Source of the DNA: an uncultured archaeon | GTDB lineage: Archaea; Halobacteriota; Methanosarcinia; Methanosarcinales; Methanoperedenaceae | Direction: 5' to 3' | Assembly: GCA_902386135.1 (NCBI GenBank) | Contig: CABMIB010000066.1 | Coordinates: 1 to 64,000, forward strand | Length of the DNA stretch: 64,000 nucleotides | Part shown: in pieces, positions 1 through 64,000 of the stretch | Layout of the letters: each line of letters opens with the position of its first letter | Position numbering within the stretch: the first letter of the stretch is position 1 | Position numbers and translations under genes: made by a program | Notes under the pieces: model-generated | What the model was told of the DNA's origin: nothing | Databases searched by the model: none | What the model saw: only the letters and a program-made list of their open reading frames with translations

Positions 1-61
1 TCTTCTGGTTTTTCATCAATTCTTCTATCTTTTCTATTTTCATAAACTGGCTTAGCTTCAT
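1..61 (-). CDS. Partial N-terminus of an unidentified protein
   Basis: An open frame reads out of the left edge on the minus strand from an ATG at 59-61 (MKLSQFMKIEKIEELMKNQK). Only about 20 residues are visible, lysine/glutamate rich and probably helical. No family can be assigned. The region from 62 to 225 is AT-rich and shows no other gene; it would hold the promoters of this frame and of the gene starting at 226. Confidence 0.3.
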   Translation of the reverse strand, partial: MKLSQFMKIEKIEELMKNQK

Positions 62-225
62 GATTTTATATCTTGGTCTGTAGTATGTACAGCAATATAT
101 ATCTAACCATTTACGCAAAATACTATAGTTACAGCTTTGCACCTAAAGTCGGTAACTATGTGTGTGGGTAAATAAAATTGGCTCAGATATTTTTATGACA
201 GCGGGAAAGAATATATAGAGAGTTC

Positions 226-648
226 ATGAGTTTAGGTAAGTTAATTAAAATTGGGAAACAGGGCTTCGCACTTCCAGTACTTTCCCTTTTGAATTCGATA
301 TTTATTTATGTTCTTATACAATTAGTGAATGTTCCTGGAAATTTGCCTATGCCTACAGGTTCTAAATTTGAAATGCATGGATACGCTACTGATGTTGCCC
401 TGTTTGGAATAATTATATCTCTTATGACGATTGGTGGGTACTTCAAAAATTTTACTAACGGCGTAGAGTACCCAAAACGTGCAATCATTTATGGGGTGTG
501 TGCTCTGGGTGGTTTGATATTCTTTTGGAATGCGGTTGGTGGAATAAGTCAAGGAGGAATAGGGCAAGATGCTATCATCTCTTCAATAATCACAATTATT
601 TTATCGTTTGGAGGAGCAGTAGTAAGCTATTGCTATTTCAGACGATAA
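226..648 (+). CDS. Small multispan membrane protein
   Basis: 140 residues with four hydrophobic stretches (about 14-34, 55-72, 86-104 and 115-135), so probably a four-helix membrane protein. The N-terminus MSLGKLIKIGKQGF is positively charged and likely cytoplasmic. No catalytic or binding motif is visible and I do not recognise the family. The gene stands alone and is AT-rich compared with the genes to its right. An AT-rich stretch with 'gaatatatagag' lies just upstream and could be its TATA region, giving a nearly leaderless message. The 170 bases after it hold no gene I can support. Confidence 0.6.
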   Translation: MSLGKLIKIGKQGFALPVLSLLNSIFIYVLIQLVNVPGNLPMPTGSKFEMHGYATDVALFGIIISLMTIGGYFKNFTNGVEYPKRAIIYGVCALGGLIFFWNAVGGISQGGIGQDAIISSIITIILSFGGAVVSYCYFRR

Positions 649-820
649 GAAAGTTAAACAGTTTTAAATACAAATACCAAGATAGCATAAAGAAAATGCA
701 AACCATGTAATTCCGAAACCTATATAAGAGTTAACGCCGTTAACCATACTGGTGACTACCAAATGAGGGATCGTCTTTGCCACCGCGAAGAGCGGCTTTA
801 AAAAAGAAAGTGTACCGACA

Positions 821-1078
821 GTGAACATAGATATCAGGATCGAGAACCTCCCTCCCTCAGCAAAACTTGTTTTTAAGATACTTGAGAAGGGCGGACTATT
901 AACCCAGAAAGATATCACAAGGGAAAGCTATTTGCCACCCAGGACTGTCAGATACGCTCTTGACCGATTGAAGAAGAAAGATATCCTTGAGGAGCGTTTT
1001 TACTTCAAGGATGCGCGCCAGAGCCTGTATGGGATAAAGAACTTTCAAGGCGTAAAGGAGGGGGATTTGCACGTGTAG
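821..1078 (+). CDS. Winged-helix DNA-binding protein
   Basis: 85 residues forming one winged-helix domain: a first helix in AKLVFKILEKGG, a turn-helix-turn in LTQKDITRESYLPPRTVRYA, then the recognition helix continuing into LDRLKKKDILEE and a wing. This resembles the MarR/ArsR-like archaeal regulators that consist of little more than the DNA-binding domain. The start is GTG at 821; no better ATG exists upstream in frame. There is no ligand domain, so it probably acts as a dimer or with a partner. Its target cannot be read from the sequence. Confidence 0.7.
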   Translation: MNIDIRIENLPPSAKLVFKILEKGGLLTQKDITRESYLPPRTVRYALDRLKKKDILEERFYFKDARQSLYGIKNFQGVKEGDLHV

Positions 1079-1090
1079 CACTTTGAGCTT

Positions 1091-1285
1091 TTATTTTTCA
1101 AGAATGAACGCGCCAACGTATCCGCAGTTCTTGCACCTGTACTGGTAGCCAAGTTCTCCCCCGACATAATACACAACATCGGTTGAATTGCATTCTGGGC
1201 ATACAAGGACCTTTTTCGCAGGGCTTTTCTTTTCCTCTTCCCTGATCATCTCATCAAGTTTTTCCAGATCTTCATCGTCCCCCAT
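1091..1285 (-). CDS. Small zinc-ribbon protein
   Basis: About 64 residues from the ATG at 1285; a GTG six codons upstream at 1303 is possible. An acidic/lysine-rich N-terminal helix is followed by a C-terminal zinc ribbon with two knuckles, CPEC and CKNC, separated by about 19 residues including YYVGGELGYQYR. Such ribbons are common in small archaeal nucleic-acid or protein-binding factors. It is convergent with the winged-helix gene, whose stop lies 12 bases away. No enzyme motif is seen, so the function is unknown. Confidence 0.65.
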   Translation of the reverse strand: MGDDEDLEKLDEMIREEEKKSPAKKVLVCPECNSTDVVYYVGGELGYQYRCKNCGYVGAFILEK

Positions 1286-1321
1286 AAATAGATAGATGGT
1301 CACACTCTTACTTATTGTTTT

Positions 1322-1789
1322 CTAACTGAATTTTTTACCCACGCCTTTTAAAAAACCCAGCCATCTTTTTGCATCTTCTATTTTCTGCCTGATATCCTCG
1401 CTGGACTCTTTCAATTTTACCTTTCCGGTTTCACATTCCCTCAGATCCATAATAGCCCGGATAAGGGCAGCGGATTCATGGTATAATCTCTTTGCCTCCT
1501 CATGTGTGAGATTGGCTCTTTGCAGGACTTCCTCATCGTGTTTCTCTTTCGTCTCAAGCAGGCGCACAAGCTCCATCAGGCGCTCTTTCTCAGCTTCGGA
1601 AAGCTCTGCTTTATGTATGCAGCGCCAGATGAGTTCATGAAGTTTTATGGTCTCCCCGTTTACTTCAACTTCATCAGGCAACGGTTCGCCAACCCATACA
1701 AGGAACCGGTGCAGCTCTGAGAGAAAATGCTCCCTCTCATCTAAAGAGATATAGTCATCGAGTTTAAATTGTTTTTGCTCCACCATCAT
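1322..1789 (-). CDS. DUF5788-like archaeal protein
   Basis: 155 residues, highly charged and almost entirely helical, ending in KRWLGFLKGVGKKFS. The order of features (N-terminal ERE...LHRF, central ETIKLHELIWR, helical middle, C-terminal W..FLK) matches my memory of the uncharacterised euryarchaeal DUF5788 family. No signal peptide or membrane segment is present, so it should be cytosolic. It follows the methyltransferase gene on the same strand after 53 bases. The function of the family is not known to me. Confidence 0.6.
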   Translation of the reverse strand: MMVEQKQFKLDDYISLDEREHFLSELHRFLVWVGEPLPDEVEVNGETIKLHELIWRCIHKAELSEAEKERLMELVRLLETKEKHDEEVLQRANLTHEEAKRLYHESAALIRAIMDLRECETGKVKLKESSEDIRQKIEDAKRWLGFLKGVGKKFS

Positions 1790-1842
1790 TATCTAATTCA
1801 GGTTAGTTGTAAAAATAGTCTTTGGCATCAGTCATAGTGTTA

Positions 1843-2394
1843 TTACCATACGCGAGGAAAGAGCTTGGGTACTTTCTTCTGGTACTCAACATATTCCTGT
1901 CCGAACCTTGCCCTCAAATCCTTTTCTTCTGAATCAGCAATATGGGACAGTATAAGCGCAAGGATAAACGAATATATAAATCCCAACACCGAACCGGCGA
2001 ATAATGCAAGCCCGAACGCGCCGATGATACCGCCGAGGTACATGGGATGGCGCACACGGGCGAAAGCGCCTGTCGTCACCAGCTTATTTTCGGGAATAAA
2101 AACAGCTTTTCGCAGGGAATAGCTGCCCCAGTAGATAATATATAATCCGGCGGCAAATAATATGATCCCGATGGCTGAAAGGATAACCGATATGGGATTA
2201 AAATCTTTTGATATGAGCCAGAAGTAAAGAAGTATGTTTGTTATTACAATGAAGGCATGGAGAGATACGAGGAATGTTCTTGAAATACGGCTGAAATAAG
2301 GGAAGCCGCGAGATTTCCTGTATTTGAGGGCTATTATATGATATGTGATTGCCATGTATGAAATTATCAAAATAAACTCAAGATAACTTATCAT
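1843..2394 (-). CDS. Isoprenylcysteine carboxyl methyltransferase-family membrane protein
   Basis: 183 residues with about five transmembrane helices. The C-terminal half carries the family pattern VRHPMYLGGIIG, followed by EEKDLRARFGQEYVEYQKKVP, which binds S-adenosylmethionine in ICMT/phospholipid-methyltransferase enzymes. The archaeal substrate is unknown; a lipid or isoprenoid acid is the usual guess. Its ATG overlaps the cofH stop by four bases, which suggests translational coupling, although no link to F420 synthesis is established. Confidence 0.75.
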   Translation of the reverse strand: MISYLEFILIISYMAITYHIIALKYRKSRGFPYFSRISRTFLVSLHAFIVITNILLYFWLISKDFNPISVILSAIGIILFAAGLYIIYWGSYSLRKAVFIPENKLVTTGAFARVRHPMYLGGIIGAFGLALFAGSVLGFIYSFILALILSHIADSEEKDLRARFGQEYVEYQKKVPKLFPRVW

Positions 2395-3434
2395 AACCCG
2401 TTAACCGGATTATACAGCGTATCGCGCCTCTGCGGCACCCGGTTAATCTCCCGTATCAATTGCTCAAACTCCTCTGGCGCCATGTATTCACCGTTAGCCG
2501 CGCCTGCGCTCTTTGATATATTTTCCTCCATCAGTGTTCCGCCGAGGTCGTTGGCGCCGAAGTTTAATGCCGACTGCGCAAGTTTCCTTCCGAGCTTGAC
2601 CCAGCTTACCTGGATATTCCTGACATATGGGTACAGGAACACCCTTGCAAGCGCATGGAATTTCATGTTTTCAACTTCATTTGAACTTTGTAGTCCTTTC
2701 CCAAGGCGGTTGTTGGACGGCATGAATGGAAGGGGTACGAATTCAGTAAACCCGCCGGTTTTTTTCTGCAACTCGCGTATTACCACGAGGTGTTCGATCC
2801 GCTCCTCAAAAGTTTCGATATGCCCGTACATTATTGTCGCAGTTGTGGGTATCCCGGACATGTGGGCTGTCCTGACCACGTCTATCCATTCATGTGTTGT
2901 TAGTTTATCCGGACATATCTCTTCCCTGACCCTATCAACCAGTATCTCGGCCGCAGTGCCCGGCATCGAGCCAAGCCCTGATTTTTTTAAGGAAGAAAGC
3001 GTTTCTTTCACGCTCATGTTACCGTTCCGCGCGGCATGGAACACTTCCATCGGAGAGAACGCATGGATGTGCAGTTGCGGGAACTCTTCCCTGATCTTTT
3101 CCAGGATTTCGCAGTAATTTGAAACATCCCAGTCCGGAAGAAGCCCGCCCTGGATGCATACTTCCGTAGCATTGAGTGCTACAGCAGCCCTTGTTTTTTC
3201 CAGTATCTCCGGGATGGACAGTATATATCCGTCCTGCTTTCTAAAGGCACAGAATTTGCATGATCCGATACATATATTCGTGAAATTGATGTTCCTGTTG
3301 ACAACATAGGTGACTTTATCTCCTGCTGCACGTTTGCGGAGCATGTCCGCAAGCGAAAAGAGAAATGACGGGGCTTTATAAAGATCCAATGCATCCTGCA
3401 AAGTGCACTTTCCTGCCTCAACCCGGCACTGCAC
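2391..3434 (-). CDS. cofH: FO synthase subunit 2 (5-amino-6-(D-ribitylamino)uracil-tyrosine transferase)
   Basis: 347-residue radical SAM enzyme. It joins tyrosine to 5-amino-6-ribitylaminouracil, the first step in making the deazaflavin FO of coenzyme F420. The [4Fe-4S] motif CIGSCKFCAF lies near residues 56-65, followed by the barrel strands (EVCIQGG, HIHAFSPMEV) and the late conserved block SWVKLG...LNFGANDLGGTLMEENIS. The length is normal for CofH. It lies directly downstream of cofG, 68 bases after the cofG stop, so the two FO synthase halves are separate proteins in one minus-strand cluster, as in most methanogens. Confidence 0.95.
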   Translation of the reverse strand: MQCRVEAGKCTLQDALDLYKAPSFLFSLADMLRKRAAGDKVTYVVNRNINFTNICIGSCKFCAFRKQDGYILSIPEILEKTRAAVALNATEVCIQGGLLPDWDVSNYCEILEKIREEFPQLHIHAFSPMEVFHAARNGNMSVKETLSSLKKSGLGSMPGTAAEILVDRVREEICPDKLTTHEWIDVVRTAHMSGIPTTATIMYGHIETFEERIEHLVVIRELQKKTGGFTEFVPLPFMPSNNRLGKGLQSSNEVENMKFHALARVFLYPYVRNIQVSWVKLGRKLAQSALNFGANDLGGTLMEENISKSAGAANGEYMAPEEFEQLIREINRVPQRRDTLYNPVNGL

Positions 3435-3502
3435 ATCGTTCTGAATACCTTGTAATAGCTGTATATTACCACCTGAAGTTTGCAGGCATATAGTAATACT
3501 TA

Positions 3503-4492
3503 TTAATATGTCTTCCGAAATCCTTCTGCATCAGAAAGTTCGCGGATCAATGGAGCGATCTCTTTACTGTACCATTTTTTCTTAACATACTGCGGATATA
3601 TTGGCAGCCGCTCCCGCAAAGGAATATCAACCATGTCCTGGAGTTTCCGGATATCAGGCCAGGGGGATTTCGGGTTGATATAGTCGATGGTCTCAGGCGA
3701 GATGCCGCCCAGGTCGTTTGCGCCGCAGCTCACCAGTTCTTTCGGGTGTACAAGGTTCGGGGACACCTGTATCGCCACATCCTCAGGGAGATTCTGCCTT
3801 GCCATCGAGACGGTTTTTATCATCTCCCTGATCCCCGGGGCATGCCGGGAAGCCATTTTGCTGCCGGGCTTGGGGATAAAGTTCTGGATTATTACCTCCT
3901 GGATATTACCGGATTCTTCGTGGACATCCCTGATAGCCCGGATCGAGCGCACCCGGTCTTCCCACGTCTCACCTATGCCCACAAGTATCCCGGTGGTAAA
4001 AGGGACGCCGAGTTCTCCGGCCGTCACAATGGTTTTAATGCGCTTCTCCGGCACTTTCCCGGTGCAGCCTTCGTGCGCATCAACGATGCCCACGGTCTCA
4101 AGCATGAGTCCCATACTGGCATTATACGGTTTCAGTCTCTCAAGCTCTTTTTTTTCAAGTATGCCGGGGTTGCTGTGAGGTAATAGACCGATATCTATAG
4201 AGAGTTTGCATAGCTCAACAAGATAATCTATAATGGAATCGTATCCTAATCCCTCGAGCAAGGGCATGAAGCCTGCAACCTCCTCAGGTCGCTCACCGAA
4301 CGTAAAAAGCGCCTCGGAGCATCCGGCGCGCGCACCCCGCTCAAGGATATTTGTTACTTCGGCTTGCGAGAGAAGTTTTGCCTCGGGGTGTCCCATGTCA
4401 CGCCTGAAGCCGCAATAGCCGCACCTGTTCCTGCAAACATTGGTGAGCGGGATGAAAACATTGCGCGAGAATGTGACAAAGGGAGGAGCCAT
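3503..4492 (-). CDS. cofG: FO synthase subunit 1 (7,8-didemethyl-8-hydroxy-5-deazariboflavin synthase)
   Basis: 329-residue radical SAM enzyme that closes the deazaflavin ring on the CofH product. The cluster motif CRNRCGYCGF is near residues 19-28. Further family marks are EALFTFGERPEE, LLPHSNPGILE, the SAM-binding TTGILVGIGETWEDR and the late block SCGANDLGGISPETIDYINP. The chosen ATG gives the normal CofG N-terminus, beginning just before TFSRNVFIPLTNVC. First gene of the cofG-cofH-methyltransferase cluster, whose promoter should lie between 4493 and 4600. Confidence 0.95.
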   Translation of the reverse strand: MAPPFVTFSRNVFIPLTNVCRNRCGYCGFRRDMGHPEAKLLSQAEVTNILERGARAGCSEALFTFGERPEEVAGFMPLLEGLGYDSIIDYLVELCKLSIDIGLLPHSNPGILEKKELERLKPYNASMGLMLETVGIVDAHEGCTGKVPEKRIKTIVTAGELGVPFTTGILVGIGETWEDRVRSIRAIRDVHEESGNIQEVIIQNFIPKPGSKMASRHAPGIREMIKTVSMARQNLPEDVAIQVSPNLVHPKELVSCGANDLGGISPETIDYINPKSPWPDIRKLQDMVDIPLRERLPIYPQYVKKKWYSKEIAPLIRELSDAEGFRKTY

Positions 4493-4599
4493 AGTCTGAA
4501 ATTGTATCGGATGTACATAACGATGTCGAAAAATGCTATAGTAATTAACCTCAAAGTTTAGCTCGAGTATGCATTGTCAGTAGCAACATATATTGAACT

Positions 4600-4670
4600 C
4601 ACCGCAAAGAACGCAAAGTCCGCAAAGATTTTTGCTGCCACGCTTTGCGTTCTTTGTGCCCTTTGCGGTG
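4600..4670. repeat. Dispersed long-hairpin repeat (copy 1)
   Basis: A roughly 28-base arm built from the units 'caccgcaaag', 'aacgcaaag' and 'tccgcaaag' is followed, after a short spacer, by the imperfect reverse complement 'gctttgcgttctttg...ctttgcggtg'. It is the same class of element as 32678-32751 and 44554-44622, with CGCAAAG in place of CACAGAG. It lies in the gap between the cofG start and the gene at 4768. It codes for nothing and could fold into a long RNA hairpin or act as a terminator. Confidence 0.75.
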
Positions 4671-4767
4671 CTTAACCGAATCAATACATTGAACACTTTA
4701 GAAGGCTGTCAGATATTGGAACTTGCCGTAATGGCTATAATTCACGACTAATTACTATAATTTTCTC

Positions 4768-5145
4768 TTATCCGTCCCGTTCCTCGTCTTCATCCTCATC
4801 TTCCTCTTTTTCCTCAGCAAAAAATACTTCCTCATAGAGCAGCTTCTCGATCACTTGCGACACGAAAAGCCGCTTCTGGTATTTCATCAGGTCCTCGTTC
4901 ATATGCAACTGCGAATCTATCTGCACCCTGAACAAAACAAACCTGAACTTGTCCATATCCTCGATCTCCATCGATTTTATTGTCTCTATAAGATATGGCA
5001 GCTCATCAGGTTCGTCAATAGCCTGAGCGATAATAAGAACTGTATCCGGGATGTTTTCGATATCCGGCTCCCTATTGCCTGTTAAAAGTTTCAGCGTATT
5101 CAATAAGTATTTCTTGTCCTTGATGTTGACGTGATCCATATCCAC
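4768..5145 (-). CDS. Conserved-looking protein with acidic tail, unknown function
   Basis: 125 residues, mostly helical, ending in a run of Glu/Asp (EEKEEDEDEDEERDG). No signal peptide, membrane helix or metal motif is visible and I do not recognise the family. A hydrophobic core with heptad-like spacing (VLIIAQAIDEPDELPYLIE) suggests a small helical-bundle protein. It is divergent from the tRNA methyltransferase gene, with about 40 bases between the two starts, so the two may share a promoter region. Confidence 0.55.
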   Translation of the reverse strand: MDMDHVNIKDKKYLLNTLKLLTGNREPDIENIPDTVLIIAQAIDEPDELPYLIETIKSMEIEDMDKFRFVLFRVQIDSQLHMNEDLMKYQKRLFVSQVIEKLLYEEVFFAEEKEEDEDEDEERDG

Positions 5146-5186
5146 CGCATATTCTTTATCTACCAGGTTCTATATTAGCCAGACGG

Positions 5187-5936
5187 ATGGCTATGGAAAC
5201 CCCGGTAATTTTGAAAACATTCTACAAAGGAAAGATGAAAGAGTACTTTACCATGTCCGGAGGAGAACTGCATACCGACCTCGGGATAATAAAACTCGAA
5301 GAAATCAGGACAAAGTCGCCCGGCGATATCGTAAAGTCGCATCTCGGCATTGAGTTTATCATCCAGAAACCAAAGGCGCCTGATTTTTTCAAATATGCGA
5401 AACGCAGCGGAGCGCCCATGATGCCCAAGGATATCGGGGTGATCATTGCGAACACCGGGGTGTGCTCTTCCGATCATGTGCTTGATGCGGGCACAGGCTC
5501 AGGGATACTGGCCATATATCTTGGCGGGATTGCAAAAAAGGTAGTATCATACGAGCAGAGAGAGGAATTTATAGGGATTGCCCGGCAGAATATAGCTCTT
5601 GCGGGGCTTTCCAACGTGGAGGTGCGACACGGGGATATAGTCGCGGAGATCCAGAAAATGGATGAGAAATTCGATGTAGTAACCCTGGATACAATCGTTT
5701 CATCACAGGTAATACCGTATGTTCCTCAGGTCATTTATCCCGGGGGTTTTCTTGCAGTATATTCGCCTTTTTTTGAGCAGACAAAAGAAATCAGGGAGGC
5801 GATAGGAAAAACCGGTTTTTCCGAAGTACAGACCATCGAGACCATCGAGCGCGAAATATCTTTTACTGACAGGGGGACCCGCCCGGCAACCGCGAGGGTT
5901 GGTCACACGGGTTTTATCACGATAGCAAGGTATTGA
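5187..5936 (+). CDS. trmI: tRNA (adenine-58-N1)-methyltransferase, TrmI family
   Basis: 249 residues. An N-terminal beta-rich domain (about 1-75) is followed by a Rossmann methyltransferase domain. The SAM motif is VLDAGTGSGILAIYLGG at about 97-113, and acidic residues after the second strand (VVSYEQREEF) bind the ribose. Motif IV is FDVVTLDT. The N-terminal block and length match the archaeal TrmI/Gcd14-like enzymes that methylate A57/A58 of the tRNA T-loop. The ATG at 5187 fits; a second one lies two codons later. Confidence 0.85.
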   Translation: MAMETPVILKTFYKGKMKEYFTMSGGELHTDLGIIKLEEIRTKSPGDIVKSHLGIEFIIQKPKAPDFFKYAKRSGAPMMPKDIGVIIANTGVCSSDHVLDAGTGSGILAIYLGGIAKKVVSYEQREEFIGIARQNIALAGLSNVEVRHGDIVAEIQKMDEKFDVVTLDTIVSSQVIPYVPQVIYPGGFLAVYSPFFEQTKEIREAIGKTGFSEVQTIETIEREISFTDRGTRPATARVGHTGFITIARY

Positions 5937-6108
5937 CTTGTTTTAAGGGATGAATTCATTAGATCTGGATTTTTATTGAAGTAAATACTGAAAGTACGAT
6001 TGTAGAACCGTAGAGAACCGTAAAAGACTATATTATTTCCGAAAAAGTTTAAAGAACCTTTGAGAATTATCGGTGTGTTTATGTTATAATAAGTAGTTCC
6101 TGTGGGTC

Positions 6109-6849
6109 ATGAAGCTCACGTCAATATTACCGCCTGCTAATGGCGCTTCATGTACTTGTTCGAATGCGCATCTGGAGGTGAAGAATATAGCAAAAACGAA
6201 TATTACCGAGATGTATGCATTCCTTCACGGCAGCATACCTGATGGAAAAAGTCTTATTTATTACACCCAGCCGGGTGTTGAAGGAGAGATTTTCGGGATG
6301 CACACAGCCTATACCGCCCTGAAAAGCGGTAGAACATGTACCTTTGTTGCATCCAGTACAAGTCCGTATATTATAAGGAACCAGTTTAAGGAGTTCGGCT
6401 GGGATACCGATCCATTTAAAAGCAGGCTTCTCTTTGTTGACGCCTACAATCCGTTGATAGGTGCTCAGTCCAGGGAAAAGTACGTTATAACGAATCCTGA
6501 GAACATTTACGATTTCAGCAATGCAATAATGAACCTGCTTGAGGAATCAACCTCAAGCACCGTAGTATTCGGGTCTCTCTCCACTATAATGGATTTATGC
6601 GGCGAAAGAGAGACAACCGAGGCAGTTAAACTCTGGAATAAAATGGCGGTGCAGTACGGGCACATCCTTGTTTATAATTTCACCGCGTGGCCTTATTCCC
6701 AGGAAACTTTGAATTTAATAAAAAAAGACCTGTTCAATGCGGTCATATGCATCGGTGGGGTAGCAGGAAGCACCATTTCCAGACAGTACTTCGGGATACT
6801 AAAATCGGACTGGATGAACAAATGGGGAGATCAGGCCACAAAGTATTGA
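6109..6849 (+). CDS. RecA/KaiC-fold protein lacking a functional Walker A
   Basis: 246 residues with the strand order of KaiC-like RecA domains: GKSLIYYTQPGVEGEIFGMH, RTCTFVASSTSP, LLFVDAYNP, STVVFGSLSTIMDL and HILVYNFTAWPY. The segment that should be the P-loop reads PGVEGEIFG and has no GK[S/T], so ATP hydrolysis is doubtful. The position of Walker B reads VVFGS rather than an acidic end. Inactive RecA-fold proteins of this kind occur in Methanosarcinales near signalling genes. It starts 18 bases upstream of a secreted protein and both are probably cotranscribed. Confidence 0.65.
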   Translation: MKLTSILPPANGASCTCSNAHLEVKNIAKTNITEMYAFLHGSIPDGKSLIYYTQPGVEGEIFGMHTAYTALKSGRTCTFVASSTSPYIIRNQFKEFGWDTDPFKSRLLFVDAYNPLIGAQSREKYVITNPENIYDFSNAIMNLLEESTSSTVVFGSLSTIMDLCGERETTEAVKLWNKMAVQYGHILVYNFTAWPYSQETLNLIKKDLFNAVICIGGVAGSTISRQYFGILKSDWMNKWGDQATKY

Positions 6850-6867
6850 GTAGTAGCAAGGAAAATT

Positions 6868-8112
6868 ATGAAGCTCAGGACTATAATTCTTCTGGTAACT
6901 CTGATTGTAATGCTGCCGCTGTCTTCAGCCGGCGCCTCTGATATTGATACCCGGGGAAGCAGCAGGGCAAGTATCCTCTCGTGGTCTCCGCCTGTTGTTG
7001 ATTATGTGTACGTGAATGATACGGTGAACAGGACTGTCACATACTCTATTACAACATCCGGGCAGGTGGCAGAGAACAACTGGACGCTGGATGGGGCGCC
7101 TGTGAACGGCATTATTATGGGGAATACCATATCCTATGTACATACATGGGATAAAAAGGATGCCGGGTTCCATACCCTGATATATGGGGGAAGCAAGAAC
7201 CATGCGCAGACAGCCTTTAGATGGTACGTGAATGTGTATGAGACCGGGCAATACGGGGGAGGGAACCTTTTTGACGTTATTGACGATGTGCTTGAGAACC
7301 ATGCTACCGATATTAAAATCCGCATGTTGAAATATACGATAGAAAAACATGGTAGCAGCTCCAATTTAACGGCCATACGGATCAAAAAGCTTCATGATGA
7401 GATCGCAGGACAGCGAAGTTTTGATTCAAAGTATAATATAAAGCTGGCGAAAGAGGTTGCAAAAATCGCCAGGGATGATATGAAGGACGAGGGACTTGCC
7501 AACGAGTTCAATAAGCTCTCGGAGATTGAAGGCGGGCGGGGAGAAGAGGATAACGGAACGGAAGCGGGTAACGGAAATAATACGGGCTCAGACAACGCTA
7601 ACAATAATGACAACAAAAGTGCTGGTGGCGGAAGTAACGGGGTAAGCAAGGATGGAAGCGGAAGCCCGGAGAGCAGCGGAGGCTCAGGAAGCAGCGGGAG
7701 TTCAGGAAACAGTGGAAGCTCAGTGAATAGTGGTAACTCAGGGAATAGTGGAGGCTCAGATAATAGTGGTAAATCAAAAAGCAGTGGAAGCTCAGACAAT
7801 AGCGGAAATTCAGAAAGCGGTGGAGATTCTAAGAATAGCGGTAAATCAGGAAATAGTGGGGACTCAGGAAATAGCGGAAGCTCCGGGAATAGTGGTAAAT
7901 CAGGAAATAGTGCAGGTTCGGGGAGTAGTGGTGGAGACTCAGGAAACAGCGGGAGCTCAGTGAATAGTGGTAGCCCAGGTGGCGGTGAGGGAACGGGTAA
8001 CAATGGGGGTAAAGGGAACTCCGGGAATAATGGAAACTCCGGGAATAATGGAAACTCCGGGAATAATGGAAACTCCGGGAATAATGGAAACTCCGGGAAA
8101 GATAAAAAGTAG
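6868..8112 (+). CDS. Secreted protein with a long Gly/Ser/Asn repeat tail
   Basis: 414 residues. An N-terminal signal peptide (about 1-23: positive start, hydrophobic core, SSAGA) is followed by a beta-rich domain (about 30-130, with CARDB/PKD-like strand spacing such as WSPPVVDYVYVNDTVNRTV), a helical segment (130-225), and then some 190 residues of Gly/Ser/Asn low complexity. The tail ends in repeated NNGNSG units and KDKK. There is no C-terminal membrane anchor or PGF-type sorting signal. The tail is likely disordered and could be a cell-surface or matrix component. No enzymatic motif is seen. Confidence 0.7.
   Translation: MKLRTIILLVTLIVMLPLSSAGASDIDTRGSSRASILSWSPPVVDYVYVNDTVNRTVTYSITTSGQVAENNWTLDGAPVNGIIMGNTISYVHTWDKKDAGFHTLIYGGSKNHAQTAFRWYVNVYETGQYGGGNLFDVIDDVLENHATDIKIRMLKYTIEKHGSSSNLTAIRIKKLHDEIAGQRSFDSKYNIKLAKEVAKIARDDMKDEGLANEFNKLSEIEGGRGEEDNGTEAGNGNNTGSDNANNNDNKSAGGGSNGVSKDGSGSPESSGGSGSSGSSGNSGSSVNSGNSGNSGGSDNSGKSKSSGSSDNSGNSESGGDSKNSGKSGNSGDSGNSGSSGNSGKSGNSAGSGSSGGDSGNSGSSVNSGSPGGGEGTGNNGGKGNSGNNGNSGNNGNSGNNGNSGNNGNSGKDKK
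8023..8094 (+). repeat. Perfect 18-bp tandem repeat, four copies, inside the secreted protein gene
   Basis: The unit gggaataatggaaactcc occurs four times without a mismatch and encodes GNNGNS. The rest of the Gly/Ser/Asn tail (from about 7620) consists of older, diverged units with 'aatagtgg'-like cores. Copies identical at the DNA level imply recent slippage or selection to keep the array, and the copy number is likely to vary between strains. Confidence 0.9.
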
Positions 8113-8275
8113 GCCAGCACCTACCGCGAATGGAGATAAAAGGGCAAATCAAAAACCGTAACAATAAGGAAGGGGAAGCGCACCGGGCTAAATGCAAGAG
8201 TAATACAAAGAGTTAAAAAGCATCCGTGGCAATCCGATAGTAAGCCTTATTACTTTTGCTGTCTAGTGCAGTACG

Positions 8276-9202
8276 ATGAAGGTGGTTCTTTTCTTTATTC
8301 TTTTAATAGTATGTGCAGGAGTAGCGAAAGGAGAGACCATCATCACAGTTGAACTCCTCAAAAACGGAGATGCTGTATGGACTATGGAAAAGCGCTTGCC
8401 TCTCACAGGTCAGGCAGAAATTGAGGATTGGGAGGCATTCATAAATAGAGGACACGATGAAAAACAGTACCGAGGGGATATTGCGGAGTTCAAAGGCAGG
8501 ATAGCCTGGTTCATAAACTCAGCAAAAAACACCTCAAACCGCAGCATGGAAGCTGAAAAATTCAATATCTCATATGGCACTGCCAGGACTCTTGATGGTG
8601 CATTCAGCATAATCCGGTACGGTTTTGAATGGAAAAATTTTTCGCGCATCGAATCTTCAAATATTTTAATAGGCGATGCTTTTTCAGAAGGTATGATGCT
8701 TTCCTCGGATAATGTGCTAATCATAAAAATCCCCGAGGGTTATGAAGTCCGGAGCGCTTCACCTGATTTCAATAAACGCGATGGGGACATACTGGTCTGG
8801 GACGGCAGGACATTTCGCAGTTTTAACAGTGGTGAGCCTGCTCTTATCCTCTCACCCGCAGGTAAAGGTTCGGTTACATGGTCTATAATAATAGCTGTCA
8901 TGTTCGTTCTGGGGTCAGGTGCCTCAGTGGTAGTGTGGAGAAGAAGACGATCAATATCTGGGGATAAAAACGATTCTCCTTTAGCCGCAGATTCCAGGGT
9001 TGCAAGAGAGGATATCTGGGGTGAGGAAATGACAGAGCAGTACCTTATTAAATGCGGTGGACAGGCATACCAATCAGACATCGTCACGGAAAGCGGGCTC
9101 TCTAAATCCAAGATAAGCAGCGTTCTTTCAAACATGAAAAAAGAAGGACGGATTATAAAGATAAAAAAAGGCAAAGAAAACATCATACGATTAATAAAAT
9201 GA
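8276..9202 (+). CDS. Membrane-anchored winged-helix protein with an extracytoplasmic domain (paralogue 1)
   Basis: 308 residues. A signal peptide (about 1-19) is followed by an extracytoplasmic domain (20-200) with LLKNGDAVWTMEKRLPL and FEWKNFSR...NILIGDAFSEG, one transmembrane helix (about 204-222), a basic stop-transfer RRRRS, a linker, and a C-terminal winged helix (about 252-308: CGGQAYQSDIV...SGLSKSKIS). The architecture implies a one-component regulator that senses something outside and binds DNA while tethered to the membrane. It is closely similar to the product of 9467-10717, including nearly identical DNA-binding ends. The ligand is unknown. Confidence 0.75.
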   Translation: MKVVLFFILLIVCAGVAKGETIITVELLKNGDAVWTMEKRLPLTGQAEIEDWEAFINRGHDEKQYRGDIAEFKGRIAWFINSAKNTSNRSMEAEKFNISYGTARTLDGAFSIIRYGFEWKNFSRIESSNILIGDAFSEGMMLSSDNVLIIKIPEGYEVRSASPDFNKRDGDILVWDGRTFRSFNSGEPALILSPAGKGSVTWSIIIAVMFVLGSGASVVVWRRRRSISGDKNDSPLAADSRVAREDIWGEEMTEQYLIKCGGQAYQSDIVTESGLSKSKISSVLSNMKKEGRIIKIKKGKENIIRLIK

Positions 9203-9340
9203 CAAATAGTGTTTTATAAACGATTTTAAACTATAACAAATTTGTATACATATTAAAACCAGGAAAAACGTTAAAAATCGTAGCTATATTTATGTTTAGG
9301 AAAAATATAGTGTTCTATATGGTTGTGTTTCTCCTGGCGG

Positions 9341-9365
9341 GGCGCTGATGCCTCCTTACAGCGCC
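9341..9365 (+). terminator. GC-rich hairpin between the two membrane-regulator genes
   Basis: The 7-base arms ggcgctg (9341-9347) and cagcgcc (9359-9365) are perfectly complementary around an 11-base loop. They lie in the 264-base gap between the paralogous genes, which otherwise is AT-rich and holds only a 17-codon frame. No clear T-tract follows, so this may be a leader structure of the second gene rather than a terminator. A TATA-like 'ggttatataaaag' region follows at about 9420-9432. Confidence 0.35.
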
Positions 9366-9466
9366 TCCGGCATGGATACAAGGGCACAGCTTCGTCTCCA
9401 AATTTTTATAAAGTTTAAAGGTTATATAAAAGTACTTTAAAAATTTATCCGTAAATCTTATTACTG

Positions 9467-10717
9467 ATGACGTCGAGTCCTATGCTGATGACGAAGGCGG
9501 TACTTTTCCTAATTTTTTTGATGTTATGGGGACAGGTCGCCGCAGCACAGGTTGCTGACCAGACCGTGTTCACGATTGATATTCATGAAAATGGAGATGC
9601 TCTATGGACTGTCGAATGGCGCCTACCCCTCACTACGTCTGAAATAAACGAATGGGAAGGAGTGATAAAGAAAGGACAGAATATCTCAAGGTACCAGAAC
9701 CAGATTAAAGACAATCTGGATGGATTACTACGTTCTGCTCAAAATAGCTCAAATCGCTCCATGGAAATTCAAAAGCTTAATATTTCCTATGACACGGAAA
9801 GAACCCTATCAGGCGAAACTGGAATTATCGTGTACAGTTTTGAATGGAAAAATTTTTCACGCACATATTCAGGGAATATTTTAATAGGCGATACCTTTTC
9901 GGAAGGGAGCGCCTTTTCTTCGGATAATACACTTATCATCAAGATCCCATCAGGTTTTGAGGTGCAGAGCGTATCTCCCAAGTTTGATAAGCATGTGGAA
10001 AACAGCCTGATATGGAATGGTCAAAGTTTCGGTAAAGGAGAGCCGTTCCTTATACTCAGGCGTACTGTTGTTGGCCAGGACGCATCGACTTCTGCTTTGT
10101 CTACTACTACCATAGTGATCCCTATAGTTATCATGATATCCGGCACTTTACTTGTAGCCTGGAAATGGAGGCGCTCTCACAGCAAAAAAGATAGTGCGGT
10201 TTTAACGGACAGCGATGAGAATGAGGTGCCACGGACAGGGAATATCGAGGAAGACGCTGTCCGGACAAACGATAGCGGAATCGGCGCTGCAAGGATAGAT
10301 AGTGGTGATAATGCGACACAGACAGGTGGCATCGGTGCTGGAATCGTTCAGACGGACAAGGCCGGAGCTGAAACCGCTGTTCAAATAAATAGTATTGGAA
10401 TCGCCACTACTCAGGCAGACGATGCTGGAATTAATGCGACCCCGGCGAATAGTATCACAACAGAAGATGTCGAAAACGATATATCCCAGCCGCCGTTCTC
10501 CTACCAGCCAGAGGAGTTTTTAAGCGATGAGGAGATGATAGAGCGGTACCTGACAAAATGCGGCGGGCAGGCTTACCAATCCGATATAGTCAAGGATAGC
10601 GGACTCTCGAAGTCCAAGATAAGTATCGTTCTTGCAAAGATGAAAGAGGATGGGAAAGTAATCAAGATAAAGAAAGGCAAAGAGAATATCATACGTCTGG
10701 CGGTCAAAAAAGAATAA
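9467..10717 (+). CDS. Membrane-anchored winged-helix protein with an extracytoplasmic domain (paralogue 2)
   Basis: 416 residues with the same plan as the product of 8276-9202: signal peptide, extracytoplasmic domain (IHENGDALWTVEWRLPL; FEWKNFSR; NILIGDTFSEG), one transmembrane helix (about 208-224), and a C-terminal winged helix with SDIVKDSGLSKSKIS. It differs by about 100 extra residues between the membrane helix and the DNA-binding domain. These are made of degenerate repeats (GIGAARIDSGDNATQTGGIGAG and relatives) and form a longer cytoplasmic tether. Its stop shares one base with the ATG of the methyltransferase gene that follows, suggesting coupled translation. Confidence 0.75.
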   Translation: MTSSPMLMTKAVLFLIFLMLWGQVAAAQVADQTVFTIDIHENGDALWTVEWRLPLTTSEINEWEGVIKKGQNISRYQNQIKDNLDGLLRSAQNSSNRSMEIQKLNISYDTERTLSGETGIIVYSFEWKNFSRTYSGNILIGDTFSEGSAFSSDNTLIIKIPSGFEVQSVSPKFDKHVENSLIWNGQSFGKGEPFLILRRTVVGQDASTSALSTTTIVIPIVIMISGTLLVAWKWRRSHSKKDSAVLTDSDENEVPRTGNIEEDAVRTNDSGIGAARIDSGDNATQTGGIGAGIVQTDKAGAETAVQINSIGIATTQADDAGINATPANSITTEDVENDISQPPFSYQPEEFLSDEEMIERYLTKCGGQAYQSDIVKDSGLSKSKISIVLAKMKEDGKVIKIKKGKENIIRLAVKKE

Positions 10718-11517
10718 TGGACAAAATCGCTCTCTCAGTGAACCGGTTGTACGAGAAATTCCCGTACCCCTCTCTCCCCATCCGTACCGAGCACGACCTC
10801 ATAAGCAAGCTCCATGCCAACATCATGGGGAAGATCCTTGCCACTGCAGGGCTGGAGCCGGACTTGCTTTCGGGGAAAGAGATACTGGACGCAGGCTGCG
10901 GCACAGGGGAAAAGGCGTGCTATTTCTCATATTACGATGCACATGTGACGGCCATAGATTTGTGCCGTTCTTCGCTTCAAAAAGCTATGGGGCTTGCGGA
11001 AAGATTCCATTTGCAGGTTGAGTTCGGACACTGCGACCTCGCTGAGTTCAGAACAGAAAAAAGGTTTGACCACGTCTTTTGCCTTGGTGCGCTCCACCAC
11101 ACCAGGTACCCTTATAAGAACTTCGCAGCACTTGCAGACCTGTGCAAGCCGGGTGGGACGATAACCGTGGGGCTTTATAACAAATACGGGCGGCTGGCGC
11201 ACAGGGTAACCAGGATGTGGATAGGGCTGAGGGCTGGCAGTGATATCGACAAAAGGCTGGAATATGTTGAGAAGTCGATCTACAGGAGAAAATTGAGGAG
11301 CGTCCATGAGACGGCATATGTTGCCGATAAATACGTCAATCCCCATGAGAGCTATCATTCGGTGGGCGAGGTGCTGGGGTGGTTTGAGAAGAACGGGATT
11401 GCATATATCGGAGCGCATCCGCAAGTTGGGGAGGGAGGATTTTCAGCTTTTTTGACCCAGTTGAGGTGGATGGTCAAAGGGAGCGGTTTTTTTATAGTGT
11501 CGGGGAGGAAGAATTAA
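10717..11517 (+). CDS. SAM-dependent class I methyltransferase
   Basis: 266 residues. It begins with NRLYEKFPYPSLPIR, a motif found at the start of many methyltransferases acting on small molecules or tRNA-like substrates. The SAM-binding motif is ILDAGCGTGEKACYFS at about 58-73, with the acidic partner VTAIDLCRSSL. Motif IV is FDHVFCLGALHHTRYP. The C-terminal part (YHSVGEVLGWFEKNGI) resembles lipid or ubiquinone-type methyltransferases. The substrate cannot be deduced. It overlaps the preceding membrane-regulator gene by one base. Confidence 0.75.
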   Translation: MDKIALSVNRLYEKFPYPSLPIRTEHDLISKLHANIMGKILATAGLEPDLLSGKEILDAGCGTGEKACYFSYYDAHVTAIDLCRSSLQKAMGLAERFHLQVEFGHCDLAEFRTEKRFDHVFCLGALHHTRYPYKNFAALADLCKPGGTITVGLYNKYGRLAHRVTRMWIGLRAGSDIDKRLEYVEKSIYRRKLRSVHETAYVADKYVNPHESYHSVGEVLGWFEKNGIAYIGAHPQVGEGGFSAFLTQLRWMVKGSGFFIVSGRKN

Positions 11518-11532
11518 TGGTGGGATTCTTAA

Positions 11533-11835
11533 ATGGAACTCAGTGACAGGTTCAATCGTAGAACCACGCTTACCGAAGAACGGTGGAATCATATTATAGA
11601 GACGCATCCTGAGCTTAAAGAAATGTTAAAGGAACTGGAAGGAACCTTACAAGACCCCGAGTCAATCAAGAAAAGCGTATACAACGGGAATGTAGTATTG
11701 TTTTATAGGTATTATGAGCATATATACGAAGGAAAGTATATGTGCGTTGTTGTAAACTTAGATAATGAATCAATAGTCACCGCATATATTACCGACAGGA
11801 TAAAAAAAGGCGAGATCTTATGGAGAAAAAGCTGA
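11533..11835 (+). CDS. PBECR-fold nuclease-like protein (toxin-like)
   Basis: 100 residues matching the pattern of the PBECR/BECR-fold family seen in phage and archaeal toxin-like loci: TLTEERWNHIIETHPEL, DPESIKKSVYNGNVVLFYRYY, YMCVVVNLDNE and AYITDRIKKGEILW. The fold is that of RelE/colicin-type RNases. Its end overlaps the DUF2283 gene by 16 bases, a pairing seen repeatedly in archaea and cyanobacteria. Whether the pair is a true toxin-antitoxin module is inference. Confidence 0.6.
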   Translation: MELSDRFNRRTTLTEERWNHIIETHPELKEMLKELEGTLQDPESIKKSVYNGNVVLFYRYYEHIYEGKYMCVVVNLDNESIVTAYITDRIKKGEILWRKS

Positions 11836-12074
11836 AATTCTTTTTTGATAAAAAAGGGGATGTCTTAGATATCGCTATCGGCAAACCGAGAAAAGCCATC
11901 TCCAAGGAGATTGGCAATGATGTGGTCGTCCGAATCGACCCAAAAACAAAAGAGATATTGGGCTTTACCATTTTGAACTTTGAAAAGCGATTTGAACACA
12001 GGGATAAATCAGAAACGCTGCCGATAACTGCTATTTTTGAACAAGTTGGCGATGCCGCAGAGGCAGAGGGTTAA
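11820..12074 (+). CDS. DUF2283 family protein
   Basis: 84 residues with the DUF2283 pattern: FFDKKGDVLDIAIG at the start, AISKEIGNDVVVRIDPKTKEILGFTILNFEKRF in the middle. DUF2283 proteins are small beta-rich proteins usually encoded next to a PBECR- or RelE-like partner, here the gene at 11533. It may act as the antidote or as a binding partner. The 16-base overlap implies joint translation. Confidence 0.75.
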   Translation: MEKKLKFFFDKKGDVLDIAIGKPRKAISKEIGNDVVVRIDPKTKEILGFTILNFEKRFEHRDKSETLPITAIFEQVGDAAEAEG

Positions 12075-12094
12075 AAGAAAACCTTCGAATAAAC

Positions 12095-13357
12095 TTAAAA
12101 ATATTGCAGCATTGCAGCTTTTGCATCCTTGATGACCTTTTCTTCGTCTATAACTTTCACTTCATGATCTTCCATAAGTATCTCTCCGTTAACTATCGTT
12201 GTTCTCACATCACACCCCGAAGCGCCGTGAATGAGGGCTGAGATAAGGTTCGCAGACGCAAATTGAGGTTTTTTCAGATCAACAAGAATAATATCCGCCA
12301 GATACCCGGGCTTGAGCACACCTGCCTTTATGCCCAGTGCCTGTGCCCCGTTCACAGTCGCCATCCCAAGCACTGTGGATGCAGGCATCGCTTGCGGGTC
12401 TTTAAGCTTATGAAGATATGAGGCTGCTCTCATTTCTTTCCACATATCAAGGCTTCCGCCTGAGGCTGCGCTGTCTGTGCCGAGCGCTACGTTTATTCCT
12501 TTTTCAAGCATCTTCAGGACAGGTGCAACCCCGGTACCGAGTGCCATATTGCTTGACGGGCAGTGGACAACATTTACATTGTTATTCCTGAGGATATCAA
12601 TGTCTCCATCCGATAACCAGACACAGTGGGCAGCAAGAACGCCCTGCCCGAGCAAACCTATGCTGTCAAGGAAATTAACAGAACACATCCCGTAATTTTT
12701 TTTCATTAACCGAAGCTCATCTTCCGTCTCAAGGATATGAATGTGAATCCTGGAATTATCCCTCCCCGCGAGTTCTTTAACCCTTATCAGGAATTCCTTT
12801 GAGCATGAAATTGCAGAATGCGGCGCATACATTGTCGTGATTCTGCCTCCGGCTTTGCCATTCCATTTTTTGTTAAATCCTGCCCTGCTTTTTAATTTAG
12901 TGTCAGGCTCCTCATTGAGACCTTCTATCATTCCATACCCGAGGGCTGCCCTAATTCCTGTCTCCTCAACGACCCGGGCAACTTCATCCATGTGTATATA
13001 CATATCAGCAAAGGCTGTAGTGCCTGATTTTATCATCTCAAGCGCACCGAGGTATGCGCCAGCCCTTATGTCGGCAGGTGACAGTTTCATTTCTGCCTGC
13101 TGGATTTTTTTCATCCATTCCCCGTACGGGAGCCCGTCTGCATACCCACGGAAAAGTGTCATGGGGAGATGTGTATGGGCATTGATAAGACCCGGCATGA
13201 CAGCACAGCCTGTTGCATCGATTATTTTATCGGCTTTTTCATCTTTGTCTCTTCCTACGAAGGTTATCAAGCCATTATCCACGACTACCACTCCTTCATT
13301 GAGGATAGCGCCCTCCATAGTGAGAACGGTGCCGCCTTTGATCATGAGGTCTGCCAT
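12095..13357 (-). CDS. dadD: Amidohydrolase, 5'-deoxyadenosine / S-adenosylhomocysteine / methylthioadenosine deaminase type
   Basis: 420-residue metal-dependent deaminase. Metal ligands are visible in order: NAHTHLPM (about 59-66), the substrate-lid histidine in YAPHSAISCS, HIHILETE, AHCVWLSDGD and the catalytic aspartate in LGTDSAASGG. In methanogens this family deaminates 5'-deoxyadenosine released by radical SAM enzymes, and also SAH and MTA. That role fits a genome rich in radical SAM genes, four of which are in this window. Substrate preference is inferred from family knowledge. It is convergent with the DUF2283 gene. Confidence 0.85.
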   Translation of the reverse strand: MADLMIKGGTVLTMEGAILNEGVVVVDNGLITFVGRDKDEKADKIIDATGCAVMPGLINAHTHLPMTLFRGYADGLPYGEWMKKIQQAEMKLSPADIRAGAYLGALEMIKSGTTAFADMYIHMDEVARVVEETGIRAALGYGMIEGLNEEPDTKLKSRAGFNKKWNGKAGGRITTMYAPHSAISCSKEFLIRVKELAGRDNSRIHIHILETEDELRLMKKNYGMCSVNFLDSIGLLGQGVLAAHCVWLSDGDIDILRNNNVNVVHCPSSNMALGTGVAPVLKMLEKGINVALGTDSAASGGSLDMWKEMRAASYLHKLKDPQAMPASTVLGMATVNGAQALGIKAGVLKPGYLADIILVDLKKPQFASANLISALIHGASGCDVRTTIVNGEILMEDHEVKVIDEEKVIKDAKAAMLQYF

Positions 13358-13411
13358 GTGGTGTTATGTTGGCGGGCGGAATGAAATAAGTTTTCTAAAA
13401 TGCTGAGTAAA

Positions 13412-13442
13412 CTTTATATACTATGTTCGCATATGTACGAAC
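13412..13442 (-). promoter_or_regulatory. Putative TATA box and overlapping inverted repeat upstream of the deaminase gene
   Basis: On the minus strand the sequence tatataaag (13412-13420) resembles an archaeal TATA box about 55 bases before the deaminase ATG. Just upstream lies an imperfect palindrome, gttcgcatatgtacgaac (13425-13442), a plausible regulator site where the B-recognition element and nearby contacts would be. Confidence 0.4.
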
Positions 13443-13444
13443 TA

Positions 13445-13501
13445 ATAGTGGGCAGCAAAATACTTTTTTTACACCACCATAATCCCCAACCTGCCCACTA
13501 T
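13445..13501. repeat. 11-bp perfect inverted repeat in a gene-free stretch
   Basis: atagtgggcag (13445-13455) and ctgcccactat (13491-13501) are exact reverse complements separated by 35 bases. The motif 'ttacaccacc' occurs within the loop (13469-13478) and again near 13530. The surrounding gap (13358-13845) holds no convincing gene; its right half is AT-rich and contains a TATA-like 'ggtataaatat' at about 13814-13824, suited to the gene at 13846. The inverted repeat could be a small RNA hairpin or the scar of a mobile element. Confidence 0.5.
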
Positions 13502-13845
13502 CCTCCTTATTTTCCATACGAAACGAAGGTTACACCACCCGTATCCGGGCATACAGTTAAAAAGGTTTAATGTCTGATGTTATTTGATTCGAAGTAATTA
13601 GTATAACCGAATGGTGGCGAAGTGATTTTTCAGTTAATTTTTCATCATGGTGATAACAATAATTATTTATTTTTTCCAATAGAAATAAAGGGGTTGAATA
13701 ATAAAAGGCATAATAAATAGCTGTAGAGGCATAATCCAGAATATACAAGAAAATACTACAAAATTTTTATAGACGGAAAACCCACTTTAGTATCAGAATT
13801 TCGGTTAAGATAAGGTATAAATATCCATCGATACTGCTTGGTGCC

Positions 13846-14340
13846 ATGAGCGATTACTGGGATTTTCCCGAGCAGGATTACGAACTCTCGCTCCTGCAAT
13901 TTGCAAAAAAAGAATTGTCAGATATGGGCTATACAGTTCTCAGCGAAAAGGTGGAAGTATGCAGCGGCGCGGGAGCCATGACGCTGACAGCCATCCTTCA
14001 AAAAGAAGATGTGGCATTCGGTCTGTACATCCACGACGGTCCGAAGCAGCGAAAAACAAGGGGTCCGCCCATAATCTGGATGCTCCGGCTCCTGCCTGAA
14101 ATGAAGACGGCAGATGACCTCCGGAATTTCATATTAGCCCACCAGCACGATTTCAGCATCACTCTGGCGGCGGAAAACACTATATCGAAGGACAGGAAAG
14201 AGGCAAAACTGAAGAAGATATACACGTTCCTGTACAATTCAAAGATAAAAGACCTTTATGATAATGATCTCAGCAGCGCAGCAGATGTGCTGAGGGTGAG
14301 GCTGCGGAAAGAGGCTACTGAATTTCAAGCCTTATCCTGA
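13846..14340 (+). CDS. Conserved-looking soluble protein of unknown function
   Basis: 164 residues with alternating helices and strands (YELSLLQFAKKELSDMGYTVLSEKVEV...GAGAMTLTAILQKEDVAFGLYIH), then a helical C-terminus. There is no signal peptide, membrane segment or metal motif, and I do not recognise the family. A TATA-like 'tataaata' about 25-30 bases upstream of the ATG suggests a nearly leaderless transcript. Its last 26 bases overlap the end of the M23-like gene on the opposite strand. Confidence 0.6.
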   Translation: MSDYWDFPEQDYELSLLQFAKKELSDMGYTVLSEKVEVCSGAGAMTLTAILQKEDVAFGLYIHDGPKQRKTRGPPIIWMLRLLPEMKTADDLRNFILAHQHDFSITLAAENTISKDRKEAKLKKIYTFLYNSKIKDLYDNDLSSAADVLRVRLRKEATEFQALS

Positions 14341-15136
14341 CCATGTCGCCCACGGAAAATAGTTCATCGCCGTATTTTTTTGGCAGGACCTTGATACTGG
14401 GTTCGTAAAAAAACAAACAAAAGGCAACTCCTGCGCAATCTACCATTCTGCCTCCTGCTGTGACTTCAAGCGCCAGGACTTCAGGATGCGAATATCCCTG
14501 CGGCCTGACGATGCCAAAGAAACTGCTTTCCGTGCCCGAAGCGACATAACCGTCAAGGAATCCACCATCCATTGCAAAACCCCTGATGCCGCCGCAGGTA
14601 TCACAGGGCGCGGAAAGAAGCGCGTACCTCTTATTTAAATCCACAACGCTGCACTCAAGGTCTATTCTTTTTCGCGAAGAAAGCCTGCCCCATTTGATAT
14701 GCGGCACAAGGCCCAGGCAGTTCGAGGCGCGCAGGTAGTCGTCAGGCGGCCGCACTTCGACGTGCATAACAGGGTCGTTCCAGAAAATGAAATAACCATT
14801 TTGTATAAAAGTCCCGATTTTATCGCCCGCCGAGAGCTTCTCGCCTATCTTAACATCAGGTTTTATGTGGAGTATTTTAACGACATGCTCTTTCTGGCGC
14901 AGGGCTATAACATATTCCCTGGAATCCCGGTCTTTGAAGGGCGTGGGCGCATCGAAGCCGCGGCTATCGATCACTTCCCCGTCAACAGGCGAGAGAGCAT
15001 CGCTGCCAAAACTCCCGTAATAAATATCCACGGCGCTATGGGTCTTATGGGCCGCATAAGGGCTTTTAAGGAAGGAGAACCTTGAATTATCAGGCGCGAA
15101 TATATCAATCTCATTATGGCTTGCTATCTTTTTCAT
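14315..15136 (-). CDS. M23-peptidase-like protein with degenerate metal site
   Basis: 273 residues. The region from about 30 to 130 has the barrel-sandwich layout of M23/lysostaphin-type peptidases: HSAVDIYY (HxxxD-like first motif), LSPVDGEVIDSRGF, HVVKILHIKPDVKIGEKLSAGDKIG and PVMHVEVRP. The last is where HxH is expected, and only one histidine remains. There is no signal peptide, so a wall-cutting role is unlikely; archaea also lack murein. A C-terminal domain (about 160-273) is unrelated to M23. It is translationally coupled (4-base overlap) to the radical SAM gene just before it. Confidence 0.6.
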   Translation of the reverse strand: MKKIASHNEIDIFAPDNSRFSFLKSPYAAHKTHSAVDIYYGSFGSDALSPVDGEVIDSRGFDAPTPFKDRDSREYVIALRQKEHVVKILHIKPDVKIGEKLSAGDKIGTFIQNGYFIFWNDPVMHVEVRPPDDYLRASNCLGLVPHIKWGRLSSRKRIDLECSVVDLNKRYALLSAPCDTCGGIRGFAMDGGFLDGYVASGTESSFFGIVRPQGYSHPEVLALEVTAGGRMVDCAGVAFCLFFYEPSIKVLPKKYGDELFSVGDMVRIRLEIQ

Positions 15137-16083
15137 AAGGATACATTATACGAACAGCACATTTTCGGTATCTCAACGATATCCAGTCCAAGTTCCCCGC
15201 ATATTGTATAAGCTTTTCTTGAAGGCACTGCTATCCTGTCTATCCCGCCCAGGATCGCGTACATATCAAGCATCGAGCGGTACCTGCCCCCGGGACGCAC
15301 GCAGCTTAATGAAAGGGGTACATCGAACATTTCGCGCGCCTTAGTTATCACTTTTACAACATCTTCGATATCAGGCGGCGCTACTCCCTCCAGGGCAGTT
15401 CCTTTTGTGGGAATGAATACAACTATCACCACGACCTTGGGATTGAACTTTTTTACAAGCTCAAGCGCCCTGAACTCTCCTTTTAATTTGCCATTATGCA
15501 AGCCAACAATGATATGCGGTGCAAGTGCAATTCCGGCAGATGAAAGATAGTTCAGCGAATTTTCATAATCCTGCACGCAGGCATCGATGCCAAGTATGTC
15601 GTGTATGGTTTCATCATCGCCTAAAACATCAACAAGCGCCATGTCAAGATATTCAGAAAGCGCCCGTGCCTGTGAGCTGTTCACAATGCCCGTATGTGCG
15701 CTGATCCTGAGTCCCGTATCCCGCTTGAGCTTCCGGATGACATCTGCCTGCTCATATGTTGGTACGCTTCCATCGGCAGCGCTTCCCCCGCTCAGCAGTA
15801 TCCCTTGTGCGCCTCTATCTGCTAACTTTGAGGCTTCAAAAAACAATTTGCCATCAGAGCCGTCAAGCATGTGGCGCAGGTAATGTGAGTTGCAGTGCCT
15901 GCATTCAAGGGAGCAGCGAGTGCCTGTTAAGGATATCGGGGTAAAAGGCTCTTTGAAAAAAAAGATATCGCTTCCGGAGAGTTCAACTCGCCGCTCAAAA
16001 GATTTGAACATAGAGGCTTTCGTATCTGAGTCCGTCTCCAGTGCATCTATCATACTTTTAGCGCGGTGCAGGTCGTGATCCAT
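15133..16083 (-). CDS. Radical SAM protein, biotin-synthase-like (COG1856 type)
   Basis: 316 residues. The cluster motif CSLECRHCNSHYLRH lies near residues 58-72 after TPISLTGTR, followed by GILLSGGSAADGSVP, a barrel with DMALVDVLGDDE and IIVGLHNG, and late cysteines in MCCSYN that could bind a second cluster. The layout matches archaeal 'biotin-synthase homologues', a group that includes LipS-type lipoyl synthases. Whether this copy makes lipoate is a guess. It is followed by the M23-like, barrel-sandwich protein with ATGA overlap, so the two probably work together. Confidence 0.7.
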   Translation of the reverse strand: MDHDLHRAKSMIDALETDSDTKASMFKSFERRVELSGSDIFFFKEPFTPISLTGTRCSLECRHCNSHYLRHMLDGSDGKLFFEASKLADRGAQGILLSGGSAADGSVPTYEQADVIRKLKRDTGLRISAHTGIVNSSQARALSEYLDMALVDVLGDDETIHDILGIDACVQDYENSLNYLSSAGIALAPHIIVGLHNGKLKGEFRALELVKKFNPKVVVIVVFIPTKGTALEGVAPPDIEDVVKVITKAREMFDVPLSLSCVRPGGRYRSMLDMYAILGGIDRIAVPSRKAYTICGELGLDIVEIPKMCCSYNVSL

Positions 16084-16213
16084 GGATTTGTTTAAGAGGC
16101 TTTGCTGTATAAAGAGATTATCCAGTCATTTTTCATATGCGTTAGCTTTATGTAACATGAAATGCATTCAGGGGGAGACTGAATCATTATTTTATGATTC
16201 TGAATTAACCGTA

Positions 16214-16319
16214 GCAGGCACTCGCCTGCGGCGTATGGATTGAAAAATCCGAACGCAGTAAAGCCTCTATGAATGGTTCCATAACGGAATCGGTTTGCGT
16301 GAGTCGGACCTCGTAAGGT
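16214..16319 (+). promoter_or_regulatory. Structured leader of the rpl18e operon with alternative hairpins
   Basis: Four short stems lie in the 252-base gap before rpl18e: gcaggc/gcctgc (16214-16229), ggat/atcc (about 16237-16250), ggttcc/ggaatc (16275-16291) and gacct/aggtc (16307-16320). The 3' arm of the first overlaps ctgcg (16226-16230), which can instead pair with cgcag (16254-16258) and enclose the second stem, so two folds exclude each other. No tRNA fits here. A role in ribosomal-protein feedback or transcription attenuation is inference. Confidence 0.4.
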
Positions 16320-16335
16320 CTTACGGAGGAACAGG

Positions 16336-16698
16336 ATGAAACACAATTACAAAACAAACCTACAGTTATTAGACCTGATATCGGGTCTTAAGAAGCAATC
16401 AAGGGAGAAGCAGGTTCCGCTCTGGCGGGACATAGCGATACGGCTTGAGTGCCCGACAAGGCAGTGTCCCGAGGTCAATCTCAGCAGGATAAACAGGTAT
16501 ACAAAAGAAAAAGATATGATACTTGTACCTGGAAAAGTACTCGGGGCAGGTGAACTGGATCATCAGTTGACAGTTGCGGCCCTGAGCTTCAGCGGAAGCG
16601 CAAAAAGCAAGATTACCGCGGCAGGAGGCTCCTGCCTCAGTATCCGGGAACTCATGGACAGGAATCCTGAGGGTGCCAGAGTAAGGATAATGGGGTGA
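16336..16698 (+). CDS. rpl18e: Large-subunit ribosomal protein eL18 (L18e)
   Basis: 120 residues, the normal archaeal length. Characteristic blocks are TNLQLLDLISGLKKQSREKQVPLWRDIA near the start and KVLGAGELDHQLTVAALSFSGSAKSKI in the middle. A ribosome-binding sequence (ggagga at 16325-16330) precedes the ATG. It heads the rpl18e-rpl13-rps9-rpoN cluster conserved across Archaea. The genes that usually precede it (rps13, rps4, rps11, rpoD) are not here; a long unusual leader takes their place. Confidence 0.95.
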   Translation: MKHNYKTNLQLLDLISGLKKQSREKQVPLWRDIAIRLECPTRQCPEVNLSRINRYTKEKDMILVPGKVLGAGELDHQLTVAALSFSGSAKSKITAAGGSCLSIRELMDRNPEGARVRIMG

Positions 16699-16702
16699 AA
16701 TC

Positions 16703-17122
16703 ATGGCAGTAATTGACGCGAACAATCTTATCCTGGGAAGGATGGCAAGCCTGGTAGCCCAGCGATTATTAAACGGTGAAGAGATAAATATCATCAATGC
16801 TGAAAAGGTGATAATCTCCGGCGGAAGGGACGCGACATTCGGACGATACAAAAGATACATCGACAGGGGCTCGCGGGAGTTCGGCCCTCATTTCCCGAGG
16901 CGTCCTGACCAGATAGTGGCAAGGACGATACGGGGCATGATCCCCCACAAGAAGATGACCGGCAGGGAGGCATATAACAGGCTAAAAGTCTATATAGGAG
17001 TACCGCCGGAATTAAGTAAAGAGCAGGCAAATACATTACAGGACGCAAGCATCACGCGCCTGAGCACAAGTAATTACATAGTGCTCGGCGACCTGAGCAA
17101 GAGATTAGGTTCAAAATTTTAG
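16703..17122 (+). CDS. rpl13: Large-subunit ribosomal protein uL13
   Basis: 139 residues. It opens with VIDANNLILGRMASLVAQRLLNGE and carries the rRNA-binding blocks RTIRGMIPHKKMTGREAYNRLKVYIG, typical of archaeal uL13. It follows rpl18e after four bases, in the standard ribosomal order. Length and motifs are normal. Confidence 0.96.
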   Translation: MAVIDANNLILGRMASLVAQRLLNGEEINIINAEKVIISGGRDATFGRYKRYIDRGSREFGPHFPRRPDQIVARTIRGMIPHKKMTGREAYNRLKVYIGVPPELSKEQANTLQDASITRLSTSNYIVLGDLSKRLGSKF

Positions 17123-17131
17123 GAGTAATAC

Positions 17132-17530
17132 ATGAAAATCGTTAATTCATCCGGAAAAAGGAAAACCGCAATCGCCCGCGCAACCCTGCGGGAAGGTAAG
17201 GGGCGGATAAGGGTGAACAATAAACCCATTGAGATAGTAGAGCCCGAACTGATCCGCCTGAAAATGTCAGAACCCCTTGAATTCGCGAACAGCGTTATCC
17301 AGGCAGTAGATATCGACGTCAATGTACACGGCGGCGGTATTATCGGTCAGGCAGGCGCAGTCCGTACAGCCATCGCCCGCGGTCTTGTGGAATGGACAAA
17401 TGATATGGCACTCAGAGATGCCATGGCACAGTACGACAGGAGTCTCCTCGTGAACGACACACGCTACAAGCTGCCCAAGAAGTTCGGCGGACGCGGTGCC
17501 AGAAAGAGAAGACAGAAATCATACAGGTGA
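17132..17530 (+). CDS. rps9: Small-subunit ribosomal protein uS9
   Basis: 132 residues, normal for archaea. [24 protein letters not shown] starts the protein, [26 protein letters not shown] is in the centre, and the basic tail [14 protein letters not shown], which contacts P-site tRNA, ends it. It is the third gene of the operon, nine bases after rpl13, preceded by 'aggagtaata'. Confidence 0.97.
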
Positions 17531-17533
17531 AAC

Positions 17534-17719
17534 ATGATACCGGTACGATGCTTTTCATGCGGGAAAGTCATCTCCAGCGCATGGGATGAGTACAAAAAAC
17601 GGAGCCAGACAGAGGATCCGGGCAAAGTACTCGACGACCTGGGTATAGAGAGATACTGCTGCAGGAGAATGCTTCTCACCCATGTGGAGCTGGTGGACCT
17701 GCTGGCGCCGTACCAGTGA
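17534..17719 (+). CDS. rpoN: DNA-directed RNA polymerase subunit N (Rpb10)
   Basis: 61 residues. The atypical zinc site is complete: CFSCGKV near the start and [16 protein letters not shown] near residues 43-60. It binds the RpoD/RpoL assembly platform of archaeal RNA polymerase. It starts three bases after the rps9 stop and ends three bases before the tRNA-Pro gene, so all are probably made as one transcript. Confidence 0.96.
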
Positions 17720-17722
17720 GGA

Positions 17723-17797
17723 GGGGTTGTAGGGTAGTCTGGTCCATCCTACGGCGTTCGGGACGCCGTGACCTGAGTTCAAATCTCAGCAACCCCA
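17723..17797 (+). tRNA. tRNA-Pro (anticodon CGG)
   Basis: 75 bases. Acceptor stem ggggttg (17723-17729) pairs with caacccc (17790-17796), with discriminator A at 17797. The anticodon stem cggcg/cgccg encloses the loop ttcggga, giving anticodon CGG. The T arm is ctgag-ttcaaat-ctcag. No CCA is encoded. It lies inside the ribosomal/RNA polymerase operon between rpoN and rpoK. I see no intron. Confidence 0.95.
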
Positions 17798-17943
17798 TAT
17801 TCCGGGGCAAATGAAACGAACATGAACCACTCTCAGAGGGACTCTGGGAAAAAACAGTATATGATTAATACATTTGTAATAATATATTTGTGCATGTCCA
17901 TTGTACTTACTTAACTTCTGCATACTTGTTTTGAGGTGATTAA

Positions 17944-18144
17944 GTGGTCGAAACTAAATTTACTCGATATGAAAAGGCAAGAATTATCGGAGCAAGGGCA
18001 CTTCAGATATCTATGGGTGCTCCCGTATTGATAGAAACAGATAAAAAAGAACCTATAGATATCGCAATGGAGGAACTGGAGAAGGGAGTTATCCCTATCA
18101 CAGTAAAAAGAGCAACGGAAGAGATAGAACCAATAGCAGCATAA
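17944..18144 (+). CDS. rpoK: DNA-directed RNA polymerase subunit K (Rpb6)
   Basis: 66 residues with the Rpb6 core: [28 protein letters not shown] and a C-terminal [13 protein letters not shown]. It starts with GTG at 17944, preceded by 'gaggtg' seven bases upstream. A TATA-like 'taatatatttg' near 17879-17889 suggests its own promoter after the tRNA gene. The 146 bases between the tRNA and this start hold no other gene. Confidence 0.95.
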
Positions 18145-18156
18145 AAGGTGACGAAC

Positions 18157-18783
18157 ATGGAAAATATCGTTGATATCAAACAGGATGTAAAACAGGATAC
18201 AGGTTATGAATCAATTATTCCTCAGGATGAATATCTTACTGCAGGAATTCACATAGGTACGCAGCAGAAAACAAAAGAAATGATGCGTTTCGTATATCGC
18301 GTAAGGACGGATGGGTTGTATGTGCTTGATATACAGGCTACAGACCAGCGGATACGGCTTGCGGCAAAGATGCTTGCAAAATACGACCCGCAAAGGATAC
18401 TGGTAGTGTCCGCCAGGCAGTACGGTCATTATCCTTCGGAGATGTTCGCAAAAGCGATAGGCTCAAGGGCAATAACAGGCAGGTTTATTCCGGGCACCCT
18501 GACAAACCCGAAACTGCATATATACGTAGAGCCCGATATCCTTGTGGTAACAGACCCCGCAGGCGATGCTCAGGCTGTGAACGAAGCGATCAATGTCGGG
18601 ATACCGGTCATTGGTCTGTGCGATACCAATAATTCAACATCCAATGTGGACTTTGTGATCCCAACCAACAACAAAGGTAGAAAAGCACTCGCATTGATCT
18701 ACTGGCTTCTTGCAAAGAAGACGCTTGAGGAAAGAGGAGATACCATTAATTACACTGTAGCCGATTTCGAGGCTGAAATATAA
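18157..18783 (+). CDS. rps2: Small-subunit ribosomal protein uS2
   Basis: About 208 residues from the ATG at 18157, preceded by 'aggtga'; a GTG at 18148 would add three. Family blocks: [66 protein letters not shown], and [38 protein letters not shown]. Follows rpoK as in other euryarchaea. Confidence 0.96.
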
Positions 18784-18789
18784 CCTGAT

Positions 18790-19587
18790 ATGAGGGCCCC
18801 GGCAGTTTCAGGACAGTTCTATCCCCGCAGTAAAAACGACCTTCTCAGGGAAATCAGCAGATATTTTACCGGCATCTCACAGACCAGGAGGGCAGTTCTT
18901 GGCGCTGTGGTACCTCACGCAGGCTATATTTATTCGGGAAGGACTGCTGCCCATGTATATGCTTCGTTGCCTGATGCCGGCACCTTTGTGATGCTTGGGC
19001 CCAATCATACGGGTTACGGCTCGCCGGTGTCTGTTTCTTCCGAGACATGGAGCACTCCGCTGGGCGAGGTTGGCGCCGACCTTGAATTTATCAGGGCGCT
19101 TCCCAGGAGAATTATTTACCAGGATGAGACCGCCCATAAATACGAGCATTCCCTTGAAGTACAGCTACCTTTCTTGCAGTACCGGTTTAAGGATTTCAAG
19201 ATCGTCCCCATTTGCATGGGGATGCAGGATGAGGAAACCGCAGTGGAAGTGGGGCAGGAAATAGCTGAAGCTGTGCACAGGGTCGATAAGAAAGTAGTGA
19301 TAATAGCATCAAGCGATTTCACCCACTACAGGCCGGATAAAGTAGCAAGGGAGAATGATAAGTACTATATTGAATCAATCCTGAACATGGACATCCCGGG
19401 TTTTTATCAGCGGTTACAGAAGCGTGATGCCTCTGTATGCGGATACGGACCGATCGCCGCGATGCTTGCTGCCGCAAAAAGCCTCGGCGCAAAAAAGGCC
19501 GCGTTGCTAAATTACAGCACAAGCGGCGATGCTACCGGCGATGTATCTGCCGTTGTGGGGTATGCCGGGATAATTGTAGAGTGCTGA
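18790..19587 (+). CDS. MEMO1-family protein (AmmeMemoRadiSam system protein B)
   Basis: 265 residues related to human MEMO1 and class III dioxygenases. Putative metal-site blocks are VPHAGYIYSGRTAAHVYA (about 40-57), LGPNHTGYG, HSLEVQLPFLQY and IASSDFTHYRPD, all with their histidines kept. The family often clusters with AMMECR1 and a radical SAM gene, but here it trails rps2, a common archaeal placement. The reaction in archaea is not settled. It starts seven bases after the rps2 stop. Confidence 0.88.
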   Translation: MRAPAVSGQFYPRSKNDLLREISRYFTGISQTRRAVLGAVVPHAGYIYSGRTAAHVYASLPDAGTFVMLGPNHTGYGSPVSVSSETWSTPLGEVGADLEFIRALPRRIIYQDETAHKYEHSLEVQLPFLQYRFKDFKIVPICMGMQDEETAVEVGQEIAEAVHRVDKKVVIIASSDFTHYRPDKVARENDKYYIESILNMDIPGFYQRLQKRDASVCGYGPIAAMLAAAKSLGAKKAALLNYSTSGDATGDVSAVVGYAGIIVEC

Positions 19588-19601
19588 ACTATCACTGTTT
19601 C

Positions 19602-20834
19602 TCACCCTTTGAACAACCACACCGTCTTCTCCAGTGCATCAATGAATTTACGCGCTTCCTCTTCGGTATTATACAGGTAAAGTGAAGCACGCACCGCAGC
19701 CTCGCATTTGCGGTAGTTGAACCAGGAATGCACGCAGAACGCGCCTGAACGCACTGCTATATTCTCGGTCTCATCCAGTATTATGGCGATATCATGCGCA
19801 TCGCCCCCCTTCGGGAATTCAAGAGTGAAAGTGATAATGCCGGATCTTTGCGCCGGGTCCTGCGGTCCTATTATTTTCAGCCCCGGTATGTTCTTTATAC
19901 CGTCGGTGATAACCCTGTTCAGCTTTTCTTCATGTTTCTCTATATTCGAAAGCCCGACATTCTTAAGATAATCCACAGCGGCGCCGCTCCCTATTATCCC
20001 GGCATAGTTCTGGAGCCCTGCCTCGAACTTCTCAGGCGGGGGCAGGAATTTTGCAGCTTCATAGGTGGTATCGCTCACAGTATCGCCTCCTACAAGAAAA
20101 GGCGCAAGTTCCTCAAGCAGGTGGTATTTCCCGTATAGCACGCCCATGCCTGTGGGACCGAGCATCTTATGCACCGAAAACGCAAAAAAATCCACATCAA
20201 GCGCCCTGACATCCAGAGTTTTATGGGGTGCGCTCTGTGCGCCGTCCAGCATAACAAGCGCGCCGTGATCGTGGGCTATTTTGATGAGTTCCCTTGCCGG
20301 GATGGTATAGCCGTCAAGGTTAGCGGTATGGACCATGCTCACAAGCCTGACGTTCTTTTTTTTGTTTAATGTTTCTTCAAAATTCCCAAGATCAAAAGTG
20401 TTGTCCGGGTTTGAATAAACGACCATGTGCTTTATTCCCTTCTTATGAACCTGCACCTGCCAGGGAATAAGATTTGAGTTATGCTCCCTGTCCGTTGTAA
20501 GGACTATATCCCCTTTCTTGAGATCAAGGCAATTGGCGATAAGGTTCAATCCCTCGCTGGTGTTCCGTGTGAAAATCACCTCTTCGGGGCGCTGTGCATT
20601 AAGAAATCCCTGGAACTTCTCCCTGACTTCGATAACTTTCTCATCCACCTTCTTTGCCATCTTATGAAGCGAGCGCCCGCCGCAAACGGGATATTCGTTA
20701 TAATATTCGTTCATTGCGTCCATGACCTGCGCGGGCTTCAGGGTCATGCAGGCGTTATCTAAATAGATCGGATATTTCCCGTTGCATTTTTTTTGCAGTA
20801 CGGGAAAATCAAGCCGAATTTTCTGGATATCCAT
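19602..20834 (-). CDS. sufS: Cysteine desulfurase, SufS/CsdA-like
   Basis: 410-residue PLP enzyme of aminotransferase class V. The PLP lysine lies in FAFSVHKMLGPTGMGVLYG (about 223-241), the phosphate/ring contacts in TRNTSEGLNL and MLDGAQSAPH, and the sulfur-carrying cysteine in VRSGAFCVHSWFNY near residue 373. It removes sulfur from cysteine for Fe-S cluster or thiolation pathways. SufBC-like scaffold genes are not adjacent. It is convergent with the MEMO gene, 14 bases apart. Confidence 0.88.
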   Translation of the reverse strand: MDIQKIRLDFPVLQKKCNGKYPIYLDNACMTLKPAQVMDAMNEYYNEYPVCGGRSLHKMAKKVDEKVIEVREKFQGFLNAQRPEEVIFTRNTSEGLNLIANCLDLKKGDIVLTTDREHNSNLIPWQVQVHKKGIKHMVVYSNPDNTFDLGNFEETLNKKKNVRLVSMVHTANLDGYTIPARELIKIAHDHGALVMLDGAQSAPHKTLDVRALDVDFFAFSVHKMLGPTGMGVLYGKYHLLEELAPFLVGGDTVSDTTYEAAKFLPPPEKFEAGLQNYAGIIGSGAAVDYLKNVGLSNIEKHEEKLNRVITDGIKNIPGLKIIGPQDPAQRSGIITFTLEFPKGGDAHDIAIILDETENIAVRSGAFCVHSWFNYRKCEAAVRASLYLYNTEEEARKFIDALEKTVWLFKG

Positions 20835-21043
20835 AGCGATTATAAAGTAGTCGGGATGCGATATATATGTTGGTGCGTGTTTTATTATAAAAAGATTTTA
20901 AACCAACAAAAGGTTTATGTGCGCTGGATATTATAATGTCTATAGCAGATATAACGTAGTTAATCTTAATCTGCCAGTGGGGAATGAACTTTGGGAATGA
21001 TTCTTTCAAAGAATCGTATAGCTGTATAAGATGAGGGTATAGG

Positions 21044-22027
21044 ATGCTATACACGATTTGCAGTAAATACCATCCGGGTGTAGACACTCATCTCAGGAAT
21101 GTGGGATTGCTGGGTTTGAGCAAGCACATTTATATCGAGGAGCTTTCGGAGATACCGGGTGATGCCACATCCTTGATTTTTGGTGCATGGCATATTTCTT
21201 ATGAGCCTGTGATAAAATTTGCCAGAAGAAAAGGTATAAAGATAGGGTACCTCTGGACTTCAAGCCCGACAGAGACCGAGCTTCACTCGATAATATTAGT
21301 CCAGCACCAGCATGAACTGCTATACCAGACATCAATCCCGACTGAGATGAACTATAAAGGGGAGATATCGCTCCTGAACCAGATACTTGCTATGAAGAAA
21401 AAAGATGAGATTGATTTCATATGGTTCGCTAAAAAAGACTTCCTCGCAGCTTTTGAGGATTACGGTGTTTTCTTTGCCCCTCATCCTGTGCAGGAAAGAC
21501 CAAAGAGAATCTTCGTTCCTGAAAAGAACAATATAAGCCTTTTCTTGTCGCCAGCAATAAAAAAGAACATATATTCCCAGTACCTTGCTTTCACAGCAGT
21601 TGCGCGCCGCATACCAGCCCTTCATCTTAGAACCAGCCTTCCTTTCCGCGCATCGCCTGATGTAACTGTTCTGGGATGGATGCCGCAGGCTGTATATGAT
21701 CAGGAAATCAACAATACATACCTTGCTCTCCACATCAGCCTCGCAGAATCGTTTGCATACGGTGCATACGAGTTCCTGGCGAGGGGTATTCCGTGCCTTA
21801 TATCGCCCACCATAGCCAGGAACTTCAACCTGCCTTTAGATAATGATATTGTTATCAAGAACGTGGATTCTGTAAAAGAGATCGCAGACAGGATACAATA
21901 TATGGTGGAATCCGATGAGAACTATTATAGGGAGCTAAGCGATGACCTGTATATGGCTATGAGAGAGTTGAAGGAGCATAATAATGCATCTATTGTGGAG
22001 ACATTCAGGGAGCAGGGGATAGTATAA
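21044..22027 (+). CDS. Glycosyltransferase-like protein (GT-B fold, group 1-like)
   Basis: 327 residues. The C-terminal half resembles the donor-binding domain of GT4-type enzymes: VTVLGWMPQAVYDQEINNTYLALHISLAESFAYGAYEFLARGIPCLISP. Here the SxxESFxxxxxEFLARGIP segment matches the usual E-x7-E pattern. The N-terminal domain is shorter than average. No membrane helix is seen. A divergent region with TATA-like elements separates it from sufS. The sugar and acceptor are unknown. Confidence 0.6.
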   Translation: MLYTICSKYHPGVDTHLRNVGLLGLSKHIYIEELSEIPGDATSLIFGAWHISYEPVIKFARRKGIKIGYLWTSSPTETELHSIILVQHQHELLYQTSIPTEMNYKGEISLLNQILAMKKKDEIDFIWFAKKDFLAAFEDYGVFFAPHPVQERPKRIFVPEKNNISLFLSPAIKKNIYSQYLAFTAVARRIPALHLRTSLPFRASPDVTVLGWMPQAVYDQEINNTYLALHISLAESFAYGAYEFLARGIPCLISPTIARNFNLPLDNDIVIKNVDSVKEIADRIQYMVESDENYYRELSDDLYMAMRELKEHNNASIVETFREQGIV

Positions 22028-22077
22028 GCAATGAATTGAGATGTTTGGCTTGTTGCCGGTATCTGGTTCCTGTGGCC

Positions 22078-23247
22078 TCAGCTCCACAGCTCCCCGCGCA
22101 GTATCGAATCCGTCTTGTCGTTTGTGCTCTTGAAGATCTTTCTTATCTTTACGAGGTATTCATCGCCCACCGGTTCAGGCTCTTCAAAGATTGCATCCAC
22201 GCCCAGCAACCGCAGATGTTCCTTGAACTCATCCACGGTTCTCAGGTTCCTGACCCTTATCTGTACGGTCTCAGTGATCCTCTCGCCTTCTTTTTTCCTA
22301 TTAATCGTCTTTATCATGGGCTGCAGGATGCTCTCACCAAGTCTCTGGCACCTTTTCCTCTGGCTCTCTTCATCCTCGTCCCATTCCACGGACTGGAACG
22401 CTTCCCTGCACACCCTAGGGAAGAAAAAATCCCTGCCGTAGTCGTTGTAGAATTCAAAAGCATACCTCAGGTCGGCGCTGTTGCTCAGCGAACTTGTATA
22501 TTTTACCGGAGGTAGCGCCATTTGCGGATCTTTGATAACAACGCCTTCATTCAATGCGCTTCCGAATCCCTTGATGATTTTCGTAACCTCTAAGTGCGCT
22601 TCGTCCACACTGTACTCTCCGAAAAGCCTGACAGAATTAAGACCGTACTCCTCTACCAGCGCCCGCCTTTCCATTACCGGCACAGGCTTTCCCGACACTT
22701 TTTCCCTGATATCGAATACAAAAAACTCAAGGGATTCGATATCATAAATCGACTTAGGAACGTAAGGGCTGTCCGGACCCACCATTTCGCCACACAGCAT
22801 AAGTCCGGGATGGTTATGAAAAAACTCCCTGCCGACGAGTTTATTTGCTTTTTCGGTGGTGTACGGGCATACGAAGCCGCCGCGTGTAAGAGCTGCAAGC
22901 GTATCCCCGATAAATGCTATTCTTGTATTGTAACCGTTCATTTTCTCTTCAACAACAACCTTCTCGCATGAAGAAAAATGTTTAACTATGCCGGGGTAAA
23001 GCATTAAAACACGTGAGATCTTGGGAAAACCGCGGACAATATCGAACGGTTCAACGAATATGGCAGTACCACCCTCGATGCTCGATACGGGCTTATCGAA
23101 CCTGAATAATTCTCGCGGGGAATAAATGTACTGTAAGATCCTCCTTTCCAGTGCGCCTGTTATCCTGTATTCTGGAATATCCAGGAGTTTTGCCACTTTT
23201 CCGGCATCAAGCTTATCAAGCAGTTCAGGGGAGACATCATGTCTCAT
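22078..23247 (-). CDS. ATP-dependent RNA ligase, archaeal Rnl3 type
   Basis: 389 residues. Nucleotidyltransferase motif I is EKMNGYNTR with the adenylated lysine at about residue 102. Motif III-like LMLCGEMVG, motif IV-like NEGVVIKDP and a motif V lysine in PPVKYTSS follow. C-terminal helices match the Pab1020/MTH1221 family, homodimeric ligases that can circularise RNA. It is the last gene of the five-CBS operon, six bases after it. No metabolic reason for that linkage is known to me. Confidence 0.85.
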   Translation of the reverse strand: MRHDVSPELLDKLDAGKVAKLLDIPEYRITGALERRILQYIYSPRELFRFDKPVSSIEGGTAIFVEPFDIVRGFPKISRVLMLYPGIVKHFSSCEKVVVEEKMNGYNTRIAFIGDTLAALTRGGFVCPYTTEKANKLVGREFFHNHPGLMLCGEMVGPDSPYVPKSIYDIESLEFFVFDIREKVSGKPVPVMERRALVEEYGLNSVRLFGEYSVDEAHLEVTKIIKGFGSALNEGVVIKDPQMALPPVKYTSSLSNSADLRYAFEFYNDYGRDFFFPRVCREAFQSVEWDEDEESQRKRCQRLGESILQPMIKTINRKKEGERITETVQIRVRNLRTVDEFKEHLRLLGVDAIFEEPEPVGDEYLVKIRKIFKSTNDKTDSILRGELWS

Positions 23248-23253
23248 CCCCGA

Positions 23254-24039
23254 TCAACTCTTTTTAGCCAGGTGCCTTATGATACCTCTCCTGCTTATTA
23301 CACCCACCATTTCATCCTTGAGATTCAGAACAGGCACCCCGCCTATGTTCTCATTAAGGAGTAACGATATGACATCGGATACGAGGGTGTTCGTTCTGAC
23401 CGTTTTCACATTATTGGTCATGATATCCCCTACGATGAGGTTGCGGATCCTCTCATCCTGCTGGTTATCGGGCACGAGGGTCCTGAAATTCATCATTGCC
23501 CTTGCAACATCCCTTTCTGTGATTATGCCTACGAGGTCGTCGTTCTCAGTTACCGGAAGCCTCCCTATATCATTGTCCAGCATCAGGCGCCGTGCATGGG
23601 AGACCCTGTCGTTCACGCTGACCGATATCGGCTGCTTCATGATCTCAGCCGCATAACCTTTTACGGCGTTGGTGGCTGCTTTGAGGATCTCACGAGGCGT
23701 CACCCAGCCCATGAGCTTGCTATTATCGGTCACAACAAGAACCCCGCCGGTCCTGTCCATCAGGGCGATAGCATCTTCGATACCTGTATCGGGAAGGACC
23801 TTTGTGAATGCGTTCGTAGTCGCATTTGCAACATGGATCGAGGATGCGGGAAGGTTCGACTTCTTCCAGGTTCCCAGCTTCCCGGCGATGCATCTCATTG
23901 TGATTATACCCAGTATATCGTTCCCGTTCACCACAAGAAGCCTGCGCGTATCGTGTTTATCCATCAGTTCCATCGCGTGCGAGATCATGTCTGATTTGTG
24001 CACCTGTATCGGTTCTATCATTATGTCTTTTACCTTCAT
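23254..24039 (-). CDS. Four-CBS-domain protein
   Basis: 261 residues made of four CBS motifs (about 1-60, 70-130, 135-190, 200-261), with hallmarks DIM...P, GILGIIT-type strands and GIITERD. There is no attached catalytic domain. Such proteins usually bind adenine nucleotides or SAM in the cleft between paired CBS motifs. Fifth and last CBS gene of the operon, six bases before the RNA ligase gene. Confidence 0.85.
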   Translation of the reverse strand: MKVKDIMIEPIQVHKSDMISHAMELMDKHDTRRLLVVNGNDILGIITMRCIAGKLGTWKKSNLPASSIHVANATTNAFTKVLPDTGIEDAIALMDRTGGVLVVTDNSKLMGWVTPREILKAATNAVKGYAAEIMKQPISVSVNDRVSHARRLMLDNDIGRLPVTENDDLVGIITERDVARAMMNFRTLVPDNQQDERIRNLIVGDIMTNNVKTVRTNTLVSDVISLLLNENIGGVPVLNLKDEMVGVISRRGIIRHLAKKS

Positions 24040-24048
24040 AGTCTCACC

Positions 24049-24903
24049 TTACAGAGTTAAAATTGCATTTACTATGTTATCGCCCGTCAGTATTCCCATG
24101 AATCCATTATTCATTACCGGCAAACCATTTATTCTCTCTTTTACCATTATCCCTGCAGCGTATGTTGCAAGGTCATCGTTCTTAACGGTTATAAGGGGAG
24201 TGGACATTATGTCTTCGGCAACGAGGGGCACATCCCTTACATACCTGTACTGTTTCTTCCCGGCATAGCTCTCCTTGCGTGTCATCTTTATTTCTTTCTG
24301 GGGCAGGTCGCCGGTTTTGTTCCTCAGTTCCGTAAATGTCAGGTTCGAACTCGTGATAATCCCCACAGGCTTATCGTTATCCTCAAGGACAACTGCCCTG
24401 TCCATTAAATTTGCCTCAAGCTCGTAAAGGATATGACTTATAGTGTGATGCCTGTGAACCGTCAAAGCGGGCACGATATTCAGATTACTGACTTTAAGTT
24501 CCAGTGGCTGTTCTGAGAAATATTTTATCAGATCCCACTTTGTTACGATACCTGTAACCTCATTTTTACTGTTCACTACAGGCAATCCGCTTATGTTATT
24601 CTCACGCATCAGTTCTGCCAGCTGCCTGGGTGTTGCGTCGGGAAATATCGTAATAAGGCTCTCGCTCATTACCTTCCGGATCGGGATATGGTCTATCGGT
24701 CTTCTGCGCCACTGCGGCTCAGCCTGGTCAAGCCTCCGGCTGATATCTTTTTTTGTCACTATCCCGATCGGCTTGTTATTTTCGATGATTACAAGTCTTC
24801 CGATCTTATGGCGCAGCATAAGGTTTCTTGCTCTTGCCACATTTTCTTCAGGCGATACTACGTAAACGGGAGAACTCATTATTTCTTTGATTTTCATAAA
24901 CAT
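24049..24903 (-). CDS. Four-CBS-domain protein
   Basis: 284 residues with four CBS motifs. The first begins KIKEIMSSPVYVVSPEENV and ends in PIGIVTKKDIS, the second is PIRKVMSESLITIFPDATP. The third is less typical (LNIVPALTVHRHHTISHILYELEAN). The fourth, after a basic linker with KKQYRYVRD, is AEDIMSTPLITVKNDD. No other domain is present. It lies nine bases upstream of the last CBS gene and four bases after the preceding one, so it is cotranscribed. Confidence 0.85.
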   Translation of the reverse strand: MFMKIKEIMSSPVYVVSPEENVARARNLMLRHKIGRLVIIENNKPIGIVTKKDISRRLDQAEPQWRRRPIDHIPIRKVMSESLITIFPDATPRQLAELMRENNISGLPVVNSKNEVTGIVTKWDLIKYFSEQPLELKVSNLNIVPALTVHRHHTISHILYELEANLMDRAVVLEDNDKPVGIITSSNLTFTELRNKTGDLPQKEIKMTRKESYAGKKQYRYVRDVPLVAEDIMSTPLITVKNDDLATYAAGIMVKERINGLPVMNNGFMGILTGDNIVNAILTL

Positions 24904-24907
24904 CCTG

Positions 24908-25846
24908 CTATTCGGCTATTGCCCGGACAATGTCGCGTTCTGTTATAATACCATTCAATTCCCCATTCTCAAGCACAGGGAGGGAACCCACGTTCTTTGC
25001 AAGCATTATACTTGCCGCCTCCCCCAGGTCCACGTCCGAACCTGTAAAAATAACATCCCTTTTTATCAGGGTGCGGATAGGCACATCAAAAACTTCGCTT
25101 ACGTTTCCTGTAATGAGGCGGTTAAAGATATCCCCGCTGCCCAGAAAACGCAGGATATCGGATGCGGTTATTATGCCTATAAGAATATTATCTTTTATGA
25201 TGGGAAGACGCCTGAATCCGTTATTTATCATGGACTTAGCCGCTGTTCCCACGGGCATATCGGGCGGGGCGGTCACTACGTTCCTGCTCATGTATTCACC
25301 TACTGTTTTGCCCATCCTGACATCGGATACGAGGAAGACAAAATCCCTCTCGGAGATTATGGCTTTCACCCTGTTATCCCCGTCAGTGATCGGGACTCCG
25401 CCTACATTCTCCTTTAACATGGTACCCAGCACGTCTTTGAGCGAATCCTTTTCATTGAGGCTTACCACGTTCTCTTCCATTATCTCGCTGATGCTGCCGT
25501 TAACTGCTGCAAGAATATTCCCTTTGAACCTGTTCTTTACTATCAGATGTTTTGAACCTCCTCCCAGGAAATCAACAATATCCTGCGAGGTGACTATTCC
25601 TTTTAAGCGATTGGTGCCAGCATCTGCAATCGGGATCCTCCTGAAACCTTTATTCAACATAGTCTTTACAGCATCTATTATTGGCATCGTCGGCGGAATG
25701 GTCACTACGTCTCTTGATGCTATTGTCATAATATCACCGGGATGCTCCGAGATCCTGGTTTTAAAATCAAGAGGCTTTACGTTCCTTATATACGCATCGC
25801 GAACTTCTTTTGTTATGGTTGTGTTTTTTTTGCCGGGATTGTTCAT
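24908..25846 (-). CDS. Four-CBS-domain protein
   Basis: 312 residues. After an N-terminal extension (MNNPGKKNTTITKEVRDAY) come four CBS motifs: PGDIMTIASRDVVTIPP, SEIMEENVVSLNEKDS, VGEYMSRNVVTAPPD and IRTLIKRDVIFTGSD, each ending in a GIIT-ERD/SQD type strand. The alternation of motifs suggests a tandem Bateman-module pair forming a disc. Ligand unknown. Third gene in the operon. Confidence 0.85.
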   Translation of the reverse strand: MNNPGKKNTTITKEVRDAYIRNVKPLDFKTRISEHPGDIMTIASRDVVTIPPTMPIIDAVKTMLNKGFRRIPIADAGTNRLKGIVTSQDIVDFLGGGSKHLIVKNRFKGNILAAVNGSISEIMEENVVSLNEKDSLKDVLGTMLKENVGGVPITDGDNRVKAIISERDFVFLVSDVRMGKTVGEYMSRNVVTAPPDMPVGTAAKSMINNGFRRLPIIKDNILIGIITASDILRFLGSGDIFNRLITGNVSEVFDVPIRTLIKRDVIFTGSDVDLGEAASIMLAKNVGSLPVLENGELNGIITERDIVRAIAE

Positions 25847-25855
25847 AAAACTCCT

Positions 25856-26629
25856 TTAAATGAACGCTTTGATTATGTCGTTCCTATCTATTATGCCTAC
25901 AAGCTTTCCATCATTGACTACTGAAATCCTCCCTATATCAAGTTTCAGGAATGTCTGGATCGCTTCTTTTAAAGTAGCCTGAGGAGATATGGTATATATT
26001 GGCGTGCTCATAATCTTTTCGACAGGCGGGGACATAGTAGATTTCGTCCCGTGTTCATCTTCTTTCTCGATTCTTGCATAGCCTGCATTGATTATATTGC
26101 GCCGTGTCACTATTCCTATCGGCCGCCCGCCTTTTACCACCGGATAGCCGGAAAAACCCGAATCTCTCATGTTCAGCCATGCTTTGGCTATGTTGTCCTG
26201 CGGAGAGCATGTTTTTACGTCCCTTGTCATTATCTCTTCCACCTTCTTTGGAGGGATTTTATCAAGGTTAAGGTTCCTGAAAATATCGACAGTGCTCAGG
26301 ATGCCTACAAGAGTCTTATCCTGGCTGGAGCGTATAACAGGAACGCGCCCGAGCCCGGCGTCGATTATCAATTTCGCGGCATGCATCATATCCATTTCCG
26401 GATATACATCCGGGGACTCAGATGCGAACCCCTCCACAGTAACGTTGGATTTTGTGGAATATATGTTTAAAATATCTTTTTCTGTCAATATACCGATCAA
26501 CCTGTTCTTATTATCCACTACAGGAAGGGTACGCTTATGCCGGTCCCTTATCACCTGGCGTGCATGGGTCATGAAATCAGTATCGTGCAGAAAAACAGGA
26601 TTTTTCGTCATTACCTCTTCCACTTTCAT
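25856..26629 (-). CDS. Four-CBS-domain protein
   Basis: 257 residues with four CBS motifs: VEEVMTKNPVFLHDTD, a degenerate second (GFASESPDVYPEMDMMHAAKLI), VEEIMTRDVKTCSPQDN and VEKIMSTPIYTISPQAT. Each is followed by a G-I-x-T/D strand such as GILTEKDIL. No catalytic domain. It is second in the operon, 37 bases after the CBS/zinc-ribbon gene and nine bases before the next. Confidence 0.85.
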   Translation of the reverse strand: MKVEEVMTKNPVFLHDTDFMTHARQVIRDRHKRTLPVVDNKNRLIGILTEKDILNIYSTKSNVTVEGFASESPDVYPEMDMMHAAKLIIDAGLGRVPVIRSSQDKTLVGILSTVDIFRNLNLDKIPPKKVEEIMTRDVKTCSPQDNIAKAWLNMRDSGFSGYPVVKGGRPIGIVTRRNIINAGYARIEKEDEHGTKSTMSPPVEKIMSTPIYTISPQATLKEAIQTFLKLDIGRISVVNDGKLVGIIDRNDIIKAFI

Positions 26630-26666
26630 AGCATTATACTCCTTTTATCATGTATATATGTTATAT

Positions 26667-27233
26667 CTATGGAGTCGTCTCCCTACAATCCTCGCAGAGA
26701 AGTTGTCCGTTCACAAGCACCAGTTCATCCTTAAAAATTCCGCATCTTTCGCAAACGCCCTGCCGAAGAGACCGCGACGAAGGGACTTCCGGTGAGACGA
26801 ACCTTTCACGATGCATGTTGATCAGGTCTTCGAAGATGATTCCCATCTCGGCTGATGCAGCAAGGAGATCTATATCTGTTATAATCCCAACAAGCCTTGC
26901 ATCTTCAACGACCGGTAATCGTCGTATCTTCATCTTGACCATCCTGTACATGGCATCCGTTACATTATCAGTAGTTGATACGGTTATCAATGGAGTGGTC
27001 ATCAGTTCCCTGATAGATATATCGGCGGGCTGAAGGTTCCTGGACACTATCTTCTTGACCATATCGCGCTCCGTGACGATCCCTACAGGACGTTCTTTGT
27101 CCGTTATGATAATACTGCCGACATCATGCCGCAGCATTTCTTTCGCTAAGGCCTGGACATCGCTTTTAATATCAACAGATGCGACATCCCGAGTCATTAT
27201 ATCTCTTACCGGCATCCTGGCTTCCATGTACAT
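26667..27233 (-). CDS. Two-CBS-domain protein with C-terminal zinc ribbon
   Basis: 188 residues. Two CBS motifs (about 5-60 and 70-125) begin VRDIMTRDVASVDIKSD and IRELMTTPLITVSTTDN. A C-terminal zinc ribbon follows at about 155-185 with CERC and CEDC knuckles separated by GIFKDELVLVNGQLL. The ribbon suggests contact with nucleic acid or a protein partner and makes this the likeliest output component of the set. First gene of the operon. Confidence 0.85.
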   Translation of the reverse strand: MYMEARMPVRDIMTRDVASVDIKSDVQALAKEMLRHDVGSIIITDKERPVGIVTERDMVKKIVSRNLQPADISIRELMTTPLITVSTTDNVTDAMYRMVKMKIRRLPVVEDARLVGIITDIDLLAASAEMGIIFEDLINMHRERFVSPEVPSSRSLRQGVCERCGIFKDELVLVNGQLLCEDCRETTP

Positions 27234-27266
27234 TCCTCCCTAATGCTAAAGTATGTGTTCTGAAGT

Positions 27267-27275
27267 TTTATATGT
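27267..27275 (-). promoter_or_regulatory. Putative TATA box of the CBS operon
   Basis: On the minus strand catataaaa lies 34-42 bases before the ATG at 27233, at the distance expected for a short 5' leader. It separates the CBS operon from the SDR gene on the same strand. No other strong TATA-like sequence is seen within the operon, whose gaps are 4 to 37 bases. Confidence 0.5.
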
Positions 27276-27286
27276 TGTGCTTTGCA

Positions 27287-27976
27287 TCAATAAAGTTCGA
27301 TAGACTGCCCCGAATTATACATCTCAGAATGCACACAGATATCCGCGACTTTTTGTGCAACCTCTTCAGGCTTAAGGTCTGCTTTTTCTTCGGGGAACAG
27401 TCTTTTGAACATCCCGGTATCGACACTCGCAGGACACAAAGCGACTATTTTAACAATCCTGCCGACCTCCCCTGCAGCGGCCTCGGTAAGCCCGATGACT
27501 GCAAACTTCGATGCGCAGTACACGCTTAAAGTAGGAATGCCTGCCTTCCCCGCGCCTGAAGAAATATTTATGATCAAACCACCGTGGCTTTCCATTTCAG
27601 GGATTACATGTTTCATATAAAAGAAAACGCCTTTAACATTTACGTCCATTATTTCCTCAAATTCTTCAGCCTTCGTTTCCCACAGGTATTTTCTCAGGCC
27701 GGCTCCCGCGTTATTTACCAGCACATCTACTTTTCCGAATTTTTTGATGGTGTTATTGACTACATTCTTTACGTCATCTTCTCTGGTAACATCCCCTTTG
27801 ATAAAAATCGCATTTCCACCCTCGTCGTTTATCTCATTACAGGTTTTTTCAAGATCCTCTTCGGTCCTGGCGGTCACAACGATATTTGCGCCTTCCCTGC
27901 CCAGCCTTTTCGCAATATATCTCCCGATACCTCTTCCACTCCCGGTAACGATAATGGTCTTGTTCTCAAGTTTCAT
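27287..27976 (-). CDS. Short-chain dehydrogenase/reductase (FabG-like)
   Basis: About 229 residues from the ATG at 27976; an upstream start at 28021 is less likely because the fold begins at KLENKTIIVTGSGRGIG. The NAD(P)-binding glycine motif is TGSGRGIG, then NNAGAG, catalytic serine in INISSGAGKAG, and YCASKFAVIG (YxxxK). Classical SDR length. The substrate is unknown; 3-oxoacyl-ACP reductase-like or sugar/polyol dehydrogenase are common labels. Same strand as the CBS operon but apparently with its own promoter. Confidence 0.85.
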   Translation of the reverse strand: MKLENKTIIVTGSGRGIGRYIAKRLGREGANIVVTARTEEDLEKTCNEINDEGGNAIFIKGDVTREDDVKNVVNNTIKKFGKVDVLVNNAGAGLRKYLWETKAEEFEEIMDVNVKGVFFYMKHVIPEMESHGGLIINISSGAGKAGIPTLSVYCASKFAVIGLTEAAAGEVGRIVKIVALCPASVDTGMFKRLFPEEKADLKPEEVAQKVADICVHSEMYNSGQSIELY

Positions 27977-28074
27977 ACAGTCACTCCCTGATCGCTTTAT
28001 TATGAGATGTCTCAAATACATGAAGCATCGTAATAACTCAAATTACTTTCTACTGCAGAGGAGCCAGAAACTTT

Positions 28075-29043
28075 TTGAAAGGCTATTTAGAAACATCAAA
28101 GGCACACAGAACCCGGGGTCATTTTAAAAACCCGCAAACCCGGCGCAGCGGATTTGGCGGATTCCTGAAATGGATATTTCACAGGGAAAGGGCTGCCTGG
28201 CCCGGGTGGATCGAATCAACTGCCAGCGCTGTACCAGCAGCCCGCGTGAGCGGTAACGAGATAAGGATAACTTTTGTCAATCACTCTACATTTCTCATCC
28301 AGGCGGATGGGATGAACATTCTTACAGATCCAATCTGGTCGGACTGGGCAGGACCTGTCCCATATGTGGGTAGTAAACGCGTCCGTTCTCCGGGGATACG
28401 ATTCGAGGATCTTCCGGTCATCGATGCTGTGCTGGTGAGCCATAACCACTATGACCACATGGATATACCCACACTGAAAGCCTTGGGGGAGAAATTTTCT
28501 CCGCTTTTTGTAACCGGGCTGGGAAACAAAAAATTACTGGAAAAAAAGGTATCAGGCAGGATTGAAGAACTTGACTGGTGGGAAAAAACATCTCTCCCCA
28601 ACGGCAGGAGTGCTTATTTTGTCCCTGCACAGCACTTTTCAGGCCGTGCCCCCTGGAATATAGATAAAAGCCTCTGGGGTGGGTTCGTGATCGAAAGCTC
28701 CCCCGGGCAGATATATTTTGCAGGGGACACGGGTTTTGGGGAATTCTTTGAGCAGATCCACGAGAGGTTTTCGGATATTAAGGTGGCGCTGCTACCGGTC
28801 GGAGCCTACGAGCCGCGCTGGTTCATGAGCGCAGTGCATCTGAACCCTGATGATGCCGTGCGGGCGTATCAAATTTTAAAACCCGGGCTAAGTGTTGGAA
28901 TTCACCTGGGGACATTTCATTTAAGCGATGAAGGCATCGATGCCCCTGCCCGGCAGCTTGAGGAAGCCATCAAAAGTCATGGCGTGAAGCCTGAGGATTT
29001 CATTATCCTTGATTTTGGAGAAACAGTGACCGTAGCGGATTAA
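28075..29043 (+). CDS. Metallo-beta-lactamase-fold hydrolase (NAPE-PLD / UlaG-like)
   Basis: 322 residues. The dinuclear zinc motif VSHNHYDHMD (HxHxDH) is at about 121-130. Further ligands are in PAQHFSGR, YFAGDTGFGE and GIHLGTFHLSDE near the C-terminus. The layout with WSDWAGP early on resembles the N-acyl-phosphatidylethanolamine phospholipase D-like branch. It appears to start with TTG at 28075; residues before about 45 are not typical of the fold, so a later start is possible. No signal peptide. Divergent from the SDR gene. Confidence 0.8.
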   Translation: MKGYLETSKAHRTRGHFKNPQTRRSGFGGFLKWIFHRERAAWPGWIESTASAVPAARVSGNEIRITFVNHSTFLIQADGMNILTDPIWSDWAGPVPYVGSKRVRSPGIRFEDLPVIDAVLVSHNHYDHMDIPTLKALGEKFSPLFVTGLGNKKLLEKKVSGRIEELDWWEKTSLPNGRSAYFVPAQHFSGRAPWNIDKSLWGGFVIESSPGQIYFAGDTGFGEFFEQIHERFSDIKVALLPVGAYEPRWFMSAVHLNPDDAVRAYQILKPGLSVGIHLGTFHLSDEGIDAPARQLEEAIKSHGVKPEDFIILDFGETVTVAD

Positions 29044-29123
29044 AAAGTTGTTTAACACCCAACGCATCAAGACAACCTCTTATATACAAAGAAAAAGAAG
29101 TATTACCGTTCTTGGTGATACTT

Positions 29124-29750
29124 ATGAAGACAATCGATGAATTAACCCAGAAAGCTGTTGAACTCCAGGCGGGTGGACTTTCCACAGGTCAGATCGCAGA
29201 TGAATTGAATATTTCACGCGAGACTGCAACATGGCTCCTTGTCCATGCCAAAAAGACAGATGTAACGCAGGCGCCCAAGGATATTTACGTTGACTGGAGC
29301 AACATCGGCAGGAGTTCGAACAGGCAGAGATTGATAGCAGGCGCATTGACAGATATGATCCTTGATTGTCTTGATGAGACCGATGAGCGTATCGATGTTG
29401 TCGTAGGCGTAGCTCTTTCCGGGATACCGCTTGCAAATCTTGTAGCGGACGAACTCGGATGCGAGTTCACCACTTACCATCCGAACAAGCAGCGCTGGGA
29501 ACCGAATTCAAAGGAAATCAAAGGCACCATCAGCCAGAATTTCGCGAAGGTAGATGGCAAGAACTGTGTGCTCATCGATGATGTTGTCACAACGGGCGCG
29601 ACACTTTCAGAAGCTGTGGAAGTGCTTGAGGGAGTGGAAGCCAAGCCTGTGGCTATCGCGGTACTTGTAGATAAAAAAGGAATAGACGACATAAAGGGAG
29701 TACCCCTTAATGCATTACTGCGAGTGACAAGAGTAGATAAGATAGAATAA
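29124..29750 (+). CDS. gfcR: GfcR-type regulator: HTH fused to phosphoribosyltransferase-like domain
   Basis: About 208 residues from the ATG at 29124 (preceded by 'ggtgat'). An N-terminal helix-turn-helix (QAGGLSTGQIADELNISRETATWLL) is joined to a PRTase domain with the PRPP-binding loop CVLIDDVVTTGATLSE (about 155-170). Often mislabelled as orotate phosphoribosyltransferase. In Haloferax the family regulates central carbon metabolism (GfcR). Here it is followed after three bases by a membrane protein gene. Its target in this organism is unknown. Confidence 0.85.
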   Translation: MKTIDELTQKAVELQAGGLSTGQIADELNISRETATWLLVHAKKTDVTQAPKDIYVDWSNIGRSSNRQRLIAGALTDMILDCLDETDERIDVVVGVALSGIPLANLVADELGCEFTTYHPNKQRWEPNSKEIKGTISQNFAKVDGKNCVLIDDVVTTGATLSEAVEVLEGVEAKPVAIAVLVDKKGIDDIKGVPLNALLRVTRVDKIE

Positions 29751-29753
29751 AAA

Positions 29754-30260
29754 ATGCCTGACTGGCCAATACATATAATAGTTCCTCTGCTTGCACTGTT
29801 GATCGTGGGCAGGAAAGAGGATAAGAAGTATATCCTGTTACTCCTGCCGCTTGCGATCGTACCTGATTTTGATTCGTTCGTGGACCAGCACAGGATGCTG
29901 CTGCACAACATATTTCTCCCGATGCTTTTTCTTTTTCTCGGCATGATAATAAAGCAAAAAAAAGCCATATTCGTTATTGCAGCGGTCTATCTCGCATCCC
30001 ATGTTTTTATGGATATGTTCGACGGGGGAGTCGTACTTTTCTATCCGTTTTATAACAAGATGGCTTTCGTGGATGCCAGCCTGAGTTTGAGCATATCAAA
30101 TAAATTAATATGGGTATTCGATTATGGTTTTAAGGGATACTCCAATGAGTGGATGATCGCTAACGGGTATATCTCTGACAGCATCGGGACGGCAGCCTTA
30201 ATATTTATACTCCTGGCAGGCGTATGCACTGTATATAGAAATAGGAGAAGACAGCTATGA
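29754..30260 (+). CDS. Membrane-bound metal-dependent hydrolase-like protein (YdjM/DUF457-like)
   Basis: 168 residues with about four transmembrane helices. Conserved acidic/histidine positions PDWPIHIIVPLLALL, VPDFDSFVDQHRMLLHN and ASHVFMDMFDGGVVLFYP fit the YdjM-like family, presumed to bind metal at the membrane face. Hydrolase activity has not been shown to my knowledge. Overlaps the cobyric acid synthase gene by four bases and follows gfcR after three, so the run gfcR to R15P isomerase looks like one transcript. Confidence 0.7.
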   Translation: MPDWPIHIIVPLLALLIVGRKEDKKYILLLLPLAIVPDFDSFVDQHRMLLHNIFLPMLFLFLGMIIKQKKAIFVIAAVYLASHVFMDMFDGGVVLFYPFYNKMAFVDASLSLSISNKLIWVFDYGFKGYSNEWMIANGYISDSIGTAALIFILLAGVCTVYRNRRRQL

Positions 30261-31705
30261 CTAAAAGTCTCATGGTCATCGGGACAAGCTCGCATGTGGG
30301 AAAAAGCATACTTGTGGCTGCCCTGTGCAGGAGTTTCTCAAAAAAATACAGGGTAGCACCCTTTAAAGCACAGAACATGAGCCTTAACTCATGGATCACA
30401 CGAAATGGGGAAGAGATAGGAATAGCGCAGGCGATCCAGGCAAAAGCAGCAGGGGTTGAACCCACGGCCGACATGAACCCTGTCCTGTTAAAGCCAAAAG
30501 GCTCCCATATTTCCCAGGTAATAATCCTGGGTAAACCTTTCGCAGATAAAAGGGCAGGCGATTACTATGATTCGATTGATGGCATGATGGCAGTAGTTAC
30601 AGGGGCGTACAACCGGCTTGCGTCTGCGCACGACATGATAATAATAGAAGGTGCAGGCGGCGCTGCTGAGATCAACCTGTACGACCGTGACATAGTGAAT
30701 ATCGGGATAGCGAGAACTGTTAAACCCCATATAATACTGGTCGGGGATATCGAGCGCGGCGGCGTGTTCGCAAGCATATACGGGACGCTGCAGTTGCTTC
30801 CTGAGGACATACGGTCTCTGGTCTTCGGAATAATAATAAACAAATTCCGCGGCGATATAAGGCTGCTTGAGCCCGGGATTTTGCAACTTGAAGAACTCAC
30901 AGGGCTTCCGGTGCTTGGTGTTATTCCGTACACGGATATAAAGCTCCCGTCCGAAGACTCGGTTTCCATAAAAGACAAGACCGGCAATAATCATCCTGTC
31001 AAAATAGCGATAATACGGCTGCCCCACATATCCAACTTTACTGATTTTGAGCCTCTTGAGAAGTACGCCGATATCAGGTACATCGAGCCGGGGGATTCCT
31101 TGGGCGAGCCTGATGCGGTTATATTGCCCGGAACTAAGAACACCATGGAAGACCTGAAGGAGTTGAGGTCAAAAGGACTGGACAAGCAAATCATAGCAGA
31201 ATCGAAAAAAGGTACGCCTGTTATAGGTATTTGCGGCGGCTACCAGATGCTCGGAAATGAGATTATTGATAGCGGATTTGAGGGAACTGGCGGCGCATGT
31301 TCGATAAAGGGCTTGGGTCTCCTGGATGTGACCACGCGTTTCCTGGATTATAAGAAGCAGACAAGACAGGTTGAAAAACCTGTGACTGGAGACGGCGCAA
31401 TTCTCGGACAGCTAAAAGGCGGAAAAGTCCGAGGATACGAGATACACATGGGTGAAACAGACGGCGGGGAGCCTGCTTTTGGCGACGACGGAAGTATGAG
31501 CAAGAACGGGCTTGTTATCGGGACGTATCTTCACGGGCTGTTCGAGAATGAGAATATAAGAACCTCATTCCTGGGTTATTTATATAAACAAAAAGGTATA
31601 ATATTTAAGAATAAAGACGATGGCGACAGCATAGAAGAACTTGCAAAATTTATTGAAGAGCATGTGAATATGGAATTAATATATCGAAGGATCGAGGGAG
31701 CATGA
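30257..31705 (+). CDS. cobQ: Cobyric acid synthase (adenosylcobyrinic acid a,c-diamide amidotransferase)
   Basis: 482 residues. The N-terminal dethiobiotin-synthetase-like ATPase domain has MVIGTSSHVGKSILVAALCR and KAQNMSLNSWIT. The C-terminal type I glutamine amidotransferase has the nucleophile cysteine in PVIGICGGYQMLG (about 335-347) and the triad histidine in GTYLHGLFEN. It amidates four side chains of adenosylcobyrinic acid in cobalamin synthesis, needed for the corrinoid proteins of methane metabolism. Length normal (Methanosarcina CbiP/CobQ is about 480). Overlaps the next gene by four bases. Confidence 0.93.
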   Translation: MTKSLMVIGTSSHVGKSILVAALCRSFSKKYRVAPFKAQNMSLNSWITRNGEEIGIAQAIQAKAAGVEPTADMNPVLLKPKGSHISQVIILGKPFADKRAGDYYDSIDGMMAVVTGAYNRLASAHDMIIIEGAGGAAEINLYDRDIVNIGIARTVKPHIILVGDIERGGVFASIYGTLQLLPEDIRSLVFGIIINKFRGDIRLLEPGILQLEELTGLPVLGVIPYTDIKLPSEDSVSIKDKTGNNHPVKIAIIRLPHISNFTDFEPLEKYADIRYIEPGDSLGEPDAVILPGTKNTMEDLKELRSKGLDKQIIAESKKGTPVIGICGGYQMLGNEIIDSGFEGTGGACSIKGLGLLDVTTRFLDYKKQTRQVEKPVTGDGAILGQLKGGKVRGYEIHMGETDGGEPAFGDDGSMSKNGLVIGTYLHGLFENENIRTSFLGYLYKQKGIIFKNKDDGDSIEELAKFIEEHVNMELIYRRIEGA

Positions 31706-32637
31706 AACAACTTAAAGAGACTGCAGAAAAAATAAAATCAATGGAGATACGCGGCGCGGGAAAAATAGCACGGGCAGCAGCAGCAGAACTCCGGGATTAT
31801 GCGGCGCGCCTTACGGCAAAAGACCTGGATGAGCTCAATAAAAAGATGAAATATGCCGCTGAACTGCTTGTGAGCACGCGCCCGACAGCCGTATCCCTGC
31901 CCAATGCGGTCAGGTGGGTGATGAGATACAAGGGCGAGAATGTGGATGAAGCAAAGGCGGATATTAAGAAACTTGCTGATGAATTTATCACGAATTCAGA
32001 GAATGCGGTAAGGAGGATAGGGGAAATTGGAGCGCGAAGGGTACGGGACGGGGACACGATCATGACCCACTGCAATTCATCCGCCGCCATCTCTATTATG
32101 GCGGAGGTGCATGCTCAGGGGAAGGATATTAACGTGATAGTCACGGAATCAAGACCAAGGTGGCAGGGGCTTCTGACCATAAAGCAGCTTGATAAACTGG
32201 GGATTAACACCACGTTGATAGTTGACTCGGCAGTTCGTTTTTTCATGAAAGACGTTGACCTTGTTATCATGGGAGCGGATGCCGTAACAGTGAACGGCTC
32301 GGTCATCAACAAGATAGGGACTTCCCAGCTTGCGCTGGCTGCGCATGAAGCAAGGACAAATGTCGTTATAGCGGCTGAGACCTATAAATTCAGCCCGAGA
32401 AGCATACTGGGGGAACTTGTGGAGATAGAGGAGCGGGCGAGCGATGAAGTGATCAGCAGGGAGAAGCTGGATGAGTTCTCAAACGTCCGCGTCAGGAATC
32501 CTGCTTTTGATGTTACGCCGCGTGAGTACATTGACCTTATATGCACCGAGGTCGGGGCTATTCCGCCTGAGATGGCTTACATTATAATCAAGGATTTCCT
32601 GGGATGGGAGATAGAGGAGATGAATTCTACTTCTTAG
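31702..32637 (+). CDS. Ribose-1,5-bisphosphate isomerase (eIF2B-related)
   Basis: 311 residues. The catalytic cysteine in THCNSSAA (C124) and aspartate in VIMGADAVTVNGS (D193) match the pair in Thermococcus R15P isomerase, which feeds form III RuBisCO in archaeal AMP salvage. The family also contains eIF2B alpha/beta/delta-like proteins and methylthioribose-1-phosphate isomerase; the N-terminal region and length fit R15P isomerase best. Coupled to cobQ by a 4-base overlap. Confidence 0.85.
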   Translation: MKQLKETAEKIKSMEIRGAGKIARAAAAELRDYAARLTAKDLDELNKKMKYAAELLVSTRPTAVSLPNAVRWVMRYKGENVDEAKADIKKLADEFITNSENAVRRIGEIGARRVRDGDTIMTHCNSSAAISIMAEVHAQGKDINVIVTESRPRWQGLLTIKQLDKLGINTTLIVDSAVRFFMKDVDLVIMGADAVTVNGSVINKIGTSQLALAAHEARTNVVIAAETYKFSPRSILGELVEIEERASDEVISREKLDEFSNVRVRNPAFDVTPREYIDLICTEVGAIPPEMAYIIIKDFLGWEIEEMNSTS

Positions 32638-32677
32638 AATCTATCCGAAAAAATCAATCAGTAGTATATTTTCGAAT

Positions 32678-32751
32678 AAACCACAGAGTTCACAGAGAAC
32701 ACAGAGACGCGTTTAAGAAATCTCTGTGTCCTCTGTGCTCTCTGTGGTTTT
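32678..32751. repeat. Dispersed long-hairpin repeat (copy 2)
   Basis: The left arm contains three spaced CACAGAG-type units ('ccacagagtt', 'cacagagaac', 'acagagacgc'). After a short AT-rich loop the right arm is the reverse complement ('tctctgtgtc', 'ctctgtgctc', 'tctgtggttt'). Outside it, ctatccgaaaa (32641-32651) and ttttggatag (32755-32764) form a further near-complementary pair. The rest of the 274-base gap (32638-32911) shows no gene. Confidence 0.8.
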
Positions 32752-32898
32752 AACTTTTGGATAGGATCTTATCCAAATGCATGACCTGTGGGCACTGCTT
32801 CAACGAAACATGCAGAACGTGTATAATTTCATCAAACCGAAATTTGAAGGTTCTGTCAAGTGTTTGTCTTACCGAAGATTTTATTACATATAGGTTAC

Positions 32899-32912
32899 TA
32901 TAGGTACCTATA
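32899..32912 (+). promoter_or_regulatory. Palindromic operator at the start of the RelBE-type pair
   Basis: tataggtacctata is a perfect 14-base palindrome whose last base is the first base of the antitoxin ATG. A related half, tataggtt, lies directly upstream. Position and symmetry fit autorepression by the antitoxin or the toxin-antitoxin complex. Confidence 0.5.
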
Positions 32913-33148
32913 TGACAGTTACCACTACGATCTGTATAGACCCAAAGGTAAAGGATAAACTTACCTCTCTAAAATCTCATCCTCGCGAATCGTATAGTTC
33001 CGTTATAGAAAGATTGACAAATCTGGCAATAGATGAAGAACCTCTCAGCGATGAGGCGATAAAGGGTATAGAAGAAGCCCTCGAAGATATAAAACACGGA
33101 CGCCTGCATTCCGAAGAAGAGATCATGGAAGAGTTTGACCTGAAATGA
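32912..33148 (+). CDS. Antitoxin-like protein (VapB/RelB type)
   Basis: 78 residues. The N-terminal part TVTTTICIDPKVKDKLTSLKSHPRESYSSVIERL has the strand-helix-helix look of ribbon-helix-helix antitoxins common in archaea. The C-terminal half is an acidic tail (EEALEDIKHGRLHSEEEIMEEFDLK) of the kind that blocks a RelE active site. ATGA overlap with the downstream toxin gene. A palindrome covers the start. Confidence 0.78.
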   Translation: MTVTTTICIDPKVKDKLTSLKSHPRESYSSVIERLTNLAIDEEPLSDEAIKGIEEALEDIKHGRLHSEEEIMEEFDLK

Positions 33149-33411
33149 GATATGTGGTCGAATATACTTCAAAAGCAAGAAAGGATCTCAAAAAATTACC
33201 TCTGGAGATCGCACAGAGCATAATTCGATCAATCAACAGCATTAAAGATGATCCTTATCCTCATGTAAAAAAGATCAAAGGGACGCAAAAGAATACTCTG
33301 TATACTCACCGTGTTGGTGAATATCGGGCTATCCTTTACATAGAAAATGAGCGTTTGCTGATCCTGGTGATAGAAGCAGGTCACAGGAAAAAGATCTACC
33401 GGAAACATTAA
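33145..33411 (+). CDS. RelE/ParE-family toxin
   Basis: 88 residues with the RelE pattern: VEYTSKARKDLKKLPLEIAQSIIRSINSIKDDPY, KKIKGTQKNTLYTHRVGEYRAILYIENERLLILVIEAGHRKKIYRK. The RVGEYRAIY-like strand and terminal GHRKKIY are typical of ribosome-dependent mRNA-cutting RelE relatives. Paired with the antitoxin gene immediately upstream. Length and residues look intact. Confidence 0.85.
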   Translation: MRYVVEYTSKARKDLKKLPLEIAQSIIRSINSIKDDPYPHVKKIKGTQKNTLYTHRVGEYRAILYIENERLLILVIEAGHRKKIYRKH

Positions 33412-33459
33412 GGAAGGATTATTTAGCAAAAGGACATATAATCAAATGAACCTAAAGAG

Positions 33460-33714
33460 ATGAATCAGATGGCAGATGCCCTTATAATAGATGAAAAAGC
33501 AAAGCAGATCTATGAAGCCCACAGGGAAGAATGGGAGAAACTATACAGCGGGAAGATAATTGCCATAGACGTCGAAGAGAATAACCTCGCATCGGTCGGA
33601 GAGCATATAGGCCAAGTCGATCTCGAAGCCAGGAAAAAGCGACCGGGTCACAGGCTCTTCATGCGCAGGGTGGGTAAGAATCCAGCTACTGTCAGGCTAA
33701 GGAAATATGACTGA
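33460..33714 (+). CDS. Small DUF5678-like protein
   Basis: 84 residues: an alpha-helical start (IDEKAKQIYEAHREEWEKLYSGKIIAIDVEENNLASVGEHI) then QVDLEARKKRPGHRLFMRRVGKNPATVRLRK. The WEKLYSGKIIAID segment and C-terminal basic strand match my memory of DUF5678, a family regularly encoded just before a retropepsin-like protein. Overlaps the next gene by eight bases. Function unknown; it may be the partner or substrate of the protease-like protein. Confidence 0.6.
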   Translation: MNQMADALIIDEKAKQIYEAHREEWEKLYSGKIIAIDVEENNLASVGEHIGQVDLEARKKRPGHRLFMRRVGKNPATVRLRKYD

Positions 33715-34078
33715 AAAAGTAATTTTCGATTACATTGACAGCGACCCGCTTGTTCCAGTCACTCTTATCAACCCTGCCTCCAATAAGAAGGTAAGGGCCT
33801 ATGCCTATCTGGATACGGGTTCGGATACGGTAGTTGTACCAAGGGAACTATGGCTCAAGCTGGAGCTGGAAATGCTCTACCGTTCCAGCGTGTGTGCTGT
33901 TGGAGGCATTGTCACTGCATGGTACACCAGAATAAACATAGAGTTCCTTAAAAATGAACACAGGGAGATTATCGCTTTTTATCAGGACGAGGGAGATGTT
34001 CTGGTCGGACGGAATGTAATAGATGAATATTCAATTACATTTGATGGTAGAAACTCAAGGTTAACCATAAATCCATGA
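33707..34078 (+). CDS. Retropepsin-like aspartic protease (clan AA)
   Basis: 123 residues. The active-site motif AYLDTGSDTVVVPREL (D-T-G-S at about 33-36) and the downstream VLVGRNVIDEYSITFDGRNSRLTI match single-lobe, dimeric retropepsin-like proteins of clan AA. There is no signal peptide or membrane helix. Coupled to the DUF5678-like gene by overlap. Prokaryotic members are widespread, mostly uncharacterised. The gap 34079-34297 after it has no gene; gtctgca (34236-34242) and tgcagac (34266-34272) in it can pair. Confidence 0.75.
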   Translation: MTEKVIFDYIDSDPLVPVTLINPASNKKVRAYAYLDTGSDTVVVPRELWLKLELEMLYRSSVCAVGGIVTAWYTRINIEFLKNEHREIIAFYQDEGDVLVGRNVIDEYSITFDGRNSRLTINP

Positions 34079-34297
34079 GATTTATTATTCATGATTCAAG
34101 GAATTTGCTGATGTTTTTTGAAGTAAAATTCAACGCCGATACAGGCGCTGCACATTTATCACTTTTAAAATATTAAATCTCCGGCGCCGATATGTTCCAG
34201 TAGCAGTAATATTCCGGTTAGAGCGAAACTCCTCAGTCTGCATCAATGGGATGGGTTTTTTCTCTTGCAGACCTGAAGGCGTACCCGGTCGGGGCGC

Positions 34298-34306
34298 CAA
34301 GCTGGA
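34298..34306 (+). repeat. Left copy of a 9-bp target-site duplication
   Basis: caagctgga directly precedes the left terminal inverted repeat and recurs at 35112-35120 directly after the right one. Nine exact bases at both ends are the sign of a transposition event. Because of one shared base the duplication could also be counted as 10. Confidence 0.85.
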
Positions 34307-35111
34307 GATTCTGTTAAGTTAAGGAGTATATTGTTTTCTTATGATTAAAATTTATACGTTCAAAATATAATATTTAACTTTGCGAGTGCAATATTTTGTT
34401 AAATAGCTTTAATCGTTCAAAGGTGGACAATAGTGCCCACACTGAAATTGATAATAAAAGAAATATCTGTATATCCTCTTTTGTAATTATAGGGATATTA
34501 ATAAAAGACATTGATAACAATGATGTGTCGTTGAGTCTGGAAAGCGTCCCCATAAATCTCATAAATGCAAAGAGTATTATGATAATTACAAAATCATAAA
34601 CAACTTCAAGAAATTCTTCTTCTCTATCTCCTCTTTTATATTGTAAAATTCTAGACGCACAAAGAAGTGTTAAAGCAGGATAAGAATACTGCAAAAAATT
34701 AGTAGTTTTATTAAAAAATAATATTGAAATTGAAAATGTTAAACAAAAAGCATTTATCATAAATTTTACGTAATATGTAGAAATATATTTAGAAGTGATT
34801 ATTTCCTCATAAGGAGGTAGCATAAAAATCCCAAGTATTTGTTTGGAGTACGAAAACACTAAAGAAATTAAAAAACCCATAATCAAAATTTCAATGGCAT
34901 AAAATAAATATCTAGGAAAAGATTCTTCGGTGATTAACAGCATAACTAAAATAGGAGTTAGCAAAAATATAAGACCCTTTTTGATATGATTTTTTGGATT
35001 TACTTTTTTTTGCATGTTCCAATTCTCATTTTCAGATAATTAATTAAAGTTATTCTATTAAAATTTAACTCCATAAAAAACTACCCCCATACTCCTTAAC
35101 TTAACAGAATC
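34307..35111. mobile_element. Non-autonomous transposon-like element carrying one membrane-protein gene
   Basis: 805 bases bounded by perfect 23-bp inverted repeats (34307-34329 and 35089-35111; left end begins gattctgttaagttaagg) and flanked by the 9-bp direct repeat caagctgga. The interior is strikingly AT-rich compared with the neighbouring thermosome and protease genes. It encodes no transposase; the single gene (34374-35015, minus strand) is a membrane protein. The end sequence loosely recalls the gg-ttctgtt ends of IS6-family elements, but the 9-bp duplication is one base longer than is usual for that family. It presumably moves by a transposase made elsewhere. Confidence 0.8.
34374..35015 (-). 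CDS. Membrane protein carried by the transposon-like element
   Basis: 213 residues with about six hydrophobic stretches (near 14-30, 36-55, 85-105, 110-122, 142-158, 180-200). The N-terminus MQKKVNPKNHIKKG is basic. No DDE, HUH or recombinase signature is present and no transporter motif stands out. The coding is very AT-rich, unlike its neighbours, in keeping with foreign origin. Function unknown. It is the only cargo of the element, lying 44 bases from the left and 73 bases from the right inverted repeat. Confidence 0.6.
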   Translation of the reverse strand: MQKKVNPKNHIKKGLIFLLTPILVMLLITEESFPRYLFYAIEILIMGFLISLVFSYSKQILGIFMLPPYEEIITSKYISTYYVKFMINAFCLTFSISILFFNKTTNFLQYSYPALTLLCASRILQYKRGDREEEFLEVVYDFVIIIILFAFMRFMGTLSRLNDTSLLSMSFINIPIITKEDIQIFLLLSISVWALLSTFERLKLFNKILHSQS

Positions 35112-35120
35112 CAAGCTGGA
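35112..35120 (+). repeat. Right copy of the 9-bp target-site duplication
   Basis: caagctgga, identical to 34298-34306. It abuts the TATA region of the thermosome gene (35121 onward), so the element inserted a few bases upstream of that promoter. Confidence 0.85.
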
Positions 35121-35123
35121 TTA

Positions 35124-35133
35124 ATTATTTATA
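35124..35133 (+). promoter_or_regulatory. Putative TATA box of the thermosome gene
   Basis: attatttata lies about 48-57 bases before the thermosome ATG, with a Shine-Dalgarno ggaggt at 35166-35171. The B-recognition element position immediately upstream falls in the duplicated target bases and so survived the transposon insertion. Confidence 0.5.
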
Positions 35134-35180
35134 GAACCACAAACACTTAGAATCATCTTTATGTTCGGAGGTAATTCATT

Positions 35181-36824
35181 ATGGCAGGTCAACTATCTGG
35201 ACAGCCTATTATTATATTGGATAAAGACAAAACACGTACCCAGGGAAAAGAAGCACTCGGATTCAACATCACGGCAGCAAAAGCGATAGCAGATGCGGTA
35301 AGGACTACTCTCGGCCCGAAAGGCATGGACAAGATGCTCGTGAACCCGGTCGGGGACATGGTAATCACGAACGATGGCGCGACCATCCTGCGGGAGATGG
35401 ACATAAAACATCCCGCTGCAAAAATGATGGTGGAGATCGCCCGCACGCAGGAAGATAAGGCTGGCGACGGCACAACGAGCGCGGTAGTTCTTGCAGGAGA
35501 ACTCCTGAGCAAAGCGAAAACTCTGGTAGAGCAGAACGTCCATCCGACGAGCATAACAAGGGGTTACAGCCTTGCCTCGGTAAAGGCACTTGAGATCCTT
35601 GAGGATATGGCTATCGATGCTTCAGACGACGTGCTGGAGAATATAGCAAGGACGGCGCTCACAGGAAAAAGCGCAGACCTTGCCCTTGATTCGCTCGTCC
35701 AGTTATGCGTAAAGACCGCGCAATCGATCAAAGACGGCGGCAGGGTGAGCGTGAAGGAAAATATCAACATCATCCACCAGCGCGGCGGCAGTATAAAAGA
35801 TACAAAGTTCGTTCACGGGGTCGTGATCGATAAAGCCAGGGCGCATAAAAACATGCCAAAGAAAGTCGAGAATGCAAGAATCGCGGTTCTTGATACTGGA
35901 ATCGAGGTTGAGAAAACACAGATCACGTCAAAAGTCCAGATTACATCCCCGGAACTCCTCAAGGAAGCAAGGCTTGAAGAGACAAAACTTGTGGATGAAA
36001 AAGTCGAAGCGCTCTTAAAAAGTGGGGCCAACGTCATATTCACAGAGAAAGGCATAGATGATATCGGGATGCACAGCCTTGCAAAGAGAGGTGTATTCGC
36101 AGTACGCAGATGCAAGGATGAGGAGATCAAAAAAATAGTGAAAGCGACCGGCGCCCGTGTTGTCTCGGTACTTGACGGGGTTGAAGAGCAAGACCTCGGC
36201 AGGGCTGATATAGTCGAAGAGCGCGGTGTGGGCAACTACAAGATGATTTACATCGAGGGATGCGAGAACCCCAAAGCCGTATCCATTCTGATATATAGCG
36301 GCGCGGAGCATGTGGCTGATGAGATTGAACGTGCCCTGGACGATGCGCTGCGCGTGGTCGGGGATGTAATAGAGGACGGCAAGATAGTAGCGGGAGGCGG
36401 CGCACCTGAGGTTGAGCTTGCTATAAAGATTCGAAAATACGCCACCACACGTTCAGGCAGGGAGCAGCTTGCGGTTATGGCTTATGCAGATGCGCTTGAG
36501 GAGATACCCAAAGGTATTGCCGAAAATGCAGGTCTTGATGCGATCGATGCACTTGTGGATCTCAGGAACATGCACAGCAAAGGTATCAGCACAGCGGGAT
36601 TGAATGTGTTCACGGGAAAAGCCGAGGATATGCTCCAGTTAGGGGTCATCGAGCCGCTGCGCGTAAAGACGCAGATAATAAAATCCGCAACAGATGCTGC
36701 GAATATGATCCTGCGCATCGATGATATCCTGATGGCAAAGGAAACAGGCATGATGGATGTCAATCCAGAGCACACTGCGGACTTTTACAATGGGATACAG
36801 GCACCGCCTATTGAGGAAGACTAA
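35181..36824 (+). CDS. thsA: Thermosome subunit (group II chaperonin)
   Basis: 547 residues, full length. ATP-site motifs [47 protein letters not shown] (catalytic aspartate) and [10 protein letters not shown] are intact, and the C-terminus ends [24 protein letters not shown]; the Gly/Met-rich tail of some chaperonins is absent. It folds cytosolic proteins as a ring complex. Preceded by ggaggt and a TATA box; a transposon-like element ends 60 bases upstream and may affect heat-shock control. Confidence 0.97.
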
Positions 36825-36942
36825 CATTAAATAGGATAAGGCACAACATATTAATTTGAAATGTGGTATGACAGGTTCGAGGTGTTAGTATATTCTTTAA
36901 CGCTTAAATATTTGATTTTTAAATTAATTATGGGGTTGTCGT

Positions 36943-37575
36943 ATGGTCAGCAACAAAGAAGGCAAAGAAGGAAAACGGGTTGACGTTAAAGAAAGCGAAC
37001 CTTCCGAACCTGAAGAAATAGAAGAACCTGGTCCTCATGAAAAAGCCCTGATAAAAGAATTAGAGGATACGAAAAAGCAATTAGAAGATGCAAAAAAACA
37101 ATTAGATGAGACAAAAAAGCAGCATGAAGATTGTAAAGACAGTCTTCTTCGCCTGAGCGCAGAGTTTGAAAATGTCAGGAAAAGGACGCTCAAAGAAAAG
37201 GAAGAGTTCGTAAAATATGCGAACGAGAAGCTCATATTAGAACTGATAGACGTAATGGAGAATCTTGAAAGGGGGTTGGAGAATGCAAAGAAGGCGGAAA
37301 ACAAGGATAAATTAATTGAGGGTATGGAGCTAATATATAAGCAATTCAAAAATGTTCTTGAGAAAAACGGTCTGACTCCGATTAAAGCACCGGGGGAAAA
37401 ATTCGACCCTTATAAACACGAAGCAATGATGCAGACGATTACGGATGAGTACGAAGACGGTACAATTCTTGAAGAGTTTGCAAGGGGTTATATGTTAAAC
37501 AACAAGGTCATTCGTTATTCTAAAGTCAGAGTATCGAAAAGGAAAGAGGATAAAATAGAGAATGAGGTGAAATAA
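36943..37575 (+). CDS. grpE: Nucleotide exchange factor GrpE
   Basis: 210 residues. A long charged N-terminal coiled coil ([25 protein letters not shown]) is followed by the GrpE core [45 protein letters not shown] and the C-terminal beta domain ending [19 protein letters not shown]. It releases ADP from DnaK. TATA-like 'cttaaatatt' near 36903 precedes it. Its stop overlaps the region just before the dnaK ATG (shared base at 37575), so the two are coupled. Confidence 0.95.
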
Positions 37576-39443
37576 TGGCAAAAATCATAGGTATAGATCT
37601 CGGAACGAGCAATTCTGCCGCAGCAGTGATGCTGGGAGGAAGACCAACGATAATTCCAAGTGCTGAAGGTATTACCCAGTACGGGAAAGCTTTTCCCAGC
37701 TACGTGGCTTTTACAAAGACCGGCGAGCGGCTGGTAGGTGAACCTGCAAAGAGACAGGCGATCACGAATCCTGAAGGCACTGTCACTGCCTTTAAGAGGA
37801 AGATGGGTACCGACTACAAGTACAGGATATTCGGGAAAGATTATACGCCGCAGGAACTTTCCGCGATTCTGCTGCAAAAAATAAAGCGTGATGCTGAGGC
37901 GTTTTTGGGTGATACGGTCGAGAAGGCTGTCATAACAGTGCCAGCTTATTTCAATGATAACCAGAGGCAGGCGACCAAGGATGCTGGTACCATCGCAGGT
38001 CTTGAGGTCGTAAGGATAATCAACGAACCCACGGCAGCCGCACTTGCTTATGGGTTAGACAAGATGGAGAAAGAGCAGAAGATAATGGTGTTCGATTTCG
38101 GAGGGGGCACACTTGATGTTACGATAATGGAATTCGTGGGCGGCGTTTTTGAAGTAAAGTCCACCAGCGGCGACACCCAGCTTGGCGGAACGGATATGGA
38201 CAATAAGCTCGTGGATTACATCGTTGAGGAGTTCAGGAAGCAGCAGGGTGTCGATGTACGCAATGACAAGGTCGCCATGCAGAGAATAAGGGATGCCGCT
38301 GAAAAGGCGAAAATCGAGCTTTCAACGACCCTTACCTCTGATATCAACCTGCCATTCCTGACAGCAGATGCATCGGGTCCAAAGCACCTGACCATGACGC
38401 TCACCAGAGCCAAGCTTGAGGAAATCGTTGGCAGTGTTGTGGATAGATGCAAAGGTCCTTTGCGCCAGGCAATGTCTGATGCAAAATTAACGCCTAAAGA
38501 TATTGATAAGGTAATCATGGTCGGCGGACCTACCAGAATGCCAATAGTCCAGAAATTCGTTGAGGATTATATCGGCAAGAAAGTGGAAGGAGGCGTTGAC
38601 CCGATGGAATGCGTGGCAATGGGTGCAGCAATCCAGGCAGGCGTTCTTGCAGGTGAAGTGAAAGATATCCTGCTGCTTGATGTTACTCCTCTTACGCTTG
38701 GCATTGAGACGCTCGGTCATGTTATGACACCGCTCATACCCAGGAATACCACAATCCCGACACGGAAGAGTCAGATATTCTCGACAGCCGCAGACAGCCA
38801 GACGACCGTAGAGATACATGTACTCCAGGGAGAGAGGGCGATGGCGTATGATAACGTGACGCTTGGCAGGTTCAACCTCGTGGGCATACCGCCGGCACCG
38901 CGCGGCGTGCCGCAGATAGAAGTTACCTTTGATATTGACGCTAACGGGATACTGCACGTATCTGCGAAAGACCTTGGAACAGGTAAAGAGCAGAAGATGA
39001 CGATAACCGCGCCGCTTAAGATGTCCTCAGTGGATATCGATAAGAGGATAAAAGATGCCGAGAGATATGCTGAGGAAGACAAGAAGAGGAAAGAGAAAGT
39101 CGAGCTCCAGAACCAGGCTGATACGCTGATCTATACTACAGAAAAGACGCTGAAGGAACTGGGCGATAAAGTCTCAGGCGAACAGAGAGAGAAAGCAGAG
39201 AAGGCTGTTGAGAGATTAAAAGAAGCAATGAAAAGCGATGATGCGGCAAGTATCCGTGCTGCTATCGAGGAGCTAACGAAGGAGATGCATGCGATAAGCA
39301 CAATACTGTACCAGCAGACGCAGCAACAACAGGCACAGCAACAGGGACAGCAGGAACAGGCTCAGCAGGGATCGACAGAAGGGGCAAAAGACGAGAAGGT
39401 TACTGATGCCGAATATAAAGTAGTGGATGAAGATAAAAAGTAA
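37575..39443 (+). CDS. dnaK: Chaperone DnaK (Hsp70)
   Basis: 622 residues. ATPase motifs [31 protein letters not shown] and [15 protein letters not shown] are intact, followed by the substrate-binding domain ([14 protein letters not shown]) and a lid. The tail is Gln-rich ([21 protein letters not shown]) and ends in [14 protein letters not shown], as in bacterial DnaK. Archaea are believed to have obtained this system from bacteria. No dnaJ follows; the next gene is on the opposite strand. Confidence 0.98.
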
Positions 39444-39467
39444 CTGCATCTCACATTAAGATTCAAA

Positions 39468-39489
39468 GGGGTCTAAAGTTAAAGACCCC
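39468..39489. terminator. Hairpin between dnaK and the YchF-type gene
   Basis: ggggtct (39468-39474) and agacccc (39483-39489) are perfect complements with an 8-base loop. It lies in the 46-base gap between convergent dnaK and ychF, where a bidirectional transcription stop is expected. Confidence 0.55.
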
Positions 39490-40662
39490 CTATTTCACCG
39501 CCACGATTTTCACAATACCCCCGTTCTTTAGCTCATGCTTCTCCCCAAGCCTCATCTTGGTGCGAGCATCTACAGCGTAGAGGAAACCTTTACCGATATC
39601 GGTATGGATCATAAATGCCAGGTCTTTCGGAGTGCTTCCTCTCTTCACAAGGAAGGCATCAGGAAGCATGTTCCCCTTTTTGTCAGTGAACCTGTTCTCG
39701 TCCTCGACAGGATAAACCACTATAAGGTCAAGAAGCTTGAACACGGTCTCGTTAATACATCTCTGGATGCCAGTACCCCCGTACTTCTTCATAAGGGTGC
39801 GCATTTTGGCAAGCGCCTCTCTCTGCGCCTCGGAAAGATTAGGTGATTCCACAAAATCGGCATCCCCAGGTATGTACTTTATCGCCCCGGTTTTATCGGC
39901 AAGGCGCAGCGCTACTTCCGCCGCGGCGCTGACAGGTATTGCACCTGCCTTCGAAAGCCGCTCGACGTTCTCCTGCGATGCGACATCGATTTTATTTGCT
40001 GCGAATATAAGGGGTTTACTCTCAGCCCTTAGCATATCTGATAATTCGATGATTTGCTCATCGGTCCACATATGGGGCTTATCGCGAGGAAGTTTCAGCC
40101 TGGTAAGCGCTGTTTTTACATGCCCTTCCGTAATCCCTGCGCCTTCAAGCTGTCCTGCTATTGTTTCCTCCAGTTTCAGCCCCTCAGCCTGTACTTTGCG
40201 CGAAAGCCTCTCCCAGTTGCGTTTCAGTATACCGGACAGCCACATTGTTATCTCATGTTCAAGGAATGCTATGTCTTCGAGCGGGTCATGTGAACCCACG
40301 GGCACAGGCGCACCCTCAATATCCGTGCCGCCTGAGGCATCGATGACATGGATTATGGCCTTTGCCTGCCTTAAGTTATCTAGAAAGGCATTGCCAAGCC
40401 CGCGCCCTTTATGCGCATCAGGAACAAGCCCTGCCACATCTATCATGCCTATAGGTACGAACCGCACGCCATCCCTGCAATTACCGCAGTTGAGCTTTAA
40501 TTCCCTGCACGGGCATGTAGTTCTTACGTATGCAACGCCGTGGTTTGCATCTATGGTAGTGAAAGGGTAGTTTGCGATCTCAACATTCGCTAACGTCGCG
40601 GCTTTAAAAAATGTTGACTTCCCGCAATTCGGTTTTCCAGCAAGTGCTATTGAGACTGACAT
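39490..40662 (-). CDS. ychF: YchF/Obg-type redox-regulated NTPase
   Basis: 390 residues. G1 is ALAGKPNCGKSTFFKA (about 6-21), G3 is GMIDVAGLVPDAHKGRGLG, and G4 is FAANKID. A C-terminal TGS domain carries VVYPVEDENRFTDKKGNMLPDAFLVKRGSTPKDLAFMIHTDIGKGF. Archaeal members have the cysteine insert seen here (RTTCPCRELKLNCGNC), which could bind metal. Translation-associated, probably ribosome binding; nucleotide preference is not readable from the sequence. Confidence 0.9.
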   Translation of the reverse strand: MSVSIALAGKPNCGKSTFFKAATLANVEIANYPFTTIDANHGVAYVRTTCPCRELKLNCGNCRDGVRFVPIGMIDVAGLVPDAHKGRGLGNAFLDNLRQAKAIIHVIDASGGTDIEGAPVPVGSHDPLEDIAFLEHEITMWLSGILKRNWERLSRKVQAEGLKLEETIAGQLEGAGITEGHVKTALTRLKLPRDKPHMWTDEQIIELSDMLRAESKPLIFAANKIDVASQENVERLSKAGAIPVSAAAEVALRLADKTGAIKYIPGDADFVESPNLSEAQREALAKMRTLMKKYGGTGIQRCINETVFKLLDLIVVYPVEDENRFTDKKGNMLPDAFLVKRGSTPKDLAFMIHTDIGKGFLYAVDARTKMRLGEKHELKNGGIVKIVAVK

Positions 40663-40750
40663 GCTTGTAATACTGTTATTGTGAACTTAACTCTTATTAT
40701 TTGTAAAGATATAGTAAGACCTAAATAAGATTAGCGTCTTACATGCTCTT

Positions 40751-41011
40751 ATGACAACCGTAACAATTTCCAGCAGGGGACAAATAGTAATCCCCAAAAA
40801 AATAAGGGAGATGCTCGGCTTAACAATGGGCAATAAGCTAAAAGTTTTCCAGGAGAACAAAAAGATAATCCTGGTAGCAGAGCCTGAGGTAAAACCCGCA
40901 GAGTTATTTGTCAGTGCCTCCCCGCATGCCGCTGACAGGGCTCTGGAAACATCCCGTGGGGTTGATGAGGCAAAGCTCAAGAAACTGCTTCATGACTTAG
41001 GGATAAAATGA
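40751..41011 (+). CDS. AbrB/SpoVT-family antitoxin
   Basis: 86 residues. The N-terminal swapped-hairpin domain TVTISSRGQIVIPKKIREMLGLTMGNKLKVFQENKKIIL is typical, and the C-terminal half (SRGVDEAKLKKLLHDLGIK) would block the toxin. It precedes a PIN-domain gene with a 4-base overlap, the usual VapB-VapC order. The likely promoter lies between it and the divergent ychF gene. Confidence 0.9.
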   Translation: MTTVTISSRGQIVIPKKIREMLGLTMGNKLKVFQENKKIILVAEPEVKPAELFVSASPHAADRALETSRGVDEAKLKKLLHDLGIK

Positions 41012-41460
41012 TAGCAATAGATACAGGTGTTTGGATAGAATATATCAACATTCGCGGTGCCTTTCATCCGCAGGCAAAAGCGATAGTCGATTCGGTTAAC
41101 AGTGGAGAAGCTACTGCTGTTCTCACCCCGCTAACACTGGCTGAAATATATTATGTAGCAGAGAGAGTCTATCGGGAAGTGTACATGCCTCCACGCTCCG
41201 AGGAGCAAGCGAAGAAACTCTATGATTTTGTTTACTATCACCCTCACGTAGAAATAAAGCCCCTGGAGTACGAATTATGTCTCAAAGCTGCAACCATAAA
41301 ATCCAGGTATAATATTGCATTTTCAGATTGCTTTTTACTTGCCCTGTCAGAACAGGAGAATTCGACAGTTTTATTTAAGAACATAGAAGGTGAGATGAAG
41401 CAAAATATAAAAGAATTGACCAAACATTATAATCTCAAATTCCTGGAAAACTATTCATGA
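41008..41460 (+). CDS. PIN-domain toxin (VapC-like)
   Basis: 150 residues. The PIN acidic residues are visible: MIAIDTGVWIEYIN (D5), LTPLTLAEIYY (E at about 47), and YNIAFSDCFLLALSE (D at about 105). These form the Mg-dependent RNase site. VapC toxins usually cut tRNA or rRNA. Paired with the AbrB-type antitoxin upstream and apparently intact. Confidence 0.88.
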   Translation: MIAIDTGVWIEYINIRGAFHPQAKAIVDSVNSGEATAVLTPLTLAEIYYVAERVYREVYMPPRSEEQAKKLYDFVYYHPHVEIKPLEYELCLKAATIKSRYNIAFSDCFLLALSEQENSTVLFKNIEGEMKQNIKELTKHYNLKFLENYS

Positions 41461-41487
41461 TGTTGTCAAAAAATTTTACCTGAAACT

Positions 41488-42201
41488 ATGCCGCCACTTA
41501 TCTTTCGAATTGTTCTTGTTGAGCCGCTGTATAGCGGTAATGTTGGCTCAGTAGCCCGCGTTATGAAGAATTTCGGCTTTAGCGAGCTTGTGCTTTTGAA
41601 TCCGTGCGTGCTCGATATGCGGGCGCGCGTGATGGCTGTGCATGCATATGATATAATCGAGAATGCCAGGATCGAATTTTCTTTAAAAGACGCCCTGGCG
41701 GGCTCAAGCATCATTATAGGTACTACCGGACTTGCTGGAACGACCGAGAATGAACATGTGAGGATGCCTGCTCTGGCTCCCCGCAGGCTCAAGGAAAAAC
41801 TCACCGGGAAAAGCGGGGTCGTGTCTCTGCTGTTCGGAAGGGAAAACGACGGGCTGCGGAACGATGAGCTTGAGCTGTGCAACATACTGGTGAACATCCC
41901 CACAAGTCCCGATTATCCAAGTATGAATCTCTCTCATGCTGTCGCAGTTATCTTATATGAATTGAGCGATATTTGCGGCGGGGAAAACCATCTTGCCGAA
42001 CATTTTGATATCGAGCTTTTATACGAACATATCGAAGAGGTGCTTGCAGATATTGAATATAAAGAACATAAAACGAACAAGACCCAGCTTATGCTTCAGA
42101 GAATACTCGGCAGGGCCGAATTAACGGGGCGCGAGGTACAGACCCTTCGTGGAGTACTGCGTCGCATACAGTGGAAATTAGACAAATTAAGAGAATCATG
42201 A
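41488..42201 (+). CDS. trmJ: tRNA/rRNA 2'-O-methyltransferase, TrmJ-like (SPOUT)
   Basis: 237 residues. SPOUT knot motifs FRIVLVEPLYSGNVGSVARVMKNFGF, VVSLLFGRENDGLRNDEL and NIPTSPDYPSMNLSHAVAVILYEL (SAM-binding loop) are clear. Archaeal TrmJ methylates the 2'-O of tRNA nucleotide 32. The C-terminal helical extension (MLQRILGRAELTGREVQTLRGVLRRIQWKL) matches TrmJ rather than TrmH. Starts at ATG 41488. Confidence 0.85.
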   Translation: MPPLIFRIVLVEPLYSGNVGSVARVMKNFGFSELVLLNPCVLDMRARVMAVHAYDIIENARIEFSLKDALAGSSIIIGTTGLAGTTENEHVRMPALAPRRLKEKLTGKSGVVSLLFGRENDGLRNDELELCNILVNIPTSPDYPSMNLSHAVAVILYELSDICGGENHLAEHFDIELLYEHIEEVLADIEYKEHKTNKTQLMLQRILGRAELTGREVQTLRGVLRRIQWKLDKLRES

Positions 42202-42307
42202 AAGCCCTTATAGGATATAGCTTAAAACAGCATCTTTAATTATGTTCCATGGTAGTTAGGTTTTTAAGTTAAAGTATGGTTATGACCACATCTATCAAAA
42301 CCCAGAG

Positions 42308-43822
42308 ATGAATATGGAAAACGCTATTAAATTCATTCTCGGCTGCATATTAGGCCCCAAACCAAGGATCGCCGAAAGCCAGCGCATCAGTCCGGTTGAA
42401 CTTAAAGGAGACCCGAAAATGGTGGCTGAAGTCGTACCTTACTTTATCGTGGCATCCATCGAAGTGGGGAACACCACCACGAAATGCATCCTGACAGCCA
42501 CGAACATGAAGGATGGGCGCACCCGGCTTTTGAACAAGACTGTGAAAATGACCCGCGACGTCAGGAAGCCCAAACCCAATGAGAGGATTTTCGGCACGAC
42601 CTTAAGCGGCGTATCGCTGACAAGGGAATCGATAGCTGAACTGGTCCGCGACACGCTCATAGAAGCGCACGAGGCTGTCAACCTGGATATCGGGACGCAC
42701 CTTGATTTCGCTGTGCGGTCAACTGGTGTTGTCGCAGGGTTCTCATCACCCCATGAAGTCGGGGAGTTCATAAAAGCCCTGGCTGACGGCTGTCTTCTTG
42801 CAGGCATCCCTCCAAAGAAAATGGTGCCTGCGATGTCTATTGAGAACATACCCTTAAAATTCAGGGACCATACTCTTATCGACAAGGTGATTTTTACAGG
42901 CGCGGTTGGCGGAGTGCTTCCCCCGGTAGGCTCTACAGGTGTGGAAATTGTGGCAAATGAGATGGAAGGCGAGCTGTCAACAGCAGGTATCAAAGAGGGG
43001 GCGAAATGGGCAGGCGTGGATTACAGGAACCCTGTTTTTTCAATGGATTTTGGCACCACGCTGAAAGGGCGCATCACCAACGATGATATTCCGTACGCAA
43101 AGACAATTGCCAACCTGTGCGGCTACGCAGGCGCAATCCCTGATGCTGTGATAAAAGGCACAGGGCTTGTAGATAAACGATACGGTGCTGCTCTTGACCT
43201 GTACAGCAACAACAAAGAAATCATGATATGGCTATCAAAAAGCTCCGTCATTAAAAAATATACCGATGCGATTCATTCCCGCATATCTATCGAAATCGTA
43301 CCCGAGGATAGGGAAAGGTACGGGAGCGTGCCTGTTGACCCGAGGGCAGCAAAAGAGATTGGCGTTACCCTCATCGGATGCGATGTCGGGGTTAACGGAA
43401 GCCTTATGCCTGAACTGACCGATACAGGCGCTGAGATATATTCAAAACACGGTCTGAAGGCAATGTTCGCTACACTTGATCTTGTCTCGGCGATGATGGT
43501 TGAGCGCCTTATAAAGCTGGGAATAGATAACGATCTCATTACTGAGAAAACGTCCATCGGATTGACGGGGAGAGCTGCAATTACGGGCTGCAAACCGCAC
43601 CTGATACTGAAAGCTGTCGAGAATCTGGGGATCTATAAAGAACCCGGAGACCGTGTAGTTTTCGTGGATGACGGGCTTGCGCGTGGCGCTGCTGTGATGG
43701 CGCGCTGCATGAACTCGATGGGAGTGCCGGGAAATCCGATAGGCGGCATTCGCGGTGGGGGATGCGTACTTAATAAGCGTATCGAATATTATAAAAAATC
43801 AAAAGAGAGGAATCCGGAATGA
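42308..43822 (+). CDS. Methanogenesis marker protein 14 (ASKHA-like ATPase)
   Basis: 504 residues of the marker-14 family (DUF2114), found almost only in methanogens and related methanotrophs. An actin/hydantoinase-like phosphate motif SIEVGNTTTKCILTATNM is near residues 50-67, FSMDFGTTLKGRI is a second, and VFVDDGLARGAAVMARCMNSMG is near the end. The role is unknown; association with methyl-coenzyme M reductase maturation is often suggested because of its distribution. It is followed by DUF1890 and DUF1894 genes with overlaps, so the three probably act together. Confidence 0.88.
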   Translation: MNMENAIKFILGCILGPKPRIAESQRISPVELKGDPKMVAEVVPYFIVASIEVGNTTTKCILTATNMKDGRTRLLNKTVKMTRDVRKPKPNERIFGTTLSGVSLTRESIAELVRDTLIEAHEAVNLDIGTHLDFAVRSTGVVAGFSSPHEVGEFIKALADGCLLAGIPPKKMVPAMSIENIPLKFRDHTLIDKVIFTGAVGGVLPPVGSTGVEIVANEMEGELSTAGIKEGAKWAGVDYRNPVFSMDFGTTLKGRITNDDIPYAKTIANLCGYAGAIPDAVIKGTGLVDKRYGAALDLYSNNKEIMIWLSKSSVIKKYTDAIHSRISIEIVPEDRERYGSVPVDPRAAKEIGVTLIGCDVGVNGSLMPELTDTGAEIYSKHGLKAMFATLDLVSAMMVERLIKLGIDNDLITEKTSIGLTGRAAITGCKPHLILKAVENLGIYKEPGDRVVFVDDGLARGAAVMARCMNSMGVPGNPIGGIRGGGCVLNKRIEYYKKSKERNPE

Positions 43823-44271
43823 ACGCACTTCTTATGATGGGATGCCCCGAACTGCCTGTCCAGACAGCAGCGGCGCTGTATATCGCAAATAAACTGAACC
43901 GAGAAGGGTTTGAGGTTACTGCGGCAGGGAACAATGCTGCCATAAGCCTGCTCCTTAACTCTGACCCTGAAAAACATTATATCAAAAAGGTGATAGACCT
44001 TGACAGGTGCATAGCAAATCTTGCAGAGAAGAAAACGGATTTTGACCTGTGTTTTGTGTTCATTCACAGCGACAGCGGCATTTCGTATCTCGCCACGGTC
44101 AAATCTCTTTCAAAAGCGAAAACTGTAGCGGTCATTTTCGGAAAAGATATCGAGCCGCTCATCAAAGAAAGCGAGGATTCTATTATCATCGCTGCAAAGG
44201 CTGTTCATAATCCAACGCCTCTCCGCGCAAAAATAGATGGGGTGAAGTCATGGGCTGCATTGACGAAATGA
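43819..44271 (+). CDS. DUF1890 family protein (methanogen-specific)
   Basis: 150 residues. MGCPELPVQTAAALYIANKLNREGFEVTAAGNNAAISLL opens a Rossmann-like fold, then FDLCFVFIHSDSGISYLATVKSLSKAKTVAVIFG. DUF1890 proteins are limited to methanogens and relatives. There is a 4-base overlap with the marker-14 gene and a 22-base overlap with the DUF1894 gene. No catalytic residues can be named with confidence. Confidence 0.85.
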   Translation: MNALLMMGCPELPVQTAAALYIANKLNREGFEVTAAGNNAAISLLLNSDPEKHYIKKVIDLDRCIANLAEKKTDFDLCFVFIHSDSGISYLATVKSLSKAKTVAVIFGKDIEPLIKESEDSIIIAAKAVHNPTPLRAKIDGVKSWAALTK

Positions 44272-44519
44272 ATTATGAGATACTGCTTCCCAACAGCTCT
44301 TTTAAAGAGTGCGCGGATTTCATTAAGAAAAATTTCAGGGAAGTTTATTATGTAGAGGCGGGGTACAAGATTTTTGATAATTATCTGATAGGAGTGCCGC
44401 CAATTCCGATTGCTGTAGATAATGAAGACGTTATTATGCCTTATGTTAAGCCATGCCACGGGTGTTTTGTGCTGAGGATTCCGGGGAAGGAGGAAGTGGC
44501 GAGGTTGAGGAAGGGGTAG
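44250..44519 (+). CDS. DUF1894 family protein (methanogen-specific)
   Basis: 89 residues: MGCIDEMNYEILLPNSSFKECADFIKKNFREVYYVEAGYKIFDNYLIGVPPIPIAVDNEDVIMPYVKPCHGCFVLRIPG in outline, with a cysteine pair around CHGC. The family is confined to methanogens and always sits near DUF1890/marker 14. The ATG lies inside the previous gene; MGCIDEMNYEI is the expected family start. Function unknown. Confidence 0.82.
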   Translation: MGCIDEMNYEILLPNSSFKECADFIKKNFREVYYVEAGYKIFDNYLIGVPPIPIAVDNEDVIMPYVKPCHGCFVLRIPGKEEVARLRKG

Positions 44520-44553
44520 TATCCTAAATTTCGTGATCTATATAAAAACAATC

Positions 44554-44622
44554 GCCACGGAGGCACAGAGACGCAGAGAAATATTTTGAAAAAAGCTCTC
44601 CGTGCCTCTGCGTCTCTGTGGC
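44554..44622. repeat. Dispersed long-hairpin repeat (copy 3)
   Basis: The left arm 'gccacggaggcacagagacg' continues to 'cagagaa', and after about 14 bases the right arm is nearly its reverse complement ('ctctccgtgcctctgcgtctctgtggc'). Same CACAGAG-based class as 32678-32751. It sits between convergent DUF1894 and purP genes and may stop transcription from both sides. Confidence 0.8.
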
Positions 44623-44631
44623 TCATTTATC

Positions 44632-45786
44632 TTACGTCACAATCTCTCCCACTCTCTCCTGCTCGATTGCGCGCCGTATCTCCATCGCAGCGCGCCGCCC
44701 CGTACTCATGGGTTTGCGCCACAAGGTGTTGCCGTACGGATGCCCCACCGAGACATGCACGTTCGTGCCACCGCCCACGCGCGGCGCCACATCGTACACA
44801 TAAAAATTAAGGTCTTTGTCCACGCATGTCTGAAGGCAGAAAGGTCCGATGATTCCGGGTTTGTAGTATTTTTGCGTCGCTTTTACGTATTTCTCGGCAA
44901 GCTCGAATACATCCTCCAGCAAAGATTCGCGCAGCGTGGCTGAATTGTGACCGCATACTGTATACTCAGGCGTGATTTGGCGCTCGTTCAGTGTCATCTG
45001 CTGGGGCGCAGGTAAGCGCACATGCCCATCGAGGCTTGTCTCAAACCGCCAGTCGATGCCGAGAAGCTCTATTTTGCTCATTTCCTCTTCTATGGGCGAA
45101 TAGAACATATCAAGATTAAAGACAGGTCCTATGATGTAACCCTCGATCCTTGCCTCTGCAAGTGCATCGCGCGTGATAACCCCCTGCTTCAGGAGAGCTT
45201 CTGATTTTTGCTTGAACTCGGCATATGAAGCGGCTGTAAAAAACCCGCGCTCAAGTTTCTTTACGGCATGTGGAAGTTTTACCATTACAAGGCTGTCTAT
45301 GTCCTCGGGCTTTTTGATCTTTTCCGGATACGGGAGACCAGCCTTTTCAAGCAGCCAGTAGTAATCCCGCTCGATGCCACGCTCTTCGCTGCGGAGCAGG
45401 TTACGGCTTCCGAACATCGGGACCTTGAAATCATTCTCTATATTGTCTATCGAGCAGTAAGAAGTGAATGAGCGGTTCGGGATGAAAATCGCGTTTTGGT
45501 CACGCAGCTTCTGCTGGTTCTCAGGTTTTAAAATCTCGTTGAACTTGTTATAAACATCTGCGTTATCCACAATGCCGCGAATGAGCTTCCCATTCTTCCT
45601 CTGTGCCTTGAAATATTGAGTATATGTCTTCTCGCGCCCTTTCTCGCATACGGCATATGTCCTGAACCCTTCTTCAACCGCGCCGTCGCAAACATCAAGC
45701 GCGGAATGGGATGCCAGGACGCCTATTGTGGTTTTGCTCAGATCGTATTCTGATAACACTTCGATAATTTCCTTTGGCTCAATCAT
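44632..45786 (-). CDS. purP: FAICAR synthetase (formate-dependent AICAR formylation)
   Basis: 384 residues, ATP-grasp. Blocks: TIGVLASHSALDVCDGAVEEGFRTYAVCEKGREKTY near the start, VMVKLPHAVKKLERGFFTA, YIIGPVFNLDMFYSP, and the C-terminal YDVAPRVGGGTNVHVSVGHPYGN. It converts AICAR, formate and ATP to FAICAR in archaeal purine synthesis. Normal length. This genome also has a full PurH (55477-57091), which formylates AICAR by another route. Divergent from the small gene at 45877. Confidence 0.93.
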   Translation of the reverse strand: MIEPKEIIEVLSEYDLSKTTIGVLASHSALDVCDGAVEEGFRTYAVCEKGREKTYTQYFKAQRKNGKLIRGIVDNADVYNKFNEILKPENQQKLRDQNAIFIPNRSFTSYCSIDNIENDFKVPMFGSRNLLRSEERGIERDYYWLLEKAGLPYPEKIKKPEDIDSLVMVKLPHAVKKLERGFFTAASYAEFKQKSEALLKQGVITRDALAEARIEGYIIGPVFNLDMFYSPIEEEMSKIELLGIDWRFETSLDGHVRLPAPQQMTLNERQITPEYTVCGHNSATLRESLLEDVFELAEKYVKATQKYYKPGIIGPFCLQTCVDKDLNFYVYDVAPRVGGGTNVHVSVGHPYGNTLWRKPMSTGRRAAMEIRRAIEQERVGEIVT

Positions 45787-45876
45787 AAGCTCTTGTAGGT
45801 TTTATAAGCCTAAAAGGTTGCGATATTGGAATCGAAATACTTATACATCTTTGCAATAATTTTATATTATAAATTC

Positions 45877-46011
45877 ATGGCTGCTATCAGGACAAAACCA
45901 AGGGCTCCGGAAAAAGTGAAGATGTTCATAGAGATAGCAAAGCTCAGGGTGGCCGAAGGGGTTATTTTTGATGGGAATAAAATAAAAGAGGTTTTGCCTT
46001 GGGAGAATTGA
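45877..46011 (+). CDS. Very small conserved-looking protein
   Basis: 44 residues from the ATG at 45877: MAAIRTKPRAPEKVKMFIEI then AKLRVAEGVIFDGNKIKEVLPWEN. A TTG at 45826 would add a hydrophobic stretch but is unlikely because 'ttttatattat' just before the ATG looks like a TATA region. Basic N-terminus, no cysteines, no known motif. It could be a nucleic-acid-binding or antitoxin-like peptide. The following 150 bases to the ATPase start have no gene. Confidence 0.4.
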   Translation: MAAIRTKPRAPEKVKMFIEIAKLRVAEGVIFDGNKIKEVLPWEN

Positions 46012-46126
46012 GCAATAAATTCAGGATATTAGGGCTTACAGAGGAATAACATAGCTGCGGTTTCTTATTTTCCAAGAATGGTTCATGATTATTTTAGAAC
46101 TTTACTATAACCCAGAAAAAGGAAAA

Positions 46127-46168
46127 TTATTTATATTCACTAAGTGAATAATACACTAAGTGAATATT
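46127..46168 (+). promoter_or_regulatory. TATA region and repeated palindrome upstream of the ATPase gene
   Basis: ttatttatat (about 46126-46135) resembles a TATA box. It is followed by ttcactaagtgaa (46136-46148), a palindrome around one central base, and by a second near-copy, cactaagtgaat (46154-46165), ending next to the ATG at 46169. Two copies over the transcription start suggest a repressor site, perhaps autoregulatory. Confidence 0.5.
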
Positions 46169-47416
46169 ATGAGATTCATAGACAGGGATGTTGAGCTTAA
46201 AGAACTTGAGAATTGCTATTTGTTTTCAAACAAAAGGCTTTTCCCTGTTGTTATTTATGGGATGAGGCGGGTTGGAAAAACTGAACTGATAAAGGAGTTT
46301 TCAAAAGGCAAAGATGCCATTTATTTTTTTGTTTATGACAACAAAACATCAAAAGCGCTTTTAAGTGAATTTGAAAATGAATTAAAACGAAGAAAAATTA
46401 TCGAGCCGCTTATCAGTCTGGGTTCATGGGAGGATTTCATCGATATATTGTTTGAAAAATGCAGGCATAAGGTAGTAATTTTTGATGAATTCCAGAACTT
46501 CCGGGATATAGACCCTGCTGTATTTTCGGTATTACAAAGAAAAATCGATGAGAATAAAGACGCTCCGATAATGCTGGTGTTCCTGGGTTCTATTGTGGGA
46601 ATGATAAAGAAAACATTTGAAGATATGAAGGCTCCCCTTTACGGAAGGATAAAAACAAAAATAAAGCTGGCGCCGCTATCTTATAAACATACAAAAAAGA
46701 TGCTTGAGGCATTGGGCTACAAGAATGAGACCGACATGATAGAGTTCTTTTCGGTGTTCGGCGGTATCCCAAAGTACTATCTTGCAATCGAGGATTTCGA
46801 ACTCGAAGGAAAACCACTGATAGACGTAATAACCTATTTTTTCCTGAGAGAAAATGCGCCTTTCGGCTATGAAGTGCTTGATGTACTGAGGCAGGAATTC
46901 GGCAAAAGGAAAGGCACGTACTATACCATTCTTGAAGCCATAGCCACCGGGCATACAAAGCTGAATGAAATAGCGACCTATACCGGGCTTGGTATGACTT
47001 CGATCACAAGATACCTCTCAGACCTGATGGAAATGTACGAGATGGTGGGGCGTACAGTCCCGGTAACTGAGGATTTGCGAAAAACCAGGAAGGGAATATA
47101 CTTCATAAAAAATCCTGTCGTAGCGTTCTGGTTCAGGTATATTCATAAAAACCTGACGCTTTTTGAAGGCGGGAACTACAGCGAGATTGAAAGCATAATC
47201 CGGAAAGAAATCGGGTACTTTGAAGGCAGGCGGTTTGAGGCCATAGTAGGTGAGTTCCTGACAGAACTTAACGAAAAAGGTGCGCTGCCTTTTAAATTTA
47301 CAAAGCTCGGCAGGTGGTGGAATAAAGATAAAGAGATTGATATTATCGCTCTCAACGAGAGGACTAAGGAAATCCTTTTCTGCGAGTGCAAATGGAAGGA
47401 TAAGGTGAATGCTTAG
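46169..47416 (+). CDS. Archaeal ATPase (MJ-type, ATPase_2/DUF234 family), ended by an in-frame TAG
   Basis: About 415 residues. AAA+/STAND-like NTPase with Walker A VVIYGMRRVGKTELIKEF, Walker B KVVIFDEFQNF, a winged-helix segment (ATGHTKLNEIATYTGLGMTSITRYLSDL) and a C-terminal nuclease-like DUF234 domain with FEAIVGEFL, WWNKDKEIDIIALNE and ILFCECKWKDK, the D..E.K arrangement of PD-(D/E)xK nucleases. The gene stops at TAG (47414-47416), but the same frame continues for 50 sensible codons. GTG at 46160 is an alternative start. Family members abound in archaea; target unknown. Confidence 0.8.
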   Translation: MRFIDRDVELKELENCYLFSNKRLFPVVIYGMRRVGKTELIKEFSKGKDAIYFFVYDNKTSKALLSEFENELKRRKIIEPLISLGSWEDFIDILFEKCRHKVVIFDEFQNFRDIDPAVFSVLQRKIDENKDAPIMLVFLGSIVGMIKKTFEDMKAPLYGRIKTKIKLAPLSYKHTKKMLEALGYKNETDMIEFFSVFGGIPKYYLAIEDFELEGKPLIDVITYFFLRENAPFGYEVLDVLRQEFGKRKGTYYTILEAIATGHTKLNEIATYTGLGMTSITRYLSDLMEMYEMVGRTVPVTEDLRKTRKGIYFIKNPVVAFWFRYIHKNLTLFEGGNYSEIESIIRKEIGYFEGRRFEAIVGEFLTELNEKGALPFKFTKLGRWWNKDKEIDIIALNERTKEILFCECKWKDKVNA

Positions 47417-47569
47417 AAAGTTTTAATGGAACTTAAGGAGAAAGCGAAGTTTGTTAAATGGAATAATGAAGAGAGGAGGGAGTATTACTCTGTGGTTGCA
47501 AGGTCTTTTAAAAGTAAAGAGAGGAAGCCGAATTTACTGCTTTTTGATATTAAAGATTTTAAAACTTAA
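47417..47569 (+). pseudogene. C-terminal continuation of the ATPase beyond an in-frame TAG
   Basis: In the same frame as the ATPase, codons after the TAG read KVLMELKEKAKFVKWNNEER, then a stretch ending KERKPNLLLFDIKDFKT and TAA. This is the expected tail of the DUF234 domain, so the TAG looks like a recent nonsense mutation, a sequence error or a readthrough site. TAG is used as a normal stop by other genes here (for example at 1078, 8112 and 32637), so wholesale recoding is not indicated. Confidence 0.7.
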
Positions 47570-47609
47570 TGCACCGGAGCATCTACATTTTACGTTATAA
47601 ATGTTCCAA

Positions 47610-48065
47610 CTACCTGATATTAAACTTCACCCCGATCTTGAACAGCCTTTTCGTAGGCAAGCTCCTGACCTCGCACCCAGTCTTCTCAGCGATCTCCCTT
47701 AAAATCGCCTGCATCCTCTTCTCGCTCTCTGCCGAAAGCGTGAACCAGATATTATAATCCGCAGGGCGCAGATAATTATGCGATACCTCATCGTACCGGT
47801 TTATGAATTCTGCGACCTCCTCTATCCGCTCCTCTGGCACTTTCATAGCAACAAGGGTGCTCGTGCCTCCCGTTTTCTTTGTGCTGATGATCGGACCGAT
47901 TCGCCTGATAGCTCCCTTTTCCTGGAGCCGTTTGATGCGGCTGAGCACTTCTTCCTCTTTTAAGCCCAGGCTCTTAGCCAGTTCAGAGAACGGTCGGTGA
48001 ACCAGCGGGAAATTAAGCTGCAAGGCATTTAATATCTTTTTATCAGTATCATCCAGGGATATCAT
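47610..48065 (-). CDS. ahbB: Siroheme decarboxylase subunit (AhbB-type, Lrp/AsnC-like)
   Basis: About 151 residues from the ATG at 48065. An AsnC-like winged helix ([43 protein letters not shown]) is fused to a RAM-like domain with [40 protein letters not shown] and [13 protein letters not shown]. These blocks mark the AhbA/AhbB enzymes that decarboxylate siroheme, not ordinary Lrp regulators. AhbA and AhbB are similar, so the letter is tentative. ATGA overlap with the radical SAM gene before it. Confidence 0.8.
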
Positions 48066-49126
48066 GCTTTCACCGGCGCATAAACACAATACGGCTCTTC
48101 ATCCAGATAATCTCCGGTAGCCGCGTACGCGCGCGCCCGGCACCCCCCGCATACCATGCGGTACTCACAGGCGCCGCATTTCCCTTTTAGCATTGACGGG
48201 TTGCGGAGGTCATTGAACACCTTTGATTTTTCCCATATCATCTTGAACGGGCGCTGCCGTATATTGCCCGCAAGCGCTGGCAGGTAACCGCAAGGGTAGA
48301 CATCACCCCTGCTCGATACGAAACAAAACCCTGAGCCGCCGAGGCAGCCTTTTGTCATCGCCTCAAGCCCGTGCGTTTCCCTTGTTATCTTAATCCCTTC
48401 AGCCTTTGCGCGCTGGCGCATAATCCTGAAATAGTGGGGGGCGCAGGTAGCTTTCAGTTGAATACGAGAGCCCTTGCTCTTGTCGTAGAACCAGTTAAGC
48501 ACGCGCTCATACTCCTGCGGCGGGATTTCCTCGGATTCGATCTCCTCGCCTCTTCCTGTCGGGACCAGGAGGAATATATGAAGCGCAGAGGCTCCCAGTT
48601 CAAGAGCAAGGTCGTAAATCCCCGGGATTTCTGCAAGATTCCGTTTTGTGATAGTGGTATTTATCTGGAAGCTTATCCCTTCTTTTTTCAGGATATCGAT
48701 CCCTCGCATAGCACCATTGAATGCGCCGGGCTCTCCCCTGAAGGTATCATGTGTCTCTTCTTTAGCTCCGTCGATGCTTATGCTCACCCGCTGAATGCCC
48801 GCTTCCTTTAATTTCCGGGCAATTTCGGGCGTAAGAAGCGTCCCGTTCGTTGCGAGCACCACCCGCAGGCCGTGCCCCGAAGCATAGCGTGCGATATCGT
48901 ACACATCGGCGCGAAGAAGCGGCTCCCCGCCTGTGAGGATTATAATGGGTTTGTACTCTACCAGTTCATCTACGAAATGCTTGGCTTGCGCCGTGGATAG
49001 TTCATCTGGAGCAGGGTCTTTAATTGCGGACGCCCTGCAGTGGATACATGCAAGGTTGCAGGCGTTCGTCAGCTCCCATGCCACGAGTCTTGGGGGTTTT
49101 ATTTTATTTTCTATCAATAGAATCAC
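48062..49126 (-). CDS. ahbD: Radical SAM heme synthase, AhbD-like (possibly AhbC)
   Basis: 354 residues. The first cluster motif is [14 protein letters not shown] (about 18-31), followed by [29 protein letters not shown]-type C-terminus binds a second cluster: [31 protein letters not shown] and [19 protein letters not shown]. The [17 protein letters not shown] block fits the heme synthase that turns iron-coproporphyrin III into heme by two radical decarboxylations; AhbC is the close alternative. First gene of a coupled pair with ahbB; ccmD starts 54 bases away on the other strand. Confidence 0.8.
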
Positions 49127-49180
49127 GAATTATTTTTTGAGTTCATAACCTTTATGTAACAATAAGATAGAATAACTGCT

Positions 49181-49306
49181 ATGAGTATGACTTACCTGTA
49201 TGCAGCATTTACCATCGTGTGGGTAGTGCTGATTGGATATATCTTAAACCTGATTCGACTGCGAAAGGCACTGGATAATGAACATAATGTTTTAAAAGGC
49301 ATATAG
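49181..49306 (+). CDS. ccmD: CcmD-like cytochrome c maturation peptide
   Basis: 41 residues, MSMTYLYAAFTIVWVVLIGY followed by ILNLIRLRKALDNEHNVLKGI. One transmembrane helix with a YLYAAFTIVW start and a charged cytoplasmic end fits CcmD, the small partner of the CcmABC heme exporter. It lies beside heme-synthesis genes, which supports the call. Other ccm genes are not in the window. The next gene starts 25 bases later, preceded by ggaggggg. Confidence 0.6.
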   Translation: MSMTYLYAAFTIVWVVLIGYILNLIRLRKALDNEHNVLKGI

Positions 49307-49331
49307 AAAAATAGACCGGAGGGGGAGTTAT

Positions 49332-49721
49332 ATGAGCATAGAGACGATTTTGAACTATAAGAACATCGCTGTTGTGGGCATCTCAGACAATCCGGAGCGC
49401 CCAAGCTATGATGTGGCAGGCTTTCTGGAAGAGCACGGGTATAATATCATACCTGTCAATCCCAGCCTGGCAGAGTGGAAAGGGAAAAAAAGCTACCCAG
49501 ACCTTAAATCGATACCTGTAAAAGTGGACGTTGTGGATATCTTCAGGCGCCCTGAGGCTGTTCCTCCCATAGTGGATGAGGCTATCGCAATCAAAGCAAA
49601 AGCCGTGTGGATGCAACTGGGCATCGTGAACGAGGAGGCAGCGGCAAAAGCCATGGCGACGGGGATTGAAGTTGTTATGGACAAATGCATGAAAATAGAA
49701 TACAATAGGCTGAAACGGTAG
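49332..49721 (+). CDS. CoA-binding domain protein (YccU-like)
   Basis: 129 residues forming a single Rossmann CoA-binding domain: KNIAVVGISDNPERPSYDVAGFLEEHGYNIIPVNP, VDVVDIFRRPEAVPPIVDEAIAIKAKAVWMQLGIVNEEAAAKA, and VVMDKCMKIEYNRL. Stand-alone members bind CoA or derivatives, with no known reaction. Strong Shine-Dalgarno ggaggggg just before the ATG. A 9-bp perfect hairpin (49741-49773) follows. Confidence 0.88.
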   Translation: MSIETILNYKNIAVVGISDNPERPSYDVAGFLEEHGYNIIPVNPSLAEWKGKKSYPDLKSIPVKVDVVDIFRRPEAVPPIVDEAIAIKAKAVWMQLGIVNEEAAAKAMATGIEVVMDKCMKIEYNRLKR

Positions 49722-49740
49722 CCTCTATTATTCCACCCTC

Positions 49741-49773
49741 TATCCAAAAATGATGACATGGTTATTTTGGATA
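49741..49773 (+). terminator. Hairpin after the CoA-binding protein gene
   Basis: tatccaaaa (49741-49749) and ttttggata (49765-49773) are exact complements with a 15-base loop, 19 bases after the CoA-binding gene and 42 bases before the next. It resembles the outer pair around the repeat at 32641-32764. Probable terminator or processing site. Confidence 0.4.
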
Positions 49774-49815
49774 TGCTTATATGCTCAAATCTCTAAATAA
49801 AAATGGGGTAAAATT

Positions 49816-50430
49816 ATGAAGTATGATACATTGGCATCAAAAGGAACTGTTGAAAAAACAATGAAGGCATTAAAACCTCGCGGCATTAATCCTGAATTTG
49901 TGAACACGAAAGAAGACGCGCTCAACAGGTTAAAACAATTGATCCCTCCCGGGGTAGAGGTGATGACCGCCGGTTCAACGACGCTTGACCAGATAGGTTT
50001 TACAGATCTTTTGATATCAGGGAAACATTCGTGGAAAAATCTAAAAAACGAAATTTTGGCGGAGAAAGACCCGGTCAAACAGACAGAGCTTCGGAAAAAA
50101 AGCGTGACAGCAGACTACATGATCGGCAGCGTGCATGCTGTTGTCGAATCCGGGGAGGTGCTGGTAGTTAATGCCACGGGAAGTTCGATCCCTTCATTCA
50201 GTTTCTCCTCGGATAATGTCATCTGGATCGTAGGGGCACAAAAGATCGTGCCTACAGTAGAAGAAGGATTCAAGCGCCTCCGTGAGTATTGTTTTCCGTT
50301 AGAAGATAAAAGAATGAAGAGCATTGGATATCCGGGAAGTGCTCTTGGAAAATTTTTGCTGTTTGAAAAAGAGATAAATCCTAATCGTAAAGTAACTCTC
50401 ATCTTCGTAAATGAGAAACTCGGATTTTAA
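49816..50430 (+). CDS. LUD-domain protein (LutC/YkgG-like)
   Basis: 204 residues. Family blocks: ALKPRGINPEFVNTKEDALNRLKQLIPPGVEVMTAGSTTLDQIGF, SVTADYMIGSVHAVVESGEVLVVNATGSSIPSFSFSSDNVIWIVGAQKIVPTVEEGFKR. Domain relatives take part in lactate utilisation, but many stand-alone archaeal and bacterial copies have no known substrate. lutA/lutB are not adjacent. Soluble, length normal. Confidence 0.85.
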   Translation: MKYDTLASKGTVEKTMKALKPRGINPEFVNTKEDALNRLKQLIPPGVEVMTAGSTTLDQIGFTDLLISGKHSWKNLKNEILAEKDPVKQTELRKKSVTADYMIGSVHAVVESGEVLVVNATGSSIPSFSFSSDNVIWIVGAQKIVPTVEEGFKRLREYCFPLEDKRMKSIGYPGSALGKFLLFEKEINPNRKVTLIFVNEKLGF

Positions 50431-50468
50431 ACAGCATTTAAGCGGTATATTACAGATGGGCTAAGGGA

Positions 50469-51032
50469 GTGATTATGGACGGGCAGATAACGATTCTTGG
50501 CTTTGCAGGTAGCTTGAGAAAGGGCTCTTACAATAAAGCAATATTACGCGCAGCCCTAGAATTATCACCGGAAGATGCAAAAATTGAAATATTTGACCTT
50601 GAGGGAATTCCTCCTTATAATATGGACATGGAAAACAGAATGCCGGAGAATGTAAAGGAATTCAAAGCAAAGATCAGGGATGCGGATGCGATTTTGATAG
50701 CAACGCCCGAGCATAACTATTCCATACCCGGCGTTCTCAAAAATGCGATAGACTGGGCTTCGCGACCTTACGGGGATAATTCTTTTGAAGGTAAACCGGT
50801 TGGCATAATGAGCGCATCTCCGGGAATGCTGGGAGGGGCGAGGGCACAGTATCATCTGCGACAAATGTTTGTTTTCCTCGATATGTACCCGGTCAACAGA
50901 CCGGAAGTGATCGTAGCGTTTGCCAGTGAGAAGATAGATGATAAAGGCAGGGTAACAGACGGCAAAACAAGAGAAAAAATAAAAGAGCTGCTGGAAAGCC
51001 TGGTTGCCTGGACCAACAGGTTAGGGAAGTGA
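50469..51032 (+). CDS. NADPH-dependent FMN reductase / NAD(P)H quinone reductase-like flavoprotein
   Basis: 187 residues of the flavodoxin-like fold. FMN-phosphate loop GFAGSLRKGSYNKAILRAA (about 9-27), then EGIPPYNMDMENRMPENV and ILIATPEHNYSIPGVLKNAIDWASRP, and KPVGIMSASPGMLGGARAQYHLRQ. The family includes chromate and quinone reductases. Start is ATG (an extra ATG two codons in). Separate promoter likely; the gene before it is 38 bases away. Confidence 0.88.
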   Translation: MIMDGQITILGFAGSLRKGSYNKAILRAALELSPEDAKIEIFDLEGIPPYNMDMENRMPENVKEFKAKIRDADAILIATPEHNYSIPGVLKNAIDWASRPYGDNSFEGKPVGIMSASPGMLGGARAQYHLRQMFVFLDMYPVNRPEVIVAFASEKIDDKGRVTDGKTREKIKELLESLVAWTNRLGK

Positions 51033-51194
51033 CCTCTTCTCTATGAAGGCATGAAAACGGATTAGTAGTTCCTGCCTGAGCAAATCAGCGCAATAGAGAG
51101 TCTGCACCCACTGTTTTTGTCTTAAGACCATTCCTGTCCCAAAGTCTATATACAAGGAAGTCTCTAATTTAATATGGGCATTGGAGGTATAGTT

Positions 51195-51479
51195 ATGGCA
51201 AGATATATTATAACATCTAAACTGACAGATGAAGGTGCAAAGACCCTTAAGAAGAACCCAAACAGGGTCAAGGAAGTTAATGCCGAGCTCAGGGAAATGG
51301 GAATAGAGGTGCTTGAGCAGTATGTGGTCCTGGGAGATTTTGACTTCATGACAATCGTGGAAGCAAGAGATGAGAATACGATTTTCAAGGCGGTTGTCGA
51401 ATACTTATCCCGCGGCAGCGTCAGGACAGCGACGTACAGGGCGATCCCGGTGAACGAGTTCATCGAAACGCTCAAATGA
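51195..51479 (+). CDS. GYD-domain protein
   Basis: 94 residues from the ATG at 51195, preceded by 'tggaggtatag'. ARYIITSKLTDEGAKTLKKNPNRVKEVNAELREMGIEVLEQYVVLGDFDFMTIVEARDENTIFKAVVEYLSRGSVRTATYRAIPVNEF in outline is a GYD domain, a small ferredoxin-like fold with the GDFDF motif. Function unknown; such proteins occur widely as stand-alone domains. It marks the left boundary of the island of bacterial-like genes. Confidence 0.85.
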   Translation: MARYIITSKLTDEGAKTLKKNPNRVKEVNAELREMGIEVLEQYVVLGDFDFMTIVEARDENTIFKAVVEYLSRGSVRTATYRAIPVNEFIETLK

Positions 51480-51559
51480 TAGCTGATACTGGCAGACGCT
51501 CAGGTGGGCTGTAAAGAGCCCGACGCCAAGGAGGGCGGCCGCCCACGCCGGACCCCCCG

Positions 51560-51673
51560 CTCAAGCTTCTGGATGTATTGGTCGGCAAGTGGAATATAGA
51601 AGGATACTCTAAGTCCGACCCGACCATCATGGTAAATGGGTGTAATACCTACGAATGGCTGGAAGGTGGTTAA
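51560..51673 (+). pseudogene. Fragment of a DUF1579-like gene
   Basis: The frame reads LKLLDVLVGKWNIEGYSKSD then PTIMVNGCNTYEWLEGG and a stop. This is the start region of DUF1579-type proteins ('L..L.G.W...G....G....YEWL.GG'), which normally run to about 150 residues. No start codon is suitably placed and the rest is missing. Immediately followed by the first reductase-like gene, so it looks like a remnant joined to it by deletion. Confidence 0.65.
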
Positions 51674-51674
51674 A

Positions 51675-52256
51675 ATGAGAAAAGTAATTGTTTCAGAGTT
51701 CGTGACACTGGACGGTGTCATGGAAGACCCAGGTGGAGCTGAAAAGTTCAAGCACGGCGGTTGGACCATGCCATACTGGAATGAAGAAATCGCGAAGTTT
51801 AAATTCGATGAACTATTTGCGAGCGACGCTCTTCTACTGGGACGAGTGACCTATCAAGGTTTTGCGGCCGCCTGGCCTTCCAGGGCCGATGAAGAGGGTT
51901 TTGCTGACAGAATGAACAGCCTCCCCAAATATGTTGTTTCAACGACCTTGAAAGAGGTTGAGTGGAACAATTCAAGGCTGATAAAAGGGAACATCGCGGA
52001 AGAGGTATCCAAGCTGAAGCAACAGCCCGGTCAGGACATTTTAATCGCCGGCAGTGGCGAACTTGTAAATTCACTGATGCAACATGACCTCATCGATGAA
52101 TATCGGCTCTTGGTCTATCCTGTTGTTCTGGGGAGCGGAAAGCGCCTCTTTAAGGAAGGAACCAATAAGACACTGAGATTTGTAGAAACAAAGACATTCA
52201 GTTCTGGGGTCGTGCTGCTTAGCTTTCAGTCTGTAGGAAAGGTTGGTGAAAAATAA
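51675..52256 (+). CDS. Dihydrofolate reductase-fold protein (RibD C-terminal type), copy 1
   Basis: 193 residues from the ATG at 51675. MRKVIVSEFVTLDGVMEDPGG, LLLGRVTYQGFAAAWP, YVVSTTLKEVEWNNSRLI, DILIAGSGELVNSLMQHDLIDEYRLLVYPVVLGSGKRLF are the blocks of the RibD_C/YyaP-like family, which keeps the NADPH-binding GSG but whose substrate is usually unknown. It is not a classical FolA. First of three tandem relatives; two bases separate it from copy 2. Confidence 0.88.
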   Translation: MRKVIVSEFVTLDGVMEDPGGAEKFKHGGWTMPYWNEEIAKFKFDELFASDALLLGRVTYQGFAAAWPSRADEEGFADRMNSLPKYVVSTTLKEVEWNNSRLIKGNIAEEVSKLKQQPGQDILIAGSGELVNSLMQHDLIDEYRLLVYPVVLGSGKRLFKEGTNKTLRFVETKTFSSGVVLLSFQSVGKVGEK

Positions 52257-52257
52257 T

Positions 52258-52827
52258 ATGAGAAAAATAAGTGTATTTAATCACGTAACCGTTGATGGCT
52301 TTTTTGCCGGGCCAAACGGCGAGATAGATTGGTTCAAGGTAATAAAAAAAGATGATGAGTGGGAAAAGTATACCCATGGGCAAGCGAAATCAGGTAGCGC
52401 GCTGATGTTTGGTCATACGACCTATGAAATGATGAAAAGTTACTGGCCCACCCCGGATGCGATCAAGAACGATCCGGGTATGGCTAAGGTCGTGAACAAT
52501 AGTCCGAAGATAGTATTTTCAAAAACGCTGCAGAGCGTGGAGGAAGGGCCCAATTGGAAAAACATCACGCTCTTGCATGAAATAGAACCGGAAGAAATAC
52601 TTAAACTGAAAGAAGAGGAAGATATGACGATATTAGGTAGCGGTACCATTGTGCAACAGTTTGCAAATCTCAACCTCATCGACGAATACGCGCTTGTGGT
52701 CGTCCCCGTTATTTTAGGTGCTGGCAAATACTTATTCAAAGATGTCAAAAATACGAACTTGAAGCTTGTCGAAGCAAAAGCATTTAAAAATGGAATTGTT
52801 CTGCTCAACTATCAGCCGATAAAGTAA
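52258..52827 (+). CDS. Dihydrofolate reductase-fold protein, copy 2
   Basis: 189 residues from the ATG at 52258. Same family: MRKISVFNHVTVDGFFAGPNGEIDWF, ALMFGHTTYEMMKSYWPTP, IVFSKTLQSVEEGPNWKNITLL, MTILGSGTIVQQFANLNLIDEYALVVVPVILGAGKYLF. The NADPH-site GSGT is kept. Clearly diverged from copy 1, so more likely acquired together than a recent duplication. It follows copy 1 after one base and precedes copy 3 by 29 bases. Confidence 0.88.
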   Translation: MRKISVFNHVTVDGFFAGPNGEIDWFKVIKKDDEWEKYTHGQAKSGSALMFGHTTYEMMKSYWPTPDAIKNDPGMAKVVNNSPKIVFSKTLQSVEEGPNWKNITLLHEIEPEEILKLKEEEDMTILGSGTIVQQFANLNLIDEYALVVVPVILGAGKYLFKDVKNTNLKLVEAKAFKNGIVLLNYQPIK

Positions 52828-52856
52828 TAATCAGATAGTTAATTCGAGGATAAAAT

Positions 52857-53417
52857 ATGGGAAAAGTTATTTTAGGAGTAACAATATCACTGGACGGGTT
52901 TGCCGAAGATAGCAATGGTAGCGTGGGCGCATTGTATCCTGATCTCGATACACTGCGAAATACTGAGGTCTTACGGGAATCCATACATAGTACCGGCTCG
53001 GTAGTGATGGCATGGAAAGAGTTTGCTATGGCGGAAGACCCTGATTCGTTAGCGGGTAATTATGAGTATCAAGTACCAATATTTGTTTTTACAGATAAAG
53101 CACCCAAAAAGCATCCAAAGGAAACTGACAAGTTAACCTTTACTTTCGTTACAGACGGTATTAAAAGCGCAATCCGGCAAGCAAAGGCAGCCGCAGGCGA
53201 CAAAAATGTTACAATTATCGGCAGCGCAAGCACCACTCAGCAATGTATAAGAGCAGGACTTGCTGATGAACTGCATATTGATATCATACCGGTATTTCTG
53301 AAAGCTGGTTTCCGGCCATTTGAAGATATAGGCAATAAATCAATCAAGGTGGAAAGAATAAAAGTGGTGGAACTTCCAGCCGACAGGACACATCTTAGAT
53401 TCCGTTTTGTTAAGTAG
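52857..53417 (+). CDS. Dihydrofolate reductase-fold protein, copy 3
   Basis: 186 residues, the most divergent of the three. GKVILGVTISLDGFAEDSNGSVGALYPDL, SVVMAWKEFAMAEDPDSLAGNYEYQVPIFVFTDKAPKKHPK, NVTIIGSASTTQQCIRAGLADELHIDIIPVFLKAGFRPFEDI, and DRTHLRFRFVK at the end. The fold is kept though the loop GSAST differs from the others. Substrate unknown. Its TAG stop is followed directly by a SnoaL-like gene remnant. Confidence 0.85.
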   Translation: MGKVILGVTISLDGFAEDSNGSVGALYPDLDTLRNTEVLRESIHSTGSVVMAWKEFAMAEDPDSLAGNYEYQVPIFVFTDKAPKKHPKETDKLTFTFVTDGIKSAIRQAKAAAGDKNVTIIGSASTTQQCIRAGLADELHIDIIPVFLKAGFRPFEDIGNKSIKVERIKVVELPADRTHLRFRFVK

Positions 53418-53698
53418 AATTTGCCGCCAAAGATCAAAAATGGAATTCGCTGCAAAAGTCCATAAACTTGGCATCAACCCGTGCCAAAATCCTCTCGATG
53501 GAAGAGACCGCCATCAGCAGAGAATATTCGATAGTCAAAGTCCACTGGGGATTGACTTTAATGAAGACTGGAAACAAGCTGATTGAATTTGATGTTACAT
53601 ATTTTATCCAAAAAATCGGCCCTGAGCCAAAAATCATCATGTTCATAGCTCATCAAGATGAGGAGAGAGCCATGAAAGAGCTTGGTCTCTTAGGGTAA
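53414..53698 (+). pseudogene. Truncated SnoaL/DUF4440-like gene
   Basis: The frame gives FAAKDQKWNSLQKSINLAST and then RAKILSMEETAISREYSIVKVHWGLTLMKTGNKLIEFDVTYFIQK in pieces, ending IMFIAHQDEERAMKELGLLG. This is the C-terminal half of a nuclear-transport-factor-2-like fold (W-G-L...F-D-VTY). The N-terminal half is missing and only a TTG at 53468 could start it. Together with the fragment at 51560 it shows decay in this stretch. Confidence 0.6.
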
Positions 53699-53855
53699 AT
53701 CTATGAAACTGTGAAACTGCAGAAAATCCTTATATCATCGAACACATAACTACCTTATTAGTGGGGAAAATCTAATGAAAAAGTTCCTAAAAGTAATAAC
53801 GATTTTATGACGCAGGATCGTCCCACAAGAAAAAATAATAAGGAGGCGAATGCTA

Positions 53856-54350
53856 TTGACAAAAAATAATAAAACAACAATTACAGCAGAACCTGGAAAA
53901 CAAGAGATCATCATTACGCGTGAGTTTGACGTGCCCCGAGAGCTCGTTTTTAAAGCATTCACAGATCCGAAGCTTTATACACAGTGGCTTGGTCCGCGTA
54001 GACTCACAATGACTCTTGAGACATTTGAACCAAGAAATGGTGGAAGCTGGCGATATATCCATAAAGATCAAGAAGGCAATGAGTATGCGTTTCATGGTGT
54101 CTATCATGAGGTATTATCACCCGAGAGAATTATTGACACCTTTGAATTTGAAGGGTTACCAGAAAAGGGTCATGTGATTCTTGAGACAGCAAAATTTGAG
54201 GAATTACCTGGAGGAAAAACGAAGCTAACGGCACAAGCTGTTTTCCAGTCTGTCGCAGACCGTGATGGAATGCTCCAATCGGGAATGGAAGAAGGTGTCA
54301 ATGATTCCCATGAGCGTCTTGATGAGCTTTTGGAAAAAATGAAAAAATAG
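53856..54350 (+). CDS. SRPBCC/AHSA1-family protein
   Basis: 164 residues starting at TTG 53856, nine bases after aggagg (53841-53846); the ATG at 53850 is too close to that site. [74 protein letters not shown] and [23 protein letters not shown] are typical of AHSA1/CalC-like proteins, which bind hydrophobic ligands in a deep cavity. Bacterial in flavour. The 155 bases before it contain only a 10-codon frame. Confidence 0.88.
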
Positions 54351-54375
54351 AATTTAGATTAAAGGAGGAAACTAC

Positions 54376-54849
54376 ATGCAAAAAATCACCCCATTCTTGT
54401 GGTTCGATGGTAAAGCTGAGGAGGCAATGAATTTTTATACCTCCATTTTTAAAAATTCAAAGATCGTGAGCATTATGCGCTATGGAGAAGAAGGGCCTGG
54501 ACAGAAGGGAACGGTAATGGGGGTCACATTCCAGCTCGATGGACAAGAATTCATGGCGTTAAACGGTGGTCCACAATTCACCTTCTCGCCGGCCATATCG
54601 TTTTTCGTGAACTGCGAGACCCAGCAAGAAGTAGATGAGTTGTGGGAAAAGCTCTCCGAGGGCGGCGAAAAACAACAATGCGGCTGGCTGAAAGACAAAT
54701 ACGGGGTATCGTGGCAGATTGTCCCCACTGTTTTAGGCGAGATGTTGAATGACCCGGATTCTGCAAAATCCCAAAGAGTTATGAAAGCAATGCTTCAAAT
54801 GGATAAAATTGACATTGAAGACTTAAAACGGGCTTATGAGTCAAAATAA
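54376..54849 (+). CDS. VOC-superfamily protein (PhnB / YjdN-like)
   Basis: 157 residues. [77 protein letters not shown] in outline and [16 protein letters not shown] are diagnostic of the PhnB-like glyoxalase-fold group (often called 3-demethylubiquinone-9 methyltransferase domain, which is misleading). Shine-Dalgarno aggaggaaa precedes the ATG. After it (54850-55062) only a 17-codon frame starting MRKVTPEEAAWPS is seen, perhaps the broken start of another gene. Confidence 0.88.
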
Positions 54850-55062
54850 AGCGCTGAAACTTATATAAAGAGTCCCAATTCAATACATTTATCAACAAAC
54901 ATAAGGAGAATTGATATGAGAAAAGTAACTCCAGAAGAAGCCGCGTGGCCATCCACGCCGCGTCTGTAAAATGTCGAAAATTAAAAATTAACCTTAACAG
55001 CTCACGCTCAGGCATATCTTATATCGCTGGAAATAAAGGTACTATTTGTTGATATGTGAGGG

Positions 55063-55332
55063 CTATTTAGCCATCACGATCTCAATGATGGAGACATTGG
55101 ACTCTCCATTTTCTGAGGCAATTTTTTCAGTACCGATCTTGATATTGTTCACTTTAGCATCGGTTACGAATCTGTTCTTTGAGACTTCTACAGCATCTAC
55201 GGCTCTTGATATTGCCCTCCCTCTTGCTTTTACAGTAACTTCTTTTGCGCCGTTGTTGAATTCCTTGACAACAGCAAGAACATAGTTCATCACTGGTTTG
55301 TTTCCGATATATACTACGTTGTTATCTGCCAT
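55063..55332 (-). CDS. albA: Chromatin protein Alba
   Basis: 89 residues: [52 protein letters not shown], with the IGxKPVxNYVxAVV and [12 protein letters not shown] blocks that bind DNA or RNA. Preceded by a strong ggaggc (minus strand) and its own AT-rich promoter region (55333-55470). The acetylatable lysine of Sulfolobus Alba is not at the same place (start is MADNN). Confidence 0.95.
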
Positions 55333-55476
55333 ATTGTTGCCTCCTTTCGATCACCGTATGAAGAATTACAATGATTCTACATAAATTTAACTAAAATTTA
55401 TGTCTATATTAATTTAATAATCATGCCGGCTGCATCGATTATATGATAAGATATACGATCAAATTTTCAGTTCGTT

Positions 55477-57091
55477 CTAATGCAGGAAATGTCTCATTCC
55501 TGTGAACACGAGTGAAACCCCCAGCCTGTTCGCCGCCTCTATCACTTCTTTATCCCGTATAGAACCGCCGGGAGATACGATGTACCTGATGTAATTCTCT
55601 GCCGAGTAAACGATGCTGTCATCGAAGGGGAAGAAAGCATCACTTGCAAGGACGCATTCGCTCAAAACTCGTCTAATGAATTCATTCTCGCTAACATCAG
55701 GCTTTTCCTGCTCATATAATAGCTTCAGGTTTTCTACAGCTTTTGTGGCTGCAAGTTTCCGTATTGCATCCACCCTGTTAGGCTGGCCTGCACCAATACT
55801 GAGTATCTGGTATAGCCCTTTTTCATGCTCGTGCGCGATGACGACAGCATTTGATTTAGTATGCTTGCAGGCGGTAAGAGCGAACTCAGCCAGCCCCCGC
55901 TTCTCATCAGGGAAAGGATGTTCTGTGACAACATCCCATTTCTCGTACAATCCCCTGTCCCTTGACTGCATAAGCATACCGCCAACGATATAGCGGTACG
56001 TATTATCAAGCTGAACTCCGTTATCCATAAGTAATTCAAGAATGCGCAGGTCTTTACTCTTGTTCTTCAGGAAAAGAAGCGCATCATCATCGTAGCCAGG
56101 TGCGATTATCAGTTCAACGAATTTGCCTTTCAGGAATTCAAGCGTTTCAAGGTCCGGTTTCCTTGTCATGCAAATGATACTGCCGAACGATGATACCGGG
56201 TCACCGTCCCACGCTTTGGAGAGTGCCTCAGCCAGAGTCCTCCCGATCGCTAATCCGCAAGGGTTGCAGTGTTTCACTACTGCCACTGCGATTTTATCTT
56301 TAAATTCAAGCGTCACGTTCAGCGCGCTCTCGGCGTCCACGTAATTATTATAGGAAAGAGCCTTCCCGTGAAGCTGTTTTGCATTCGCTATACTTGGTTC
56401 AGTAACACCCGGCTCTTTATAGAATTTTGCGCTCTGGTGCCAGTTCTCACCGTAGCGCAGAGTCCTGCCTTCAACGAATTTCAGGTGCAGTATATCTTCA
56501 TCTGCCAGCCTCTTGCTCAGGTATTTATCAATAGCACAATCGTAATCCGCTATCCTCCGGAATGCTTTGACGGCAAGGTGTTCCCTGGTTCCCGGGCTGA
56601 CCTCACCGTTCTCAAGCTCCTTCAGGACAGCAGGATAATCCTTTGGATCTGTTACTACAGCGACGTGTCTGTAATTTTTGGCAGCTGCCCTTACAAGAGC
56701 AGGTCCGCCGATGTCTATATTCTCGATAGCCTCATCAAGGCTCACGCTCTCCTGTGCAATTGTTTTCTCAAAAGGATACAGGTTCACGACCACAATATCT
56801 ATAAAACCGATGCCTTCCCTTCTTGCCTCGTCTACGTGAACCGGATTGTCCCGCAGTGCAAGTATTGCCCCGTGTATCCTGGGATGGAGAGTCTTTACTC
56901 TTCCGTCCATCATCTCGGGGAAGCCTGTTATCTCGGATACATCTGTTACTTTTATACCTGCGTTTTTTAAAATTCGCGACGTTCCACCGGTAGAGATTAT
57001 GTCAAAACCGAGCCTGATAAGCCCATTTGCAAAATCAACTATACCGTTTTTATCAGAAACGCTTATTAAAGCTTTCTTTTGCAGAGCGCAT
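55477..57091 (-). CDS. purH: Bifunctional AICAR transformylase / IMP cyclohydrolase, with an apparent 5' frameshift
   Basis: The cyclohydrolase domain begins KKALISVSDKNGIVDFANGL and continues STGGTSRILKNAGIKVTDVS...MMDGRVKTLHPRIHG. The transformylase domain has KQLHGKALSYNNYVDAESAL and VVKHCNPCGLAIG (catalytic K-H), ending with FTGMRHFLH. About 537 residues, full length. The best start, ATG at 57091 (MRSAK...), is out of frame with ALISVSDK; removing one base from the run of four A's at 57077-57080 (minus strand) joins them. An ATG inside the domain (56913) would lose about 58 essential residues. Confidence 0.9.
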
Positions 57092-57214
57092 CACCTAACG
57101 TCAATGGAAAAAGGAAGTTATAAGCTTTTCTAAGAGTTTAGTTATGCATGGTTATGGAAAAACTTGTGTATACAAGGTAAAAAAAGGAAAAAGCGGCCGT
57201 TTATCAAACAGCAA

Positions 57215-58492
57215 TTAAACATTTTTCATATCCACAAAAGAAAGGAGCCAGCCCAGGATTACCAGCGCAGCCCCTATGAGAAGCACCATCCACTCAAGCT
57301 GGAAGAGCATGAATATGCAGAATAAAATACCAAAAAACGGAAGTACCGTGAACTTACCTATGCTTACCGGCACCCTGAATGGTCTTTTCATTTGCGGCTC
57401 CTTGTATCTTAGCAGTATTACGGCTGCATTGATTACAAAAAAGGTCACAAAGAGGGTAAAGTTCGTGATATTGGCCACGAAGGTGATATCCCCTGCAAAA
57501 ATAAAAAGCACCGACAGCACCATTGCAACGAATATCGCTACCCACGGCGTCCTCCTCGAAGGATGCACCCGTGCAAGTATGCCGGGAAAGGTGGAAGAAT
57601 CTGCCATCCCATAAATGATCCTGGATGAGCCGAGCATCATCATCAGTACTGTGTTCGCTGTTGCGAAGAGGGCTATCACAGATAAAAGCGCGAAGGCATT
57701 GCTTCCAAGAGCTACGAAAGCAAGGTCCGCAAATGGCGCTCCTGATGATGCAAGTTTTTCCCATCCCATTACGCTGACAGCAGCAACCGCCACAAGCACA
57801 TAAAGGATGATGCTGATCAATATAGCAAGCAACAGGCCCCGTGGGATTGTTTTTTCAGGGGCTTTTGTCTCTTCCGAGAGCTTGACTATGCTCTCAAACC
57901 CCGTATAAGCAAAAAATATAAGCGCTGAAGCCTGGAAGACTCCCGCTAACCCATAGGGCATCTCAAAATAATCCACCTTCCCGAGATAAGGAAGCCCTAT
58001 AAAGATTATTAAAACCAGACCCGCGGTCTCGATAAGAGTGGCAACGATTGCAAACCATGCCGATTCTTTTATTCCGTAGAATAAAAGGAACGAGAGGGCT
58101 ACTATTAATACAAATCCTGAAGCTGTTGGGGGAACGCTGAAGAGAGAATTAAAATATCCTCCGAAACCGAGGGCTACGGTTGAAGCGCCGATTATACCGC
58201 TTAATATGATCAGCCAGCCGATGATGAATGCCAGCCGCATGCCAAAGGCGCTCTTCGTGTACTCATACTCCGCGCTCGCTTTCGGTAACATGGAAGAGAG
58301 CTCGGCATAACTCAATCCCGTAAAGACCGCTACCAATGCCGATAAGGCAAATGAGAGCCAGACAGCGTTTCCCGCTAATCCTGCAGCTTTACCTATGAGG
58401 GCGTATATGCCGGCTCCGAGGATGATACCCACGCCAGAGAGCGTTATTTCGAGCAGGCCGAGTTCGCGTTTAAGTTCGACTTTTCTGGTCAT
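57215..58492 (-). CDS. APC-family amino acid permease
   Basis: 425 residues with about 12 transmembrane helices. The family motif in helix 1 is LLEITLSGVGIILGAGIYALIGKAAG (G-S-G-I-type loop), and FAYTGFESIVKLSEETKAPEKTIPRG is the helix 6 / loop motif. Substrate is likely an amino acid or polyamine, not resolvable from sequence. A TATA-like region lies between its ATG and the gene at 58609. Single gene. Confidence 0.88.
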   Translation of the reverse strand: MTRKVELKRELGLLEITLSGVGIILGAGIYALIGKAAGLAGNAVWLSFALSALVAVFTGLSYAELSSMLPKASAEYEYTKSAFGMRLAFIIGWLIILSGIIGASTVALGFGGYFNSLFSVPPTASGFVLIVALSFLLFYGIKESAWFAIVATLIETAGLVLIIFIGLPYLGKVDYFEMPYGLAGVFQASALIFFAYTGFESIVKLSEETKAPEKTIPRGLLLAILISIILYVLVAVAAVSVMGWEKLASSGAPFADLAFVALGSNAFALLSVIALFATANTVLMMMLGSSRIIYGMADSSTFPGILARVHPSRRTPWVAIFVAMVLSVLFIFAGDITFVANITNFTLFVTFFVINAAVILLRYKEPQMKRPFRVPVSIGKFTVLPFFGILFCIFMLFQLEWMVLLIGAALVILGWLLSFVDMKNV

Positions 58493-58608
58493 GGTATATC
58501 ATTTATATTTCTTTTTTTGTTATTTATGGGCACTGGTGGGTTAAATCCACTATCCAACATCTTATCTGATGTTTGTTAAATCGACTATATATATAAGTTA
58601 ATAGAAAT

Positions 58609-58971
58609 ATGGATTTCAAGAACAATTTGCATGAATTTGTCAGATATTCAAAATATAAACGAGGTTATGCTATGTCATATGTTAAAGTTCATCGCAGTGT
58701 CTTTCAGCCAATAGAAGATTTAATCAAAACAGGGTTATACAAGAATGAGCAGGAAGCTATATCTGCCCTTGTCCATGACCAGGCAAAGTACAAAGTAGAA
58801 CTGTATACCAAAAAAATAAAAGAAATGGAAAAGAAATACAACATGGTTTTCTCCGATTTTGAAGCTAAAATTAAAAGGACTGATAATCAGGAAAATTTTG
58901 AAGAATGGGATGACTATATTCTGTGGGAAAGTTATGTTAAAGCGCTTCAGTATTGGAGTAAGCTGGCATGA
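58609..58971 (+). CDS. Antitoxin-like partner of the TumE-type toxin
   Basis: 120 residues: VKVHRSVFQPIEDLIKTGLYKNEQEAISALVHDQAKYKVELYTKKIKEMEKKYNM then an acidic end. A helical DNA-binding-like segment is followed by a coiled coil. ATG at 58609 fits a leaderless message behind a TATA box near 58584; ATG at 58672, preceded by gagg, is the alternative. ATGA overlap with the toxin gene defines the pair. Confidence 0.6.
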   Translation: MDFKNNLHEFVRYSKYKRGYAMSYVKVHRSVFQPIEDLIKTGLYKNEQEAISALVHDQAKYKVELYTKKIKEMEKKYNMVFSDFEAKIKRTDNQENFEEWDDYILWESYVKALQYWSKLA

Positions 58972-59288
58972 CCGTATCACATATTATTGTGATACTTTCA
59001 GCCTGTGACTTTATTGATGACTTAAAAATCATTGAAATCAATATTGAACCGCCGATTCAATCCATAAAAGTCAGGGCACGCCTCAAAAATGGTTTCTCGC
59101 TCCAGATAACTGAAAGCATTGGAGAAGATTTCAGACGATACTCGTATCATCTCCAGAAAGGAGACATGATTATCAAGCGGTGGGACAATGCGCCCCACTG
59201 GAAAAATGTTAAAACATACCCCTTCCATGTACATGCAAAAGACCATAAAGAACCTCTTGAATCAAAAGAGATGTTATTTCGGAACTGA
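58968..59288 (+). CDS. DUF6516-like toxin (TumE type)
   Basis: 106 residues ending with the pattern YSYHLQKGDMIIKRWDNAPHWKNVKTYPFHVHAKD, which matches the RWDNAPH...FPHHKH core of DUF6516/TumE toxins, with one histidine changed (PFHVH). Probably an RNA-acting toxin; the mechanism is not settled to my knowledge. Paired with the preceding gene. The next 230 bases contain only a 23-codon frame (MKPRDLPRLIWASGLRK...). Confidence 0.65.
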   Translation: MTVSHIIVILSACDFIDDLKIIEINIEPPIQSIKVRARLKNGFSLQITESIGEDFRRYSYHLQKGDMIIKRWDNAPHWKNVKTYPFHVHAKDHKEPLESKEMLFRN

Positions 59289-59521
59289 AAAAGTTAATAC
59301 TATTTGAGCAAGAACCTCAATCATAATTAGATAAAAACAAGGGATTGCGTTGAAATGTCATCAGAACTCCCCAGAAACCCAGACTGGATGCTCCAAGATG
59401 AGCACCTCCGGTACAGCGCCAAAAAATGAAGCCGCGTGACCTTCCACGTCTGATATGGGCATCTGGGCTCAGGAAATATTATTTCTGGAAAAAATGAGAA
59501 AAGAATAAGGAAGCAGTAATT

Positions 59522-60082
59522 ATGATCTCCAAAATCCTCTCCGATATAATAAAATACGACGGCTCCCAGATAGCCCCGCTCTGGGCGTACGGCATGGGAA
59601 TAAAAGGCGACTCCATCGTTATCTTCCACGGTCCGATGGACGTTACCATAGAGAATATGAAGGACTTTGAAGACAGGAAAGCCGGGAAAACAATAGAAGG
59701 CGATGACCTTATCCACATCATCGTTGAGAGGTTCAACCCGCCAGCAAGTATGCGCCTTGCCTATTACATGCAACGCCTGCTCATTGTCTGTGTCAGGGAC
59801 GTGCTTGAGAGGCGCGGAATAAAAGCGGCCAGGGAAGGAGATGATCTTTATATCAATGGCGGAAAGCTCACAGTGAGCATAGCCAGCGCAGGGGTTGCAA
59901 GCGAGAAGATACACTGCGGGATCAACATAACCACAAGAGGGACGCCGCGCGAAGTTAAGACAGCCGCCCTTGAGGATTTCGGCATAAAGGACTGGAAAGC
60001 TGTTGCAAAGGAAATAGCTGAGATCTTCGTACATGAAATAGAGGATATCGAAGGCGATATCGTCAAAACAAGAAGTCTATGA
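59522..60082 (+). CDS. DUF366 family protein
   Basis: 186 residues: YDGSQIAPLWAYGMGIKGDSIVIFHGPMDVTIENMKDFEDRKAGKTIEGDDLIHIIVERFNPPASMRLAYYMQRLLIVCVRDVLERRG in outline, then GDDLYINGGKLTVSIASAGVASEKIHCGINI. DUF366 is archaeal and related to biotin/lipoate-ligase-like folds in some comparisons; no substrate is known to me. ATGA overlap (60079-60082) with the first of two DUF131 genes. Confidence 0.82.
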   Translation: MISKILSDIIKYDGSQIAPLWAYGMGIKGDSIVIFHGPMDVTIENMKDFEDRKAGKTIEGDDLIHIIVERFNPPASMRLAYYMQRLLIVCVRDVLERRGIKAAREGDDLYINGGKLTVSIASAGVASEKIHCGINITTRGTPREVKTAALEDFGIKDWKAVAKEIAEIFVHEIEDIEGDIVKTRSL

Positions 60083-60303
60083 CCAATATAATCAAACCGG
60101 GAATCTTTTTGATACTTGTCGGTTTTGCTCTCGCCCTGATAGGGGCTGTATTATCCGCAAGTAACGCGACTTTTGGCGGGCTTATCATGATAGGTCCAAT
60201 ACCTATCGCGTTTGGTTCATCTCCAGAAATTACAGTGGTTGCAATGGTCATCGGATTGCTTTTGATGCTGATGTTCTTTATTCTCGGGAGGAGAAATGCC
60301 TGA
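60079..60303 (+). CDS. DUF131 membrane protein, copy 1
   Basis: 74 residues with two transmembrane helices separated by the family motif LIMIGPIPIAFGSS. The PGIFLILVGFALALIGAVLSA start and terminal GLLLMLMFFILGRR are typical DUF131. Found widely in methanogens, usually with unknown function. Overlaps the next DUF131 gene by eight bases and the DUF366 gene by four. Confidence 0.85.
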   Translation: MTNIIKPGIFLILVGFALALIGAVLSASNATFGGLIMIGPIPIAFGSSPEITVVAMVIGLLLMLMFFILGRRNA

Positions 60304-60562
60304 CTGGAGCTTCCTGATAGTAGCAGGAATACTTTTGATAATATTCGGATTCTTTTTGATTGCCTTTGGCATGATGCGTTCTTCCCGGGAAAGCGAAGAG
60401 AGGGATGCTGAGCAGGAGACCGGGAAAAAGAGAGTGAAAGGCGGGGGCGTGATACTGATAGGTCCGATACCGATAGTTTTCGGAACAGATAAAAAGTACG
60501 CGCTGATACTCATAATACTGGCGATAGTGCTGATGCTGCTTGCGATAGTATTCCTGAAATAG
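60296..60562 (+). CDS. DUF131 membrane protein, copy 2
   Basis: 88 residues, same family as its neighbour: two transmembrane helices around VILIGPIPIVFGTDKK, with a charged loop SSRESEERDAEQETGKKRVKG inserted before the motif. The two copies probably form a heteromeric membrane unit together. Third gene of the DUF366-DUF131-DUF131 unit. Confidence 0.85.
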   Translation: MPDWSFLIVAGILLIIFGFFLIAFGMMRSSRESEERDAEQETGKKRVKGGGVILIGPIPIVFGTDKKYALILIILAIVLMLLAIVFLK

Positions 60563-60632
60563 AAATGAGTTATCTTGAAGATACATTAATAAATAATCAC
60601 ATCATCAAGGCGAGATAAGAAGGATATATAAA

Positions 60633-61550
60633 ATGGTGGAAGACATCGGTAAGATAATAAGCAACGGCTTTGAAACGTACACAAAGAACCTCGCTCTGGC
60701 CATCCCTTTTGCTCTTAACGCGGTTATAACAGGCGTTCTGGCTATCACCGTGTTTGGTTTCGGGTTTTTTTACTTGTTCGGGTCGTCCCTGTCGGCTCTC
60801 GGGAGCGCCTCAACTCCGCAAGCCGCCGCAGCCATTCTCCTTCCGGTCATAACGCGGCATTTTTATGGGATCGTGATACTGGTCATCATATATTTGTTGG
60901 TTTTCCTTTTCTTCCAGTCATTCTTCATGGCAGGAGCTATCGGTATGGCGCAAAAAGCCACAGAGACCGGAAAATCCGATCTGGCTGTCATGATAGAAAC
61001 CGGGAAAAAGAATGTCATAAATCTTTATCTTGCTGAAGTTTTAGTCGGATTACTGGCTCTGGCTGGCATTGTGTTTATCGTTCCGGGAGCAATGAGGATT
61101 AATCTTGACCAGCTCTTATCCGGAAAAAATGCAGATGCGGTTTTGCTGCTGGCGGGGGGAGTTTTTTTATGGGTAATATACATAGCAATCTTAAGCCTTT
61201 TCCTGGCTGTTTTCAGCTATGCCCTGGTAATAGAGAACCTCGGACCAGTAGATGGTATAGCCGCAGGTTTTGGGTTTTTCAAAGCCCATAAGTCCGATGT
61301 GTTCCTGCTGTGGGTGGTTATTGGCATTATTTTGGTTATCCTGATGATCGCCGATGCGATTTTCGGAGGAATTCCTGTTTTGAATGTCATCTGGCAGTTC
61401 GCCAGTTTGATCATCAATTTTTTAATCATCCCTCCTCTCACCACACTCTGGTGGGTTCGCCTGTACATGACGCGAACAGGCAAGAAGATGTATTTCAATG
61501 ACCTGCTTATGCATCCGAATGACCTTAAGAAACTCAAAGCGGACCAGTAA
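60633..61550 (+). CDS. Multispan membrane protein (DUF7847-like)
   Basis: 305 residues with six or more transmembrane helices after VEDIGKIISNGFETYTKNLALAIPFALNAVITG. Central pattern ETGKSDLAVMIETGKKNVINLYLAEVLVGLL and ENLGPVDGIAAGFGFFKAHKSDVFLLWV resemble archaeal DUF7847 and the membrane part of glycerophosphodiesterase-like proteins, which have no known enzyme activity here. The 132 bases after it (61551-61682) show no credible gene. Confidence 0.65.
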   Translation: MVEDIGKIISNGFETYTKNLALAIPFALNAVITGVLAITVFGFGFFYLFGSSLSALGSASTPQAAAAILLPVITRHFYGIVILVIIYLLVFLFFQSFFMAGAIGMAQKATETGKSDLAVMIETGKKNVINLYLAEVLVGLLALAGIVFIVPGAMRINLDQLLSGKNADAVLLLAGGVFLWVIYIAILSLFLAVFSYALVIENLGPVDGIAAGFGFFKAHKSDVFLLWVVIGIILVILMIADAIFGGIPVLNVIWQFASLIINFLIIPPLTTLWWVRLYMTRTGKKMYFNDLLMHPNDLKKLKADQ

Positions 61551-61682
61551 CCGGGGTTTTCGCTTAGATCTCTGTTTAGATGCAGTATAGTATTATAGTA
61601 TGAATGAATTTTGCCAGGTTGAAGTTTACGGATGTTCCGGAAAAATTAAGATTGGAAGATAGCCCCATTTAATTTTGGGATT

Positions 61683-62936
61683 TTACTTTTCTCTTAAAAG
61701 AAATTTAAATGCTGGAACGACATTAATTGTAAAATCCTCTATTTTCAACTGCTCTTCCTTTCCATGAGAGACTATGTACCCTTCAGTAACTTTGAACTTT
61801 TTCATAAATGCAATTAAACCAGTAGTATCGATTTTTCCATATTTTATTTCTATTGGAACCGGTTTTTTGTCTGGAACGACCACATCTACCTCATTTTTAT
61901 AGGGGTCTCTCCAGAAGAACCCGGTGTTTAACTGAGATACGATAAGCCATTCAAAGACTTTTGACATGGAAATGTCATCCTCTTTAAAAATGAGGTCTGA
62001 AAGTATTGCAGGGTAATATTTTTTTAGCTTTCTTTCTGTTTTCCGTCTGTTTTTAGAGTAATTATAGAGCCTCCTGATAAGGAAAGCCTCTTCCAGATAT
62101 GCCAGATAATTGGACAGCGTCTGCCTTGAGAGTTTTAATTCTTTTGCTAAGTCCGATATCTCCATAAGCTGTCCGGGCTCTTCCATAATTATTCCGAGCA
62201 ATGACTCCAGTAAAGCTACATCTTTTATTTTAAACAATTGCGGCAGGTCCCTGTAGATTACCTTTTCCACAATTCCTTCTTTTACATATTTTCTTATTAC
62301 CGATTTGTCTTTGATCCCGACAAGCTCAGGAAAACCCTGGCATAGAATATATTCTTCAAAAAGCCTTGCCAGTTCCTTTTCGTAAAGCCCGACAGGTTTA
62401 TGTTTCACACCTTTAAAGCTAAGGAATTCTTTAAACAAAAGAGTTTCAATCTTAAATTCGAATATCCTGCCGGATAGTGTTTCTTTTGACTTCTTTTTTA
62501 TGAACATTGATTCTGAGCCTGAGATAATTATTTTTATATTCTTCCCATAGGTATCATAGATTCTTTTTACCTGGTCTTCCCAGTTCGTGAGCTTCTGTAT
62601 CTCATCGAGCAGGAGCAGATATTTGCCCTGCCTGAGATTTTTTTCCATCAATGCCTCGTACTCTTTCATCACTTCCCTGATTTCTATTTCCCTGAATTCA
62701 TCGAATGAAAAGTAAATTATGTTCCGGGCATCGAACCCCTTTTTGATGAAATCTAAGACTATCTTAAGCATCAATGTGGTTTTCCCGACCCTGCGCAAGC
62801 CTGTAAGGGCGATTATCTGGGGTAGGGGAAGGTATTTTGATATCTGCTTATGGATTTCTCTTTCGTGGTATTCGAGTTTTAATTCTTCCTTCCACCAGGT
62901 GTTGGACTCTAAAAGTACGTCTCTAATTTTTGCCAT
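61683..62936 (-). CDS. AAA ATPase with DUF4143 domain
   Basis: 417 residues. Walker A ALTGLRRVGKTTLMLKIV (about 42-59), Walker B YLLLLDEIQKLTNWED, sensor ISGSESMFIKKKS, followed by a DUF4143-type C-terminal domain with a winged-helix part (DLAKELKLSRQTLSNYLAYLEEAFLIRRLY) and a nuclease-like segment NEVDVVVPDKKPVPIEIKYG that carries the E.K pattern of PD-(D/E)xK. A common archaeal/bacterial family, perhaps defensive or regulatory; its role is not known. Complete, unlike the ATPase at 46169. Confidence 0.85.
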   Translation of the reverse strand: MAKIRDVLLESNTWWKEELKLEYHEREIHKQISKYLPLPQIIALTGLRRVGKTTLMLKIVLDFIKKGFDARNIIYFSFDEFREIEIREVMKEYEALMEKNLRQGKYLLLLDEIQKLTNWEDQVKRIYDTYGKNIKIIISGSESMFIKKKSKETLSGRIFEFKIETLLFKEFLSFKGVKHKPVGLYEKELARLFEEYILCQGFPELVGIKDKSVIRKYVKEGIVEKVIYRDLPQLFKIKDVALLESLLGIIMEEPGQLMEISDLAKELKLSRQTLSNYLAYLEEAFLIRRLYNYSKNRRKTERKLKKYYPAILSDLIFKEDDISMSKVFEWLIVSQLNTGFFWRDPYKNEVDVVVPDKKPVPIEIKYGKIDTTGLIAFMKKFKVTEGYIVSHGKEEQLKIEDFTINVVPAFKFLLREK

Positions 62937-63054
62937 GTACAGTTAACCTACTTTCTATTTTATGTTAAGTGTATTAGTCATATTATTTAAATTTTGGGTT
63001 GTAGCCCTAATCCAAAGTTTAATATCGAAGAATTAATAATTCTAAAAGATAATT

Positions 63055-63813
63055 ATGGAAAAAGATACCAATCGAATTGAGTTTACTTATTTTGGAGATT
63101 TATTGGGTACGTCAGAATTATATAACATCCATAGGGATGTTGGCTATAATCAATTAGATAAATTTTATAAAATTATGTATGATGATTTTAAACAGTTGGT
63201 TGAAGAATACGAGACTACTCTATACGTTTATCTTTTTAGCGATTCTCTTTTTATCACAGGCAAAAATAATATAGAAATGGTTTTAAAAACTCTAAGTTCA
63301 GTATACTATAAATTGTTCTCAGAAAAAATTTTTCTACGAGGAGCAATGGTGGAGGGGTATTTAAATTACGATCCAAGAGTTGAACTTAGAAATTTCAGAA
63401 AGCAACTCCCAACAACAGATGTTCTCTTTAGAGCAACTAAACTTGAAAAAAGTTCTAAAGGAGCGAGATTGTTAATAGAAAAAGGATTAGCTCAAAAGAT
63501 CCTCCATCAAAATTGGTACACAGAGGATACATATATCAAAAATTTTTACAATCCTAAATTGCCTAACGACGATTTTAAAAGAAAAATAGTTCAAAATGGG
63601 TATCAAGCCTATGAGTATCTTTGGCCTTTAGAAGATTGTGAATGGTTAAAAGGCTATTTAGATGTTCAAGAATTATTAAAAGAAAAAGCTTATTTTGCTC
63701 CGAATAATGTAATTAATCACCTTAGAGAGACTAGGAAGTTGTTTAGAATAGCAAAATATAGATTTGAAATTAACAATCATTTGAGAAGACGTCCTATAAG
63801 AATTAAAAGATAA
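63055..63813 (+). CDS. Nucleotidyl-cyclase-like (palm-fold) protein
   Basis: 252 residues. TYFGDLLGTSELYN near residue 10 and YLFSDSLFITGKN near 57 place one aspartate each where class III nucleotidyl cyclases bind metal. LRGAMVEGYLNY and VLFRATKLEKSSKGARLLIEKG follow, matching a widespread 'F.D.LG...SDS...RG...G' family of uncharacterised proteins with that fold. AT-rich coding. Whether it makes a cyclic nucleotide is not shown. A further gene begins 68 bases after it. Confidence 0.6.
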   Translation: MEKDTNRIEFTYFGDLLGTSELYNIHRDVGYNQLDKFYKIMYDDFKQLVEEYETTLYVYLFSDSLFITGKNNIEMVLKTLSSVYYKLFSEKIFLRGAMVEGYLNYDPRVELRNFRKQLPTTDVLFRATKLEKSSKGARLLIEKGLAQKILHQNWYTEDTYIKNFYNPKLPNDDFKRKIVQNGYQAYEYLWPLEDCEWLKGYLDVQELLKEKAYFAPNNVINHLRETRKLFRIAKYRFEINNHLRRRPIRIKR

Positions 63814-63881
63814 AAGGTATAAAATAATGCTGATGTTTTACCTATAAAGTACTCCTCACTCAAAGCATTAAAGGACATAGT

Positions 63882-64000
63882 ATGAATACCAATCTTGAAA
63901 GAAGCATAGATAGAGCAATTGGTTTGATGAATACACCTGCAGATTATGAGAATTATATTTTATTCAAAATCAAACCTGTTGATGGAGGATGTTGTTGCCT
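63882..64000 (+). CDS. Partial N-terminus of an unidentified protein at the window edge
   Basis: Open frame from the ATG at 63882 to the end: MNTNLERSIDRAIGLMNTPA, then DYENYILFKIKPVDGGCCC. An amphipathic helix is followed by the start of a strand and three successive cysteines. Too short to classify. Position after the cyclase-like gene makes it a candidate partner. Confidence 0.35.
   Translation, partial: MNTNLERSIDRAIGLMNTPADYENYILFKIKPVDGGCCC

Follow-up and report, generated by a model that had tools for sequence, protein, structure and literature searches.

Introduction

Mobile insertion cassettes of the MIC231 type, whose parentage lies with IS4/IS231, and the elements termed tIS consist of two insertion sequence (IS) ends around a passenger gene; they carry no transposase and are presumed to be mobilised in trans. 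The element described here lies in a 64-kb stretch of archaeal DNA that was analysed in full (hereafter the window) and has the same layout, but it differs from MIC231-type cassettes in its IS6-type parents, its archaeal host and its target at the edge of a promoter. With MITEs it shares two matching ends and a non-autonomous way of life, and it differs from them in carrying an intact gene. Among eukaryotes, the LTR retroelements Tf1 and Ty1/Ty3 target promoters, integrating a short way upstream and leaving the target gene unharmed. The family of our element likewise inserts just upstream of promoters and spares the target gene; unlike these retroelements, it is of the IS6-type DNA transposon kind and inserts in a single-base register at the BRE/TATA region.

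IS6 elements are described in one account as ~700–890 bp long, with an 8-bp target-site duplication (TSD) and a transposase only, just one member (ISDsp3) being listed with a passenger gene (PMC7986276). Archaeal IS6 members may form a separate family, according to a second account (PMC6807381). Our family resembles the archaeal branch of IS6/IS26 in its IS240/IS6-type DDE transposase (NF033587, PF13610), in its TSDs of 8–9 bp, and in its ends, G[AG]TTCTGTYAA, similar to the G-tip and cTGTt motif of IS6. It departs from IS6 (0.7–0.9 kb) in having elements of 3–5 kb with several cargo genes, in the N-terminal zinc ribbon (plus a probable SWIM-type stretch) carried by its transposases, and in its insertion at promoter edges, a trait that the consulted passages of both accounts do not mention (PMC7986276, PMC6807381). 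In the open-access literature, we found no report of promoter-edge or promoter-targeted insertion by archaeal transposons, and none on IS6 in Methanoperedens. The window element is a new cargo-only variant that is MIC-like, has IS6-related parents and follows an unusual target rule.

An 805-bp element abuts the thermosome promoter

The element is bounded by two 23-bp terminal inverted repeats (TIRs). The left TIR, GATTCTGTTAAGTTAAGGAGTAT, at positions 34307–34329 (plus strand), is the exact reverse complement of the right TIR at 35089–35111 (minus strand), and together they enclose a unit of 805 bp. This is the sole perfect inverted-repeat pair of at least 20 bp, at a spacing of 100–5000 bp, in the entire window. 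A 9-bp TSD, CAAGCTGGA, lies against both arms, at 34298–34306 on the left and 35112–35120 on the right; the chance of such a direct repeat is ~4^-9, and coincidence is therefore excluded. TIRs flanked by a TSD are a hallmark of non-autonomous transposons and mobile insertion cassettes, and the 805-bp unit is a real non-autonomous insertion. Its GC content of 26%, against 45% for the window, is below that of all 805-bp segments sampled.

The right copy of the TSD directly abuts the BRE/TATA core promoter of the thermosome gene (TTAATTATTTATAG, 35121–35134, plus strand), which is intact despite the insertion and is kept in ~25 relatives. Scored with a promoter profile, this core reaches 13.6, at offset 9 only. 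The thermosome (TCP-1/cpn60) gene itself, whose promoter is the insertion target, follows at 35181–36824 on the plus strand (Cpn60_TCP1, E 1.8e-169). No promoter adjoins the left TIR.

The largest open reading frame inside the element (34374–35015, minus strand) encodes a 213-aa multispan membrane protein with about five hydrophobic segments. Searches against Pfam gave a sub-threshold match only, to ABC2_membrane_5 (E 0.004), and no match was found in NCBIfam, PDB, IMG/VR or PLSDB; a single-sequence AlphaFold2 model of the protein had a pLDDT of 52. Pfam and NCBIfam likewise matched no transposase within the 805 bp, and a passenger gene without a transposase is the second hallmark of a mobile insertion cassette. 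The first-pass annotation of this DNA had described the same inverted and direct repeats, an AT-rich interior, a right end stopping at the thermosome TATA region, and a 213-residue multispan membrane protein as the lone gene inside, with no transposase; the repeat coordinates proved exact on re-checking, base composition and promoter position bear out the second and third descriptions, and the open reading frames and profile searches agree with the last. It had also left room for the membrane gene being conserved at this locus by vertical inheritance. This does not hold: across 186 genomes of the order the protein has at most one full match, plus one weak partial match (G184), and an ordinary, vertically inherited membrane gene was rejected on that ground. 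A viral origin was rejected as well, with the end pattern absent from IMG/VR and no relative of the protein found in IMG/VR or among plasmids. The cargo may be useful to the host or to the element, and its insertion may affect thermosome transcription.

Matching ends enclose IS6-type transposases in other genomes

With up to three mismatches allowed, the 23-bp end occurs in 36 of the 186 genomes of the order, while a reversed control pattern occurs in none. A scan for the exact pattern across 84,980 species returned 12 matches, all within Methanosarcinales (Methanolobus, Methanomethylovorans, Methanoperedens and other Methanosarcinaceae). Matches from the host's own genus bear the name Methanoperedens, which makes the host a methane-oxidising archaeon of the Methanoperedens type. 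The window's own genome has no further copy of the exact ends. The wider family comprises 17 elements of 0.1–5.3 kb with exact 8- or 9-bp TSDs. End pairs without an exact TSD are found in G179 and in most of the 109-bp MITEs. MITE-like pairs of 109–129 bp with GGTTCTGTCAAG ends, mostly lacking an exact TSD, are present on four contigs of the window's own genome (C53, C95, C114 and C26) and at two loci in G044 (L279, L280).

Several relatives carry a transposase between such ends. In a Methanolobus-group genome (G135), a 5283-bp element adjoining the nifH promoter has TIRs that match those of the window at 23/23 and 22/23 positions, together with an exact 9-bp TSD, TTCTACATA. Another genome of this group (G137) contains a 3208-bp element with diverged TIRs (4–5 mismatches) and an exact 9-bp TSD, CCTTATGGG. 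The DDE transposases of these two elements, 286–290 aa long and 87% identical to each other, belong to the IS6 family by NCBIfam NF033587 (145 bits, cut-off 125); this pair, associated with window-type ends, comes from another family of the order. Elements with an IS240-DDE transposase and exact 8- or 9-bp TSDs are also found in Methanoperedens (G042, G044, G045, G047, G062, G068, G069 and G070), where transposases of 383, 389 and 365 aa lie inside GGTTCTGTYAAG... ends. Methanoperedens transposases score 112–116 bits with NF033587, which is under the cut-off, and are above the cut-off of PF13610. The autonomous relatives span 2.8–5.3 kb, mostly with several extra genes, and the compact IS6 format was not encountered among them. 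In G051, one 23-bp end directly abuts the inside of a reading frame for an IS6-type transposase (contig C64; L056 3310–3441), an arrangement that looks as if one element had gone into another.

Among elements with an exact TSD, the window element and most others have one of 9 bp, and the remaining relatives one of 8 bp. As the TSD is mostly 9 bp, and not the canonical 8 bp, we call the family IS6-related and not canonical IS6. The same discrepancy, the canonical IS6 TSD being 8 bp (PMC7986276), could suggest that the window element is not IS6-related at all and is moved by some other, unseen DDE transposase with a 9-bp TSD, its ends being merely similar; no Methanoperedens IS6 transposase was found with exactly these ends, and the window's own genome has fragments only. 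We regard this as very unlikely, given that ends identical at 23/23 and 22/23 positions flank an element with both an IS6-family transposase and a 9-bp TSD, that family members with 8-bp and 9-bp TSDs have ends and transposase in common, and that a 9-bp TSD is also given for ISPfu5, a member of the archaeal IS6 group (PMC6807381). An IS4/IS231 parentage as in classical mobile insertion cassettes was unsupported, the transposases inside matching ends being of the IS6 type.

The first-pass annotation had read the locus as a transposon-like element without a transposase, a reading it said would suffer if no other copy shared the ends, and it had proposed a search for an IS with matching ends and a transposase. 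Copies do exist in other genomes, some with a transposase, and the G135 element is such an IS; ends that match those of an autonomous IS are the third hallmark of a mobile insertion cassette. Its reading is thus supported by the TIR/TSD anatomy, by the lack of a transposase and by transposase-bearing relatives with matching ends. We conclude that the window element is very probably a cargo-only mobile insertion cassette, inserted in trans by the IS6-type transposase of a related element, and that it belongs to a promoter-edge cargo family of Methanosarcinales. In such an event, an IS6-type transposase encoded by the related element would bring the two 23-bp ends together in a synapse and insert the 805-bp unit; the stagger of 9 bp would have the thermosome BRE at its downstream edge, and the cargo would come to lie permanently in front of a housekeeping promoter, which stays unbroken. 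A transposase of the G135/G137 type, or a related IS6-type enzyme, probably moved the window copy. The window's own genome contains transposase fragments only, which, judging by the assembly, leaves this copy an orphan at present.

Cargo differs among family members

The window's own genome contains a second cargo-only element, of 767 bp (contig C106), with the TSD AGGATTAG and located at the promoter of an ammonium transporter. Further cargo-only elements encode a Fic protein (G062 L193, 1660 bp) and a frameshifted ORC/CDC6-like ATPase (G042 L116, 3026 bp). An N6-DNA-methylase with type I specificity subunits is present in G042 (L186) and G044 (L205), several proteins with weak matches to candidate defence families are carried by the G135 element, and the 3208-bp element of G137 has a tRNA-Val (GAC) gene aboard (L143 6799–6874). 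Further cargo of the family consists of unknown proteins, and overall the cargo appears to be mostly of defence or unknown type.

A two-gene cargo in G179 (L071; 90 and 251 aa) recurs at 49–58% identity on contig C109 of G066, a Methanoperedens genome (L221/L092), where it adjoins an IS6-type transposase fragment. We take this recurrence as a sign of a module moving between families.

Insertions stop at the upstream edge of core promoters

Stopping at the TATA region is the rule for the family. In the seven elements found first, a promoter profile that had been trained on different loci peaked at offset 9 every time (7/7). In a set of 14 elements, 13 were individually significant, on one side only. 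A BRE/TATA was found at the edge of the TSD in 12/14 cases, at offset 9 with a 9-bp TSD and at offset 8 with an 8-bp TSD; the exceptions are one element at offset 11 and G062 L217, which has a weak score. The opposite side of each element generally has no promoter. Three members of this set (L186, L187 and L193) had been fetched with a TATA-containing profile. To avoid selection bias, the test was repeated on a second set of 14 that left them out and took in three further elements, using a generic consensus tried at all shifts, with the register set from 46 ends (mostly solo) that had been chosen by repeat sequence alone. The combined signal was strong at the right register (Fisher p ~2e-17, n=14) and far weaker at all other shifts. 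Of the 46 ends, 29 match a promoter, all of them at one and the same offset.

What had been an isolated oddity in the window is thus part of a family with a clear rule: insertion is in register, to the single base, with the upstream border of archaeal core promoters. This accounts for the ability of cargo genes to settle beside essential genes without breakage. Targeting of this edge would spare the core promoter of the target gene and park the cargo beside a transcribed gene. The preference may stem from a transposase that senses promoter DNA or bound TBP/TFB, and the rule lets target choice via TBP/TFB be tested directly.

Solo ends are found at the same spacing

Solo copies of the end are found at a 9-bp spacing upstream of the TATA of modA, nifH, glnA and gdhA in the Methanolobus group and other Methanosarcinaceae (L014–L021, L057–L068), where genes linked to nitrogen and molybdenum stand out, and at the thermosome promoter in four other Methanoperedens genomes. 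Such a fixed spacing is what would be expected if the 23 bp were a host regulatory site, an upstream activator of thermosome and nitrogen-related promoters, with the second copy and the direct repeat at our locus arising by local rearrangement. The modA loci of 15 Methanolobus-group genomes fit this picture, as their 23 bp are 94% identical compared with 33–35% for the inner neighbouring sequence. On the other hand, exact TSDs outside the ends, and a transposase inside matching ends, occur at many unrelated loci, no promoter is present at the far ends of elements, and remnants of element genes lie inward of the solo modA ends: G116 has a broken transposase there, G137 what is left of a small protein, and G135 part of a cargo gene. 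These TSDs, together with the transposase remnants at solo loci, led us to reject a conserved regulatory site alone as the full explanation, and we consider the rearrangement scenario very unlikely.

We instead read the solo loci as decayed insertions of the transposon family that have kept their promoter-proximal end, possibly in the role of a promoter element. Solo ends may also reflect independent re-insertion or binding by a host factor. More tentatively, the transposase may be guided to the pre-initiation complex, probably through TFB/TBP-bound DNA, making one cut at the BRE boundary, and leftover ends may have been kept repeatedly as promoter elements (modA, nifH, glnA, thermosome), thereby seeding regulatory sites. 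The target rule also suggests one way in which methanogens and ANME archaea may acquire new upstream promoter elements.

The insertion locus in related genomes

Among the genomes compared, which are mostly MAGs, there are relatives without the insert, but none has an empty site with a single CAAGCTGGA, because the sequence preceding the thermosome BRE varies from one genome to the next; even in the closest relative the upstream DNA is unrelated.

On the other side of the element, between an aspartyl-protease-like open reading frame and the left TSD, positions 34141–34206 contain a repeat of 50–95 bp. At least 12 copies of this repeat, all in the same orientation and spaced 0.2–3 kb apart with small open reading frames between them, are found on contig C38 of the window's own genome (19931–30416; L240), and it is also present in other Methanoperedens genomes. 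The arrangement on C38 resembles a gene-cassette array or a repeated intergenic site.
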